64,000 nt of DNA from Actinokineospora auranticolor. GTDB lineage: Bacteria; Actinomycetota; Actinomycetes; Mycobacteriales; Pseudonocardiaceae. This document shows, piece after piece, positions 1-64,000 of the stretch. Under the pieces are notes generated by a model. The model made no database searches. It worked only from the letters and a program-made list of their open reading frames with translations, and was not told the DNA's origin. Location of the stretch: the NCBI RefSeq assembly GCF_002934265.1, contig NZ_PTIX01000005.1, positions 310,001 through 374,000 of the forward strand. The letters are read 5' to 3'. Each line of letters starts with the position of its first letter. The first letter of the stretch is position 1. The position numbers and the translations under genes were made by a program.

Positions 1-2
1 TG

Positions 3-3000
3 GCCGGGCTGATCAAACTCGTCGAGTCCCTGCGTCACGGCACCCTCCCCAGGACGCTGCACGTCGACCGCCCCTCCACCCACGTCGACTGGACCGAAGG
101 CGCCGTCGAGATCCTCACCGAGACCCGCCCCTGGCCCGCCACCGGACGTCCGCGCCGCGCCGCCATCTCGGCCTTCGGCATCGGCGGCACCAACGCCCAC
201 GTCATCCTCGAACACACCCCGACCCAACCCCCAACCCCCGCGGACCACGCCGAACCGGTGCCCCTGGTCCTCTCCGCCCGCACTCCCGCGGCCCTGAGCG
301 ACCAAGCGCGCGCCCTCAAAGAAACCCTTGCCAAGCAACAAAACTGGAACCGCACCGCAGTCGCGCACCGCATCACCACCACCCGCGCCCGCTTCGACCA
401 CCGAGCCGTCGTCCTCGCGAACGACAACGAATCCGTCCTGGACGGTCTCGCCGCCATAGCGGCGGGCGCACCGGAAATCCACGGCACGGCCCGCCCCGGT
501 GCCCGACCGGTCTTCGTCTTCCCCGGCCAAGGCTCGCAATGGCCCGCCATGGCCGTGGAGCTCATGGCGCGCCCGGTCTTCCGCGCCGCCATCGAGGACT
601 GCGCCACCGAGATCGACCGGTTCACCGACTGGTCCCTCCTCGACACCCTCACCCGCGCCGAACCCCTCGACCGCGTCGACGTCGTGCAACCCGCCCTCTT
701 CGCCGTCATGGTCGCCCTCGCCCGCCTCTGGCGCGCCCACGGCGTCACCCCGGGCGCCGTGATCGGCCACTCCCAGGGCGAGATCGCCGCCGCGCACGTC
801 GCGGGCGCCCTGTCCCTGCGCGACGCGGCCAAGGTCGTCACACGTCGATCCCAGGCCCTGCGCGCGCTCAGCGGTCAAGGCGGCATGGTGTCGGTCACCC
901 TCTCGGCGGCCCGCGTCGAGGAACTCCTCACCGCCGGGCTCTCGGTAGCCGCGACAAATGGTCCACAATCGACAGTCGTGTCCGGTGACGCCGAAGCCAT
1001 CACCGCGTTCCTCGCCGAGTGCGAGAAACGAGACGTGCGGGCGAAACGCGTCCCCGTCGACTACGCCTCGCACTCCGCGCACGTCGAACGCATCCACAGC
1101 GAGCTTCTGACCACTTTGGACGACATCCGACCCCGAACCGGCGACATCCCCTTCTACTCGACCGTTCGCGGTCGCCGAATCGACACCGCCGAACTGACCA
1201 CGGCCTACTGGTACGACAACCTCCGCCTCCCCGTCCGCTTCGACGAGGTCGTGCGCGCCCTCCTCGACCGCGACCACAACGTCTTCCTGGAGATGAGCCC
1301 CCACCCCGTCCTGACCTTCGGTGTCGAGGGCACGATCGACGACGTCGACGCCCCCGCCGCCGCCCTGGGCACCCTGCGCCGCGACCACGGCGGCCCGGAC
1401 GAGTTCCGCGCCGCGCTCGCCCGCGCCCACGCCCACGGCGTCGAGCCGGACTGGGCCACCCTCTTCCCCGCGAACCCCACCGGCCCGGTCCCGGACCTGC
1501 CCACGTACCGGTTCCAGCGCAAGCACTTCTGGCCGCGCGGCTCGGCCGCGGCGCCCACGGCCCCCGACCCGAGCGGCCACCCGTTCGTCCGCGACGTCGT
1601 CGACCTCCCCGGCACCGACGGCCTCGTCCTCCGGGGCCGGGTCTCCACCGCCACCCACCCCTGGCTGGCCGACCACGCCGTCAGCGGCACGGTCCTGTTC
1701 CCCGGCACGGCCTTCGTCGAACTCGCCACGACCGCCGCCGCCCGCGCGGGCCACCCCCACCTCGACGAACTCACCCTCGCCGCCCCGCTCGTCCTCCCGC
1801 CCGGCGCGACCGTCGACCTCCAGGTCTCCGTCGGCGCCCCGGACGACGGGCGCCGCCCCGTCGAGCTCTTCTCCCGGCCCGCCGACGCCCCCGACGGCAC
1901 ACCGTGGACCCGGCACGCCGCGGGCCACGCCACCCGGCAGGCCGGACCGGCGGCCGACTTCCCCTGGCCCCCGACCGGCGCCACCGAGATCGACGTCCCC
2001 GCCCTCTACGCCGCCGTGGCCCAAGCGGGCCTGCACTACGGCCCGTCCTTCGCCGGGCTGCGCCAAGCCTGGCGGCGCGGCCGGGAACTGTTCGCCGAAG
2101 TGGCCCTGCCCGAGCAGGACGAGCACACCGCGCGCGGATTCCGGCTGCACCCGGCCCTCTTCGACGCCGCGCTGCACGCGCTCGGCGCACCCGGCGACAC
2201 CCCGGACCCGGACGCCCGCGTCGCGCTCCCGTTCTCCTGGACCGGCGCGCACCTCGCCGACACCGGCCGCGCCACCGCCCGGGTCCGCCTCGCCCGCGCC
2301 GACGACGGCGCCGTCACCATCACCCTCGCCGACGACCTCGGCCAGGTGATCGCCCACGTCGACGCCCTGGTCCTGCGCCCGGTCGACCCCGCCCGGCTGA
2401 CCGCGGGCAGCCGCGCGGCCGGCGGGCTCCTCGGTGTGGAGTGGACACCCGTCGACCTGCCCCCGGCCCCCGGACCGGTCCCGCTGCGGATCGTCACGCT
2501 GGAATCCGGGTCCCCAGCGGACAGTGCTGTCCGCGCACTCGAACTCGTCCGCGAACCCCACGCGGAACACCTGGCCATCGTGACCGGGAACGCCGTCGCG
2601 GGGGCGCGCCCCGACCCGGCGCTCGCCGCCGCCTGGGGTCTGGTGCGGTCCGCGCAGACCGAGCAGCCCGACCGGTTCCTGCTCGTCGACACCGACGGCC
2701 CCACCCCGCACGACACCCTCGCCCGGGCCATCGCGGCGGGGGAGACCCAGCTCGCGCTCCGCGCCGGACGGCCGCACGTCCCCAGGCTCACCCCGCTGCC
2801 CCCGGCGGAACCGCGGCCGTTCACCCCGGCGGGCACGGTCCTCATCACCGGCGGCACCGGCGGGCTCGGCGCCCGCGTCGCCCGGCACCTCGTCACCGCG
2901 CACGGCGTCCGCTCGCTCGTCCTGCTCAGCCGCCGCGGCCCGGACGCGCCCGGCGCGGCCGAGCTGGTGGCCGAGCTGCCCGCGATCTCGATCGTCGCCT

Positions 3001-4076
3001 GCGACGTCACCGACCGGGACCGGCTGGCCGCGGTCCTCGCCGAGCACCGGCCGACCACCGTCATCCACACCGCGGGCGCCCTCGACGACGGCGTCATCGG
3101 GTCCCTCGACCGCGACCGCGTCGAGCGGGTGTTCGCCGCCAAGGTCCAGGGCGCGCTCAACCTGCACGACCTCGCCACCGACGTGGACCGCTTCATCCTG
3201 TTCTCCTCCGCCGCGGGCGTCCTCGGCGGCGCGGGCCAGGGCAACTACGCCGCCGCCAACGCCGCCATCGAAGCCCTCGCCCAGCGCCGCCGCGCCGACG
3301 GGCTGCCCGCCACCGCCATCGCCTGGGGGCCGTGGGCTTCGGCCACCGAACTGACCGGCGGACTCGGCGAAGCGGGCCTGGCCCGGCTCGCCCGCGCGGG
3401 CACCATCCCCCTGACCGACGACGACGGGCTCGCGCTGTTCGACCGCGCCCTGGCCGCCGACGCCCCGGTCGTCGTCGCCACCCGCCTCGACCTGTCCGCC
3501 CTCCGGGCCCGGGGCCCCGCGCCGATCTGGCACCGGCTCGTCCCACCCACCACCGCCGCCGCCCAGCCGAAGTCCGTCGCGGACGACCTCAGGGCGATGC
3601 CCGCGGCGAAGCGGGCCGAGGCACTGGCCGCGCTGCTCCGGTCGCACGTCGCCGACGTGCTCGGCTTCACCGCGGCCGACGAGATCGACGAGCAGCGCCC
3701 CTTCCGCGACCTCGGCTTCGACTCCCTCACCGCCGTCGAACTCCGCAACCGCCTCACCGCCGCGACCGCCCTGCGCCTGCCGCCGACCCTGGTCTTCGAC
3801 CACCCCACGCCCAAGGCGCTGGTGGCGCACCTGCTCGCGGAACTGGCCCCCGACCAGGACTCCTCGGTCCTCGACGACCTGGACCGGCTCGAAACGGCCC
3901 TGTCCGGGCTCGACCGGGACGACCTCCTCCGCACCACCGCCCTGGCCCGGCTGACCGAGCTGATCGGCCGCTGGGGCACCCCCACCCCGACCGGCACCGC
4001 CGAACCCGTGGACGTCCCGGACGCGGACCTGTTCGAGGTGCTGGGACAGCGCTACGGAGCAGCCGATGCCGACTGA
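3..4076 (+). CDS. Type I polyketide synthase, penultimate module (5' truncated): KS(partial)-AT-DH-KR-ACP
   Basis: The frame is open from base 3, so the gene begins upstream; 1,357 residues are visible. Residues 1-75 are the end of a ketosynthase, including the GTNAHVILE signature. The acyltransferase (about 169-480) has active site GHSQGE near 254, RVDVVQ and YASH near 353, which are family markers for methylmalonyl-CoA. The dehydratase (about 525-760) keeps [10 protein letters not shown] and the downstream D-A-A-L-H, so it looks active. The ketoreductase (about 945-1,130) has GTGGLG, the LDD motif of B-type reductases and a normal Ser-Tyr-Asn catalytic set. The ACP serine is near 1,240 (GFDSL). 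A helical C-terminal docking region follows. No enoylreductase is present. The expected product is a C-methylated trans double bond. The stop overlaps the next PKS start by 11 bases. Confidence 0.97.
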
Positions 4077-7000
4077 GGAGCAGTTGCGGTACTACCTGAA
4101 ACGGGTCGTCGGCGACCTCGACGCCGCCACCGCCCGCGTCCGGGAGCTGGAGGAACGCGACACCGAGCCGATCGCCGTGGTCGGCATGGCCTGCCGGTTC
4201 CCCGGCGGGGTGCGCGGACCGGACGACCTGTGGCGGCTGGTCGCCGACGGCCGGGACGCGATCACCCCGTTCCCCGCCGACCGGGGCTGGGACCTCGAAG
4301 GGCTCTACCACCCCGACCCCGACCACCCCGGCACCTCGTACGCGCGCGAAGGCGGCTTCCTGCACGACGCCGCCGACTTCGACGCCGGGTTCTTCGGCAT
4401 CTCCCCGACCGAGGCCCGCGCCATGGACCCGCAGCAGCGGCTGCTGCTGGAGGTCTCGTGGGAGGCCGTCGAACACGCGGGCATCGACCCGACCACGCTC
4501 CGCGAGAGCCGGACCGGGGTGTTCGCCGGCCTGATGTACCACGACTACGCGGCACTGCTCGCCCACGACGAGGGCGCCCAGGACCACGCGGGCACCGGCA
4601 ACGCGGGCAGCGTCCTGTCCGGCCGCGTCGCCTACGCGCTCGGGCTGCAGGGCCCGGCGGTCACCATCGACACCGCCTGCTCGTCGTCCCTGGTCGCCCT
4701 GCACCTGGCGGCCCGGGCCCTGCGCGCGGGCGACGCGACGCTCGCGCTGGCGGGCGGGGTGTCGGTCATGGCCACCCCCGGCCTGTTCGTGTCCTTCACC
4801 AAGCAGCGCGGCCTCGCCCGCGACGGCCGGTGCAAACCGTTCTCCGACCACGCCGACGGCGCCGGGTTCGCCGAGGGCGTCGGCGTGCTGCTGCTGGAAC
4901 GGCTCTCCGACGCGCGCCGCCACGGCCACCCCGTGCACGCGGTGGTCCGGGGCAGCGCCGTCAACTCCGACGGCGCCAGCAACGGCATCTCCGCGCCCAA
5001 CGGGCCCGCGCAGCGGCGGGTCATCGCCCAGGCGCTCGCCGACGCGCGGATCGCCCCCGACACCGTCGACCTGATCGAGGCCCACGGCACCGGCACCACG
5101 CTCGGGGACCCGATCGAGGCGCAGGCCATCCTCGCCACGTACGGGCAGCACCGCGCGCGTCCGGCCCGGTTGGGGTCGATCAAGTCGAACCTCGGTCACA
5201 CGCAGGCGGCGGCGGGCGTGGCGGGTGTCATCAAGGCGATCGAGGCGATGCGGCACGGCGTTCTGCCCGCGTCCCGGCACGCGGAGCACCCCACCACCAA
5301 GGTCGACTGGACCGCCGGGTCGGTGGAGTTGCTGGCCGCCGCGGAACCTTGGCCGGACACACCGGTTCGTCGAGCGGCGGTGTCTTCTTTCGGGATCAGC
5401 GGTACCAACGCTCATGTGATCCTCGAACAGCCGGAAACCGCCCCGGAGCCTGAGTTTTCCGTTGCGCGGGCGCCGATCCTGTTGTCCGGCAGGACTCCTG
5501 GTGGTGTGCGGGCGCAGGCCGCCGCGTTGCGGACGCACGTGCTCGACCGTCCCGACTTGTCGCTGTCCGACATCGGTCGGACTCTCGCGCTGCACCGCAC
5601 CGCTTTCGAGCATCGGGCCGGGTTTGTCGCCGCCGGCCGTGAAGAGCTCCTTGACCGGCTGGGTGCTGTCGAGGAGACCACGCGGGCGCGCACCGGGAGC
5701 GGTGTGCTGTTCGTGTTCCCCGGCCAGGGGTCGCAGTGGGAGGGCATGGCCGGGCCGCTGCGCTCGGACCCCGTGTTCGCTCGACGCCTCGACGAGTGTG
5801 TCGAGGCGTTGGGGGAGTTCGTGGACTGGCCCGTGCTGGACGTCCTGCTCGGTGCTCCCGGGGCGCCGTCGCTGGACCGGATCGACGTCGTCCAGCCCGC
5901 GCTGTGGGCGATGATGGTGTCCCTCGCCGAGGTCTGGCGCGCGCACGGTGTCGCGCCGGACGCGGTCGTCGGGCACTCGCAAGGGGAGATCGCCGCTGCC
6001 TGCGTCGTCGGGGCGCTGAGTCTGCGTGACGGGGCGCGGATCGTCGCCAGGCGGAGCGGGTTCTGGCAGGAGTTGGCCGGGCTCGGCGGGATGCACGCGG
6101 TGTCGTTGCCCGCCGACGAGGTTGCCCGGCGGATCGAGCCGTGGGGCGGTGTCATCGCGGTTGCCGCCGACAACAGTCCTTATGCCACAACGGTTTCCGG
6201 AGAGGTTGGCGCGCTCGACGAACTCGCCGCCGAGTTGACGGCCGACGGGGTCGGGCACCGGCGCGTGCGGGGAATCGGGATCGCGGCGCACTCACCGCAG
6301 ATCGACCGCTACCGCGACGCGCTGCGCGCCGAACTCGCCGTTGTGGCCCCGAAGGCGTCTGAGATCCCGCTGTACTCGACGGTCACCGGTGACCTGATCG
6401 ACACCGGCCGGATGGACGCGGCCTACTGGTGGGACAACACCCGGGAGCCCGTCCGCTTCCACCAGGCCGTGCGCAAGGCGCTGGCGGGTGGGATCCACGG
6501 GTTCGTCGAGGTCAGCCCGCATCCGACGCTGCTGCCCGCGCTGGCGGAGGTCGCCCAGGACACGGGGGCGCGGGTCGCCGCCGCCGGAACGCTGCGCCGC
6601 CAGGACGGCGGGCCCGAACGCGTTCTGGCCGCGCTCACCGAGGCCCACGACCAGGGCATCGCGGTCGACTGGCGGACCGTGTTCCCCGGCGACCGGGTTC
6701 CCGCCGCGCTTCCGCCGTATGCCTTCCAGCACCGCCGCTACTGGCCGGAGATCGCCCCGCCGCAGTCGCCTGCTTGGCGCTACCGCGTCCGGTGGCGCCC
6801 CGTTCCCGTCGACCGCCCCGGCCGACCGGGCCGCTGGGCGATCATCGGCACGGCGGACCACCAGCCCATCGCCGAGGCGCTGCGACGACTCGGTGCCGAC
6901 GTGGAGATCACCGCCGACGCCGAGCGGGCACTCGCCGAGTTCGACAACGCCCTCGCCCTGCCCGGCACGCTCCTCGACGCCGTGGCCCTCGTCCGCGCCC

Positions 7001-9144
7001 TCGACACCCCCGGCTCCGGCCGACTCTGGCTCGCCACTCGCCACGCGGTGTCCACTTCGGACTCGGCGCCGACTCCGGAGGCGGCCGCGATCTGGGGATT
7101 GGGTCGGGTGGCCGCGCTCGAACACCCCACCCGCTGGGGCGGTCTCGTCGACTTCCCCGAGGCCGCCGACGAGCGCACCTGGGACCTCCTCGCGCGGGCC
7201 GTGAACGCCACCGGCGAGGACCAGATCGCTGTCCGAGACGGACTCCTGGCTCGCAGGCTCGTCCCCGCCGCGCCGCGCGTCGGCGAACCGACCTGGTGTC
7301 CGAAGGGCACCGCGCTCGTCACCGGCGGCACGTCCGGGGTCGGCGCTCTCCTGGCCCGCTGGCTCGTCGGTCTGGGGACCCGCGACCTCATCCTCACCAG
7401 CCGTCGGGGCACGGACGCACCCGGTGCCGACGCACTCGCCGCGGACCTCCGCGCGGCGGGCGCGACCGTCCGGGTGATCTCCTGCGACATCGCCGACCGC
7501 GATGCCGTCGCCGCGCTGCTCGCCGACACCGACGTGCGCACCGTCGTCCACGCCGCCGGGGCGCTGACCTCGGCGCCCACGGTCGACATCGACGCGCGGC
7601 ACCTCGCCGAGACCATGGCCGCCAAGGTCGACGGCGCCCGCCACCTGCACGAGCTGACCACCGACCTCGACGCGTTCATCCTCGTCTCCTCCGGCGCGGG
7701 CGTCTGGGGCGGCGCGGGCCAGGGTGCCTACGCCGCCGCCAACGCCTACCTCGACGCCTTGGCCGAACAGCGCCGCGCCCAGGGCCTCGCCGCCACCTCC
7801 GTGGCCTGGGGAGCCTGGGGCGGCGACGGCACCCTCGCCCGCGACCCGGCCATCGCCGACGCCTTGGCGCGGCGGGGCAACCGCATGATGGACCCGGACC
7901 GCGCCCTCGACGCGCTGCGCGGCGCCCTGCACGACGGCGACACCACCCTCGTCGTCGCCGACCTCGACTGGTCGCTGTTCGCCCCCACGTTCACCATCGG
8001 CCGCCCGTCCCCGCTCCTCGCCGAGATCCCCCGACCCGCCGCGCCCGCCGTCGAGCCCGTGGAGGACGTCACCGACATCCCCGCCCTGGTGCGCGGGCTC
8101 GTCGCGTCGGTCCTCGGCCACGCCTCACCCGCCGACCTGGACCCGGCGCGGAGCCTGCCGGAGGCGGGGTTCGACTCGCTCATGTCGATCCGCCTCCGCA
8201 ACGCCATCGCCGCCGCCACCGGCAGGCAGCTGCGCGCCGACCTCGCCTTCGCGCACCCCAGCGTCGACGCCATCACCCGACTGCTCACCGACGCGGAGGA
8301 ACCCGAACCCGCCACGGAACCGGACTCCCTGTACGCGTTCTTCCGGAGCTCGTGGGAACAGGGCCGCATCGGCGACGGCTACCGGCTGCTGACCGCCGCC
8401 GCCGACCTCCGCGCCAAGTTCGACACCGACGCGGGGGCGGCCAACCGCGTCCCGCCCGTCCGGCTGGCCCGGGGCAAGGCGGACCCGGTGATCATCCTGT
8501 TCAGCACGTATGTCGCCATCGGGGGCGTCCACGAGTACGTCCGGCTGGCCACGCCGTTCCGCGGCAGGCGCGAGGTCGCCGTCCTCCAACCCCCCGGCTT
8601 CGAACGCGACCACGCCCTCCCCCGGGACGTCGACGTCCTGCTCGGCACCCAGGCCGCCGCCGTGCTCGACTGCGCCGACGGCCGACCGTTCGTCCTGGCC
8701 GGGCTTTCCTCCGGCGGCACCATGGCCCACGCCATAGCCGCCCACCTCGAAGACCGCGGCCACCACCCCGCGGGTGTCGCCCTCCTGGACGTCTACTTCG
8801 AACCAACCGAGATCGCCACCCTCTTCGACGGCGACCTCGACGAGGGCATGTTCGAGCGAGAACACACCTGGACCCCGATGACCACCCCCCGCCTCACCGC
8901 CACCGCCCACTACCTGTCCCTCTTCGGCGGCTGGACACCCCCACCCATCTCCGCGCCGACCCTGCTCCTGCGCGCCGCGGAGCCCCACAGCCCGCCGCTG
9001 AGCGACAAACCGGAGGACTGGCAGGCGAGCTGGGACCTCCCGCACACCGCCGTCGACGTCCCCGGCACCCACTTCACCCTCGTCGAGGACCACGCCCCCA
9101 CCACCGCCGAAGCCCTCGAACGCTGGATCCGCGACCTCCCCTGA
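4066..9144 (+). CDS. Type I polyketide synthase, terminal module with thioesterase: KS-AT-KR-ACP-TE
   Basis: A 1,692-aa protein that adds the last extender and releases the macrolactone. A short helical N-terminal docking segment comes first. The KS has Cys205 in TACSSS, His340 in EAHGTGT and the KSNLGH histidine. The AT has GHSQGE (Ser638) and DRIDVVQ, suggesting methylmalonyl-CoA, but the usual YASH box reads IAAH (739-742). The KR (from about 1,083) has GTSGVG, lacks LDD and has Trp1214, the A-type marker, with Gln rather than His at the A2 position, so A1-type is likely. The ACP serine is 1,371. The TE (about 1,420-1,692) has nucleophile Ser1548 in G-L-S-S-G, an LLDVY aspartate and His1669. 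The domain order matches terminal modules of macrolides such as DEBS module 6. GGAG lies upstream of the ATG. Confidence 0.97.
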
Positions 9145-9145
9145 C

Positions 9146-9188
9146 ACGACTGTGCCCCGCCACCGAGCAGGTGGCGGGGCACAGTCGT
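9146..9188. terminator. Bidirectional hairpin terminator, 19-bp perfect stem
   Basis: A perfect 19-bp inverted repeat (9146-9164 and 9170-9188) with the 5-base loop gagca sits between the convergent PKS and aldo/keto reductase genes, two bases after the PKS stop. There is no T-tract, as is usual in high-GC actinomycetes. Confidence 0.85.
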
Positions 9189-9193
9189 CGAGA

Positions 9194-10054
9194 TCAGACG
9201 GTCTGCGGCACCGGAGTGATCGCGTCCAGTCGCCGGTACTGGTCGGACGACAGGGTGAACCGGGACGCTGCCTGGTTTTCCGCCAGGTGCGCCACCGACG
9301 ACGTCCCCGGGATCAGCAGGATGGCGGGGGACCGGTGCAGCAGCCACGACAACGCCACCTGGGACGCCGTGGCCCCGAGTTCCCCGGCCACGTCCGCGAT
9401 CGCGCCACCCCCGCGGGTCAGCGACCCCTTCCCGACCGGGTGCCAGGGGATGAACCCGATCCCCTCACGCTCGCAGTACTCCACCACCGCCTCGTGCTTG
9501 CGATCCGTCAGGTTGTAGCGGTTCTGCACGCTCACCACCGGCACGAACTCCCGCGCCGACCGCAGCTCCGCCACCGTCACCTCCGACAGCCCGACGTGCC
9601 GGACCTTCCCCTCCGACCGCAACTGCGCCAACACACCCAACTGCTCCGCCACCGGCACCAGCGGATCAATCCGGTGCAGCTGCAACAGGTCCAACCGCGC
9701 CACGCGCAGCCGGCGCAGGCTCAGCTCCACCTGTTGGCGCAGGTACTCCGGCCTGCCCAGCGGGACCCACACGCCCGGCGCCGGGCGGCACTGCCCCACC
9801 TTCGTCGCCACCACCAGCCGCGGCGCGTACGGGTGCAGGGTCGAGGCGATCAGCTCCTCGTTGCTCCCCGGACCGTACGCGTCGGCGGTGTCGATCAGGT
9901 CCACGCCCAGCTCCACCGCCCGCCGGAGGACGGCTCGGGCGGCGGGGACGTCCGGGGGAAGGCCCCAGCCGCCCTCGCCGGTCAGGCGGAGCGCGCCGAA
10001 GCCGGTGCGGTGGACCACCAGGTCGCCGCCCAGCGCGAAGGTGGCTGCCGTCAC
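9194..10054 (-). CDS. Aldo/keto reductase
   Basis: A 286-aa protein covering a complete AKR barrel. The catalytic tetrad is visible: Asp and Tyr in DTADAY, Lys in VVATKVG and His in LQLHRID. The C-terminal region carries the IPGTSS and NQAA nucleotide-binding signatures. The GTG start at 10,054 overlaps the methyltransferase stop as GTGA, so translation is coupled to the gene upstream; a longer open frame exists upstream but lies inside the methyltransferase. It is probably an NADPH-dependent carbonyl reductase acting on the polyketide or a keto-sugar. The substrate cannot be read from the sequence. Confidence 0.9.
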   Translation of the reverse strand: MTAATFALGGDLVVHRTGFGALRLTGEGGWGLPPDVPAARAVLRRAVELGVDLIDTADAYGPGSNEELIASTLHPYAPRLVVATKVGQCRPAPGVWVPLGRPEYLRQQVELSLRRLRVARLDLLQLHRIDPLVPVAEQLGVLAQLRSEGKVRHVGLSEVTVAELRSAREFVPVVSVQNRYNLTDRKHEAVVEYCEREGIGFIPWHPVGKGSLTRGGGAIADVAGELGATASQVALSWLLHRSPAILLIPGTSSVAHLAENQAASRFTLSSDQYRRLDAITPVPQTV

Positions 10055-10812
10055 GCGGGCCGCCGGGCGTGGACCAGGTACATGGCCTGCTCCTCCGGGA
10101 TCAGCGGGGCCGGGGTCACCACGACGTCGTACCCGCGCTCGGCCAGCAGCGACCGCACCGCGGCCAGGTTGCCGTCGAAGTCGTGCACCTCGACCACGAA
10201 CGCCGCGGCCCGCGCCCAGTCCGCGTCGGAGAACCCGCGCAGGACCTCCAGCTCCGCGCCCTCGACGTCGATCTTCACCAGGTCGATCGGGCCGTCCTCG
10301 GCGCGGCCCGCCAGCACGGTCGCCACGGTCGTGACCGGCACCTCGATGGTGAGCGCGGTCTCCAGCAGCGCGATCAGCAACGTCTTCTGCTCCGGGTAGC
10401 GCGTCGAGTTCGCGGGCGCCTGCGGGTAGAAGGTGAACTCCGCCGTCGACTCCTCGGTGCCCAGCGCCACCGGGTACACCGTGACGCCGTCGAGCCCGTG
10501 CAGCTCGATGTTGCGGTGCAGGGCGCCGATGGTGCGCGGCATCGGCTCGAACGCCAGCACCGTCGCGCCCGGCCGGGCCCGCTTCACCGCGTACGAGAAC
10601 ATGCCGACGTTCGCGCCGATGTCGAGCACCAGCGCGTCCGGCGGCAGCTTCCCGATCTCCGCCGAGTAGGTGTCGCCCTCGAGGATCTCGGCGTACACGA
10701 ACCGCAGCTCCAGGTAGTGCCCGTCGGGGTCGGTGGGCGCGTAGCACCGGTAGTCGGCCGACAGCTCCACGAGGCTGATGTCCTCGACCCCGACGGCACT
10801 GGTGTCACTCAC
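10051..10812 (-). CDS. FkbM-family SAM-dependent methyltransferase
   Basis: A 253-aa class I methyltransferase. The SAM-binding motif I reads LDIGANVGMFS, followed by the acidic end of the next strand (AFEPMP) and the FkbM-type LVKIDVEGAE motif. FkbM enzymes are mostly O-methyltransferases acting on sugars or polyketide hydroxyls. It starts at GTG 10,812 inside the 3' end of the upstream glycosyltransferase (8-base overlap) and is coupled to the aldo/keto reductase downstream. The three genes form one minus-strand transcription unit of tailoring enzymes. The likely job is O-methylation of a deoxysugar or the aglycone, but the substrate is inferred from context only. Confidence 0.9.
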   Translation of the reverse strand: MSDTSAVGVEDISLVELSADYRCYAPTDPDGHYLELRFVYAEILEGDTYSAEIGKLPPDALVLDIGANVGMFSYAVKRARPGATVLAFEPMPRTIGALHRNIELHGLDGVTVYPVALGTEESTAEFTFYPQAPANSTRYPEQKTLLIALLETALTIEVPVTTVATVLAGRAEDGPIDLVKIDVEGAELEVLRGFSDADWARAAAFVVEVHDFDGNLAAVRSLLAERGYDVVVTPAPLIPEEQAMYLVHARRPA

Positions 10813-12013
10813 AGTCTTCCTCCGTGACTCGTTGGATGACGTCCGCCGCGGCCCGTGCCCCGCCGGACAGGTCGATGTGCGCCCGCATCGCGGACAGCCG
10901 CCGGGCCGTGTCGGCGTCGCCCGCCACGGCGTCCACCGCCGCCCGCACCGCGACCCCCGACACCTCGGTGGCGGGCAGCCACCGGCCCAACCCCAGTTCG
11001 CCGACCCGGCGCGCGTTCGCGATGGCCTCCGGGTGGCTGGGCACCGCCACCACCGGCACCGCGTGCGCCAGCGACTCCATGACGCTGCCCATCCCCGCCT
11101 GGCTCACCGACGCCCGCGCGTGCGCCAGCACCTCGGGGTGCCGCAGCCAGCCGTGCGCCTCGATCGACGGCGGCAGCGGCCCCAGCGCGCCGGGGTCGAA
11201 CCGGCCGCCCAGCGTGATCACCACGTGCCACGGCGACTCGGCGAAGGCCGCCACGCAGTCGGTGAACAGCGACAACCGGTCGTTGGACGTGGTGCCCAGC
11301 GACAGCAGCAGGACCGGCCGATCGTCCGCGGGCGGGCGCCAGCTCGGCGTCCCGTCCGGCGGTGCCAGGCAGGGGCCGACGAAGGTGTACCGGTCGCCGT
11401 ACCGGTGGCTCTCGGGCTGGAAGTCCCTGGGCACGAACGCGACCGTCCGCTCGCCCGGCCGCGCGGTGAACGACTCGAACGACGTCCCCGGCACCCCGTG
11501 CGCGTCGAACAGCGACACCAGCGCCGCGCCGAAGGACACCAGCCGGTCCCACTCGGCGTCGTCGTCGCGGGCCCCGATCCGGACGCTGCCCGGGGTGAAC
11601 GGCTCGCGGTCGATCGACGTCGGCACCAGCTGCACCGCGGGCACGCCGAGCCGCGCGGCGGTCACCCGCGCGGGCGCCCACAGCGCGGAGTCGAAGGCCA
11701 CGACCGCGGGCGGGTCGGACTCCGCGTGCTCGACCACCGCCCGGGTCGCCTTGATGACGTCGAGGAAGACGTCCTTGCTCGCCTCCGCCCACTCCGCCTC
11801 GGTCAACCCCGCCAGCGACGGCAGTTCCGCCAGCGGCGGGTCGAACAGCACCGGTTCGGCACCGGCCGCCGCGACCTCGGGGGCGAACCGCCCGGACACC
11901 ACCGCGCGGACCCGGTCGCCGCGCCGCGCCAGTTCGGCGATGACGGCGAGGTTCGGCCGCACGTGGCCGTGCGTGGGGTAGAGCAGGAACAGGACGTCGC
12001 GCTGCCGGGGCAT
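10805..12013 (-). CDS. Macrolide-type family 1 glycosyltransferase (GT-B)
   Basis: A 402-aa inverting glycosyltransferase of the MGT/OleD-like family, which is about 400 residues long. The N-terminal domain has the H-x-x-P catalytic histidine (HGHVRP, His17) and a partner aspartate in AFDSALWAP. The C-terminal domain holds the nucleotide-sugar site (QAGMGSVMESL). It expects a dTDP- or UDP-sugar and a macrolide hydroxyl. It heads the minus-strand unit with the methyltransferase and aldo/keto reductase. The ATG at 12,013 has no clear ribosome binding site, but a -10 hexamer lies 8 bases upstream, so the mRNA is probably leaderless. The divergent neighbour is a second MGT. Confidence 0.95.
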   Translation of the reverse strand: MPRQRDVLFLLYPTHGHVRPNLAVIAELARRGDRVRAVVSGRFAPEVAAAGAEPVLFDPPLAELPSLAGLTEAEWAEASKDVFLDVIKATRAVVEHAESDPPAVVAFDSALWAPARVTAARLGVPAVQLVPTSIDREPFTPGSVRIGARDDDAEWDRLVSFGAALVSLFDAHGVPGTSFESFTARPGERTVAFVPRDFQPESHRYGDRYTFVGPCLAPPDGTPSWRPPADDRPVLLLSLGTTSNDRLSLFTDCVAAFAESPWHVVITLGGRFDPGALGPLPPSIEAHGWLRHPEVLAHARASVSQAGMGSVMESLAHAVPVVAVPSHPEAIANARRVGELGLGRWLPATEVSGVAVRAAVDAVAGDADTARRLSAMRAHIDLSGGARAAADVIQRVTEEDCE

Positions 12014-12021
12014 AGGCCCGA

Positions 12022-12027
12022 ACGGTA
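12022..12027 (-). promoter_or_regulatory. -10 hexamer TACCGT of a leaderless promoter
   Basis: TACCGT fits the actinobacterial TANNNT -10 pattern and ends 8 bases before the ATG of the glycosyltransferase at 12,013. No convincing -35 box is visible. Confidence 0.5.
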
Positions 12028-12140
12028 GCCGCGCCGATCACCGGATCCCCTGGCGCGCGGGGAAGTCTAGTGACCTTCCCATGATGCCGCTGGTCTGATC
12101 GGGACGAGCATCCGCAAGCGACTTGGAGGCGGTGATCGCG

Positions 12141-13358
12141 GTGCACGCGGCGTTCTTCACCTTTCCCCTGCACGGCCACGTGAACCCGACCCTGGGGGTG
12201 GTGGCGGAACTGGTCCGCCGCGGCCACCGCGTCACGTTCGCGACCACACCGGAGTTCGCCGACGCGGTCAAGGCCGCGGGCGCCGAACCCCTGTTGTACG
12301 ACAACGTGATGCCGAAGTCGCTGGACCTGGTCATCAAGCCGCCGGGGGAGGTGTCGTCGGAGGAGTTCCACCGCTCGATCCGCACCATCACCGAGGAGGG
12401 CTTCGCGCCGCTCGCCCAAGCCCACGACGCCCTGGCGGACGACCACCCCGACGTCGTCCTGCACGACCTGACGGCCTTCCACACCGGACGCCTGCTGGCG
12501 CTGAAGTGGGGCGTGCCCGCGATCCGGCTCTGCACGACCATCGCGTTCACCGACGAGTTCAACCCGTACCTGCGGTTCCTCGGGCAGCACCCGGACATCG
12601 ACCCGACCCACCCCGCGATCACCGGCGAACGCGAGGCCGTGGTGCAGGCGCTGGAGAGCCACGGCGTCGACCTGACCCCCGAGGAGTTCCGGGCGGACAC
12701 CTCGACCCTGCGCCGGAGCCTGGTGTTCCTGCCCCGCGAACTCCAGGTCGGCGCCGACCACTTCGACGACGACTTCGCCTTCGTCGGCCCGTGCCTGACC
12801 GACCGCGCCTTCGAGGACGACTGGAAACCCCGCCAGGGAACGGATCCACTGGTGGTCGTCGCGTTCGGCACCTTCGGCTACACCAGCCAACGACGGCTGT
12901 TCACCGAGTGCGTCCGCGAGTTCGCCGACCGCCCTTGGCGAGTGGTGCTCGTGGTCGGCAACCAGGTCGACCCGGCGGACCTGGAACCGTTGCCCGCCAA
13001 CGTCGAGGTGCGCCGCTGGGTGCCGCAGCTGGCCCTGCTGGCGGAAACCGACGTGTTCGTCTCGCACGCGGGCATGGGCAGCGTCACCGAAGCCCTGTGG
13101 ACGGGGACACCGGTGGTCCTGCTGCCCCAGCTGACCGAACAGGACCTCGTCGCAGAACAGGTCACCGGCCTCGGCCTGGGCCGCGTCGTGCCGCGCGACA
13201 ACCTCGGCGCCAAGCCGGTGGGGGAGGCGGTGGCCGAACTCCTGGCCGCACTCCAGGACGGCGACCTACCCGCCCGCCTCACCACGATGCGCGAGGCCAT
13301 GCGAACCGCGGGCGGCGCGCGGCGCGCGGTGGACGTGATCGAGGACGTGATCGCCTGA
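12141..13358 (+). CDS. Macrolide-type family 1 glycosyltransferase (GT-B)
   Basis: About 405 residues. It has the H-x-x-P catalytic histidine (LHGHVNP) near the N-terminus, an LHDLTAFHTG aspartate partner and a C-terminal donor site (HAGMGSVTEALW) ending in a PQLTEQDLVAEQ segment equivalent to the D/E-Q sugar-binding motif. GGAGG lies at 12,125-12,129. GTG 12,132 is only 2 bases from it, so GTG 12,141 (11 bases away) is preferred; TTG 12,123 precedes the site. It stands alone on the plus strand, divergent from another MGT, and ends in a strong terminator. Donor and acceptor are unknown. Confidence 0.93.
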   Translation: MHAAFFTFPLHGHVNPTLGVVAELVRRGHRVTFATTPEFADAVKAAGAEPLLYDNVMPKSLDLVIKPPGEVSSEEFHRSIRTITEEGFAPLAQAHDALADDHPDVVLHDLTAFHTGRLLALKWGVPAIRLCTTIAFTDEFNPYLRFLGQHPDIDPTHPAITGEREAVVQALESHGVDLTPEEFRADTSTLRRSLVFLPRELQVGADHFDDDFAFVGPCLTDRAFEDDWKPRQGTDPLVVVAFGTFGYTSQRRLFTECVREFADRPWRVVLVVGNQVDPADLEPLPANVEVRRWVPQLALLAETDVFVSHAGMGSVTEALWTGTPVVLLPQLTEQDLVAEQVTGLGLGRVVPRDNLGAKPVGEAVAELLAALQDGDLPARLTTMREAMRTAGGARRAVDVIEDVIA

Positions 13359-13360
13359 CC

Positions 13361-13395
13361 CCGGTGGGGTGGTCCTGGCCGGACCACCCCACCGG
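13361..13395. terminator. Bidirectional hairpin terminator, 15-bp perfect stem
   Basis: A perfect 15-bp stem (13361-13375 with 13381-13395) and the loop tggcc lie between the convergent glycosyltransferase and GH20 genes, two bases after the glycosyltransferase stop. Confidence 0.85.
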
Positions 13396-13400
13396 ATTGT

Positions 13401-15005
13401 TCAGTTGGGCCAAGGGATCTGCGGGGAACGGTAGTAGTTCACGCCCCACAGGTCCCACCGTTCGGCCTGGGCCGCCACGCGGACCCGGGCGTCCGTCCAG
13501 TTCTGGGCCGTCTTCGGGGTCCAGGCCACCTCGGCGAGTTCCGGCAGGCGGGGGAAGAGCATGAACTGCAGGCTCTTCTCGTCCGGTGTCACCTGGGTGA
13601 ACATCGTCGCCTCCACCCCCAGCACCGACGCCGTCGGCAGGTCCGTGATCGCCGCGTCCGGGTCCCAGCCGTACGCGTCGGCGGCCTCCACCAAGCCGGC
13701 CCAGGTCTGGCCGTACTTCGGCGCGTCGACGGTGTACTTCATGTCCAGGTAGGCCCGGTTGGCCGGGGACAGCAGCAGCTTCGCCCCCTGCGCGGCCGAG
13801 CGGACCGCGGTCGGGTCGTCCGGCCACGCGTACCAGTACTGGCTCACCGAGCCCGGGCCCCACGGGGTCCGTCCCTCCAGCGCCGAGTTCCAGCCCATCG
13901 GCCGCTTCCCGTACTTCGCCACCGTGGCCGCCGCGCGGTCCATGAACGCCACGTAGTCCGCCTCCGGGGTGCCCTGCACCTCGTCGCCGCCGACGTGCAC
14001 GTACTGCCCCGGGGTCAGCGCCGCGACCTCGCGGATCACGTCGTCGACGAACCGGTCCACCACCGGCCTGCCCAGGCACAGCGAGCTGAAGCCGGTGTCG
14101 TAGCCGGTGTAGAGGGGCGGTGCCACGCCGTCGCAGTTCAGCTCCGCGTAGGACGCCAGGGCCGCCGTCGTGTGCCCCGGGATGTCGATCTCCGGCACCA
14201 CCGTCACCCCGCGCCGCCGCGCGTACTCGACCAGGTCGCGGTACTCGGCCTTGGTGTAGTAGCCGCCGGGGCCGCCGCCGGTCGCGGTGCTGCCGCCGTA
14301 GGTGGCCAGCCGGGGCCAGCTGTCGATCTGGATCCGCCAGCCCTGGTCGTCGGTGAGGTGCAGGTGCAGGTGGTTGTACTTGTACGTCGACACCTGGTCG
14401 ATGAACCGCCGCACCGCGTCCGGCGGGTAGAAGTACCGGGCCACGTCCAGCATCACGCCCCGGTAGGCGTAGCGGGGCCGGTCGACGACCCGCGCGCCCG
14501 GCACCGTCCACGGACCCGGCTGCCGCCGCTCGCTCTCGATCCGCGCGGGCAACAGCTGCTTCACCGTCTGCGCCCCGTTGCGCAGCCCCGCGGCGGTCGC
14601 GCCCTCCACGGTGACCCCGCCGGGGGTGACGTCCAACCGGTACCCCTCGGGCCCGATCTCGCGCTCGTCCCCGGTCAACCGCAGCGAGATCGTGTTCGGC
14701 CGCGCCGCGGCGGAGGTCACCACCGGCAGCGCGTACCCCGTGGCCGGGCGCAGCTCCGACCCCAGCAGATCGGCGACCTCGCGCACCTCGCCCGCCCCGG
14801 GCGGCACGGAGACGGTGGTCGCCTGGTCGAGCCGGAACGACGCCCCCGGCCGCGCCCGCACCGAGACGGGCTTCGGCAACAGGGTGTCCAAAGTGGAGAA
14901 AGCGGGCTGCGCGGAGGCGGCGGGCGCGGGTCCGGCGACCAGCACGCCGGACACGACGACCAGCGCGGCCGACCAGGCGCGGGACCGCCTAGCTAAGTGG
15001 ATCAC
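13401..15005 (-). CDS. Secreted beta-N-acetylhexosaminidase, GH20
   Basis: About 534 residues from GTG 15,005, which places a clean signal peptide at the N-terminus (three positive residues, a hydrophobic run ending PAASAQ); longer upstream starts would bury it. A GH20 N-terminal alpha/beta domain (about 30-160) is followed by the catalytic barrel. The catalytic Asp-Glu pair is in HVGGDEV, with HLHLTDDQGWR and PEIDIPGHT nearby, all diagnostic of GH20. It cleaves terminal beta-GlcNAc or GalNAc outside the cell. It sits among macrolide glycosyltransferases. It may be general chitin or peptidoglycan turnover, or may unmask a sugar-protected antibiotic outside the cell as the OleR glycosidase does for oleandomycin; the second idea is inference. 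Confidence 0.93.
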   Translation of the reverse strand: MIHLARRSRAWSAALVVVSGVLVAGPAPAASAQPAFSTLDTLLPKPVSVRARPGASFRLDQATTVSVPPGAGEVREVADLLGSELRPATGYALPVVTSAAARPNTISLRLTGDEREIGPEGYRLDVTPGGVTVEGATAAGLRNGAQTVKQLLPARIESERRQPGPWTVPGARVVDRPRYAYRGVMLDVARYFYPPDAVRRFIDQVSTYKYNHLHLHLTDDQGWRIQIDSWPRLATYGGSTATGGGPGGYYTKAEYRDLVEYARRRGVTVVPEIDIPGHTTAALASYAELNCDGVAPPLYTGYDTGFSSLCLGRPVVDRFVDDVIREVAALTPGQYVHVGGDEVQGTPEADYVAFMDRAAATVAKYGKRPMGWNSALEGRTPWGPGSVSQYWYAWPDDPTAVRSAAQGAKLLLSPANRAYLDMKYTVDAPKYGQTWAGLVEAADAYGWDPDAAITDLPTASVLGVEATMFTQVTPDEKSLQFMLFPRLPELAEVAWTPKTAQNWTDARVRVAAQAERWDLWGVNYYRSPQIPWPN

Positions 15006-15142
15006 GATATCCCCCGGGAGAGCGGTGGGCAGGTCGCCCGCAGTCAAATCGAAACCGGGCAAGCCGACCGGCGGTGGCGGCCAGGACTGGGGAAACCCCT
15101 AACGCCGCGCGGTACCCGGGAGGTCCCCGGCGGCGGCGGCGG

Positions 15143-15148
15143 TAGCGT
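15143..15148 (+). promoter_or_regulatory. -10 hexamer TAGCGT of a leaderless promoter
   Basis: TAGCGT ends exactly 7 bases before the ATG at 15,156. That spacing puts the transcription start at the start codon, and no ribosome binding site is present. Confidence 0.55.
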
Positions 15149-15155
15149 GCGGCGC

Positions 15156-16367
15156 ATGCCGAGTGGGCGCATCGCGATCGTCGCCGTCACGTCGCCGAGC
15201 CACATCTACCCCTGGTTGGCGCTGGTCGACGAGCTCGCCGCGCGCGGCCACCGGGTCAGCGTGTCGGCGGGGGAGTCCGTGCGCGGCCTGTTCGACCGGG
15301 TCGTCGCGGAACGGTCCACTGTGGAGTTCGTGGCCCACCCGTCGCTGCTGCCGGACCCGGCCACGGGCGCCTCCGGCATCGGCGCGATCCCCGTCGACGC
15401 CGGCGAGGTGATGCAGGTCTTCCTCCGCGAGGCCATGATCCAGCTGCCCCGGCTGACCGCCCACTTCGACACCCCGCCGGACCTGGTGCTGTGCGACCCG
15501 GGCGCGATGGCGGGCCAGGTGCTCGCCCGCCGCCACGGAGTCCCGGCGGTCACCCTGGCCATCATGCCCATGGTCTGGTCCGAACCGGACACCGAGCCCG
15601 ACGCGGAGGTGCTGGCCGGGCTCGGCTCCGCCGACTCCGCCGCCCGCTACTACGAACTCGCCGACGCCTGGCTCGCCGACAACGGCATCACCGGCGGCGC
15701 CCACGCCCTCCAGGGCCAACCGGACGGCACCCTGTCGCTGGTCCCGCGCGCCATGCAGCCCGGCGCCGAACGCGCACCCGAGTCCGTGCGGTTCGTCGGC
15801 CCCTGCCTCGCCCGCGAACGGCTCGACGACCGCAGCTGGACGCCCCCGGCCGACGGCAGGCGGGTCGTGCTGGTGTCGCTGGGCAACTCGTTCAACGACC
15901 GCCCCGACTTCTACCGCACGTGCGTCGAGGCGTTCGCCGACACCGACTGGCACGTGGTCCTCGTCGCGGGCAAGCACGCGGCGACCCTGGACGCGCCGGC
16001 GCACGTGCGGGTGTACGAGCGGGTGCCGCAGCTCATCGTGCTGGAACACGCTTCCGCCTTCGTCACCCACGCCGGCATGGGCGGTTGCGTCGAGGCGTTG
16101 TGGTACGGGGTGCCGATGGTGGCCATCCCGCAGGGCGTCGACCAGTTCGGCAACGCCGCCCGGGTCGCTGAACTGGGCGTCGGCACCCACCTGCCCGCCG
16201 CCGAGGTCACCGCCGACGCACTCCGGCAAGCCGTCGACCAGGTGTCCGCCGATCCCGTTGTCGCGGAACGGCTGGCCGCCGCCCGCGCCGAGCTGCGCGC
16301 GGGCGGCGGAGTGTCCGAGGCGGCCAACACTGTCGAATCTTACCTCACCGCAACGGTTTCTAGGTGA
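15156..16367 (+). CDS. Macrolide-type family 1 glycosyltransferase (GT-B)
   Basis: A 403-aa GT-B enzyme. The N-terminal motif is slightly divergent (PSHIYP) but keeps the H-x-x-P catalytic histidine; the aspartate partner is in LCDPGAMAG. The donor site is complete: HAGMGGCVEALWYGVPM followed by PQGVDQ, whose D-Q pair contacts the sugar in this family. The ATG at 15,156 is preferred over upstream in-frame starts because a -10 hexamer ends 7 bases before it. It is divergent from the GH20 gene and is followed, 114 bases on, by the GH172-type gene. The substrate is unknown. Confidence 0.94.
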   Translation: MPSGRIAIVAVTSPSHIYPWLALVDELAARGHRVSVSAGESVRGLFDRVVAERSTVEFVAHPSLLPDPATGASGIGAIPVDAGEVMQVFLREAMIQLPRLTAHFDTPPDLVLCDPGAMAGQVLARRHGVPAVTLAIMPMVWSEPDTEPDAEVLAGLGSADSAARYYELADAWLADNGITGGAHALQGQPDGTLSLVPRAMQPGAERAPESVRFVGPCLARERLDDRSWTPPADGRRVVLVSLGNSFNDRPDFYRTCVEAFADTDWHVVLVAGKHAATLDAPAHVRVYERVPQLIVLEHASAFVTHAGMGGCVEALWYGVPMVAIPQGVDQFGNAARVAELGVGTHLPAAEVTADALRQAVDQVSADPVVAERLAAARAELRAGGGVSEAANTVESYLTATVSR

Positions 16368-16418
16368 TTCCCTAGTCCGCGCACCGCATGCCCTTGTCCC
16401 GGCGGGACGTGCTCCTAG

Positions 16419-19763
<3,345 letters not shown>

Positions 19764-19873
19764 CACTGCGGGCGATCGATGATTATCATCGCTGGAGAAG
19801 CCACCGCCACCGGTCGCGGGTGCGCTCATTCGACGGCTCCGTCCCCGTTCTCGACGATTCCAGGGAGAATGTC

Positions 19874-20056
19874 ATGAAACAGCGTTCGGCGGGTTCCCGC
19901 GTCATCGCCTTGGCCGTGGGCGTCGCGCTCATCATCGGCGGCATCACCGGCCTGACCGACGCGGACGCGCTGGTGGTCAGCAAGATCGGCGCGGCCGCGG
20001 CGATCCTCGCGGGGCTGGTGTTCCTCAAGATCAGCGCCACCTCCTCGAAGGCCTGA
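19874..20056 (+). CDS. Small two-helix membrane protein
   Basis: A 60-aa protein starting at ATG 19,874 behind a good ribosome binding site (GGGAG, 6 bases upstream). Two hydrophobic stretches (about 10-27 and 36-54) are separated by a short acidic loop, so it is probably an integral membrane protein. No family was recognised. It follows the GH172-type gene by 110 bases and ends in a bidirectional hairpin. Confidence 0.75.
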   Translation: MKQRSAGSRVIALAVGVALIIGGITGLTDADALVVSKIGAAAAILAGLVFLKISATSSKA

Positions 20057-20064
20057 GGCGGACC

Positions 20065-20098
20065 CGGTGTCGGCCCGCGCGCGGCGGGCCGGACACCG
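20065..20098. terminator. Bidirectional hairpin terminator
   Basis: A 14-bp stem with one bulged G (20065-20078 with 20084-20098) separates the convergent 60-aa and 113-aa genes. Confidence 0.75.
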
Positions 20099-20108
20099 AC
20101 CGGCGCCG

Positions 20109-20450
20109 CTAGGCCAGCCCGGCGCTCTTGAGCGCGTCCTCCACGGAGTGCCGGGCCTTCTTGAACTTGCTGGTCACGCCCATGGCGGTCAGCGGGCCGA
20201 GGCCCGCGGCGAACCCGCCGCCGCCGTGCGTGCCCTGCTTGAGGACGAGGTCGGACCCGTCCACCTCCAGGTCCACCCGCAGCCGCGTGTCGTGCTTCTT
20301 GGTGATCTCCGCGCCGCCCTCGTGCGCCTCGGCCCTGGTGTCACCGGTCTGCACCCAGCGGTAGCCCCGGTCCTCCAGCGCGCCCCGCGCGACCCGCAGC
20401 GCCTCCGCCGCGCTGGCCCCCCGGTTGAGCTGAATCTTTTTCGAACCCAC
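20109..20450 (-). CDS. Conserved-looking hypothetical protein, 113 aa
   Basis: Starts at GTG 20,450 with GGAG six bases upstream. No family was recognised. It is soluble and charged, with alternating polar and hydrophobic residues, a GGGG stretch near 77-80 and a helical basic C-terminus. There is no signal peptide or membrane helix. It stands alone between a terminator and a 310-base divergent intergenic region. Coding is supported by codon-position GC bias, the ribosome binding site and the terminator. Confidence 0.7.
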   Translation of the reverse strand: MGSKKIQLNRGASAAEALRVARGALEDRGYRWVQTGDTRAEAHEGGAEITKKHDTRLRVDLEVDGSDLVLKQGTHGGGGFAAGLGPLTAMGVTSKFKKARHSVEDALKSAGLA

Positions 20451-20760
20451 GCCTGACTCCTATTCGGTTCCGTGTCGCTCCGCCTTTCGGCGGACGCATT
20501 TCGGTTGGGCATGTGAAGGGTACAGAATGCTCGTCCCAGCTTAATGGGTACCCGGGTCTGGCGCTGCGGGAGAAAGTTGTGCGGCGCCGGCCGATGGTTG
20601 TCGATCGGGCCCGGCGGCTATCCGTGGAGGTCAGCCCCGGTTCCGCACGATCGAGTGAACACGAATGTTGTCGGTTCGGCACCCGCGGGCCACCTTGGTT
20701 GATCCCGTTCCCGCCCGGCGGCTGTAGCGTGACCAACCCATCACGGGTTGTACTCGAGTC
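20451..20760. other. Divergent intergenic region, no gene
   Basis: These 310 bases between two divergent genes are less GC-rich than their surroundings and hold no convincing ORF. A small inverted repeat, CAACCC-5 bases-GGGTTG at 20,734-20,750, ends 10 bases before the ATG at 20,761 and could be an operator. Promoters for both genes are presumably here, but no clear -35/-10 pair stands out. Confidence 0.5.
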
Positions 20761-22254
20761 ATGTTCACAGTTGACGCGCTCCCGGCGCCCGCCGCCGACC
20801 CCCCGCGCACCCCGCAGTTCGCGGGGTGGCCGGTGGGGCTCGTCGCCGCGGTCACCGGCGCGCTGATGTACCTCGCGAGCCGCAACTACGGCTACTTCTT
20901 CGACGAGGCCTACTTCGTCGTCGCGGGTCGTGACCACCTGGCCTGGGGCTACTTCGACCAGCCCGCGCTGGTCCCCGCGCTCGCGGCCCTGGCCGACCAC
21001 CTGGCCCCCGGCTCGCTGCCGGTGCTGAGGCTCCCGGCCACCCTCGCGTGCGTCGGCGGGGTCGTCCTCACCGCCCTCATCGCCCGCGAACTCGGCGGCG
21101 GCCGACGGGCGCAGACGGCGGCGGCGTTCGCGTACGCGCTGTCCGGCGCCGTCCGCATCGGCCACTGGCTGGCGACGTACTCCCTGGACCCGTTCTTCTG
21201 GACCGTGATCGTGTGGCTGCTGGTGCGGTGGACCCGTCAGCACCGCGAGGGCAGGCCCGACGACCGGCTGCTGCTGGCGGCGGGCGCGGTCACCGCCCTG
21301 TCGTTGCAGACGAAGTTCCTGGTTCCCGCGCTCTGGGCCGCGGTGCTCCTCGCCGCGGTGGCCCTCGGTCCTCGGACCCTTCCCCGGCGGCCCCTGCTCT
21401 GGGTGGGCGCCCTCATCGCCGTGGTCGCGACCACTCCCAACCTCGTCTGGCAAGTCGCCAACGGCTGGCCGTACGCGCGGATGACCGACGTCGTCGCCAA
21501 GGAGTTCGCCGGTACCGGGCGGTACCTGTGGGAGGGCCTGGCGGGCGCGGGGCTCCTCATGGGCGTCCTGCTCGTCCTCTGCGGCCTGGCCCGCTTGGTG
21601 GTGTCGAGGGAACTGGCCGCCTTCCGCTACCTCGGCGTGGCCACGATCGCGATCGTCGTCGCCTTCGCCCTCCTCGACGGCCGCTCGTACTACCTGTTCA
21701 GCCTCTACGCACTGCCCATCGCCGCGGGCGCGACCGCCCTGGAGCGCTTCCGCTGGACGACACCGCGTGCACTGGTGGCGGGCGCGGTGGTCCTGCTCTC
21801 GCTGGCCGTGTCGGTGATCAGCCTGCCGGTGTTCTCCCGCGCGGTGGCGGAGAAGCTGCCGGACCTGCCGCTGGTGGCGACCGCCAAGCAGTACACGGTC
21901 GCTGAGGGGCAACTGGAACCGCTGGTGGACGGCATCGCCGCCCTCTACACCGCGTTGCCCCCCGAGCAGCGGGCCCGAACCGCCATCATGACCGACAGCT
22001 ACGTCTTCGCCGCCGCCGTCGACCTCTACGGCCCCGCCCGAGACCTCCCACGCGCCTACAGCGGCCACCGCGGCTACTTCTACTTCGGCCACCCAGACGA
22101 CCACCACGACAGCGTCCTGTTCGTCGGCACCCCGAACCCCGCCCTCCACACGGCTTTCACGGCCGAGATCCCACTGGCACCGGACTTCGCCACCCTCTAT
22201 ACAGGACTCCATGAGCCCTGGGACGCGCTCTGGCCGGACTTGCGGACCCAGTGA
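20761..22254 (+). CDS. GT39/ArnT-like polyprenyl-phosphate-dependent membrane glycosyltransferase
   Basis: A 497-aa protein with about ten membrane helices over residues 25-370 and a C-terminal extracytoplasmic domain. The first loop carries the acidic Asp-Glu pair (FFDEAYF) typical of the GT-C fold PMT_2/ArnT group, followed by GYFDQPAL. Such enzymes transfer a sugar from a lipid-linked donor outside the membrane, to cell-wall glycan or protein. With the GH172-type gene nearby it suggests a cell-envelope glycan function within or beside the macrolide cluster, but no direct tie to the antibiotic is visible. Start ATG 20,761. Confidence 0.88.
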   Translation: MFTVDALPAPAADPPRTPQFAGWPVGLVAAVTGALMYLASRNYGYFFDEAYFVVAGRDHLAWGYFDQPALVPALAALADHLAPGSLPVLRLPATLACVGGVVLTALIARELGGGRRAQTAAAFAYALSGAVRIGHWLATYSLDPFFWTVIVWLLVRWTRQHREGRPDDRLLLAAGAVTALSLQTKFLVPALWAAVLLAAVALGPRTLPRRPLLWVGALIAVVATTPNLVWQVANGWPYARMTDVVAKEFAGTGRYLWEGLAGAGLLMGVLLVLCGLARLVVSRELAAFRYLGVATIAIVVAFALLDGRSYYLFSLYALPIAAGATALERFRWTTPRALVAGAVVLLSLAVSVISLPVFSRAVAEKLPDLPLVATAKQYTVAEGQLEPLVDGIAALYTALPPEQRARTAIMTDSYVFAAAVDLYGPARDLPRAYSGHRGYFYFGHPDDHHDSVLFVGTPNPALHTAFTAEIPLAPDFATLYTGLHEPWDALWPDLRTQ

Positions 22255-22389
22255 CGCCCGCCGCCGGGTGACCGGGTCGCTCAGGGAGCCCGCGCGTCGT
22301 GTTCACGCGCTCGGCCGCTCGACTCCGTGGCCGGTGGGCCGAAGGATCGAACCGGAGGCGCGCACGACCTCGACCTACCCGGAGGCGCC

Positions 22390-22683
22390 GTGAGCGGGCC
22401 ACGCGTTCGGCAGGCGGTCATCCTCGCCAGTGGCCGCGGGGACCGGCTGCGACCCCTCACCGACGCGCGTCCCAGACCCCTGGTCGAGGTGCGGGGCGTG
22501 CCGATCCTGGGGCACCAGCTCGGCTGGCCGGCCGCCTCCGGGGTGGAGGAGGTCGTCGTGGCCGCGGGCTACCTCGGTCACGCCATCGTCGAGTACGTGG
22601 CGTCGTTGTCCCTGTCGTCGCGCGTGCGGGTGCTCGTGGAGGGGAGGCCGCTGGGTCGTGGCGGCGCGCTGCGGCGGGCTGCG
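22390..22683 (+). pseudogene. Remnant of a sugar-phosphate nucleotidylyltransferase (N-terminal fragment)
   Basis: From GTG 22,390 the translation gives a clear nucleotidyltransferase start: QAVILASGRGDRLRPLT, then RPLVEVRGVPILGHQ and EGRPLGRGGALRRAAG. After about 98 residues the homology stops and the frame turns into arginine-rich low-complexity translation. Intact relatives are 230-350 residues and continue with a GD-containing metal site, which I cannot find downstream. The bases from 22,684 to about 22,990 look like scrambled or decayed remains. It follows the GT39 gene by 135 bases. Confidence 0.6.
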
Positions 22684-22991
22684 GGGAGCCGGCCTCGGTG
22701 CTCCTTGCTGTTCAGAGGGTCGGGTGCGTGCTCGTGGAACGCCACGCGACCACTTCGGCGCGCCCGCGCGCGAGAGGTTCGACCACGCGCGCGATGGAAC
22801 TGCCGCGTGGCGTTGGTGTGGAGAACGCCGTGCCGGCCGCGGGCGAGCCGGGCGCCCGTTCGAGGAGTTGACGCCGCGCCGGTGCGTGGCGGCGATCCGG
22901 GACGCGACCGGCCTGGCGTGGACGCTCGCGGCGCCGCGCACCGGCGGACGGCTCGGCGGCGGTTGCCGGACACGGTTCTCGGCCGCGGTTC

Positions 22992-22997
22992 CATACT
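22992..22997 (+). promoter_or_regulatory. -10 hexamer CATACT of a leaderless promoter
   Basis: CATACT lies 6 bases before the ATG at 23,004. It is close to TATACT, and no ribosome binding site is present, so a leaderless transcript is likely. Confidence 0.45.
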
Positions 22998-23003
22998 GGG
23001 GAC

Positions 23004-23741
23004 ATGCTGACCAGGGTCGCGGTCCTGTCCGACATCCACGGCGTCGCGCCCGCGCTGGCCGCGGTCCTGGCCGAACCCGAGGTGCTGTGCGCCGACCGGA
23101 TCGTGGTCACCGGCGACACCACCGCGGGCCCGCAGCCCGCCGAGGTGTTGGACATGCTCGCCGAGTTGGGCGACCGGGTCACCGTGATCAGCGGGAACGC
23201 GGACCGGGCGGTGGTCGAGCACGCCCGTACCGGCCGCGGCCCCGCGGGCGCTGCGGCGTGGGCGGCGTCCCGGTTGCCTGCCGATCGGATCGACTGGCTC
23301 GCGGACCTGCCGGACACGGTCCGACTTCCCGTGGCGGGACACGGCGATGTCCTGTTCTGCCACGGCACACCGCGCCGGGACGACGAGGTCGTCGTGGTCG
23401 ACTCGGCCCTGGGCCGCTGGGCGGAGGTGTTCGCCGACCTGGACGCCGCCGTCGGCACCGTGGTGTGCGGCCACACCCACATGCCGTTCGCCAGGCTCGC
23501 GCACGGCCGACTCGTGGTGAACCCGGGCAGCGTCGGTATGCCCTATGGCCGCTCCGGCGCGCACTGGGCACTGCTCGGCCCCGGCACCGACCTCCGCCGC
23601 ACCGGGTTCGACATCACCGCCGCGGCAACGGAGATCGCCGAAGCCTGCCCCGACCCCACGATCGCCCGATGGGTCGAGGACTACATCCTGACCACCGCGT
23701 CCGACGAGGAGGCGCTCACCCATTTCGCCCGCCCGGTTTGA
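23004..23741 (+). CDS. Metallophosphoesterase (YfcE-like calcineurin fold)
   Basis: A 245-aa cytosolic protein with every metal-binding motif of the calcineurin-like superfamily in order: SDIHG (residues 9-13), GDTT, SGNAD, CHGTPR, GHTH and NPGSVG. The last motif places it near the YfcE/MJ0936 phosphodiesterase group. It probably hydrolyses a phosphodiester or nucleotide. It has no obvious pathway link to its neighbours. A -10 box directly ahead of the ATG suggests a separate leaderless transcript. Confidence 0.93.
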   Translation: MLTRVAVLSDIHGVAPALAAVLAEPEVLCADRIVVTGDTTAGPQPAEVLDMLAELGDRVTVISGNADRAVVEHARTGRGPAGAAAWAASRLPADRIDWLADLPDTVRLPVAGHGDVLFCHGTPRRDDEVVVVDSALGRWAEVFADLDAAVGTVVCGHTHMPFARLAHGRLVVNPGSVGMPYGRSGAHWALLGPGTDLRRTGFDITAAATEIAEACPDPTIARWVEDYILTTASDEEALTHFARPV

Positions 23742-23963
23742 GCCGCGTAGCTGGACGGCACCGCCCCAGCCACGCCGACCAGGCGGTCTGATCCGCCTCG
23801 GACTCCCGACCAGGCCGATCACGCTGACCACGACGTAGCCGAGGATCCACCGCGCCAGGCCGCTCGCGCGGTCGGGCGTCCAGGCCGAAGTTCCGGCGGA
23901 AGCGTGCGATGGCGACCATCCGGCCACTCGTCCGCCGGTAGGTCGACGGTGTACGCGTTGCCG

Positions 23964-25316
23964 CTATGCCGGTTGCGGTCGGTTGGTCTCCGACTGCCGG
24001 ACGGCGCGCGGATCGGGGATGGTGGGGCGGGCGGTCAGGCGCAGCCGCAGGTCGCGGGGGCGGAGGGTGGCGGCGGGCACCGCGCGCACGACCGCGTCGG
24101 GGTGCGGCGGGTCGACGCGCCAGTGGTTGAGGACCGTGGCGAGGACGATCGCCAGTTCGGTGTTGGCGAAGCGGGTGCCGACGCAGGTGCGGGCGCCGCT
24201 GCCGAACGGGAGGTAGGCCGTGCGGTGCGGTTCGCCGTCCAGCCAGCGGTCGGGGTCGAAGTGGTCGGCGCGCGGGAAGACGTCCTCCCGGTGGTGCAGG
24301 AGGTAGGGGCTGACGACCACCGCCGTGCCCGCCGGGATCTTGTGGCCCGCCAGCTCGGTGTCCGCGGTGGCGACCCGGGTCACCATCCACACCGGCGGGC
24401 GGATCCGCAGGGACTCCGCGATCACCCGGCCCGTGACCGTGGCGTGGGTGGGCGCGGTGCGGTCCACCAGGATTCGCGCCGCCTCGGCGCGGACCTGGTC
24501 CTGCAGGTCCGGGCGCTCGGCGAGGTAGTGCAGCGTCCACGCCAGGCACCCGGCCGAGGTCTCGGCGCCCGCGATGAAGAACGTGACGAGCTGGTCGACC
24601 AGCTCGGCGTCGTCCGGCATGTCGTAGGTGGCCAGCAGCGCGGACAGCAGGTCCCCGTGGTCGGCGGGCGCCGCCCGGCGGTCGACCACGACCCGGCCGA
24701 GCGCGCCGCGCAGCCGGGCCACCGCCCGGTGGTAGGCGCGGTTGCCGGGTGTCGGCAGGTCGTTGACGAACCCAGGCCGCATCATCCGGCGGTAGAGGCC
24801 GGACATCAACGTGGTGACGTCGCCCAGCGCCTGCTCGGTCTCGGCGGCGGGCAGGCCCTCGGCGAGCATGGTGACCGCGACCGTGCGGGCGGTGATGTCG
24901 ACCATGTCCTCAACCACGTCGATGGTGTCGCCGTCGCGCCACGGGGCGGTGACGGCCTGCGCCTGGGCCAGCATCGCCGCCGCGTAGCCGGGGAGCCGGT
25001 CGGCGTGGAAGGCGGGTCGCACCACGCGCCGCTGGCGCCGGTGCGCGGCGTGCGGGCAGGAGGACAGGCCGTTGCCCGCGAACTCGCGGACCCGGTCCCA
25101 GAACGGGCCGCCCTTGTCGAACAGGTGGTCGTCGCGCAGCACGCGGTCCGCCGTGTCCCCGCCGGTGACCACGACGGCCCGCACCGGCCCGAGGCGCACC
25201 CCCACCACGTCGTCGTACCGGGTCAGGGACCGCAGGAACGCCAACGGGTCGCGCATCAGGGGCACCGCGTGCCCCACCAGCGCCAGCGCGCCCGGTGCCA
25301 GGGGGATGTCGGTCAT
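23964..25316 (-). CDS. Cytochrome P450 monooxygenase
   Basis: A 450-aa soluble P450 from ATG 25,316; longer frames upstream lack P450 sequence. The I-helix oxygen motif is AGAETSA, the K-helix ExxR is ESLR, and the heme loop FGSGARTCVG has the cysteine ligand near residue 378, so it should be catalytic. Near 450 residues it is longer than typical 400-aa macrolide hydroxylases such as EryF and closer to the terpene-oxidase-like group (for example PtlI). It is alone on the minus strand between the phosphoesterase and the deoxysugar operon terminator. It is the only P450 here and the likely oxidative tailoring enzyme of the macrolide. Confidence 0.94.
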   Translation of the reverse strand: MTDIPLAPGALALVGHAVPLMRDPLAFLRSLTRYDDVVGVRLGPVRAVVVTGGDTADRVLRDDHLFDKGGPFWDRVREFAGNGLSSCPHAAHRRQRRVVRPAFHADRLPGYAAAMLAQAQAVTAPWRDGDTIDVVEDMVDITARTVAVTMLAEGLPAAETEQALGDVTTLMSGLYRRMMRPGFVNDLPTPGNRAYHRAVARLRGALGRVVVDRRAAPADHGDLLSALLATYDMPDDAELVDQLVTFFIAGAETSAGCLAWTLHYLAERPDLQDQVRAEAARILVDRTAPTHATVTGRVIAESLRIRPPVWMVTRVATADTELAGHKIPAGTAVVVSPYLLHHREDVFPRADHFDPDRWLDGEPHRTAYLPFGSGARTCVGTRFANTELAIVLATVLNHWRVDPPHPDAVVRAVPAATLRPRDLRLRLTARPTIPDPRAVRQSETNRPQPA

Positions 25317-25508
25317 CGAGGCCGCCTTCGGTCGCCGTGGTACGCGGTACTCCACGCTAGGGCCGGCCCGGCCACCCACCAACCGGCGTAACTCGTCCTG
25401 GTGAACGCCGTCACCCGTGCGCCGGTCCCGAACCGCCGGACAAGCACCGGGTGCGCGACCACCAACCGCAGAACGCGCGCAGCCCGGCGCTGTCCCGCAC
25501 CTGAACCG

Positions 25509-25547
25509 AGTGGACCGGATTCGCCCGCGCGGCGAATCCGGTCCACT
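25509..25547 (-). terminator. Terminator of the deoxysugar operon, 17-bp perfect stem
   Basis: A perfect 17-bp stem (25509-25525 with 25531-25547) and the loop cgcgc lie 5 bases beyond the rmlB stop. Confidence 0.85.
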
Positions 25548-25552
25548 ACGAG

Positions 25553-26527
25553 CTACCCGGCCTTGAGCGGTTCCCACCACGACCGGTTGGCCCGGTACCA
25601 CTCGACCGTCTCGCGCAGGCCCCGCTCGATCGGCACCGACGGCCGGTACCCCAGCTCCCCGCTGATCTTGGTGATGTCCACCGAGTACCGCCGGTCGTGC
25701 GCCAACCGGTCCGCCACCGGCCGGATCGCCGACTCGTCCCGGCCGGTGATTTCCAGCAGGCGGGTGGTCAGCTCCCGGTTGGTCAGCTCCGTGCCGCCGC
25801 CGATGTTGTAGACCTCGCCCGCGCGGCCCCGGGTCGCCACCAGGTGGATGCCCGCGCAGTGGTCGTCGACGTGCAGCCAGTCCCGAACGTTCAGGCCGTC
25901 GCCGTAGAGGGGGACCTGTCCGCCGTCGAGCAGGTTGGTGGCGAACAGGGGGATGACCTTCTCCGGGAACTGGTACGGGCCGTAGTTGTTGGAGCAGCGG
26001 GTGATCACCACGTCCAGGCCGTGGGTGATGTGGAACGCGCGCGCGATCAGGTCCGACGACGCCTTCGACGCCGCGTACGGCGAGTTCGGGGCCAGCGGGT
26101 GCTCCTCCGGCCACGAGCCCTCGTCGATCGAGCCGTACACCTCGTCGGTCGAGACGTGCGTGAAGCGGCCGACGCCCGCCTCCAGCGCGCCCTGCAACAG
26201 GGTTTGCGTGCCGACCACGTTGGTCAGCACGAACTCCGCCGCGCCCGCGATCGAACGGTCCACGTGCGACTCGGCGGCGAAGTGCACGACCAGGTCCGTG
26301 CCCGCCATCTCCTGCTTGACCACCGCCGGGTCGCAGATGTCGCCGCGCACCACGCGCAGGCGGGGGTCGTCGGCGACCGGGGCCAGGTTGGCCGGGTTGC
26401 CCGCGTAGGTGAACTTGTCCAGCACGACCAGCTCGTCCGGGGTGAACCCGGGGTAGCGGTCGGTGAGCGCGCCGCGCACGAAGTTCGAGCCGATGAACCC
26501 CGCGCCGCCGGTGACCAGGACCCGCAT
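25553..26527 (-). CDS. rmlB: dTDP-glucose 4,6-dehydratase
   Basis: A 324-aa extended short-chain dehydrogenase. TGGAGFIGSNFV is the NAD+ site, HFAAESHVDRS contains the conserved His, THVSTDEVYG the threonine-aspartate-glutamate catalytic region and YAASKASSD the Tyr-x-x-x-Lys pair. CSNNYGPYQFPEK is a strong RmlB signature. It converts dTDP-glucose to dTDP-4-keto-6-deoxyglucose, the branch point for all deoxysugars. The ATG at 26,527 shares one base with the rmlA stop (TGATG). It is the last gene of a five-gene coupled operon. Confidence 0.97.
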   Translation of the reverse strand: MRVLVTGGAGFIGSNFVRGALTDRYPGFTPDELVVLDKFTYAGNPANLAPVADDPRLRVVRGDICDPAVVKQEMAGTDLVVHFAAESHVDRSIAGAAEFVLTNVVGTQTLLQGALEAGVGRFTHVSTDEVYGSIDEGSWPEEHPLAPNSPYAASKASSDLIARAFHITHGLDVVITRCSNNYGPYQFPEKVIPLFATNLLDGGQVPLYGDGLNVRDWLHVDDHCAGIHLVATRGRAGEVYNIGGGTELTNRELTTRLLEITGRDESAIRPVADRLAHDRRYSVDITKISGELGYRPSVPIERGLRETVEWYRANRSWWEPLKAG

Positions 26528-27399
26528 CAGCGCACGCCCCCCGCGATCTCCATGACGTACCGGCCGTAGCCGGATTTGGCGATCCGCTCGCCCAGCGCGT
26601 AGCACTGCTCGGCGGAGATGAACCCCATCCGCAGCGCGATCTCCTCCAGGCAGGCGATCCGCGTGCCCTGCCGCTCCTCCAGCGTCCGCACGTACTGCCC
26701 GGCGTCGAGCAGCGACTCGTGCGTCCCGGTGTCCAGCCAGGCGAAACCGCGGCCCAGGTTGACCATGCTCGCCCGGCCGCGGTCGAGGTAGGTGTTGTTC
26801 ACGTCGGTGATCTCCAGCTCGCCGCGCGCCGACGGCCGCAGCCCCTTGGCGATCTCCACGACGTCGTTGTCGTAGAAGTACAGGCCGGTGATCGCGTGGT
26901 TCGACCGCGGGTTGCTCGGCTTCTCCTCGATCGACACGAGGTTCCCCTCCGCGTCGATCTCGCCGATGCCGTGCCGGTGCGGGTCCGACACCGCGTAGCC
27001 GAACAGCACGCAGCCCTTGAGGTCGACGGTCTTGCTCTGCAGCAGCTGCGAGAACCCCGGGCCGTGGAAGATGTTGTCGCCCAGGATCAACGCCGCGCTG
27101 TCGTCGCCGATGTGGTCCTCGCCGATGATGAACGCCTCGGCGAGGCCGTTGGGGTGCGGCTGCTCCGCGTAGGTGAGGTTGATGCCCAGGTCCGAGCCGT
27201 CGCCGAGCAGCCGCTGGAAGGCGGGGGCGTCGACCGGGGTGGTGATGACCAGGATGTCCCGGATGGCGGCCAGCATCAGCACCGACAGCGGGTAGTAGAT
27301 CATCGGCTTGTTGTAGACGGGGACCAGTTGCTTGGACGCGGCGAGCGTCACCGGGTGCAGCCGGGTACCGCTGCCGCCCGCGAGGATGATGCCCTTCAT
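26527..27399 (-). CDS. rmlA: Glucose-1-phosphate thymidylyltransferase
   Basis: A 290-aa enzyme of the usual RmlA length. It makes dTDP-glucose from dTTP and glucose 1-phosphate. The nucleotide loop is [13 protein letters not shown], followed by [15 protein letters not shown], the metal-binding GDNIFHG and [12 protein letters not shown] 27,399 is chosen over a start 51 bases upstream because it has GGAAAGG ahead of it and overlaps the preceding stop as ATGA. First step of the deoxysugar pathway. Confidence 0.97.
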
Positions 27400-28235
27400 C
27401 GCCTTTCCCGGAGGTTGTCGGAACCCGCCTGGCCGGAGGCGGCCAGCCACGGGTCGGGCGCCTGCCTGGCCAGGTCCTGGTACGCGGGCGCGGCCAGCGC
27501 GCCGACGTGCCGGTCCAGCAGCGCGGACAGGTAGCCCGGGCCGAACCCGAACCCGTCCACCGCGGGCACCAGCGCGCGCAGCTTGGCGACGCTGACCACC
27601 GCGCGCTTGGTCGGCATCTCCACCAGCGACCGCTCGGCCCGCGTGCCCAGCCGCTGCTCCAGGCCGTCCACCACGTCCTCAATGGACACCGGCCTGCCGG
27701 AGGCCACGTTGACCACCTCGCCGCGCACGTCGTCGTCGCGCAGGAAACCCAGGATCCGCACCATGTCGGTGATGTCCAGCAGGTCCCGCGCCACGCCCGA
27801 GTGCACGGTGATCGAGCCGGACAGCAGTTGCCGGATCAGCGACGGCATCAGCTGGTGCCGCTGCTGGCCCGCGCCGACCAGGTGCGCCAACCGCAGCACC
27901 AGCCACCGCGCGCCGGAGGTCGCGCACACGCTCTCCAGCGCCAGCTTGTGCTTGCCGTACGGGGTCAGCGGGAACACCGGCCCGGACTCGGTGCCCGGCG
28001 AGTCCGGCGCCCCGTACATGCCGGGTGACGCCGTCGACAGGAACACCGCGGTGCGCCCCTCGGCGCGGCAGCGGCGCAGCGTCTCGTAGACCAGCGTGGC
28101 CTCGCGCTCGAACGCCGACACGTCGGTGACGAGCACGCTGGACACCCCGGCCGCGATGAGCGTGGTGTCCGGGTGGCGGTCGCCGAAGTAGCGCCGGGCG
28201 TGGTCCGCGATGAAGCCGTGTCCGATGATCTCCAT
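27396..28235 (-). CDS. dTDP-4-keto-6-deoxyhexose 4-ketoreductase
   Basis: A 279-aa extended SDR. The nucleotide motif is shortened ([12 protein letters not shown]) rather than the canonical GxxGxxG, and the catalytic Tyr-x-x-x-Lys appears as YGKHK after [10 protein letters not shown]. This matches 4-ketoreductases of 2,6-dideoxysugar pathways (OleU/EryBIV functional class). It would set the C-4 hydroxyl stereochemistry as the last step. Start ATG 28,235 overlaps the 3-ketoreductase stop by one base; the stop overlaps rmlA by four. Which C-4 epimer is made cannot be read from sequence. Confidence 0.85.
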
Positions 28236-29245
28236 CAGGATCCCACCTCCTGGTGAGTTGGCTGGTCCGGCACCCGGACGGCGCTGGTGAGCACCTCGTC
28301 GACCAGGCGCGCGGTGTCGGTGGACAGGTCGCCCGCCTCGGCCTCCACCGCGGGGTCCGGCCCGCGCAGGGCGGCCGTGGCGAACGAGTCCACGGCCAGG
28401 GCGAACTGGTCCGCGGCGGGCAGGGTGAGCTCCTCGCGCCGGTCCTGCTCCTCGACCAGCACGACCGGCCGCCAGGTCGGCGGGGGTGTGAACGCCCGGT
28501 CGAGGGTGATCGAGCCGGAGCCGCCGGAGTAGGTGTAGCGGGACCGGTAGCCGTGCTGGAAACCGAACTCCAGCGACGCGAACACGCCGTCGGGGGAGAC
28601 CAGCAGCACGTGCCCGGCCACGTCGACGTCGCGGGTCTTGTCCACGCGCAGCGCGGCGCCGTCGACGGTGAGGCCGCGGCCGAGCAGCAGCCGGGCGGCG
28701 CGCAGCGGGTAGACCCCGGCGTCGAGCAGCGAACCGCCGCCGAGGCCGGGTTGGTAGCGGATGTCGCCCCCGGGCAGCGGGGGGATCCGGAAGGTCGCGG
28801 CGAAGGTGCGCAGCGGCCCGACCCGGCCCGCGTCCAGCATGGCGCGGACCTCCGCGTGCTGCGGGTGGTACGGGAAGGTGAAGTTCTCCCGCAGCACCAG
28901 GCCCTGGCGCGCGGCGATCGCGACCAGTTCCCGGGTCTGGGCCGCGGTGGTGGTGAGCGGTTTCTCGCACAGCACGTGCTTGCCCGCCAGGAGCGCGCGC
29001 CGGGTCCACTCGAAGTGGCTCGCGTTCGGCAGGGACACGTAGACGGCGTCGACGTCGTCCCCGGTGACCAGGTCGTGGTACCCGCGCACGGCCGCGCCCA
29101 GCGGGTCGGCCACGGCCGCCGCCCGCTCCGGCGACCGCGCCGCCACGGCGGTCACGCGCGCGTTGGCCGACCGCAGCGCGGGCAGGGTCTTGCGCCGCGC
29201 GACCGACGAGCAGCCCAGCAGGCCGACCCTCAGCGAGGTCGTCAT
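28235..29245 (-). CDS. dTDP-3,4-diketo-2,6-dideoxyhexose 3-ketoreductase
   Basis: A 336-aa Gfo/Idh/MocA oxidoreductase. The Rossmann motif is GLLGCSSVARR, with the conserved CEKPLTT segment near residue 93 and a GGGSLLDAGVYPL substrate-side motif. Coupled to the 2,3-dehydratase, this is the partner that reduces the unstable 3,4-diketo intermediate at C-3 (OleW/TylC1/SpnN functional class). The direction of reduction separates olivose-type from digitoxose-type sugars, but the motifs do not decide it for me. ATG 29,245 is coupled as ATGA. Confidence 0.92.
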   Translation of the reverse strand: MTTSLRVGLLGCSSVARRKTLPALRSANARVTAVAARSPERAAAVADPLGAAVRGYHDLVTGDDVDAVYVSLPNASHFEWTRRALLAGKHVLCEKPLTTTAAQTRELVAIAARQGLVLRENFTFPYHPQHAEVRAMLDAGRVGPLRTFAATFRIPPLPGGDIRYQPGLGGGSLLDAGVYPLRAARLLLGRGLTVDGAALRVDKTRDVDVAGHVLLVSPDGVFASLEFGFQHGYRSRYTYSGGSGSITLDRAFTPPPTWRPVVLVEEQDRREELTLPAADQFALAVDSFATAALRGPDPAVEAEAGDLSTDTARLVDEVLTSAVRVPDQPTHQEVGS

Positions 29246-30690
29246 CCGAGTCCCCGCAGGCACGCGATGAGGCTGCGGGCCTGCACGTTGACGTAGTGGC
29301 TGTGCCGCAGCAGCTCGTCGAGCTGGCGGACGGTGAGCCAGCGGTAGTCGTCGGACACCGCGTTCGGGAAGTCCGCGGGCACCTCGACGATCTCGTACCG
29401 GCTGTACGCGTGGTGGAACCGCCCGCCCTCCTCCGACAGCTGCGCGGAGAAGCGGACCTGCTCCGGGCGGCTGCCGAGCACCACGTCCAGGAACAGCGGG
29501 TGCGTCGCGGCGGGCAGGTGCGTGTAGTTCTCGGGGGTGCACTGGACCGTCGGGGCCAGCTCGACCACGTCCAGGTAGCCCGGTTCGACGCGGGCGTTGA
29601 CCAGCGCGTGCAGCACGCCGTCGACCCGCTTGACCAGCAGCGCCACCACACCGGTGCCGAACGGGCGGACCAGCGGCTGGCTCCAGCTGCCCACCTCGCG
29701 GCCGTTGGTGGTGATGTCGACGGCGATGATGCTGAAGTACAGCCCCAGCTCGTGGGAGATCTCGGTCGGCGTGCGGCGCCAGTGCGCGACCTCGCGCAGC
29801 GGGGACGGCCGGGTGTCGACGTAGTGCGTGGACTGCCGCGAGGTGATCCAGCTCAGCACCTCGGTCGCGGTGTGCAGGCCACCCGCGTCGGGCCGGGCGG
29901 AGCGGGCGATCGACGCCGGGAACTCGTCGGCGCCCGGCCGGTCGGGCCAGGCGGGGGCGGGCATGCAGGACAGCACCGTGCGGGCGTCCATGTTGACCAG
30001 GTTGTCCGCGCGCAGCAGGGTGTGCAGCTGGCCCAGGGTCAACCAGCGGAAGTCCGCCGGCAGCTCGGCGTCGTCGAAGCGCGGGTCGTCGGTGACCTCG
30101 ACGACCATGTTCCGGTTGCGCTTGCGGTAGAACCACGAGCCCTGTTCGGACTGCAGCACGTCGGCGATCACCCGCCCCGGTGGCGGGTCGCGGAAGAACT
30201 CCAGGTACGGCACGGGTTTGCCGCCGTGCACCCGGGTGTAGTTGCTCTTGGTCGCCTGCACCGTCGGCGACAGCTGCACGCCGTTGACGTTGCCCGGCTC
30301 GGACTTGGCCTGCATCAGGCAGTGCGGCACGCCGTCGATCTCGCGCACCAGGATGCCCAGGATGCCGATCTCGGGTTGGTTGATGATGGGTTGCGACCAG
30401 TGCGGCACGTGCCCGTAGTCGGTGTCGACCGACAGGCCCTGCACGCTGAAGAACCGGCCGCTGTGGTGCCGCAGGTCGCCGGTGCGCTCGTCGAACCCCC
30501 ACAACCGCAGGTCGCCGAACTCGATCCGGTCGACCTCGTGCCGGTGCGCGGCGTTGCGGGCGGCGATCCACCCGTCGACGAGCGCGTTGGGGGTCACGTC
30601 GCTGTCGAGCGCGGCCGCGGACACCGCCAGGCGGTGGGGCAGCGTCACGTCCGGCTTCCGGAGCAGACTTGTCGCGCCGTGACGCGCCAT
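29242..30690 (-). CDS. dTDP-4-keto-6-deoxyglucose 2,3-dehydratase
   Basis: A 482-aa enzyme made of two homologous halves, as usual for this family (OleV, TylCVI, SpnO, EryBVI). The repeated signature is visible in both halves: SQPIINQPEIG with QAKSEPGNVNGVQLSPTVQ in the first, and SQPLVRPFGTGVVALL with NARVEPGYLDVVELAPTVQ in the second. It removes the C-2 hydroxyl, committing the sugar to a 2,6-dideoxy form. ATG 30,690 follows AGGAGG by five bases; a TTG further upstream precedes that site and is unlikely. First gene of the sugar operon, divergent from a glycosyltransferase across 189 bases that must hold both promoters. Confidence 0.96.
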   Translation of the reverse strand: MARHGATSLLRKPDVTLPHRLAVSAAALDSDVTPNALVDGWIAARNAAHRHEVDRIEFGDLRLWGFDERTGDLRHHSGRFFSVQGLSVDTDYGHVPHWSQPIINQPEIGILGILVREIDGVPHCLMQAKSEPGNVNGVQLSPTVQATKSNYTRVHGGKPVPYLEFFRDPPPGRVIADVLQSEQGSWFYRKRNRNMVVEVTDDPRFDDAELPADFRWLTLGQLHTLLRADNLVNMDARTVLSCMPAPAWPDRPGADEFPASIARSARPDAGGLHTATEVLSWITSRQSTHYVDTRPSPLREVAHWRRTPTEISHELGLYFSIIAVDITTNGREVGSWSQPLVRPFGTGVVALLVKRVDGVLHALVNARVEPGYLDVVELAPTVQCTPENYTHLPAATHPLFLDVVLGSRPEQVRFSAQLSEEGGRFHHAYSRYEIVEVPADFPNAVSDDYRWLTVRQLDELLRHSHYVNVQARSLIACLRGLG

Positions 30691-30879
30691 ATCGTCCTCC
30701 TGGGACAAACGAACTGGGGGGCACCGCCGAGTCTGGTGCCCGCGAAGGCGCCGCGGGCCGGGTCGGGGCCAGGAGTGGGAGAACCCCCAGCATCGCCGAA
30801 ACCGCCCGGGACTAAGGAATCCTCCAGTGCCGCGCGGCTAGGGAGCGACACCGGGCGCCTTGCCGGGCAAGGTGGTCCG

Positions 30880-32124
30880 GTGTCTTGGTCGCGGCACTAC
30901 GCCGTCATCAGCTTCCCCGGTGTCGGGCACGTCCGGCCGGTGCTACCGGTCGTCGAGGAACTCCGGCGCCGGGGCCACCGCGTCACGCACGTCGTCGCCT
31001 CCCGCCTCGCCGACACCGCGCGGGTCTCGGGGGCGCGGCTGGTGACCTACGAGTCGAGTTTCCCGGAACCCTTCGGCCGCGCGGAATCCGTCGACGACGC
31101 CGCGCGCATGCTGGCCGAGTTGCTGCGCGAGGGGTTCGCGCCGCTGGACGCCGCCGAGCGCGCGCTGGCCGGTGACCGGCCGGATCTGCTGCTGCACGAC
31201 GACATCGCCCCGCACACCGCCCGGCTGCTCGGGGCGCGCTGGGACGTGCCGGTCGTCCGGCTCTACGCCCACTTCGCCGACAACGTCCAGAGTGGACGAT
31301 CCGGCGGCGGTGCCGGGATCGACCCGGCGGCCGTGCTGGCGCACCCCGCGTTGCGCGAGGCGTGGCAGGACGAGATCGACCGGCTCGCCACCCACGGCCT
31401 CGACGCGGACACGGTGATGTCGACGCTGCTGCGCGACGACGCCGTCGCCGAGCTGGTGTTCGTGCCGCGCGAGTTCCACCCCGACGGCGACTTCTCCCCG
31501 CGACGGGTGTTCGTCGGGTCGACCGCCGATCCCGCGCGGGCGCGCGACCCGTGGACACCGCCGGGGGAGCGGCGGGTGGTGCTGGTGTCGCTGGGCACGA
31601 CCTCGGCCGCCGCGCCGGGCTTCTTCCGCGCCTGCGCCGAGGCGTTCGCGGACACCGACTGGCACGTGGTGATGACCCTGGGGTCCCGGGTGACCCCGGA
31701 GGAGGTCGGAACGGTGCCGCCGAACGTCGAACTCCACCGGTGGCTCACCCACCTGTCCGTGCTGCCCCACGCGTCGGTCTACGTCGGCGCCGCCGGGATG
31801 GGGAGCCTGCTGGAGGCGCTGTCCTGCGCCACCCCGGTGCTGGCGCTGCCGCAGACCGACGAGCAGCGCGGCAACGCCGACCGGATCGCCGAACTCGGCC
31901 TCGGCGCCGCGCTCGACCCCGCCGACGTCACCCCCGACACCCTCCGGCGCCTGGTCGACACCCTCGCCGCGGACCCCGGCACCGCCGCGCGGGCCCGGCG
32001 GATGAGCGGTCACCTCGCCTCGGCGGGCGGCGCCACCCGCGCGGCCGACGTGCTCGAACAATGCGCGGATCCGAGTGGTGCCAACGGTTTCCTGGCTCCA
32101 CAGCGGACCGGGAACCGACACTAG
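30880..32124 (+). CDS. Macrolide-type family 1 glycosyltransferase (GT-B)
   Basis: A 414-aa GT-B enzyme. The catalytic H-x-x-P histidine is in GVGHVRP, the aspartate partner in HDDIAPHTA, and the donor site GAAGMGSLLEALSCATPV ends with PQTDEQRGNADR. GTG 30,880 is preferred: AAGGTGG lies 4 bases upstream and the protein begins directly before the first strand. The frame is open further upstream, but that sequence is unlike the family. It is first of a plus-strand group with another glycosyltransferase and the epimerase, opposite the deoxysugar operon, so it probably uses that pathway's dTDP-2,6-dideoxyhexose. Confidence 0.95.
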   Translation: MSWSRHYAVISFPGVGHVRPVLPVVEELRRRGHRVTHVVASRLADTARVSGARLVTYESSFPEPFGRAESVDDAARMLAELLREGFAPLDAAERALAGDRPDLLLHDDIAPHTARLLGARWDVPVVRLYAHFADNVQSGRSGGGAGIDPAAVLAHPALREAWQDEIDRLATHGLDADTVMSTLLRDDAVAELVFVPREFHPDGDFSPRRVFVGSTADPARARDPWTPPGERRVVLVSLGTTSAAAPGFFRACAEAFADTDWHVVMTLGSRVTPEEVGTVPPNVELHRWLTHLSVLPHASVYVGAAGMGSLLEALSCATPVLALPQTDEQRGNADRIAELGLGAALDPADVTPDTLRRLVDTLAADPGTAARARRMSGHLASAGGATRAADVLEQCADPSGANGFLAPQRTGNRH

Positions 32125-32176
32125 GTGATCACCTGGTTCGCGGTCGCCGCCGATGGGCATCCGCGCGACACCCGCC

Positions 32177-32182
32177 TAGGGT
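32177..32182 (+). promoter_or_regulatory. -10 hexamer TAGGGT of a leaderless promoter
   Basis: TAGGGT ends exactly 7 bases before the GTG at 32,190, with no ribosome binding site between. This is the same arrangement as at 15,143. Confidence 0.55.
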
Positions 32183-32189
32183 CGAGCAC

Positions 32190-33428
32190 GTGGACACCTC
32201 GCGACTCCGGTCAGCGTTCTTCACCTTCCCCGGGTACGGGCACCTGCGCCCGATCCTCCCGGTGGCCGCGGAACTGGTCGACCGCGGGCACGAGGTCACC
32301 GTCGTGGTCGCCGACCGGTACGCCGACGACGTCGCGCGCACCGGCGCCCGGGTCGTCACCTACCGCTCCGAGTTCCCCGCCGCCGTACCGGAAGTCGTCA
32401 CCGCCGACGACCTCGCCGCCGCCGTCGTGCACTACCTGGAGGAAGCGTTCGCCGCGCTGCCCGCGGCCTGGGCCGCGTTCGCCGAGCACCCCGTCGACAT
32501 CGTCGTCGAGGACGCGTTGAGCACCGCCGTGAGCGGACTGGTCGCCGACCGCGCGGGCTGCCCCGTGGTGCGCGCCTTCCCCGGTTTCGCGGGCAACGAC
32601 GAGGTACCGGTCAACGGCAGCGAACCCGATCCCGACGGCCCGCGGTTCGACGCGGAGCACCCCGCGGTCGCGGCCTTCCACCGCGCCCTCCCGGCGCGGC
32701 TCGCCGCTCTGGGGGTCCCAGGGGGCGCCGTCGACCGGGTCCGGGCCCGCCGGGCCGCGGCCAACCTGGTGTTCGTGCCGCGAGAGTTCCAACCCCGCGC
32801 CGAGTGCTTCGACGACAGCTTCGTCTTCGTCGGCGCCCACAACCCGCCCCCGCCGTCGGGCACGTGGACCCCACCGGCGGACGGCTCGCCCGTGGCGCTG
32901 ATCTCGCTGGGCACCTCGGCCACGCACAACCCGGGCTTCTTCCGCTCGTGCGCCGAGGCGTTCGCGGGCACCGGCTGGCGGGTCGTGATGACCACCGCCG
33001 ACCACCTCGACGCCGACACCGCCGCGTGGCCGGACTACGTCGAGCGGTACGCCTGGCTCGACCACAACGAGGTGCTGCCGCACACCGACGTGCTGGTCTG
33101 CCAGGCCGGGTCGGGCACGTTGATGGACGCCTTCTGGCACGGCGTGCCGGTGGTCACCGTGCCGCAGCAGCCCGACGCCAGGGTGGCGGCCCGCCACGTC
33201 GCCGAACTGGGCCTGGGGCGGGTGCATTCGGGCGCGGTCACCGGCGCCGCGATCCGCGACGCGGCGCTGGCGGTCGCCGCCGACACCGCCGTCGCCGCGC
33301 GGGTCGCCGGGATGCGGTCGGCCGCGCGCGCCGCGGGTGGCGCGCGCCGGGCGGCGGACGTGCTGGAGCGCGTCGCGGCGGGATCCGGGATCACCGAGGA
33401 CAGAGGGAGCGACACGACGTGGACATAG
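32190..33428 (+). CDS. Macrolide-type family 1 glycosyltransferase (GT-B)
   Basis: A 412-aa GT-B enzyme with catalytic histidine in GYGHLRP, aspartate partner in VEDALSTAV, and donor site QAGSGTLMDAFWHGVPV followed by PQQPDARVAARH, where the usual D-Q is replaced by P-D. That replacement may reflect a different sugar from its neighbours. It likely has its own leaderless promoter, and its last ten bases overlap the epimerase start. Its position beside the epimerase suggests an L-configured deoxysugar donor, an inference only. Confidence 0.94.
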   Translation: MDTSRLRSAFFTFPGYGHLRPILPVAAELVDRGHEVTVVVADRYADDVARTGARVVTYRSEFPAAVPEVVTADDLAAAVVHYLEEAFAALPAAWAAFAEHPVDIVVEDALSTAVSGLVADRAGCPVVRAFPGFAGNDEVPVNGSEPDPDGPRFDAEHPAVAAFHRALPARLAALGVPGGAVDRVRARRAAANLVFVPREFQPRAECFDDSFVFVGAHNPPPPSGTWTPPADGSPVALISLGTSATHNPGFFRSCAEAFAGTGWRVVMTTADHLDADTAAWPDYVERYAWLDHNEVLPHTDVLVCQAGSGTLMDAFWHGVPVVTVPQQPDARVAARHVAELGLGRVHSGAVTGAAIRDAALAVAADTAVAARVAGMRSAARAAGGARRAADVLERVAAGSGITEDRGSDTTWT

Positions 33429-34009
33429 TTGAGATGGCGGTCAAGGACGCCTTCCGGATCACCCCTCGGCACCTGCCGGACCGCCGGGGCAGCTTCTTCG
33501 AGGCGTGGCGGCAGAGCGAGATCTCCGCCCGGATCGGCAGGCCGTACCGGATCGAGCAGGTCAACTTCTCGATCTCGGCGAAGAACACCCTGCGCGGCAT
33601 CCACGGCACCAAGGTCCCGCCCGGCCAGGCGAAGCTCGTCACCTGCGTGCAGGGCGCCGCGCTCGACGTGGTGGTCGACCTGCGCATCGGCTCGCCGACC
33701 TTCGGGCGGTTCGACACGACCCTGCAGGAGGCGGGCTCCGGCATCGGCGTGTTCGTCCCGGACGGCCTCGGGCACGCGTTCCTGGCGCTGGAGCCGAACA
33801 CGGTGATGAACTACCTGTGCGACACCGAGTACGTGCCCGGCACGATGATCGACATCCAGGCGCTGGACCCGGCCATCGGCATCCCCTGGGAGCTGACCGG
33901 CACCCCCATCATGTCCGACAAGGACGCCGTCGCCCCCACCCTCGCCGAGGTCGCCGCGTCCGGCGTGCTCCCGCACTACCGGCCCGCGCTCGCCGACGCG
34001 GTGCGGTGA
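33419..34009 (+). CDS. dTDP-4-keto-6-deoxyhexose 3,5- (or 5-) epimerase, RmlC-like
   Basis: A 196-aa cupin of normal RmlC length. The catalytic histidine is in LRGIHGT, the binding lysine in QAKLV and the active-site tyrosine in MNYLCDTEY; FVPDGLGHAF is the family signature. It turns the D-keto-sugar into the L series, as OleL, EryBVII and TylCVII class enzymes do. Start GTG 33,419 has GAGGGAG 9 bases upstream and overlaps the glycosyltransferase stop. With the minus-strand operon it completes a route to a dTDP-2,6-dideoxy-L-hexose. Confidence 0.95.
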   Translation: MDIVEMAVKDAFRITPRHLPDRRGSFFEAWRQSEISARIGRPYRIEQVNFSISAKNTLRGIHGTKVPPGQAKLVTCVQGAALDVVVDLRIGSPTFGRFDTTLQEAGSGIGVFVPDGLGHAFLALEPNTVMNYLCDTEYVPGTMIDIQALDPAIGIPWELTGTPIMSDKDAVAPTLAEVAASGVLPHYRPALADAVR

Positions 34010-34030
34010 GGGCTGCTCGCGCTACGCGCG

Positions 34031-34678
34031 CTACTTGACCAGGCCCGCCTCGTGCGCCAGCAGCCCCGCCTGGGTGCGGTTGGCGCAGCCGAGCTTGCCG
34101 AGCATGCGCGAGACGTAGCTCTTCACCGTCGCCTCGGACAGGTGCAGCCGCGCCGCGATGGCCGCGTTCGACAGGCCCTCACCGAGGCAGCGGAGCATGT
34201 CCTCCTCGCGCTCGGTCAACCCCTCCACGCGCTGCCGGGCCCGGTCGGCCTTCTGCTGCTCGCCGGTCGAGGCCGACACGAGCCTGCGCATCGCCTCGGG
34301 GGACAGCACGGTGTGGCCACCCGCCGCCGCGCGGACCAGGCTGATCAGGTCCTCGGCGGGGGTGGCCTTGAGCAGGAAGCCCGACGCGCCCGCCTGCAGC
34401 GCGCGCAGCACGTAGGTGTCCGCGTCGAAGGTGGTGAGCGCGACCATCGAGGGGGGTGACGGCAGCCGGGCGATGCGGGCGATGGCGGTGAGCCCGTCGA
34501 CGCCCGGCATGCGCAGGTCCATCAGCATCACGTCCGGCTCGTGCACCGCGGCCGCCTCCACTGCCTCGGCGCCGTCCTGGGCCTGGGCGACCACGGTGAT
34601 GTCGCCCGCCGACTCCAGCACGGTGCGCAGGTGGGTGAGGACCATCGGCTCGTCGTCGACGATGACCAGGCGGATCAT
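34031..34678 (-). CDS. NarL/FixJ-family response regulator
   Basis: A 215-aa regulator with a receiver domain (1-120) whose phosphoacceptor is Asp54 in VMLMDLRMPG, and a LuxR-type helix-turn-helix at the C-terminus (LTEREEDMLRCLGEGLSNAAIA, ending in the recognition helix VKSYVSRML). Its ATG overlaps the sensor kinase stop as ATGA, so the two form one unit. It probably controls the macrolide cluster, which it borders. Confidence 0.95.
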   Translation of the reverse strand: MIRLVIVDDEPMVLTHLRTVLESAGDITVVAQAQDGAEAVEAAAVHEPDVMLMDLRMPGVDGLTAIARIARLPSPPSMVALTTFDADTYVLRALQAGASGFLLKATPAEDLISLVRAAAGGHTVLSPEAMRRLVSASTGEQQKADRARQRVEGLTEREEDMLRCLGEGLSNAAIAARLHLSEATVKSYVSRMLGKLGCANRTQAGLLAHEAGLVK

Positions 34679-35913
34679 GGGGCGCGGCTCTCCGGGGTCG
34701 GGACGTACACGGGCAGTGTGGCATCAACGCGGAACCCGCCGTCGCCGGTGGGGCCGTGGTCCAGGGTGCCGCCGATGACCTCGACGCGGTACCGCAACCC
34801 GGTCAACCCGGCCCCGGAGCCGCCCGCGCGCAGCACCGGGTCCGTCCGGCCCTCCGGCGCGGAGTTGGTGACCCGGAGCCGGACGTCGCGGGGCGTGTAG
34901 TGCAGCGACACCGTCGCGTGCGAGCCGGGCGCGTGCTTGCGCACGTTGGTCAGCGCCTCCTGCACGACCCGGTACGCGGTCCGCGCGACCACCGGGGCGA
35001 GTTCGCGCACGGCGCCGTCGACCTCGATCCCGGTCGGGATGCCCACCGACTCCGACTCCTCGACCAGGGTGCGGAAGTCGGCGGCGACCGGGCCCGGGGC
35101 GGTGTTCTCCACCAGCGGCCCGGTGCTCTCCTCGCTGCGCAGCACCCCCATGAGGTCGCGCAGCTCGGCCATCGCCTGCGACCCGGACGCGCGGATGTCG
35201 TCCGCCGCCTGGTGCACGGCGGGCTCCGCCGAGCTCAGCCGCAGCGCGCCCGCGTGCAGCACGATCAGGCTCAGCCGGTGGGTGACCACGTCGTGCATCT
35301 CGGCGGCCAGCCGCCGCCGCTCCTCGAACCGGGCCTTCTCCGCCAGCAGCGACTGCTCCCGCTCGGCCCGCTCGGCCCGGTCCCGCAGCGACCGCATCAG
35401 CTCCTTGCGCGCGTCGAAGTAGAGCGCGCCGAGCGCGGGCCCGACGGTGCTCAGCAGGCCGAAGGGCGTCACCGACCAATCGGGTGACCACAATCGGCCC
35501 GCCAGCACCGCGAACAGCGCGGTGACCGCGAGGGCGACCGCGCGCTCCTCGCGGAGCACCACCGCGATGACCACCACCGGCGTCGCCCGCGGCACCGTCA
35601 CCGGGCTGACGCCGTGCTCGACGACCAGCAGCCCGGGCGCGACCGCCGCCGAGACGGCCATCGCGAGCGCGACGACCAGCACGAACGCCGCGACCGGGCG
35701 GTGCCTGCGGGCCAGCAGCGGCAGCGACGCGTCCACCAGGAGCTGGGTCACCAGGCCCGCGTGCGGGCCGAGCCAGCCGGTCGTGGGGCCGTCGCTGAGC
35801 GCCAGGGAGGTGTCCAGGGCGGCGAACAGCGCCGCGAGGACGGCCAGCCGCACCGTTTCGCGGGAGTCCCCGGGGTCGTGGCGCCGGGGGGCGCGGAGGA
35901 TCGCCTGCCACAC
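34675..35913 (-). CDS. Sensor histidine kinase, NarL-partner type (HisKA_3)
   Basis: About 412 residues. Four or five membrane helices span residues 20-160, then a short coiled coil leads to the dimerisation helix AAEMHDVVTHRLSL with the phosphoacceptor histidine. The ATPase domain has the N-box EALTNVRKHAP and the GAGLTGLRYRVE glycine box. GTG 35,913 is chosen because the -10-like TAACGT (35,926-35,921) ends 7 bases before it, as in a leaderless promoter; GTG 35,922 is the alternative. It phosphorylates the coupled response regulator. Confidence 0.93.
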   Translation of the reverse strand: MWQAILRAPRRHDPGDSRETVRLAVLAALFAALDTSLALSDGPTTGWLGPHAGLVTQLLVDASLPLLARRHRPVAAFVLVVALAMAVSAAVAPGLLVVEHGVSPVTVPRATPVVVIAVVLREERAVALAVTALFAVLAGRLWSPDWSVTPFGLLSTVGPALGALYFDARKELMRSLRDRAERAEREQSLLAEKARFEERRRLAAEMHDVVTHRLSLIVLHAGALRLSSAEPAVHQAADDIRASGSQAMAELRDLMGVLRSEESTGPLVENTAPGPVAADFRTLVEESESVGIPTGIEVDGAVRELAPVVARTAYRVVQEALTNVRKHAPGSHATVSLHYTPRDVRLRVTNSAPEGRTDPVLRAGGSGAGLTGLRYRVEVIGGTLDHGPTGDGGFRVDATLPVYVPTPESRAP

Positions 35914-35922
35914 GGTGGACAC

Positions 35923-36978
35923 GTTATCGAGTCGGGCGTCCGCGTGGTGGACATGGGTCGAATAACGTCGAACAACGAAAGTCGTCGATTTTTGGAAAAG
36001 AAAACAACTTTGGTTGACAGGTCGTGTTCTTGGGTGGTCACCGATTGTCGGAATCGGCCCGGCAACCGCAGTTCAGACGCGGTCGCCGGGCCGGATCCCG
36101 ACACCGCCACCGGGTGCGCCGCGCCTGCGCCCGGAGACGGTGTCGTGCCTGATGAGGTATGGTCGCGAGCGACAGTACACGGGGTTTCCGGCCCGTGCCG
36201 CGCGGCCGGTCGACCGGCCGCGGGCGGCGCGCCGGGGTCCTGGGATAACGACCGGAGATCGTCCGACTCTTGGCAAAGGAATTGTCGACCGTGTGGCCGG
36301 AATGGCTGGATCGAGCGTCTGCCCGCGCGCCGGAGGTGGGCCCGCCTGTCGCCGGAATGCGCTTTTCGGCGAATACCGACCGATCGGGACGGAAACAGTC
36401 GCCCCGCACATCGGTGGTCGCGCTCCCGGTGCGCGTGGAAATCCCGGTTGAACGCCACATGAAGCTCTTCCCGGCCGAGAATTCCCGGGCCGTTCCCCGT
36501 GTCGCCATCCGGCGCTCGGGCGACCCGATTCCCTCAAACGATTGTTTACGACTGGCCAGTAGGTTATTTGCTGACCGTGTTTCGCCTTTGTTCACCCGTG
36601 GAGAGGATGGTCGCTCACTGTGACATCAGACCTGGTCAACCACGGGTGCGCTGGGGCGCGTCATGTGTGGGCTACTCCCAATGCTACGGCGAACTACGAT
36701 GTTCAGGCCAGTACGCCTGGCCCGCGCGACTCGGGCACGCGCGCCGATCACGGTCACGTTGCGTGCTCTCATCGGGTGCTATCAATATCTGGACCGCGGT
36801 CGTGGAGTGCGTTGACCGCATGATCGTCACTGGCTATAGTCGCCGTAGTTGGTTTGTTACTCACATTTAGATGTCGGGTTTTCGGGGCGGCGAGATGACG
36901 TCGGGGTCGGGGCCGCTCGGGTGAGTGGGGCCTTCGCGCCCGGTCCGCACGGCAATCCATCTGGGGAGGCATTTCTTC
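35923..36978. other. 1-kb intergenic region without a convincing gene
   Basis: The region lies between the divergent sensor kinase and PAS-LuxR genes. GC falls noticeably between about 35,960-36,050 and 36,500-36,880. Short ORFs here show no third-position GC bias and no family features. A TTGACA-like hexamer near 36,012 lacks a well-placed -10. A 22-bp palindrome is listed separately. The region may hold long leader RNA, regulator sites or decayed sequence. Confidence 0.55.
36201..36222. promoter_or_regulatory. Perfect 22-bp palindrome
   Basis: All 11 base pairs match around a central TCGA, and the sequence is almost entirely G+C. It sits about 290 bases upstream of the sensor kinase and 760 upstream of the PAS-LuxR gene. 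It could be a dimer-binding operator or cruciform. No role can be assigned from sequence. Confidence 0.4.
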
Positions 36979-37668
36979 ATGAGCAGCGCTGTCTTGGGTC
37001 CGATCCCCGTACCGGCCGAGCGGGCGGCGGCCGTGGTGGACCGGCGCGGTGAGCGGGAGCGCCGCCCGGGCGCGGAGCTGGCCGACGTCGGCATCGCCAA
37101 CCTCGACCCCGACCTGCGGGTGCTGGAGGCCAACGGGAGTTTCCTCTACCAGTTCGGCCGGTCCGCCGCCGAGGTGTGCGGGCAGGAGTTCCGCGAGTTG
37201 GTGCACGCCAGCGTGGAGCAGGTGGTGGTGCAGCAGCTGACCCGCCTCGGCGAGAACCGCCGCGACCGCTTCACCGCCCGCCTCGTCGGCCTGCGCCCCA
37301 ACGACGGCGTGTTCTTCGGCGACCTGACGGCCATCGCCGTCCGCCCGGACAACGGCCAGGTGAGCAAGATCGTCCTGCTGACCCGCCCCGACCGCCCCGC
37401 CGACCCCCAGCGCACCCCGTCGGGCAAGCGCAAGGCCTTGAGCGAGATCGACGCCCGGGTCCTCGAAGGGGTGGCGGCGGGCAACACCACGGTGCAGTTG
37501 GCGGCGAAGCTGTTCCTCAGCAGACAGGGCATCGAGTACCACGTGGCCGCGATGCTGCGCAGGTTCAAGTCGCCCAACCGGTCGGCCCTGGTGGCCAAGG
37601 CGTACTCGGAGGGCATCCTGCGCATCGGCCAGTGGCCGCCGCAGGTGACCCCCGACTACGTCAGCTGA
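36979..37668 (+). CDS. PAS-LuxR family transcriptional regulator
   Basis: A 229-aa protein. An N-terminal PAS domain (about 30-145, with ADVGIANLDPDLRVLEAN and GQEFRELVHAS) is joined to a C-terminal LuxR helix-turn-helix (about 160-215, ALSEIDARVLEGVAAGNTT). This architecture is that of PimM-type regulators, which activate macrolide and polyene clusters. ATG 36,979 is preferred over GTG 36,925 because GGGGAGG lies 9 bases upstream. Its 3' end overlaps the convergent HEAT-repeat gene by 8 bases. It is the probable cluster-situated activator and marks the right edge of the macrolide cluster. Confidence 0.9.
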   Translation: MSSAVLGPIPVPAERAAAVVDRRGERERRPGAELADVGIANLDPDLRVLEANGSFLYQFGRSAAEVCGQEFRELVHASVEQVVVQQLTRLGENRRDRFTARLVGLRPNDGVFFGDLTAIAVRPDNGQVSKIVLLTRPDRPADPQRTPSGKRKALSEIDARVLEGVAAGNTTVQLAAKLFLSRQGIEYHVAAMLRRFKSPNRSALVAKAYSEGILRIGQWPPQVTPDYVS

Positions 37669-40579
37669 CCGCCCGCGCGCCTTCTCTCAGTTCGGTGATG
37701 AGCCGCCGCGCCTCCCGCAGACAAAGATCACTCCACCGCGCGAGACCGCGGGCGGCCCGCACCCGGATGTGCCGGGCGACCACGTCGTCCCACGCCACCT
37801 CCCGCACCACCATGGCCGCGGCCTCCCGGTAACCCCGGTGCGTCGCGGCCATGGCCTCGGCACAGCGGACCCGCTCGATGGCGCTGTTGTCGGGATCCTC
37901 GGCCAACTCCCGCAACGCCACGGCCGTTTCGTAGGGCCGGTACTCACTCACGGCCTCAAGCACCCGCCGACGCGCACACCGGTCGTCGGTCTCGGCGAGG
38001 TCGTCCAGCACCCGAACCATCCGCGCCCGCGTATCGGGCCGCTCATGCGCCATCACCCGCGCCGCCTGGGCCCTGACGACTCTCGGCAGCTCGACGTCCT
38101 CGACGATCCGCAGCAAGGCTTCCGCACCCCGCTCGCGCCCTTCGTCGCCGAACCACATCAACTCCTGCCCCGCCCGCCACCGCAACGCGGGCCTACCCTC
38201 CGCCGCGATCCGCGCCAGCACCCGTACTCCGGCGACCTGATCGTCATCCGCCCGGTCCCGCATCATCACAGCGGCCTTCCACCGCACAGCGAAGGCCCGC
38301 GTCTCGTCGTCCCGCATCGCTCGCACGCCAGCCAGGCCGTCTCGGTGACGAAGTTCGAACAGAACCCGCACCCGCTCCTGATCCGCCGTGCCCGGGTCCT
38401 TTGCCTTGTCCCGCAACCACTCAACAACCTCGTCCGGCACCTCAGGCGCGAGATGCCACAACATCCACCCCGCGTCCTCTTTGACCTCGCGGGGTGCCTC
38501 GGCGCGCTGGAAGTCGGCGAGGCTGTCGGCAAGGATCTGCCTCCGCCAAAACAGCCCCATCTTCGCCTGCGCCCAACGAGCATCGAACCCACCGATGTCA
38601 TCCAGCGCCGCAGCAGCCTCCTCAACATATCGAGTGGACAGATCGGCGAGCTGAGATGCCGCGTCGATGCGCTCGGACTTGGCCGCTTCCGGCGCGGCGA
38701 AGAGGTTTCGGAGCACTTCCACCACATCGGTCCTCAGTGGAACCTCGCCCCAGATGTCCGCCGTCGGGATCCTGTGCGCGACCGGCAGCGTCCGATCGAC
38801 GAGCAACGTCCGCTGCGCCTCACGACATGCCACCCCCGGCAGACCGGACACCAGTTGGGAGCGGTCGACACCTCGTGTCGTGGGGTCGTCGAACAGTGAC
38901 TGCGATGTGACCAGAACGTTTGCGGCTTGCCGCCTCTGAAGGTAGACAAAACTCTGATACACGTGTGCACGCTCAGCGGCGGTGTAGAGGTCATCGCGCA
39001 AGAAGCGGCCGATCAAGGATAACGTCAGGTGCGCTTGGTTCTTGTCCGTGGCCAGGACCTTGGCCGCGGCGACGCATCGGTTGGAGACCGGTTGTCGGCC
39101 GTCGATGAGGATCGTGGTCCAGTCCTCGAGCGGCGGCGTGTCGTCTGTGTGCGCATCGGCGTTCAGGGCGGCCAGCGCTACTCGTGCGGAATCACTGGCA
39201 CTCTGCCTGACGTCCGGGTGTTCGACTGCGCTACGGAGAGCGGCGATGACGTCCACGCCGAGGGCAGCGGTCTGGGAGGCCCGATCGTGCCAGTGCGTGC
39301 TGTCGATGTCCTCAGGCAACAGGTTCTGGATCGTGGTCGGGTCGGTGAGCGCGATCGCGGCGCGGAATCTGGTGATCGGCCTTGTTGAGCGGTCCTGGAC
39401 GACAGTCAGGAGCAAGGGTTGCGCACTGCTGCCAAGGTTGGTCATCGCGTCGTGCGCGTTCCAGATCTGCTCGGAACTCAAGCGATCGGTCGGGAGGGTC
39501 TCTTCGATCGTTCTGGCCAGGTCCAGCTTTGTCGGACCCGCGAGTTCCCTGAGGCTGTGGACCCAGTGGGCAAGTTCCGTGTGGTGCACGCGGTCGGCGC
39601 GGAGGTAGGCGATGGCGTCCCGTGCCGCTTCCCCGTGGAAGCGGTCGCCCAGTTCGACCAGACCATGCAGCGCGATGGTGTACGCGCGGTGGTTCGGCTC
39701 GACTTGGCGCAAAGTGCCCCGAAAACACTCCGCCGCGCGTTCGACGTCGCATGCATCCGCTCGGGAGAACTGCGGAAGCCTCTCGTCGTCGAGTTGCGCC
39801 ATGTCGGCGTCGCGAAGGCCCATCAGGTCAAGCAGAGAAGCGTAGGCTTCCTGCTGCCGTGATCCGACGTTGGTCAGTTGTCGCCAAGCACTGATACGGC
39901 TTTTGAAAGCGTATGTCGTGGTCGCTATGTCATGGAGGGCGGCCACTGCTTCGGGGTGGCAGTCGGTTCCCAGGCTTAGTAGTTCCTTGGCGGTTCGCAC
40001 TCGGACATCGCAACTCAATCGATGATCGGCCAAGTCCGCGCGCAACACCGCACGGGCCGAGTCGCGGTGTTCGCCGCCGAGGGCAGCCAATCTCCCAAGA
40101 GCCAGTGGGCGTTCCCAGTCGTCGGCCAGTGGGTGGTCGATGATCGACCGGAGTTCTTGAGCCACGGCGGCGTGGTGCTCCGGGCTGAGACTGGCCAGCG
40201 TGTGCGCTGCCCACAGCCGCTCATTGGTGTCGGTCGTGGACGAATCCAACACGGCGTGGAGAACGCCTGCGGCGTCCTTGTGGAACGCGGGGCCTAGCGC
40301 GATCAGGGCTCGTGCGACAAACCACTTGCGTGCTCTGATGGCAGTTTCGTCCGCGAGCGCGAGCATGCGGTGTGCGGCTGACTGGCGGTAGCGGGTTCCG
40401 AGAGTGCCCAGTGCCTCAACAGACCTGAGCCGTTCGAACCAGGAGGCTGTCCTGTCGTCTGCGCACGTGGTGAGTAGTTCAGCCGTGTCCCGCTGCCGAC
40501 CAAGCGCCGCGAGTTTCTGAGCGCACTGTTTCGGGTGGACGTTGTTGGACTTGTCGTTCGTCATGATCGCCGTGAACAC
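37661..40579 (-). CDS. HEAT-repeat solenoid protein, probably the C-terminal part of the NACHT protein
   Basis: A 972-aa all-helical protein built almost entirely of 30-40 residue HEAT-like repeats with recurring AA..L..LG and R.EA...L patterns. There is no signal peptide or membrane helix. Start is GTG 40,579 or ATG 40,564; neither has a recognisable ribosome binding site. The reading frame is the same as that of the NACHT gene upstream, separated only by TAG (40,589-40,591) and three sense codons. Repeat spacing continues through that stop. It therefore looks like the ligand-sensing half of a NACHT-HEAT protein of about 1,690 residues, cut by a nonsense codon. Translation as a separate protein cannot be excluded. 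Confidence 0.85.
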   Translation of the reverse strand: MFTAIMTNDKSNNVHPKQCAQKLAALGRQRDTAELLTTCADDRTASWFERLRSVEALGTLGTRYRQSAAHRMLALADETAIRARKWFVARALIALGPAFHKDAAGVLHAVLDSSTTDTNERLWAAHTLASLSPEHHAAVAQELRSIIDHPLADDWERPLALGRLAALGGEHRDSARAVLRADLADHRLSCDVRVRTAKELLSLGTDCHPEAVAALHDIATTTYAFKSRISAWRQLTNVGSRQQEAYASLLDLMGLRDADMAQLDDERLPQFSRADACDVERAAECFRGTLRQVEPNHRAYTIALHGLVELGDRFHGEAARDAIAYLRADRVHHTELAHWVHSLRELAGPTKLDLARTIEETLPTDRLSSEQIWNAHDAMTNLGSSAQPLLLTVVQDRSTRPITRFRAAIALTDPTTIQNLLPEDIDSTHWHDRASQTAALGVDVIAALRSAVEHPDVRQSASDSARVALAALNADAHTDDTPPLEDWTTILIDGRQPVSNRCVAAAKVLATDKNQAHLTLSLIGRFLRDDLYTAAERAHVYQSFVYLQRRQAANVLVTSQSLFDDPTTRGVDRSQLVSGLPGVACREAQRTLLVDRTLPVAHRIPTADIWGEVPLRTDVVEVLRNLFAAPEAAKSERIDAASQLADLSTRYVEEAAAALDDIGGFDARWAQAKMGLFWRRQILADSLADFQRAEAPREVKEDAGWMLWHLAPEVPDEVVEWLRDKAKDPGTADQERVRVLFELRHRDGLAGVRAMRDDETRAFAVRWKAAVMMRDRADDDQVAGVRVLARIAAEGRPALRWRAGQELMWFGDEGRERGAEALLRIVEDVELPRVVRAQAARVMAHERPDTRARMVRVLDDLAETDDRCARRRVLEAVSEYRPYETAVALRELAEDPDNSAIERVRCAEAMAATHRGYREAAAMVVREVAWDDVVARHIRVRAARGLARWSDLCLREARRLITELREGARAVS

Positions 40580-40588
40580 GTCAGCGCA

Positions 40589-42748
40589 CTACTGGTGCGA
40601 GTCGGTATCGAACCTGGCCAAGCCTGCTGCCGCTACGAAACGCGCGGCGTCGGAGGCCAGCGGACTCTCGATGACGGTGACCAGCACCTCGACGGCCCGG
40701 GCTCTCGAGGCTGACCCGAAGGTCGCCAGCACGACGGCGGCGTTGCGGACGTCCACCTCGTCCGCTCCTGGATGTACCAGGATCGCGCGGAGTCCGCATT
40801 CCGCCGTAGCCTGTTCGTCGGTCCCGCAGTCGCACAGTGCTTCTGCGGCAGCCAGGCGGTCGGTTACCTGGGCACTGGGGTCGTTCACCACCATGCGCAA
40901 GAGTTCAACGGCTTCGCTTGCCTGTTCGCCGCGCAAGCGGGTCGCGAGCGCGGTGGCTGCTTCGATGCGCGAAGGCCACGGTGCGGCCACGTCGCGACTG
41001 AGTCCAGTGAGCCACGAAACCAAGAGCGGGTGGTGACTGGCGCGGCTGACCTGACTCAGGATCCGCCGACCCCCGAGGCCGGTCGTCATGGCCCACGCTC
41101 GGGCCGTGTCCAGGAACGCGTCCACGGGTGGCGCGGTGGCGGGGATGTGACCCGCGAGGAGGCGGGCGGCCAGCAGGTGTGCCGTCGCGTCTCCCTCGTG
41201 GAGATGGACCAAGACGGGATCGGCTTCTGTCGGGTTCAAGCGGCAGTAGTGCAAGAGCACTGCGCGGGCGTGGTGGCCCCGTTCTTCGTCGCGGGCCGCG
41301 TGGAGGAGGCGGCGGAAGGCGTCGTGGGGTGGGGTGAAGGGGGTGGGGAGTTGGCGGGCGTCGGCGGTGGCAGCTAGGTGTTCGGCGAAGCTGTGGTGGA
41401 GAAACCGTAGGTTGCCGCCTTGGCGGGGGCGGGTTAAGGGGCCCACCGAGGTTAGGTAGGCGAGTAGGGCCTCTTCCCACTCGCCGGTGGGGGAGAGGTG
41501 GGTGGTGACCCAGGTCTTTGCCGCCTCGACCAGCGGAGTGTCGGACTCGAGCCGAACGCGGCCCAGGTGTTCCAGGAGGGAGTCGCGGATGGAGTCGAAC
41601 TGCGGGGACTTGGTGGTGCGCAGGTAGCGGAGGTACGCCTCGTACAGCTCGTACTTGTTGTCCGGGAGTGGGCGGTCGCCGTGTTCGGTGAAGATGATGG
41701 CGGCGATGGTCGCCAGCAGCGGCACCGTGACCATCTCGCCCAGGTAGGCGTCCCGGATCTGGCGTAGGAAGCGGGGCGCGCTGTCTGGGGTGTCGGTGAA
41801 CCAGCTGTGGGCGAAGGCGGTAAGGGCCGCCTCGTCGAAGGGTTGGAGTTCGTACCGGGTGGCGCCTGATCGTTGGAGTGGGGCCAGGGCGGCGCCTTCC
41901 AAGGGGCGGGTGGTGAGGATGACTCGGTAAGGGGAACCGGGGGCGGACCAAGCGGCGAGGACGGCGACCAGGCGGTCGCGGTCGCCCGCGTCGGCGACCT
42001 CGTCCAGGCCGTCGACCAGGAGGAGCCAGCGGCAGCCCGCTACGCGGTGGTGGAGGGCGGACGGTGCCAGCGGGGTGGCCAGGTACGCACCGTATTCGTT
42101 GTGGACGCTGTCGGCCAGCGATTGGGTGAAGGGGAGGTGCAAGCGGGCCGCCAGTTCGGTGGCCGATACTCGGATCGGTATGACCGGTTCCGTCAGTGGC
42201 TCGTCCGTGGTGGTGAACCAGCGCCCTGCGGCCTCCGCCGACAGGCGGCGGGAGAGAGTCGATTTTCCTTGGCCTGGGCCGCCTACGACGATCAGGTGGT
42301 CATCGCGGTCCAAGGCTTCACGCACGGTGTGCGTGGGTGGTCGGACCGAGGGACGGGTCACCGGGCGGGGGACCACCTCGACCAAGCCGCTGCGGCCGTC
42401 GAGAACCGGGGTCTCGCGCGGCTGCTCCGGCTGCTCCTCCGTGCCCGCGCCGAGATCCTGGCGTACGTACACGGTCGCCAAGGAGGGGCGACGCGCACCG
42501 GGAAGCCGGTACGGCAACTCCGTCGCCGCCGCGACTTGGGCGCGCAGCAACGACTCCACCTCGGCGGGCAGCCGCGCGTCCCAGGTCCCGGCCGCCGCAT
42601 CCGGCACCGGTGCCTCGCCCGGGACCACGAAGTCCCCGTGGACCGTGAGGTTCGCCGCCTGCACCACGTATCCCGAGACGTCGCCCGCCGAGTTGGTCGA
42701 ATCCACGGCTCCCGAGCATAGGGACATCCCGCGGCGAAGCGAACTCAC
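40589..42748 (-). CDS. NACHT-domain STAND NTPase with HEAT repeats
   Basis: A 719-aa protein. Residues 15-45 carry a beta-strand motif ending in GYVVQAANLTVHGD, seen at the start of many actinobacterial conflict proteins. The NACHT domain (about 150-420) has Walker A GGPGQGKST near 157-165, Walker B LLLVDGLDEV near 241 with the NACHT acidic residue, and a sensor-like arginine in LTTRPL. HEAT repeats begin near 520. The frame ends at TAG and resumes in phase as the HEAT protein. GTG 42,748 overlaps the preceding gene stop as GTGA; a second GTG 42 bases on has TATGCT upstream. NACHT proteins detect phage factors in bacteria. Here it ends an operon of Hsp70 and dynamin-like genes. Confidence 0.88.
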   Translation of the reverse strand: MSSLRRGMSLCSGAVDSTNSAGDVSGYVVQAANLTVHGDFVVPGEAPVPDAAAGTWDARLPAEVESLLRAQVAAATELPYRLPGARRPSLATVYVRQDLGAGTEEQPEQPRETPVLDGRSGLVEVVPRPVTRPSVRPPTHTVREALDRDDHLIVVGGPGQGKSTLSRRLSAEAAGRWFTTTDEPLTEPVIPIRVSATELAARLHLPFTQSLADSVHNEYGAYLATPLAPSALHHRVAGCRWLLLVDGLDEVADAGDRDRLVAVLAAWSAPGSPYRVILTTRPLEGAALAPLQRSGATRYELQPFDEAALTAFAHSWFTDTPDSAPRFLRQIRDAYLGEMVTVPLLATIAAIIFTEHGDRPLPDNKYELYEAYLRYLRTTKSPQFDSIRDSLLEHLGRVRLESDTPLVEAAKTWVTTHLSPTGEWEEALLAYLTSVGPLTRPRQGGNLRFLHHSFAEHLAATADARQLPTPFTPPHDAFRRLLHAARDEERGHHARAVLLHYCRLNPTEADPVLVHLHEGDATAHLLAARLLAGHIPATAPPVDAFLDTARAWAMTTGLGGRRILSQVSRASHHPLLVSWLTGLSRDVAAPWPSRIEAATALATRLRGEQASEAVELLRMVVNDPSAQVTDRLAAAEALCDCGTDEQATAECGLRAILVHPGADEVDVRNAAVVLATFGSASRARAVEVLVTVIESPLASDAARFVAAAGLARFDTDSHQ

Positions 42749-43849
42749 AGCAGGTCCGCGAGGAACTCCTCGTACTGCCGCCGCGCGAAGCGGATCGCGT
42801 TGGCGGTCTTCGGGGGGACCGTGGGGTCCAGCGCCAGGGTGGACCAGTGGTCGATGCGGGTCTCGACGTACTCGATCAAGCCGGGGGCGTCCGCGGGTCG
42901 ACCCAAACGGTCCGACAGCGAGTCGCCGTGTTCGCCGGTGGGGCGGAGGAGTTCGGCGGCGTCGGCGGGGCTCAGGGTGAGGGCACCGTCGTAGTGGTCG
43001 GTGAGGACCCGCAGGGCCTGGAAGTGCTGGGTGTGTGAGAGTTCGAGGGTGGTGATCTCGGACTTGAGTGTGTCCAATGTGGACTGCAAGCGTGCGGAAC
43101 CGTTGGTGGTGAGGGTGTTGGTCCGGGAGAGGGTGTGGGCGACCTTGATCAGGTCCGCGCGCCGTCCGAAGTGGTCGGCCAGCAGGGTGCGGAATCGGTT
43201 CAGGCCACTGCGGTTTGCCAGCTCGGTGCGCAGGGCTGCCACCGAGTCGACGCCGGCGCGGGTGAGGTCGCAGGCCAGGACGATGCCGTACTGGCCGAAT
43301 CGCTCCAGCAGGCGGGTGCGGGCGGGTGGGGGTAGTGCGATGTCGTCGTAGTCACGGGTTCCGAATAGCGGTCCGCGGGCGACGCGGCGGGCGAGGTTGT
43401 CGGGTGGTGTCTTTGCCAGCATTGTGAGGTCGTGGAGGTCTTGGTCGTCGCATACGCCTGCCGCGGCGGCCACGATTCCCGCGAGATGAGTCGCGCACCT
43501 CTAGGTGGTCGATCGAACTCAGGAACGCCTGTCGGTCTCCGATGTTGGTGGCGAGCGAACCCAGTTCGGCCAAGTCGCGGGTTTCCGTGTGACCGTCACG
43601 GAAATGCACGGTCAGGCCCGGATCGCCCTGGCGCAGAACGGTGATTGTGAAGGTCAGCTCTTGCACGCCGGTCGGCGCCCGGTACGCCCCCAGCAGCGCG
43701 TTGACCAAAGTGGACTTACCCGAGCTGACCCGACCGACCAGTGCCACCGCCATCGGGGCGCGCAGCCGCGCGAGCCGCTCGTCGATCCCCGCCTCGGGAC
43801 CGACCACTGCCTTGACCCGCTCCAGCGCCGACGCCAGCTGCGGCCTCAC
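42745..43849 (-). pseudogene. Dynamin-like GTPase B, broken by internal deletion and frameshift
   Basis: The start GTG 43,849 overlaps the preceding gene stop as GTGA. The N-terminal frame gives a G-domain with P-loop GRVSSGKSTLVNALLG and a G2-like threonine in ELTFTIT, running to IDHLEV. It then turns into arginine-rich translation at about 43,475-43,505. A different frame resumes with AGVCDDQDLHDLTMLA and continues to the stop as a helical stalk typical of actinobacterial dynamin-like proteins. The G3 (DxxG) and G4 (NKxD) motifs are absent, so a few hundred bases have been lost together with the phase. A functional GTPase is not expected. Confidence 0.8.
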
Positions 43850-45583
43850 GCCGTGGTCCGGTCCGCCAGCGCCGACACCTCGGTCTCCAACGCCGAGACC
43901 TCCGCCAGCACCCGCCGCAGCTCGGCCTCGCGCGCGGCCAGCACGGCCAACTCGCGCTCGGCACCGGTGCGCGTGCGCGCCTCCCGCAACCCGACCAGCG
44001 ACGACGTCAACGCCTCGTCCTCCTGGCGGGCCAACGCCGTGATCTCCGCGACCGCCGCGCGGGTCAGCTCTCGCATGCGCTCTTGCACGCCCTCGATGAT
44101 CGCCCGGTGCTGGTCCCGGCGCAGCGGTCGCAGCTCCGCGACCAGGCTCGCCCGCCGGGCCTGCGCCTCCTGGTGCCGGGCCGCCCGCACCGCGCGCGAA
44201 CGCCCCAGCAGCCCGCCGACGACCGACCCGAGCCACAGCCCCACCGGGCCGAGCAGCGCCGCCCCGATCGTCGCGCCGATCCCCGCGCCCAGGCCGCCGT
44301 CGCGGATCTGGCCGAGCGCGGACCCGGGCAGGTTCTCGGTGCCGAGCCGCCCGGTCACGGTCCGCTCGCCGGGCAGGTCGAGGTCACGGCTTTCCTTGCC
44401 CGTCAACGAAAGCCCGGTGCTGCGCGCGGTCTCGGTGAACACCGCGCGCACCCGCTTGGTCATCCGCCGGTTGAGGTCCGACACCAGGTCGGTGGTCTCC
44501 TCTCCGATCCGGTCGAGGATCGGCTGCGGCTCGGCCAGCATCCGCTCGTCGAACAGGTCGCCGGTGTCGACCTCGTCCCAGATCGCCTCGACGCCGGACC
44601 GGGCCCGTTCCCGCAGGTCCGCGGCCACCGCGTCCAGGTCGCGCCGCAGCGCCTCCGTCCAGCCGCGCCCTTCCCGCAGTTCGGCCGTCCGGCGCTGGGC
44701 CCGGACGATCTCGTCCTCCAGCCGCTGCGCCTCCTCCGCCGAACTGGCCCGCAACGCCGCCGAAGCCGCCTCGACGGGACGCAGCAACGCTTCCGCGCCC
44801 GCGCGGGCCGAACCCAGCGCGTCGCCGAGCACCACCCGCACCCGACGCCGCGCCAACGTGTCCCACAACAGGTCCGACAGGCCGTCGAGGTTGCCCAGCT
44901 CCCGGTCCTCGTCGTCGCCGAACTCCAGGTACGCGTGGTGCGCGGTGCTCGACACCGGCACCACGACGATCCCCTCCGCCGGACGACCGGTCACCTCGGC
45001 GAGCTTGGCCCGGGTGTTGGCCAGCCGCGTGGCCTGGTCGACGGCCGCGTCCGCGCGGGTCATCACGAACACCGTGCCGTCGTCGTCGCCCTCCGCGCGC
45101 GCCGCCGACGTCGCGCGCGCCAGGAACCGGAGTTCGCTCTCCATCAGCGGTTGCGTGGTGTCGGTGACGAACAGGACCGCGTGCGCGCTCGGCAGGAACG
45201 CCGTGGTCGCCGCCGTGTGCGCCTCGTAGACGCCGCCGACGCCGGGAGTGTCCACTGATCTCCCGCCGCTCGACGTCGCCGTCCGGGCCTTCCAGCACCG
45301 CCGTGATGTGCTCGGTCTCGGCCCAGCCGACCGTGGTCACGACGCTGGTGGTGAACGTGATCCCGACCGGCAGCAGCGGCTCCCGCTCGTCGAGCAAGGC
45401 GCTGAGCAGACTGGACTTCCCGCGCTTGAACTCCCCGCACACCATCACGACCAGCGCCGAGTCGGCCATCCGCCCACGCGCGTCGCGCAACCGCTCGGCG
45501 GAAACCCCGTCGGCGGCGGACAGCAACTCGTCCAGCACCGCACCGACGCGATCCCGCAGCGCCTCGAACGCTTCCGCGCTCAC
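43846..45583 (-). pseudogene. Dynamin-like GTPase A, broken between G2 and G3
   Basis: GTG 45,583 overlaps the Hsp70-like stop as GTGA. The first frame encodes the P-loop CGEFKRGKSSLLSALL and the G2 region GITFTTS, then reads to VERREIS. At about 45,255 the phase shifts and the next frame opens directly at the G3 motif DTPGVGG, followed by G4 TRAD and a long helical region with a glycine-rich hydrophobic hairpin (about 44,220-44,290), likely the membrane paddle. About 30-40 residues normally separate these points, so a short out-of-phase deletion is likely. It is otherwise complete, and GTPase B follows in the operon as its usual partner. Confidence 0.8.
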
Positions 45584-46898
45584 GACGCCACCCCGACCGC
45601 GAGCCAGCGCCCGCCCACCAGGTGGTCGCCGGGCTCGACGTGGGTCTGGAGCAGCTTGCCCGCCGAGTGCGCGGTGAGGTTCCACAGCGTCCCGTCGGCC
45701 AACCGCACACGGGCCAACGGCGTGTCCTTCACGTACTTCTTGCCCGGTCGCACCAGCCAACGCAGCAGCGTCGCCCCGTCCGGCGGCAGCTCCCACGACA
45801 GCGGGTGCGCCCCCTTCGGCATCGCCACCGGCGGCAGGACCCGCGCCCCCGACGCCGCCCACCACGCCGCCGCGCCGTTCACCACCGCCAAGGTCGGGTC
45901 CGGCACGTGCCGCAACGGCAGGCCCAGCCGGGAGTTCAGCGTGTCGGTCACGACCGGCATCCGCGAACTGCCACCGACCACCACGACCGCGTGCACGCGG
46001 GACTGGTCGACCCCGCAGCGACGCAACAGGTCCCGGCAGCAGGTGACGGTGCGCTCCATCAGCGGCGCCACCAGGTCCGCCAACCCGCGCCGGGCCAGCT
46101 TGAACGCCGGGGTGCTCGGCAGCAGGAACTCCTCGGCCTCCGCCGTGTCGGTCAGCTGGTGCTTCACGCCGCGCGCCAGGTCGCCGACGGCCAACCGCAG
46201 CCGCAACGCGCCCGCCTGGTCCGTCGCGCTGTCCCGCAGCGGCGCCAACCACTCCGCCGCGTCCCGGTCCACGGCCGCCGCCAGCGCCGCGTCCACGTCA
46301 CGGCCGCCGCAGTCGTCGAGGGCCGCGTACCCCAGGACGGTGTGGCCGTCGTCCTCGACCCGCACGAGCGCCGTGTCGAAGGTGCCGCCGCCGAAGTCGT
46401 GGACCAGCAGCAGCTCGCCCCGCCGCTGCTCCGGCGCGGCGCGCGCGGCGGCCACGGGCTCGGGAGCAGCTCCACGGTGCCCAGCCCGGCCGCCGCCGCC
46501 GCCGAGATCATCAGCGCCCGGCGCGGGTCGCCCTGGGCGTAGGAGGCGGGCACGGTCAGCACCGCCCGCCGGGACGGGGCGATCCGGTCGGCTTCGGCCT
46601 TGATCGCCGACAGCACCGCCGTGACCAGTTCCTCGACGCGCAGCGACCGGCCACCCAGCCGCACCGGCGCGCGCTGCCCCAGGTCGCGCTTGAACTCCGT
46701 GCGGTACGCGGCGGGCGCGGCCCGCTTGCGCCGCTCGGCCGCGGTGCCGACGAGCAGGCCCTCCTCGGCGGCGAACACCGCCGACGGCCACACCGCCGAC
46801 CCGCCGGACTCCACGACCGGCCGCCGCTCCCCGCCGCGCACCAGCACGGCGGAGGACGTACTGGTCCTGAAGTCCACCACCAGCACCACGTCGTCCAT
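45580..46898 (-). pseudogene. Hsp70-like ATPase with one single-base frameshift
   Basis: ATG 46,898 shares a base with the upstream stop. The N-terminal frame has the actin-fold phosphate-1 region (VVDFRTSTSSAV) and runs to GLGTVELLP. Near 46,460-46,470 one G or C is missing. With it restored, the protein continues as PEPVAAARA, HDFGGGTFDTALV (phosphate-2) and VVVVGGSSRMPVV (adenosine loop) to a C-terminal region of about 100 residues. Everything else is intact over about 439 residues, so this may be a sequencing or assembly error rather than true decay. There is no classic DnaK substrate domain. Its partners are a second Hsp70-like protein and two dynamin-like GTPases. Confidence 0.82.
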
Positions 46899-48881
46899 CA
46901 GCCCGCCTTCCCTGACGAGTCCACTGTGGAATCCGGGAACGCGTCGTCGGTCAACCCGTAGAGCGACCCGCCCTCGTACCCCGTCACCGCCAGCACCCGA
47001 CCCGACGGGTGGAACGCGGCCTCGGTGCGCTTCCCCCGGGACGGGAGGCGGCACAGCACCGCGCCCGTGCGGGTCTCCAGCACCGTCACCCCGCCGGTGC
47101 CGCGGTCGGTGTCCTCGGCCACGACCGCCACCAGCAGACCGCCGTGGCTGACCGCGAGACCGTTGACCGGGTTGATCTTGAACGTGCCGATCCGGACGAA
47201 CCCGGCGTCGCTGCGCCGGTCGAGGTCGAAGACGTCGACGGACTCACCCTGCCTGCGCACGGCCAGGTAGCGACCGCACGCGCTGACCGCGCACCGCTCC
47301 AGCGTGGAACCGATCCGGTCCGAGCGGCCCGCCGCGAGGTCCCGCACCGCGTCGAGGGTGACCACGCGGTCGGGGCCCGCGAACCAGACCATGGCCGGGT
47401 AGCCGACGAAGGCCGAGAACTCGTGCTCCACCTTGCCGGTCGCGAGGTCGACGACCTCCACGCGCTGGCTCCCGGCGTAGCCCATGGCCAGCCGACCGCC
47501 GTCGGGGCTGAAGGCCAACCCGCCCGGGGGAGTCCAGCGCCGGATCGTGCGGACGATCTTCTTGGTGGCCACGTCCCACAGCCGGACGTGCCGCTTGCCC
47601 GTCACGACCGCGACCGTCCCGCCGTCCGGGCTGATGGCCACGGTGTTGGTGGTGGCGTCGGTCTTCAGGATCGCGCGCGACCCGCCGGGCACCGGCCGCA
47701 CCCCGATCCGGGTGTAGTGGTCGGCGACGAAGCGCGTGCCGTCGGCGCTGAAGGAGATGTGGTGCAGCCACTCACCGCCCTTGCGCGGGGACAGTTCCTT
47801 GATCTCGACCGGCTTGGCCGGCACGTCGTCCGCGCCGGGCGCGCCCGTCCGCGCGGTGGCCGCGGGCACACCGGAGTCGATCATCCCGGCGACCGGCTCC
47901 GGGAACCGCTCCAGCGTCCCGGCCCGGTCCGCCACCAGGTCCCACACCGTGTCGTCCGGCTGGCGGACGCGCAGCAGCACGGCGTTCTCGGCGAACTCGT
48001 CACCGACCGCGACGGTCCGCTCGACGACCTTGGCCACCCCGTCGGGCAGCTCCCACGCCAGCACGCGCCTGCCCAGCGCGGGCGCGTCCGCGCGCTGCGC
48101 GCGGAGTCCAGGACCCAGCAGGTGGCGCCGCACAGCGCGGCCAGCGCGGGCTCCGGGGCGCGCAGCACCCGGTTGGACCGGCGCCGCAGCGCGGAGTCGA
48201 TCGCCGGGGTCACCGCCGCGCCGCCCGCCACCAAGACCGCCCGGACCGCGCCGCGGTCGGTCCCGCCCGCGGCCAGCAGGCCCTCGGCGGCCTGGGCGAG
48301 GTCGCGGACGACCGGGCCGACCAGTTCAGCCGCACGAGCGAGGTCGTGGCCGTGGCGCCGACGTCGTGCACCACCACGACTCCGGTGTCGACGTCGTTGG
48401 TGTCGATGGTGTCCAGGACCCCGACCGCGGTGGCCAGGGGGCGGGGGAGCAGTTCGACCTCGTCGAACCCGGCCGCCTCCGCCGCCGCGACCAGCGCGTC
48501 CGAACCGGACAGTCCGGGCGGGTAGGTCAGCAGCAGGTTCTCCGGGCGGTCCTCGGCCTGTGCCACCAGCAGGGCGAGGAAGTCGCACAGGATGTCGGCG
48601 CGCGCGAACTCCCGGCCGTCCAGCGTGATCGTCTCGCCGATGTCGGCCGGATCGGGCAACCCCCGCCGGTACGCCGCGGGCGCCGACCGCTTGCGCTACT
48701 CGGCCGCCGACCCCCACAGCGCCTGACCGGTGCCCGGGTCCACGAACAACGCGGCCGGTCGGGCGACCACCCCGGTCCCCGGTTCCTTCAGCGGCGTCGC
48801 GCCCCCCGCGCGCACCACCGCCGCCGTGCAGGTCGCCGACCCGAGGTCGACGACCAGCGTGGCCTGTTCTCGCCGTGCCAC
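46898..48881 (-). pseudogene. Hsp70-like domain fused to a WD40-type propeller, multiply disrupted
   Basis: GTG 48,881 begins an actin-fold start (LVVDLGSATCTAAVV). At 48,696-48,698 an in-frame TAG interrupts AAE-RKRSAPAAYR, where the paralogue downstream reads AAERRKRAAPAAYR. Near 48,327-48,340 an out-of-phase deletion removes about 90 residues between phosphate-2 and the ELVGPVVRDL helix. Near 48,088-48,100 another single-base loss occurs. The remaining frame, 46,898-48,133, is open and encodes a WD40-like propeller (HISFSADGTRF, VAISPDGGTVA, LAFSPDGGRLA, AAFHPSGRVLA). The C-terminal 410 residues could still be translated only if internally initiated. Confidence 0.8.
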
Positions 48882-48891
48882 CTACCCGCCC

Positions 48892-49035
48892 CTACCAGCT
48901 GTGATCGTCGGGCTCCAGCCCGTTGTCGCCATGCGTGTAGTCCGACACGGAGAGATACCCCTTGCCGTCCGCCGCCTCGATGACGTCGTCCTCGCCGTAG
49001 TGGCCGTCGTCCCAGGTCTTGTCCGGCTCCGTCAC
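48892..49035 (-). CDS. Small acidic protein, 47 aa, first gene of the Hsp70-dynamin operon
   Basis: GTG 49,035 follows GGGAGG at about 9 bases. The 47 residues are rich in Asp, Glu, Gly and aromatic residues (TWDDGHYGEDD near the start, DDHSW at the end), with no hydrophobic segment. It stops 10 bases before the Hsp70-WD40 start, so it is co-transcribed as the promoter-proximal gene. No family was recognised. Its position suggests a regulator, ligand or adaptor of the chaperone-GTPase proteins, but this is only context. Confidence 0.6.
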   Translation of the reverse strand: MTEPDKTWDDGHYGEDDVIEAADGKGYLSVSDYTHGDNGLEPDDHSW

Positions 49036-49172
49036 CCCGGCCTCCCTCCGCACCCGTGCACGGTGTCGATCCGGTCCGGCGGCTTGTTACCAACAATCCG
49101 GCGACGGACGACGGCGGCGTGAACCGACACGCCCGTAGACGGGACACCAGCGGCGCCGTTCCCGGTCACCAT

Positions 49173-49192
49173 CCGCTAACACCGGTTAGCGG
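49173..49192. promoter_or_regulatory. Operator-like inverted repeat CCGCTAAC-4-GTTAGCGG
   Basis: A perfect 8-bp inverted repeat with a 4-base spacer lies in the 227-bp divergent region, 70 bases upstream of the helicase-nuclease start and 138 bases upstream of the acidic-peptide gene. It is AT-richer than its surroundings at the half-site tips and looks like a dimeric repressor site. Confidence 0.45.
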
Positions 49193-49262
49193 GCTGTATC
49201 GCCCGTCCGGTGGTTGACGATGCCCACCGTGTCGTGTGGTCGGCGGGAGAGGGAGGCGTCTG

Positions 49263-52200
49263 GTGGCGGGCATGGGGTCTGGCGGGATTCCGGACACGGT
49301 GGTGGCGCGGGCGGGGCGGCTCTTCGAGTTCCTGGCGCGCAGCCAGCAGCTGCGGACCTCCGCGCCCCGCACCACCGACAGCTACGAGTCCGTGCTGTGG
49401 CTCGGGGAACTGCCCGAGCACCCGGCCGTCCGCCGCGCGCCGGAACCGGGCGCGCTGCTGTTCGAAGTGGCCCGTGTGCCGCGGGTCCCGGCGCCCGAGC
49501 CGCCTGAGGTCCTCGACCGCTGGCTCGACGGTCCGGTCGACGAACCCGGCGCGCGGCCCCGACTCGTCGACACCGCGGTGGTCCACGGCGTCGAGCGGTC
49601 GCGCGCGGACGACCCCGAGATCGCCACCGCCTACGACGCCTGGCTCGTGGACTGGTCCGCGTGGGCCGGCGCCGAACTCGCCCAAGAGCCCGCGCGCGCC
49701 GTCTACAACCAGGTCTTCGCCACCTACGTCGCCGCCACCGACCACTCCGACGAACTCGAACTCGTCGTCGCCGTCGGGTGCCTGTCCTGGAAACCGGGTG
49801 CCGCGATCCGCAGGCACCTGATCACCGCGCCCGCCGCGATCACCTTCGACGACGACAACGGCCGCCTCGCCGTGCGCGCCGGGGAGCGCCTCGACGGCGC
49901 CGCGGTGGAACTCGACATGCTCGACCCCGACCTCATCGCCGACGCCCAGCACGTCCGCCAGGTCAGGGCCGAGCTGGCGGACGCTGACGGGGAGGTGCTC
50001 GACCGCGAGGTCGCGGGCGCGCTGGCCCGCAGGCTCACCCACGCCATCGACGGCGACGGCGAGTACACCGACGACGACGCGCCCCGGCCGCCGGGCAGGC
50101 ACGCCGCGACGTCGTTCGCCCCCGCGGTCGTGCTGCGCAAGCGGTCCCGGCAGGGCCTGGTCGACATCCTCGACACCATCTCCCGGCAGATCACCGACAC
50201 CGGCACCGTCCCGGACGGGCTGCTGCCGCTGGTGGACCCGGACCACCGCCCCGCGAGCACCCGCTCGTCCGAACCGGGCGCGCTGGTCGAGGTCGACGAC
50301 GACCCGTTCCTGCCGCTGCCGGTCAACGAGGTGCAGCTGCGCATCCTGCACCAGGTGGACAGCAAGGCCCAGACCCTCGTGCAGGGCCCGCCCGGCACCG
50401 GCAAGACGCACACCGCCGCCGCGCTGCTGTCGCACCTGCTGGCCCAGGGCAAGCGGGTCCTGGTCACCGCGCAGACCGACCGGGCGCTCAAGGAGGTCCG
50501 GGCCAAGCTGCCCGAGTCGATCGCGGCGCTGGCCGTGTCGGTGGTCGGGTCGTCGCGTTCGGACCTGGCCGACCTCAAGGTCGCCGTCGAGCGGATCAGC
50601 CACACCGCCGCCGAACACGACCCGGAGGCCGCGCGCCGCGCCATCGAGGACCACGTCGCCGCCATCGACGAGCTCCGGCGCCACCGCGCCGCGCTGCGCC
50701 ACCGGCTGGTCGAGGCGCGCGCCGCCGAGGTCGCCGAGCACGACGTGCGCGGCCACCAGGGCACCCTCGCCGAGATCGCGCGCCGGATCGAGGACGAGCG
50801 GCCGCGCTTCGCCTGGCTCACCGACCTGGTCGCGGTCGGGGCCGCCGACGAGCCGCCCGTCGACCAGGACACCGCCATCACGTGGCACCGCCTCCTCCTC
50901 GACCGCGCGCTGATCGCCGACGAACCCGAGGCCCGGCAGCGCCTGCTCGCCCTGGCGGAACTCCCCGAGCCGGACGCCTTCGCCGCCCTCGTCGCCGCCG
51001 AGCGCGCCGCGACCGCCGAGGCCGACCGGTTCGCCGACCTCGCCGGGCACCAGGCGTTCCCCGCCGTCCAAGCGCTCCCCGCCGCCACCCGCGCGGACCT
51101 GCGGCAGCGGCTCAGCGGCCTCGCCGACGAGGCCGACGAACTCGCGCGCCGCCGCGAGGACTGGATGGGCGACGCGCTGACCGACGTCCGCACCGGCCGC
51201 GCCGCGATCTGGCACTCCCGGGCCACCCAGGTCCAGCGGATCACCGCCGAGGTCACCCCCGTCGTCGACCTCCTCGGCCCGCTCACCTCGGTCACCGCGA
51301 ACGGCGAGGTCGGCGCGCTCGCGCAACTCGCCAGGTCCCTGCGCGAACACCTCGCGGGCGGCGGGAAGCTCAAGACCAACCCGGACGGCACGGTCAAGGC
51401 GGGGGCGTTCGCGCCCAAGGTCGTGAAGCTCGCCCAGCCGCTGTTCGACGGTGTCCGAGTCAACGACACGCCCCCGACGACCACCGACCAGCTGGACGCC
51501 TTCCTCCGGTGGGTCGAGGCGACCAGGTCGCTCGACGCGCTCGACCGCGCCTGGCCCGAATCGGTGCGCATCCCGGCCGAGGACACGCTGCGCGAACGGC
51601 TCGACTGGCACACCACCGAACTAGCCCAGCTGACCCGGGTCCTCGACCTCGCCGTGGCGCTGGAGCGCGAGGAGCGCGAACTGGAGGCGCTGGGCCTGCC
51701 GCGGCCCGAGTGGCACGACCTCAACGCCGTCCGCGCCTACGCCCGGCTCGTGGACGCCGCCCACGCGTTCGACGCCCGCGCCGCCGCCGGCACGCCCTTG
51801 GCCGCGCTCGCCGACGCGGTCGCCGAGGTCGGCCGGTGGGCGGACGCGGCGCCGTGCGTCCGGGGCATGGTCGACGCGGTCCGCGACCGCGACCACGAGC
51901 ACTACGGCACCCACCACCGCAGGTTGACGCGCCTGGTCGAGGCCCGCGCCCTGCTGGCGCGCCGCGACGAGACCACTGCGCGGCTGCACGCGTCCGCGCC
52001 CGCGCTCCTCGCCGAGGTCGAGTGCGCCCCCGACGAACCCGAGTGGCCCGGACGCCTGGCGGGCTGGACCGCCGCGTGGGCGTGGGCCGCCACCCGCGCG
52101 TGGGTCGCCGACCGGCCGCGCGCGGACGTCAACGCCACGCAGGACGAGGTCACCCGGGTCGACGGCCGCGTCCGCGACCGGGTGCAGCGGCTCGCCGCCG

Positions 52201-54404
52201 AGCGGGCGTGGGCCCACGCGGTCGCCCCCGCCCGGCTCTCCGGCCAGGCCAAGGCGAACCTGCAGCAGTACGCGCAACTGGTGAAGCGCCTGGGCAAGGG
52301 CACCGGCCGCTACGCCGCCCAGCAGCGCGCCGAGATCCGCGCCGCCATGGACCGCTGCCGCGCCGCCGTCCCGGTGTGGATCATGCCGGTGTACCGGATC
52401 GCCGAGCAGTTCGCCGTGCGGCCCGACATGTTCGACGTGGTCGTCGTCGACGAGGCGTCGCAGGCCGGGGTCGAGGCCACGTTCCTGCAGTACCTGGCGC
52501 CGCGGATCGTGGTGATCGGCGACGACCGCCAGGTCTCGCCCACCGCCGTGGGCACCGACCAGCAGCAGATCCGCAAGCTGGCCGACCAGTACCTGTGGGA
52601 CGACCCGTACAAGGCGTCCTGGCAGGACCCCAAGCGCAGCCTGTTCGACGAGGCCAAGATGCGCTTCGAGGGCCTGCTCACGCTCACCGAGCACCGGCGC
52701 TGCGTGCCCGAGATCATCGGTTTCTCCAACCGCATCGCGTACGAACCCGACGGCATCCGCCTGATCCCGGTCCGGCAGTACGGCGCCGACCGGCTGGAGC
52801 CGATCAAGCCGGTGTTCCTCGCCGAGGGCTACGAGCGCGGCGGCGACGGCAACAAGGTCAACCCGGTCGAGGTCGAGGCGATCGTCGACCAGATCGAGAA
52901 GTGCGCCGCCGACCCGCGCTACGACGGCCTCACCTTCGGCGTGGTGTCGCTGCTGGGGCGGGCGCAGGCCACCGCCATCGAGAAGCGGCTGCTCGCCCGG
53001 ATCCCGCCGGAGGAGTGGGCGGCGCGCGACCTGCGCTGCGGCGACTCGGCGGACTTCCAGGGCTCCGAGCGGGACGTGGTGTTCCTGTCGATGGTGAAGG
53101 CTCCCGACCCGGGCAAGCGGATCGGCGCCCTCACCGCCGACCTGTACGTGCAGCGCTACAACGTCGCGGCCTCCCGCGCCAAGGACCAGATGTGGGTGTT
53201 CCACTCGGTCTCGCTGTCGGATCTGGGCAACCCGGAGGACATGCGGTTCCAACTGCTCGACTACTGCTACGGCGTGGCCGGGCGGGCGGCCGCGGGCGAG
53301 GGCGCGACGGCGGGCCCGGTGCCGGAGCACGAGCGGGTCGAACCGTTCGACTCGCTGTTCGAGCAGCGCGTGCACAACCGGCTCGTCGGGCACGGCTACG
53401 CGGTGGTGCCGCAGTACCCGAGCCAGGGCTACCGGATCGATCTCGTCGTGGTGGGCGCCAAGGCCCGGTTGGCGATCGAGTGCGACGGAGACGCCTGGCA
53501 CGGGCCGGACGCCTACGAACGCGACCTCGCCCGCCAGCGCGACCTGGAGCGGTGCGGCTGGCACTTCTTCCGGATCCCGGAGTCGGAGTTCTACCTCGAC
53601 CAGGCCGAGGTGCTGGACCGGTTGTGGGGCGCGCTGCACGCGCTCGACATCCACCCGTCCGGTTGGGTCGACACCCGGCGGGCGACCTCGGGTGCGGTGG
53701 TCGAGCGCACACCGGTCGCCGTGGCGCCGGAGGTGGCCGCGCCGGATATCGCCGTGCCTGTCGAGGCCGAGCGCGATGCGGTCACGCCCGCTGTCGTCCC
53801 ACCGGCGGTCGCCGAGTCCGACACCCCGGTACCCGTTGTCGTCCCGCCGGTCGCGCCGGTTCCGGTGCCCGGTGCCGCCGCGCGCTCAGGCGTCGAGGTG
53901 TCCGAGCCCGCCGAGTACGTGCAGTTCGGTGGCGCGGTCCCGGCGGTGACCGGCGCGTCCCGCGCCGACCTGGTGGCGGGCCTGGAAAGCGTGGTCGCGG
54001 CCGAAGGACCGGTGCTGGGCCAGCGGCTGCACACCGCCTACGTCCGCGCGTCGGGCGGCAACCGGATCGGCAAGCTGATCGCGACCGACCTGAACCGGGC
54101 GATCGGCGCCGCGGTCCGCGCGGGTCGGCTCGTCGAGGACAACCCGCTGGGCGAGGCCGGTGCCAAACCGCGCACCTACCGGCTACCGGACCAGCCCGCG
54201 TTCCGGGTGCGCCACCTCGGTCCGCGGTCCTTCGAGGAGATCCCGCCCGCCGAACTGGCTGCCTTGCTCGACCTGGCCGCGTCCCGTGACCCGGGGGCGG
54301 ACCTCCCGGCGCTGTACCGGACCGCTTTGGAGTTGCTGGGCCTCAAACGCCTCACCGACAACGTCAAGGCACGGCTGAACGCGGCCAACTCCCTGCGCGC
54401 CTGA
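49263..54404 (+). CDS. Large SF1-type DNA/RNA helicase with C-terminal PD-(D/E)XK nuclease-like domain
   Basis: A 1,713-aa protein from GTG 49,263, which has GGGAGG 6 bases upstream; an earlier GTG (49,236) precedes that site. The helicase core of the DNA2/NAM7 type has Walker A QGPPGTGKTHT near 375, a long charged insertion, motif II DEASQAG near 1,062, motif III VIGDDRQVSPT, LTEHRRCVPEI, GSERDVVFLSMV and NVAASRAKDQ. A nuclease-like domain (about 1,360-1,450) has RIDLVV and AIECDGD, as in DUF559/Vsr-like folds with Cys in place of Lys. A proline/valine-rich linker leads to a C-terminal winged-helix-like region. Such fusions occur in phage-defence islands. It is divergent from the NACHT/Hsp70 operon. 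Confidence 0.88.
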   Translation: MAGMGSGGIPDTVVARAGRLFEFLARSQQLRTSAPRTTDSYESVLWLGELPEHPAVRRAPEPGALLFEVARVPRVPAPEPPEVLDRWLDGPVDEPGARPRLVDTAVVHGVERSRADDPEIATAYDAWLVDWSAWAGAELAQEPARAVYNQVFATYVAATDHSDELELVVAVGCLSWKPGAAIRRHLITAPAAITFDDDNGRLAVRAGERLDGAAVELDMLDPDLIADAQHVRQVRAELADADGEVLDREVAGALARRLTHAIDGDGEYTDDDAPRPPGRHAATSFAPAVVLRKRSRQGLVDILDTISRQITDTGTVPDGLLPLVDPDHRPASTRSSEPGALVEVDDDPFLPLPVNEVQLRILHQVDSKAQTLVQGPPGTGKTHTAAALLSHLLAQGKRVLVTAQTDRALKEVRAKLPESIAALAVSVVGSSRSDLADLKVAVERISHTAAEHDPEAARRAIEDHVAAIDELRRHRAALRHRLVEARAAEVAEHDVRGHQGTLAEIARRIEDERPRFAWLTDLVAVGAADEPPVDQDTAITWHRLLLDRALIADEPEARQRLLALAELPEPDAFAALVAAERAATAEADRFADLAGHQAFPAVQALPAATRADLRQRLSGLADEADELARRREDWMGDALTDVRTGRAAIWHSRATQVQRITAEVTPVVDLLGPLTSVTANGEVGALAQLARSLREHLAGGGKLKTNPDGTVKAGAFAPKVVKLAQPLFDGVRVNDTPPTTTDQLDAFLRWVEATRSLDALDRAWPESVRIPAEDTLRERLDWHTTELAQLTRVLDLAVALEREERELEALGLPRPEWHDLNAVRAYARLVDAAHAFDARAAAGTPLAALADAVAEVGRWADAAPCVRGMVDAVRDRDHEHYGTHHRRLTRLVEARALLARRDETTARLHASAPALLAEVECAPDEPEWPGRLAGWTAAWAWAATRAWVADRPRADVNATQDEVTRVDGRVRDRVQRLAAERAWAHAVAPARLSGQAKANLQQYAQLVKRLGKGTGRYAAQQRAEIRAAMDRCRAAVPVWIMPVYRIAEQFAVRPDMFDVVVVDEASQAGVEATFLQYLAPRIVVIGDDRQVSPTAVGTDQQQIRKLADQYLWDDPYKASWQDPKRSLFDEAKMRFEGLLTLTEHRRCVPEIIGFSNRIAYEPDGIRLIPVRQYGADRLEPIKPVFLAEGYERGGDGNKVNPVEVEAIVDQIEKCAADPRYDGLTFGVVSLLGRAQATAIEKRLLARIPPEEWAARDLRCGDSADFQGSERDVVFLSMVKAPDPGKRIGALTADLYVQRYNVAASRAKDQMWVFHSVSLSDLGNPEDMRFQLLDYCYGVAGRAAAGEGATAGPVPEHERVEPFDSLFEQRVHNRLVGHGYAVVPQYPSQGYRIDLVVVGAKARLAIECDGDAWHGPDAYERDLARQRDLERCGWHFFRIPESEFYLDQAEVLDRLWGALHALDIHPSGWVDTRRATSGAVVERTPVAVAPEVAAPDIAVPVEAERDAVTPAVVPPAVAESDTPVPVVVPPVAPVPVPGAAARSGVEVSEPAEYVQFGGAVPAVTGASRADLVAGLESVVAAEGPVLGQRLHTAYVRASGGNRIGKLIATDLNRAIGAAVRAGRLVEDNPLGEAGAKPRTYRLPDQPAFRVRHLGPRSFEEIPPAELAALLDLAASRDPGADLPALYRTALELLGLKRLTDNVKARLNAANSLRA

Positions 54405-54410
54405 CCGGTT

Positions 54411-54440
54411 CCTGGGCGGGCGGCCCACCGTCCGCCCAGG
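54411..54440 (+). terminator. Hairpin terminator after the helicase-nuclease
   Basis: A 9-bp stem (54411-54419 with 54432-54440) and a 12-base loop lie 6 bases after the stop. It may also end the convergent broken gene at 54,453. Confidence 0.6.
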
Positions 54441-54452
54441 CATCCGTCGTCC

Positions 54453-54909
54453 CTACCAGGGGCGCCGCTTGCGGATCCGGTCGTGGACCTGCCGCACCCT
54501 CGGTTCTCGCACCCCCGGCAGCCGGGCGAGGGTGCGCATGGCGACGCACTCGTCGACAGCCACAGGTCTGGCCGCGCCAGGCGCGGCAGTAACCGGTTGC
54601 CCGCTCGACGATCCAGGTCATGCCGACCGCGTCGCCGGGGGCGATCGCGACGGCCCCGGGCGAGCCGAACGACACCATGGGCACCGGGGCGAACACGCCT
54701 CAGGCCGCGGCCTCCTCCGGCGTGACGCTCGCCCATTCCCGCCACGGCGCTCCCGACGGTTCGGGGTCGACGGCGTAGGTGCGCGGTGGCATGAGCACGG
54801 GCATGGCCAGCCCGTTTCCGACCTTCGCGGGCGCGCTGGGCGGCAGCGCTACGCGGTCCACCGGCACCGTCAGGTCCGCTCCGCATTCCGCGCACACGAA
54901 CACCGCCAC
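54453..54909 (-). pseudogene. Broken zinc-ribbon-like hypothetical gene
   Basis: From GTG 54,909 the translation starts AVFVCAECGADLTVPVDRVALP, resembling actinobacterial zinc-ribbon-like hypothetical proteins of about 150 residues. After EEAAA an in-frame TGA (54,700-54,702) intervenes, and the same frame continues GVFAPVPMVSFGSPGAV and IVERATGYCRAWRGQ. A phase change near 54,555-54,572 leads to DECVAMRTLARLPGV and a stop TAG at 54,453. CGA to TGA is a simple one-step origin for the stop. The function of the family is unknown to me. Confidence 0.6.
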
Positions 54910-55012
54910 GAGTCGATCATGGCAGGCCCGGTGTCCTCCTGGTGGGAAAAGTCGACAGAAGATCACCGAGGTTCGAGAATCGTCGCCAGGTCGAGTCGAG
55001 GGAGGTCGGGGG

Positions 55013-56248
55013 ATGGGTGCCGAGATCGGTCGACGGGGGTTCCTGGTGGTGGCCGGGTTGTTGGGGCTTTCCGCGTGCGGGTCGGACACCGGGCGCGGCG
55101 GTTCCGGGGACGGGACGCTGCGGCACTGGTACCACGCGTACGGGGAGGACGGCGTCCAGGACGCCGTGCGCCGGTACGCCGCCGCGTACCCGGGGGCGAA
55201 GGTCGAGGTGCAGTGGAACCCCGGCGACTACGACTCCAAGGTCGTCACCGCGTTGCAGAACAGCGCGGTGCCGGACGTGTTCGAGGCCCAGGTCAAGGTC
55301 GACTGGGTGCGGCAGAAGCAGGTCGTGCCGCTCGACGACCTCCTCGGCGACACCCGCGACGACTTCGTCCGGAGCCTGCTCGACTCCCAAACGGTCGACG
55401 GACGGCTCTACGGCATCCCGCAGGCCATCGACACGCAGGTCCTGTACTACCGCCCGAGCCTCCTGAGCAAGGCGGGCGTGACCCCGCCCCGGACCGTCGA
55501 CGAGCTGATCGACGCCGCGAAACGCGTCAACGCCGGTGGGGTTCGCGGGTTCTTCGCCGGAAACGACGGTGGTGTCAACGTTCTCACCGCGCCGCTGCTG
55601 TGGTCCGCCGGGCTGGACTTCCTCTCCGCCGACGGGAAGGCCCCCGGCTTCGACGACCCGCGCGCCGCCACCGTTTTCGGCAAACTGCGGGAACTGCACC
55701 AGAGCGGCGCCCTGCTGCTCGGCGCGCCCACCGACTGGTCCGACCCCGGGGCCTTCGTCGACGGGCTCACCGCGATGCAGTGGACGGGCCTGTGGAACCT
55801 GCCGAAGATCCGCGCGGCGCACGGCGACGACATCGGCGTCCTGCCGTTCCCGCGCCTCGACTCGCGGGGGGCGGAGTCGGTGCCGGTCGGCGCGTACAGC
55901 GCGATGGTGAACGCGCGCAGTGGGAACGTGGACGCCGCCAAGGCGTACGTCAAGTGGTTGTGGGTCGAGAAAACCGAGTACCAGACCGAGTTCGCCACCG
56001 CGTTCGGCGCCCACCTGCCCGCCCGGCGCTCGCTCGCCGCCAAGACCGGGGACGGGCCCGCCAAGGACGTCGTCGGGTTCGTCACCGAGGGCGGCCGGAT
56101 CGCCAACCCGGCCCGCTGGTCCTCGCGCGCCAACACCGCGCTGACCGACGCCGTGTCCCGGATCGCCCGCGAGGGCGCCGAACCCACGGGGGAGTTGCGC
56201 GCGGCCCTCCAGACGGCCCGGGACGAGATCGCGCGGCTCGACCGGTGA
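55013..56248 (+). CDS. Carbohydrate ABC transporter substrate-binding lipoprotein
   Basis: A 411-aa protein. The N-terminus has Arg-Arg (GRRGFLVVAG) and a lipobox LSAC, so it is a lipoprotein, possibly Tat-exported. The rest is a type 1 extracellular binding protein of the MalE/UgpB group (GTLRHWYHAYGEDG, VPDVFEAQVKVDW, GIPQAIDTQVLYYR). It captures a sugar or oligosaccharide outside the membrane. ATG 55,013 has GGGAGG 8 bases upstream. Its stop overlaps the first permease as GTGA, beginning a four-gene coupled operon. Confidence 0.93.
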   Translation: MGAEIGRRGFLVVAGLLGLSACGSDTGRGGSGDGTLRHWYHAYGEDGVQDAVRRYAAAYPGAKVEVQWNPGDYDSKVVTALQNSAVPDVFEAQVKVDWVRQKQVVPLDDLLGDTRDDFVRSLLDSQTVDGRLYGIPQAIDTQVLYYRPSLLSKAGVTPPRTVDELIDAAKRVNAGGVRGFFAGNDGGVNVLTAPLLWSAGLDFLSADGKAPGFDDPRAATVFGKLRELHQSGALLLGAPTDWSDPGAFVDGLTAMQWTGLWNLPKIRAAHGDDIGVLPFPRLDSRGAESVPVGAYSAMVNARSGNVDAAKAYVKWLWVEKTEYQTEFATAFGAHLPARRSLAAKTGDGPAKDVVGFVTEGGRIANPARWSSRANTALTDAVSRIAREGAEPTGELRAALQTARDEIARLDR

Positions 56249-57138
56249 GGCGCGGCCGCGAGGCGCTCACCTTCTGGCTGTTCGTCGGCCCCTTCGCCGC
56301 CGGGCTGCTGTTGTTCACCTACGTGCCGATCGGCTGGAGCGCCTACCTCAGCCTCTTCGACGCGCACAACACCGTCGCGCCAACGGAGTTCGTCGGGTTC
56401 GACAACTACGTCGACGTCCTCACCGATCGCGCGTTCCTCGACAGCCTGGGCACGTTCACGGTCTTCGCGGCGTTCATCATCCCGACCACGGTCGTGCTGT
56501 CGCTCGGGTTGGCGTTGCTGGTGAACAGGATTCCCATAGCGCAGGTGTTCTTCCGGTCGGTGTTCTTCCTGCCGTTCGCGTGCTCGTACGTGGTCGCCGC
56601 GCTGATCTGGAAGATGTCGCTGTTCTCCGGAGTGGACAGTGGCGTGGCGAACACCGTGCTCGGCTGGTTCGGTGTCGAGCCGCAGGCGTGGGTCGGCACC
56701 GTGGACCCGCCGCTGTACTGGGTCGTGCTGGTGACGGTCCGGTTGTGGCTGCAACTCGGCTTCTACATGATCCTGTTCATCGCCGCGCTGCAACGGATCC
56801 CGCGCCACCTCTACGAAGCGGCCTGGATCGACGGCGCCTCGCCGGGGTGGCAGACGTTCCGGTACATCACGCTGCCCGGCCTGCGCGGTGCCCTGGTCGC
56901 CGTCCTCACCCTGAACCTGATCAACGCCTACCAGGCGTTCGACGAGTTCTACAACGTCCTCGGCGACTCGCGGGGGTACGCGCCGTTCGCCCGGCCGCCG
57001 CTGGTGTACCTGTACTACAACTCGTTGGGCTCGGGCGGGCAGGACCTGGGGCGGGGGAGCGCGGGCGCGCTCGTGCTGGCCCTGGTGATCGCGCTGGCGA
57101 CCCTGTTGTCCGGCAAGGTCTCGCGGAGGCGGCGGTGA
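56245..57138 (+). CDS. Carbohydrate ABC transporter permease (MalF/UgpA-like)
   Basis: A 297-aa membrane protein with six helices. The cytoplasmic EAA loop reads EAAWIDGASPGWQTFRYITLP, the ATPase contact of binding-protein-dependent importers. GTG 56,245 and the stop are both coupled by GTGA overlaps. It forms the channel with the following permease. Confidence 0.93.
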   Translation: MRRGREALTFWLFVGPFAAGLLLFTYVPIGWSAYLSLFDAHNTVAPTEFVGFDNYVDVLTDRAFLDSLGTFTVFAAFIIPTTVVLSLGLALLVNRIPIAQVFFRSVFFLPFACSYVVAALIWKMSLFSGVDSGVANTVLGWFGVEPQAWVGTVDPPLYWVVLVTVRLWLQLGFYMILFIAALQRIPRHLYEAAWIDGASPGWQTFRYITLPGLRGALVAVLTLNLINAYQAFDEFYNVLGDSRGYAPFARPPLVYLYYNSLGSGGQDLGRGSAGALVLALVIALATLLSGKVSRRRR

Positions 57139-57905
57139 CTCGGATCGCGCACTGGGTGGTGCTGGCCCTGGCGGTGGCGGTGTTCCTGCTGCCCTTCGCC
57201 GTCCTGCTCCGGGACGGGATCGGCGCGGACTGGTCGACGGTCGCGGACCTGTTCTCCGACAAGGAACTCATGTTCACCCGGAGCCTGGTCAACTCGACCG
57301 TGGTCGCGGTGCTGCAAACCGCCGGTCAGGTCGTGCTGTGCTCGCTGGCGGGCTACGGCCTCGCGCGGGTGCGGTACCGGCACGCGCCAGTCGTGCTGTA
57401 CGCGGTGATGGCGACGCTGATGGTGCCCACGGCGGTGACGTTCGTACCGAGCTTCGTGGTCGTCTCCAGCCTGGGCTGGCTCTCCGACTTCCGCGGCCTC
57501 GTGGTCCCCGGCCTCTTCAGCGCGCTGAACGTGTTCCTCTTCCGCCAGTTCTTCCTCGACTTCCCGGTCGCCCTGGAGGAAGCGGGCCGCCTCGACGGCC
57601 TCTCCCGCTGGGGCGTCTACTGGCGGGTGGTGGTGCCGAACGCCACGGGGTTCGTCGCCGCCATCGCGGTCATCGACTTCATCGGCAGCTGGAACCAGTT
57701 CCTGTGGCCGCTGCTGATCGCCCAGGACTCGGACACGTGGACGATCCAGGTCGCCCTGTCGAGCCTGCTGACCGCGCAGAACCCCCGCGTCACACTCCTG
57801 TTCGCCGCCGCGGCCGTGTCCATCCTGCCCATCGTGCTGGTCTTCGCCGTCGCCCAGCGCTACCTCGTCCGCGGCGTCACCGAAACCGGTCTAACCGGAC
57901 AGTGA
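57135..57905 (+). CDS. Carbohydrate ABC transporter permease (MalG/UgpE-like)
   Basis: A 256-aa protein with six helices, slightly shorter than the usual 270-280. The EAA loop reads EEAGRLDGLSRWGVYWRVVVP. No ATPase gene is in the operon. Actinomycete sugar importers of this type commonly borrow a shared MsiK-type ATPase encoded elsewhere. Coupled on both sides by GTGA overlaps. Confidence 0.93.
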   Translation: MTRIAHWVVLALAVAVFLLPFAVLLRDGIGADWSTVADLFSDKELMFTRSLVNSTVVAVLQTAGQVVLCSLAGYGLARVRYRHAPVVLYAVMATLMVPTAVTFVPSFVVVSSLGWLSDFRGLVVPGLFSALNVFLFRQFFLDFPVALEEAGRLDGLSRWGVYWRVVVPNATGFVAAIAVIDFIGSWNQFLWPLLIAQDSDTWTIQVALSSLLTAQNPRVTLLFAAAAVSILPIVLVFAVAQRYLVRGVTETGLTGQ

Positions 57906-58279
57906 CCGCGAGCACCGGCCCGGACCGGGTCGGCGTCAAGGTCACGCTGCTGACCATCAACGCCGACGACAACGCCTACAAGGTCCGCATCGACACGCGG
58001 CCGGAGGGCCGCTACCGCAACGCGGACGGCAGCCTCCGCACGCCGCTGCGGTTCACCCTCGACGAGATCGGCGGCGACCACACCACCGAACTCGCCGAGG
58101 GCCAGTGGATGCCCCTGCGCGAGGCCACCCTCACCGCCGACGGCGACACCTCGCTGTACCCGTTCGACACCCACCACATCCCGCTGGAGATCGCGATCAC
58201 CGACGAGCGCGGCGAGCCGGTCCCGATCACCGTCGACCTGCGCGCGGGCCTGGCTCCGGGAGGCCCGCAACTCCACTGA
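57902..58279 (+). CDS. Small hypothetical protein coupled to the sugar importer
   Basis: A 125-aa soluble protein, GTG 57,902 overlapping the permease stop. It appears beta-rich, with the motif SLYPFDTHHIPLEI, loosely like the YPFD region of DUF4436 membrane proteins but lacking their helices. No signal peptide is seen. Tight coupling suggests a role with the transporter; the function is not recognised. Confidence 0.7.
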   Translation: MTASTGPDRVGVKVTLLTINADDNAYKVRIDTRPEGRYRNADGSLRTPLRFTLDEIGGDHTTELAEGQWMPLREATLTADGDTSLYPFDTHHIPLEIAITDERGEPVPITVDLRAGLAPGGPQLH

Positions 58280-58295
58280 GGACTAGGGCCGGGGG

Positions 58296-58730
58296 TCAGG
58301 CGAGCAGGTACTCGGTGGAAGCGCCCCCGACGCGGTCGCAGTTGGTCGTGGACCGCGTGCTGGAGTACGTGAAACCGGAAGGCACGCTGCACGCCCACAG
58401 GCCGGCGGTCGGGGTCTTCAACGTGTACGCGACGCCCGTCCCGCCGAACCGGCAGTCCGAGGACTCGCGAACCAGGGTGTACGTCCACCCCGGCGGGACG
58501 CTGCACGTCCGCTTGCCGTCGGCGGGGGCGACGACGTAGTACAGCGGTTCGCACACCGGCGGCGGCATCGGGCGCGCGGTGGCCCAGGTCCAGCCCGCCG
58601 GGACGCGGCACGACCAGCCCTCGGCCTCGCCCTGGGCGGACGCGGACGCGGGTGCGGCCAGGGTCATGGTCGCGAGCAGTGCGGCCGCGACGGCGAACAG
58701 CGGCCGTCTGCGGAGAATCTTGTTGAGCAT
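58296..58730 (-). CDS. Secreted protein with three cysteine-containing repeats
   Basis: A 144-aa protein from ATG 58,730. A clear signal peptide (basic start, hydrophobic run, cleavage after SASA near residue 33) precedes three repeats of 30-38 residues of the pattern C-x-V-P-x-G-(W/F)-T-(Y/W), then Arg, then a second Cys 10-12 residues later. Six cysteines in all suggest three disulfides, one per repeat. No family was recognised. It is convergent with the importer operon and preceded by a 349-base gene-free region. Confidence 0.8.
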   Translation of the reverse strand: MLNKILRRRPLFAVAAALLATMTLAAPASASAQGEAEGWSCRVPAGWTWATARPMPPPVCEPLYYVVAPADGKRTCSVPPGWTYTLVRESSDCRFGGTGVAYTLKTPTAGLWACSVPSGFTYSSTRSTTNCDRVGGASTEYLLA

Positions 58731-59079
58731 CAAGGGTTTCCATCCTCGAAGGGTGCCGTGCCGACCACGGGACCGGACAAGCAGAGCACCCCGGCGGCAC
58801 CGCGATCATCGCCCAAAAGACTGACGCTCGGGCCGTTGACCGGCGGCGCACCGTCGCGTTGGGCCGGAGGGCGCAACGCCGCTGGGCTGGTGTCACCCGA
58901 CCGTGGTGCCCCGGAGAGAGCAACCGGCCCGCGCGCGGTCCTCGCGGGGTGTCGGGGTTGGGCGGTCACGGTGAACCGCCCCGCACCGTGGGGTGGTCAC
59001 CGCCGAACCGCGCAACCGGCGACCCGGCTGTCGCGATGGAACCGAGTGGCCCGGATTGTCGACCCGTGGAGGTTCTGTC
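58731..59079. other. Divergent intergenic region, no gene
   Basis: These 349 bases between two genes for secreted proteins, transcribed apart, have no ORF with coding character. The ribosome binding site GGAGG of the right-hand gene is at 59,068-59,072. I see no clear -35/-10 pair and no long repeat. Confidence 0.5.
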
Positions 59080-60759
59080 GTGGATGTCCCATCACGCCGC
59101 AGGGGGCGAGCCCTCGCCGCGGTGACCTTGCTGGCGGTTCCCCTGCTGGTCGTCTCGACCCCGGCCACAGCGGCGCCCGGTGACCCCCTCGCACCGAGGG
59201 TGGTCTTCGCCGAGGACTTCGAGAACGGCCAGGGCTCGGGCGTCATCTGGGTCGACGACTACACCGGACCCGCGCCCCTCGCGCAGACCTACCGCGTCGA
59301 CCCGGTCTGGCTGACCTCGTGCAACGGCATCATCGCCTCCGCGCTCAACCAGGCGACCGACCCGCCCGGCGCGGGCTGCGGCGGGTGGTGGCCGCGCGTC
59401 CGCGACCTGGCCCGGGTGCTCGGTGACCACGCCGACGGCACCGGTGCCACCAACCACGCCGTCACCGCGTACACCCACACCAACCCCGGCGCGGGCCGCA
59501 CCCAGCTGGAGACCGTCACCCCGATCCCGCTGACCGCGACCAACCGGTTCGTGGCGTTCTCCGTGGACGTCGCCGAGCAGAACTGCTACGCCGACCACGC
59601 CCGCTACGCCTTCTACCTGCTCGACGGCACCACCGCCGTCCCCGCGTTCCAGCGCCCGATCACCCCGTGCGAGGACGCCACGACCGTCGTCGACGCGACC
59701 TCCGTCGGCACCTTCCACAGCGACGCCCCCGTGCTGTTCAGCGGCACGTCGGTCGGCCTGCGGCTGGTCAACCAGCAGCCCAGCGGCAACGGCAACGACA
59801 GCGCCTTCGACAACATCCGGGTGCTCGACGTGACCCCGCGCCTCGACGTCGCCTACGACCCGGGCGCCATCCAGGTCGGCGGCACGTCCGCGCTGACGCT
59901 GACGGTCACCAACACCAGCGAGCTGAGCAAGAAGGCGGGCTGGTCGTTCACCCTCGACCTGCCACCCGGCGTGGCACCGGCGGGCCCGGCCACCACGACC
60001 TGCGCCGACACCGCCCTCGACCCGGCGACCGGCGACTTCCGCCTGCGCGCCACCGGCACCATCCCGGCGGGCGCCGCCTCCTGCGCGGTCACCGTCCCGG
60101 TCCGCCCGGAGACCGTCGGCACCTACACGACCTGCGCCGCCGACGTCGGCCCGCTGATCGGCCTCGACCCGCCCGGCTGCTCGACGCTGACCGTCACGGC
60201 GCCGCCGTACACCTACGACGCCCACGCCTACGGCGCCCGCGTGTCCACCCTGCTCGCCGCGCTGCCGCCGGTGTCCCCGGCCGACCTCACCTGCGCCACC
60301 GACCCGGCCACCCGCACCAGCCACCTCGTGGGCGCCCCGCTCCCGGTCGGCTCGGTATCCACAATGGACAACGAGGCGGTCGGCACCACCGGCGCCGACG
60401 GCCTCCGCACCGCTCGCGCCACCGCCCGCACCGCCTCGCTCAGCCTCGTCGGCGGGCTGATCACCGCCGACGAACTCCGCGCCGAGGCCGTGGCCACGAC
60501 GACGCCGACGGGCGCGGTCACCACCTCCGGCACCAGCACCCTGTCCAACCTCCGCGTGGCGGGCGTGCCGATCGTGCCGCTGAAGAACCTCAACATCACC
60601 ATCCCCCTCGTCGGCACGGTGACCACGAACGAACAACTACCAACCGCCAACGGCATCTCCGTCAACGCCCTCCACATCAGACTGATCGCCGGAACCGACA
60701 TCACCATCGGCCACGCCCGGGCTGCCCTCTACACCCCCGGCGCCCCCTGCAACCTGTAA
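59080..60759 (+). CDS. Secreted surface protein with choice-of-anchor P-type C-terminal domain
   Basis: A 559-aa protein. GTG 59,080 has GGAGG 7 bases upstream and yields a good signal peptide (RRRGRALAAV, cleavage after ATAA). A beta-sandwich-like lectin/adhesin region (about 45-245) is followed by a DUF11-like immunoglobulin-fold domain (about 250-380, LTLTVTNTSELSKKAGW). A C-terminal region (about 385-559) resembles the choice-of-anchor P domain found in many actinobacterial exported proteins. Paired cysteines suggest disulfides. No enzymatic residues are recognised; a structural or adhesive surface role is likely. Confidence 0.8.
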   Translation: MDVPSRRRGRALAAVTLLAVPLLVVSTPATAAPGDPLAPRVVFAEDFENGQGSGVIWVDDYTGPAPLAQTYRVDPVWLTSCNGIIASALNQATDPPGAGCGGWWPRVRDLARVLGDHADGTGATNHAVTAYTHTNPGAGRTQLETVTPIPLTATNRFVAFSVDVAEQNCYADHARYAFYLLDGTTAVPAFQRPITPCEDATTVVDATSVGTFHSDAPVLFSGTSVGLRLVNQQPSGNGNDSAFDNIRVLDVTPRLDVAYDPGAIQVGGTSALTLTVTNTSELSKKAGWSFTLDLPPGVAPAGPATTTCADTALDPATGDFRLRATGTIPAGAASCAVTVPVRPETVGTYTTCAADVGPLIGLDPPGCSTLTVTAPPYTYDAHAYGARVSTLLAALPPVSPADLTCATDPATRTSHLVGAPLPVGSVSTMDNEAVGTTGADGLRTARATARTASLSLVGGLITADELRAEAVATTTPTGAVTTSGTSTLSNLRVAGVPIVPLKNLNITIPLVGTVTTNEQLPTANGISVNALHIRLIAGTDITIGHARAALYTPGAPCNL

Positions 60760-60770
60760 CCCGGCCGGCA

Positions 60771-60792
60771 GCGCGGGGCTCCATCCCCGCGC
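60771..60792 (+). terminator. Short GC hairpin terminator
   Basis: An 8-bp GC stem (60771-60778 with 60785-60792) with loop ctccat, 11 bases after the surface protein stop. Confidence 0.65.
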
Positions 60793-60798
60793 CGCCGA

Positions 60799-60837
60799 GG
60801 GTTTCCCGCGACTACGCACTCGGGCGACGGGAAACCC
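60799..60837. terminator. Second hairpin, 10-bp stem
   Basis: A perfect 10-bp stem (60799-60808 with 60828-60837) around a 19-base loop, directly after the first hairpin and 37 bases before the TIR gene. It could be a backup terminator or a leader structure of the TIR gene. Confidence 0.5.
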
Positions 60838-60874
60838 GTTGAAGCCCAACGCACCCGCAAGGCACTCTCACCAC

Positions 60875-63800
60875 ATGCTGTTCATCAACTTCCGCGTCGG
60901 CGACGGCCAGGACAAGGCCGCCTGGCTGGACGCGGCACTCTCCGGTGTGCTCGGCCCAGACCAGGTCTTCCGCTCCAGCGGTCCATCGATGTCGGGCACG
61001 AATACCCGCCGATCCTGTGGAACGCGGTGAAGACCTGCGACGCGATGCTCGTGGTGATCGGCGACCGGTGGCTGTCCGAGTTCGGCGCGCGCCTGTTCGA
61101 CCCGGACGACATCGTGCGGCGGGAGATCGCCACCGTGCTCGCGGCGGGGAAACCGGTCATCCCCATCCTTGAAGACAGCGGTCGCATGCACGGCGCGGAC
61201 CAGTTGCCGCCCGACCTCGCGTCCCTGGCCGTCCGCCAGTACGTCCGCCTCACCTACCGCGACGCGCACGCCCTCCCCGGCTTGGTGGATCGCCTCATCA
61301 CCGCCGCCCCGGCGCTGGGCGTCGGGGTCCGCGAAGGGATCGAGGACCTGGCCGCGTGGCACCGCGAGCGCGTCGCGGCGACCGCGCTGCCCGAGGGTCT
61401 TGCCCTGCTGGGCCGCGCGGAGGTCGCCGATCGGTTGCGGTCGTGGCTGGCCGGTTCACCAGGGACCCTCGTCCTCCAAGGCCAGACGACGGACGAGGTC
61501 GCCGAGTTCGCCGCAGTGGTCCTCGGTCCCGCGTCCCGCGCGGTGCGCGTCACCTCGCGGGCCGGGTGGGAGCACGCGGCCAAGATCCCGCGGTCGTTCC
61601 CGGCGGTCGTGGTGAGCGATGACGTCCTCGTCGGCCACAACCAGAACCAGCGGCACGTGCTCATCGCCCAAGACGCGTTCGTCCGCCGCGCCGATGGGCT
61701 GACACTGCCGCGTGTCCCCAGGGACCTGGCCCGGGACGCCTTCCTGGCCGCCGGAACGCCACCGCACCTGGCCGACGAGTACGCGGGATTGGCCAGGCGG
61801 AGCCAACGCGCCCTCATGCGCAGGCTCATGCCGAGCAGGTCACGCCCACCGTGGGCGCAGGACTCCGCGATCGCGACCCCGCTCGCGCTCATCGGTCGCT
61901 GGCCCGCCACCAATGCCGTCGATCACGAGATCATCGGGCGCGTCACCGGGCACGACTACCCGGCCGTCGACCGCTTCCTCGCCGCGAACGCCACCTCCTC
62001 GGACCCACTGGTCCACCGCAGCGGCTCCCGTTGGCAACTCGCCGACCCGTTCGACGCCTGGTCCCAACTGGTGTCCCGGATGACCGGCACCGACCTGGCG
62101 CGGTTCGCCGACGCCGCGGCCGAGGTGCTCGGCGAGGTGGACCCGGTGCTCTCGCTCCCCGAGGGGGAGGCGTTCACCGCCGGGCTGCGGGACATCCGGC
62201 GGCGCTGGTCCGACGACCTGCGCCAAGGCATCGCCGAAGGCTTGGCGCGCCTGGGTGACACCGGGGCCGTGGCGGGCGACACGGGCGAGAACCACGCGTC
62301 CCGGATCGTCGGCGCGCTGCTGCGCGAGGCGAACGACGACCGGACCGGCCTGCTCTGGCGTTCGCTCGCCGACGTGCTGCCGCTGCTGGCGGAAGCCGCG
62401 CCCGGAGTCTTCCTCGACGCTGTCCGTGCGGGGACACGGGCGCCGGATCCCTTGCTCCGCCTGATATTCGACGACGGCGTGGCGGGACACCACTCCCCGC
62501 ACTCCGGGCTGCTCTGGGCATTGGAGACCCTCGCCTGGTCGGCGGATCACCGCTCGCTCGCGACCCTGTCGGTCGCGCGGCTGGCCGAGATCGATCCGGG
62601 TGGCCGCCTGGCGAACCGCCCGTCCAACACCTTGGCGAGCCTGCTCACGGCAGCGCCGATCAGCCCCATCCCGGTCGAGGGTCGCTCGGCCTTGATCAAC
62701 CAGGTGCGCAAGCGCTACCCCGAGGTGGGCTGGCGACTCCTCGACGACCTGACCCGCCACGGCGGGTTCCTGGCCCACCCGGCGCGTCCCCGCGTCCGGC
62801 AGGACTGGGCCAGCGCGGAGTCCGCCGCACCGGACGGGTTGACCGCGTACGGGGCGGCACTGCTCGACGCCATCGAGGCCGATCTGATCACCGACCCACG
62901 CCGCTGGGCGGACTACCTGCCCAGGGTTGCCCGGTTCCCCGAAAGCTGGCGCGAGCGGCTCCTGGGTGCCCTCGAGAACGCCTCTCTCAGCCCACTCCAC
63001 CAGCACGAGCTGGGCGAGCTGTGGACCCAGGTGACGACGATCCTCAACCGCGCCATCGACGGTGACGCTGAACCCAAACACCGCACGCCTGCCGAGGTGG
63101 AGCGCCTGACGCTCTTCGCCAAGCGGATCGAACCCGTCGCGGACCCGACCAGGCACGCCTGGTTGTTCTCCTGGCACCCCGCCTTGCCGGGAGTTGACCG
63201 GACCGATCATGAGGCCCACCACGCGGCGGTGGACGCCCGCAGGCAAGAGGTCGTCGCTGAGGTGTTCGACCACCAAGGGTTCGAGGGCCTGGCGCGCTTG
63301 GCGGAGGCAAGTACGCGGGGTGATTCCGTCGGGTGGGCGCTGGCGCGGGTGACGGGCGACGCCGCGCGCGAAGAGGTCTTCAACGTCCTTGGCAGCGAGT
63401 TGGCGGAGGGCTGGGTTCGTTGCCGCGCCCGTGTCGGTGGTGCCGAATGGTGCGCGGAAGTCGTCGACAGCGTTCCTGATGACGTCTCGCGCCGTGTGGC
63501 GTTCCTGCTGGCGGTGCCCGTGGACTGGGCGTACGAGCGGGTGGCGGCGGAAAGCGAGGAGACCCGACAGCGCTTCTGGGAGATCACCCCGGCTTACCCG
63601 TTCCCCACGGGGGCGGTTGAGGGATACCTCGCCAAGATCCTCGGAGCCTGCCGCGCCGGTGCGGCCATCGACGGCCTGGTCATGGTGCTGCACGACCACA
63701 ACAGTTCGTGGCGCCCTCCGGTGGAGTTCGTGGTTGCCACCTTCCAGGCACTCGTGGACGCCCCGGGCACAGCGCGGCCCGACATCTCCTACGAACTGGA

Positions 63801-64000
63801 GAGGCTTCTGGCGTACCTGCGCGAGACCGACTGCGCCGCGCGCGAAATCGTCCGGTGGGAGGTGATGTTCGCGGGCCTGTTCCACGACTGGCAGCCCCAG
63901 ACGCTGCTCGACTTGATCTCCGGCGATGCCTCCGCCTTCGTCGAACTGCACCAGTTCCGCTACCTCCCGAACGGAAAGCTGAACCCCGACGCCACGGGTT
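60875..64000 (+). pseudogene. TIR-domain protein with very large C-terminal region, one single-base frameshift, 3' end outside window
   Basis: ATG 60,875 begins a TIR domain (MLFINFRVGDG, then DQVFRSS). At about 60,976-60,981 one C is missing; restoring it gives SRSIDVGHEYPPILWNAVK, the TIR loop in phase, then CDAMLVVIGDRW and DDIVRREIATVL. The Glu of the last motif aligns with the catalytic Glu of NAD-cleaving TIRs such as SARM1. The plus-strand frame then stays open for about 990 codons to the window end. That part has a degenerate NTPase-like start (LVLQGQTTDE, no Walker lysine), LARRSQRALMRRL, then a long helical solenoid, as in TIR-STAND-like defence proteins. No stop is seen before 64,000. 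The frameshift may be a sequencing error. Confidence 0.75.

Follow-up and report, generated by a model that had tools for sequence, protein, structure and literature searches.

A NACHT-HEAT gene interrupted by an in-frame TAG, probably through decay, downstream of four damaged Hsp70-like and dynamin-like genes in Actinokineospora auranticolor

Introduction

Bacterial NACHT and antiviral STAND proteins (bNACHT, Avs) combine a central NACHT NTPase domain with a C-terminal repeat region. A tripartite architecture of NACHT/STAND defence proteins is described in passages of PMC10907252, and bNACHT25 is covered in passages of PMC12169576. GTPase-centred conflict systems form another described group, which according to excerpts of Kaur et al. 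2020 (PMC7159879) bring paired GTPases and an HSP70-like protein together in one neighbourhood. There the enzymes are TRAFAC GTPases with tubulin or other partners, and the word "dynamin" is absent from the main text.

Here, we analyse a stretch of 64,000 nucleotides of Actinokineospora auranticolor DNA (the window), in which genes resembling both groups stand side by side. One gene, according to Pfam, has the central NACHT NTPase and C-terminal repeat region of the bNACHT and Avs proteins. The genes upstream of it pair GTPases with HSP70-like proteins as in the neighbourhoods described in PMC7159879, with the difference that all four genes are broken here and that the likeness is one of neighbourhood content. 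Judged by its domains, the NACHT-HEAT gene is of a known kind, that of bacterial NACHT/STAND proteins with repeat sensors, its own family being without a named model. A phmmer search of the NACHT half against the PDB gave no solved-structure match at E<=0.01. The EruA model (NCBIfam NF058535) was matched with 38.4 bits against a cut-off of 1000, over profile positions 71-212 of 1318, and thus below its cut-off; no mention of EruA was found in the literature among the matches listed. PADLOC returned weak, short matches only, with PDC-S52 covering 46 residues in the HEAT half (23.1 bits) and, in two relatives, weak GajB matches of ~17 bits. The literature searched yielded no report of defence activity for this NACHT-HEAT family.

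A single stop codon interrupts the NACHT-HEAT frame

Translated as a single frame, the sequence from 42748 to 37661 contains only two stop codons: codon 720 and the terminal codon 1696, a TGA (Table 1). An earlier note on this DNA had described a TAG ending a 719-aa NACHT frame, followed 12 bases on and in the same phase by a 972-aa HEAT frame, and both coordinates and description are correct: GTG 40579 lies in phase with the NACHT frame, 12 bases from the first base of the TAG and 9 bases after it. A NACHT NTPase domain is present at residues 152-319 (Pfam PF05729, 35.9 bits against a cut-off of 26.7), and HEAT repeats are recognized downstream of the TAG (Pfam HEAT_2, PF13646, 28.8 bits against a cut-off of 27.7). 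The region before residue 140, searched for an N-terminal effector domain, gave no match in Pfam or NCBIfam. The putative start of the NACHT part, GTG 42748, overlaps the stop of the upstream gene, and the alignments of the first set of relatives start between residues 2 and 60.

Table 1 Features of the interrupted NACHT-HEAT gene and the genes upstream of it (positions in the window)
Feature	Coordinates	Strand	Remarks
In-frame TAG	40589..40591	-	codon 720 of the NACHT-HEAT frame
Upstream part (719 codons), comprising the N-terminal region, the NACHT NTPase domain and the initial HEAT-like repeats	40589..42748	-	
Downstream part: 975 HEAT-repeat codons and final stop	37661..40588	-	longest separate frame 972 aa from GTG 40579
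Dynamin-like GTPase 2, broken (start approximate)	42745..43860	-	frame change near 43489-43496; ~127 residues missing relative to L155
Dynamin-like GTPase 1, broken (start approximate)	43846..45588	-	frame change near 45256; roughly 30-45 residues missing
Hsp70-like gene B, broken	45580..46898	-	frame change near 46455-46464
Hsp70-like gene A with WD40-like C-terminal part, broken (start approximate)	46898..48881	-	in-frame TGA 48698-48696; frame changes near 48324 and 48106

For the 360 residues surrounding the site, AlphaFold2 run on a single sequence, with the TAG read as a residue, predicts a run of helices and places the stop, modelled position 181, inside a helix spanning positions 176-192, in a block with a mean pLDDT of 86. 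The best of five models was used (mean pLDDT 82.1; 40.7-73.4 for the remaining four). The predicted structure agrees with the proposal that the TAG replaces a residue within a helix.

Relatives encode NACHT and HEAT regions in one frame

A scan of an initial contig set with the HEAT part gave no match. The HEAT part was then searched in 297 genomes of the same family, yielding 52 matches at E<=1e-20 with the own genome included. From each of the 51 other matching genomes one locus was taken as a relative and further copies, present in some genomes, were left out; the loci from genomes G141, G274 and G287 are not the top-scoring copies of their genomes, and five short-frame loci (L114-L118) were chosen deliberately as candidates for a conserved split. 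With the full frame as tblastn query and an X at the stop, 44 of the 51 relatives display a single open frame of 1583-2056 codons across NACHT and HEAT, the shortest being L145, whose match reaches only residue 1584. NACHT and the C-terminal repeat or sensor region thus share one polypeptide in these 44 relatives, whereas in the window copy the HEAT region is severed by the TAG. The remaining seven (L071, L072 and L114-L118) are broken elsewhere, by frame changes or deletions. The codon-720 region is open in 50/51 relatives and deleted in L114, where a segment apparently covering codon 720 belongs, in our reading, to a different register of repeats. A stop at codon 720 was accordingly found in none of the 51 relatives, L114 being uninformative.

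In all 44 one-frame relatives the column of the TAG is occupied, by Arg in 27, Val in five, Gln and Leu in three each, Thr and Phe in two each and Lys and His in one each, and the flanking columns are conserved, with Glu in 44/44 at 712 and Phe in 40/44 at 725. The HEAT repeats therefore run continuously across the TAG, as had been proposed. Nearest relatives share ~60% identity in the NACHT part and 30-45% in the HEAT part.

When named genomes were scanned with the NACHT half, 20 loci (L167-L186) were recovered, from Saccharothrix, Actinokineospora, Actinophytocola, Lentzea, Nocardia, Actinosynnema, Kibdelosporangium, Amycolatopsis, Actinomadura and Sphaerisporangium. Fifteen of these duplicate the first set, and the five new ones (L169, L180, L181, L185 and L186) all form one frame. 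All 20 are open across codon 720, and 18 consist of one frame of 1700-2155 codons, in contrast to the window copy with its stop at this codon; the other two, L182 and L183, are broken at other sites. The full-length proteins of Saccharothrix, Actinokineospora, Lentzea, Amycolatopsis and their relatives have the same domain order as the window gene and are collinear with it. Sixteen of the named loci align with almost all of the window gene at 37-43% identity, as do two more at 28%, while L182 and L183 match only partly because they are broken; in the best segment of the NACHT half, identity is 50-62% in 18 loci and 34% in two. The search for fused, full-length homologues suggested by the earlier note thus returned a single frame in 44/51 relatives and 18/20 named loci. 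Since the relatives are one-frame and none has a stop at codon 720, the ancestral state was most simply one protein.

Breakage is not confined to the window copy, as seven of the 51 relatives' loci are disrupted, none at codon 720, which points to recurrent inactivation in the NACHT-HEAT family; this frequency fits genes that are often gained and lost. Phase variation was considered, as L071 and L118 both have frame changes near residues 450-474; the sites differ and no common repeat tract was seen. The A. auranticolor genome also encodes a second NACHT protein (L060), 39% identical and with an open frame of 1193 codons.

Sequence retention on either side of the stop

The downstream frame is open over 975 codons and retains most conserved positions, an observation that speaks against decay. 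The stop is accordingly either of recent origin or accompanied by continuing selection on some product. Near-invariant alignment columns are kept at 174/183 positions in the NACHT core (residues 60-560; 14/44 relatives equal or worse), 37/40 in residues 561-719 (5/44), 20/25 in residues 721-1210 (3/44) and 36/41 in residues 1211-1690 (6/44). By mean identity over residues 60-719, the window copy is 14th from the bottom among the 45 sequences. Relative to its NACHT-core similarity, the downstream half has diverged further than that of any other among the 45 sequences (z = -2.37); this signal is weak, because the intact relative L144 follows closely (z = -2.26) and because the relatives, too, keep fewer HEAT columns (mean near-invariant retention 0.90 and 0.93 in the HEAT part versus 0.96). 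Taken as sequence comparison, these values fit a fairly young stop with some relaxation of constraint after the TAG, weakly on their own. The suggestion that the mutation is recent consequently holds in part: the downstream half is open and recognisable, but it is also the most diverged of its set and its neighbours bear larger lesions.

Four upstream genes are damaged

The earlier note had missed that the four genes upstream of the NACHT-HEAT gene are damaged as well. In total they carry five frame changes, one in-frame TGA and two deletions within GTPase domains. The frame switches were revealed by a coding-frame model based on GC content at codon positions. As a control, the run-on of the upstream frame to its stop was determined for all 28 same-strand changes between segments of more than 150 nt in the window. 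Run-on exceeds 100 nt at five sites (111 nt at 48324, 222 nt at 48106, 296 nt at 46463, 869 nt at 45256 and 134 nt at 43489), all within 42.7-48.9 kb, and the largest value among the other 23 is 87 nt; the 100-nt threshold was picked after the frames had been seen, and site 48324 barely passes it.

Loci L105, L106, L107 and L155 served as open comparators. As low-stringency tblastn produced many low-complexity matches, we used only rows confirmed by default masking or by Pfam, among the matches listed. Open relatives exist for both dynamin-like genes and for Hsp70-like gene B. Residues 79-204 of the L155 protein align with positions 43858-43496 of dynamin-like gene 2 and residues 332-588 with 43491-42760. 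Dynamin-like gene 1 likewise matches in two pieces, both with L106 (residues 29-119 at 45562-45281 and 170-298 at 45255-44851) and with L107 (residues 26-108 and 163-626); the size of its deletion is put at roughly 30-45 residues, L105 and L155 giving the lower end of this range. Alignment of Hsp70-like gene B with L105 pairs residues 42-196 with 46907-46455 and residues 194-481 with 46464-45601. The Pfam domain Dynamin_N is matched at positions 2-167 (gene 1) and 1-167 (gene 2) in the open relatives; the pieces of window gene 1 match positions 1-47 and 106-166, leaving 48-105 unmatched, and window gene 2 matches only positions 1-72. For Hsp70-like gene A, the relatives compared are less similar than those of the other three genes, and a search of 100 genomes with its WD40-like part at E<=1e-20 recovered the window itself only.

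Locus L155 has an entirely open, co-directional set consisting of one Hsp70-like gene that carries WD40 repeats, one further gene and a pair of dynamin-like genes, so that a similar Hsp70/dynamin-like group is intact elsewhere. None of the 11 loci tested has a NACHT-HEAT gene beside an Hsp70/dynamin-like group. Because the two were not found together in these loci, they may be separate systems that adjoin by chance here.

Explanations for the interrupted frame

The stop at codon 720 is a disabling lesion when set against the intact orthologues, 44/51 of which form one frame. Very probably it is a nonsense lesion, and the window gene a decayed member of the actinobacterial NACHT-HEAT (NLR-like, STAND-class) genes, located at the 3' end of a decaying run. 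The earlier note had offered a nonsense mutation in a protein of ~1,690 residues as one of its options, and this option is the one favoured by relatives that are made in one piece and, among those examined, have no stop at codon 720. In its normal form the gene is one open frame of ~1,700 codons, encoding a NACHT NTPase switch and, behind it, an extended superhelix of HEAT repeats that, by analogy with other STAND proteins, may serve as the sensor. The TAG would end translation within the first HEAT repeats, and the cell would then make no more than a NACHT protein of 719 residues that lacks the greater part of its sensor. The gene is the last in a run of co-directional, presumably co-transcribed genes. 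The four members ahead of it, a pair of Hsp70-like genes and a pair encoding dynamin-like GTPases, carry lesions predicted to be disabling; for this reason the function of the whole run has apparently been lost or is on the way to being lost, and loss of function is likewise suggested by sequence for the NACHT-HEAT gene itself. With the relatives intact and four upstream genes damaged, an ordinary decayed gene is indicated rather than a new split or readthrough protein.

A split receptor would produce two proteins by termination-reinitiation at GTG 40579, a free HEAT sensor and a separate NACHT switch acting as a two-subunit NLR. We judge this very unlikely, even though an in-frame start codon lies 9 bases past the TAG, both halves are still open and recognisable, and the HEAT part keeps 56/66 near-invariant columns. 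A split at codon 720 is absent from the 51 loci (L114 uninformative) and the 20 named loci. In line with the earlier note, neither HEAT start has a match to a ribosome binding site: the duplex energy is 0.0 kcal/mol for GTG 40579, which thus has no Shine-Dalgarno-like match, and -1.7 kcal/mol for ATG 40564, which has next to none. Both values are weaker than the mean of 100 start-like codons within the same frame (-3.84, sd 3.00), although this measure is a weak one because the helicase gene's listed start at 49236 scores 0.0 as well. The candidate starts are not conserved as such, column 724 (GTG 40579) holding Val in 24/44 and Met in 1/44 relatives and column 729 (ATG 40564) Leu in 38/44 and Met in 1/44. 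Moreover, the break would fall within a predicted helix of a repeat, and the neighbouring genes are broken. The position of GTG 40579 could permit some termination-reinitiation, and low-level reinitiation there is a remaining doubt. The TAG-terminated, 719-residue NACHT protein might alternatively be retained, for instance as a free-running or dominant-negative switch, with only the HEAT part dead. The NACHT core is not unusually diverged, both in its near-invariant columns and in the identity rank of residues 60-719, but the same pattern is expected from a recent stop; none of the 51 loci ends at codon 720, and the upstream gene overlapping the longest NACHT frame is broken, which makes retention extremely improbable.

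An organism without a stop at codon 720, its sequence misread or misassembled, is highly improbable as well, although, judged from the assembly alone, a base-call error at this one codon keeps a small probability. Only one codon is at issue and the assembly is a draft of 61 contigs, but completeness of the genome is rated at 100% and contamination at 0.12%, neighbour deletions of roughly 30-45 and ~127 codons are no base-call errors, and none of the remaining 23 same-strand frame changes examined in the window is a break of that kind. Programmed or suppressor-dependent readthrough of the TAG would restore a full-length protein of the form that the relatives encode, from a frame that is intact on either side of the stop. 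Several observations oppose it and leave it exceedingly unlikely. No examined relative has the stop. The search for a suppressor tRNA suggested by the earlier note gave two pattern matches in the own genome, one a tRNA-Arg(tct) and the other no tRNA according to ARAGORN, so that no tRNA-CUA was found by this one exact pattern, run without a positive control and blind to a deviating tRNA; ARAGORN detected no tRNA or tmRNA in the window. The 92 bases from the stop onwards form no stable structure (z = +0.84, with 163/200 shuffles folding at least as well). TAG ends three of the 14 window genes whose ends were examined, and hence serves as an ordinary stop here. The nonsense lesion remains our preferred reading.

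As a damaged copy of an NLR-like gene, the locus alone is of little weight. It presents a case of a NACHT-HEAT gene decaying beside a decaying Hsp70/dynamin-like group, and it cautions that adjacent collinear genes should not be called a split receptor before relatives have been checked.

Genomic setting

The locus is, to judge from comparison of gene content, accessory. No clean empty site was found around the helicase relatives in genomes G015 and G007: when 16 window-gene queries (15 in native frame) were compared with 19 kb around each helicase, only the helicase matched. The window helicase-like gene itself (49236-54404, + strand) is large and intact, encoding 1722 aa, and is divergent from the broken genes. 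Its relatives are 73% identical in G015, one of 15 other genomes of the same genus, where the neighbourhood differs, and 51% identical in G007. At the opposite end, a LuxR-like gene (36925-37668), which has an 82% relative in G002, converges with the HEAT frame (37661-40588), and their 3' ends overlap by 8 bases.
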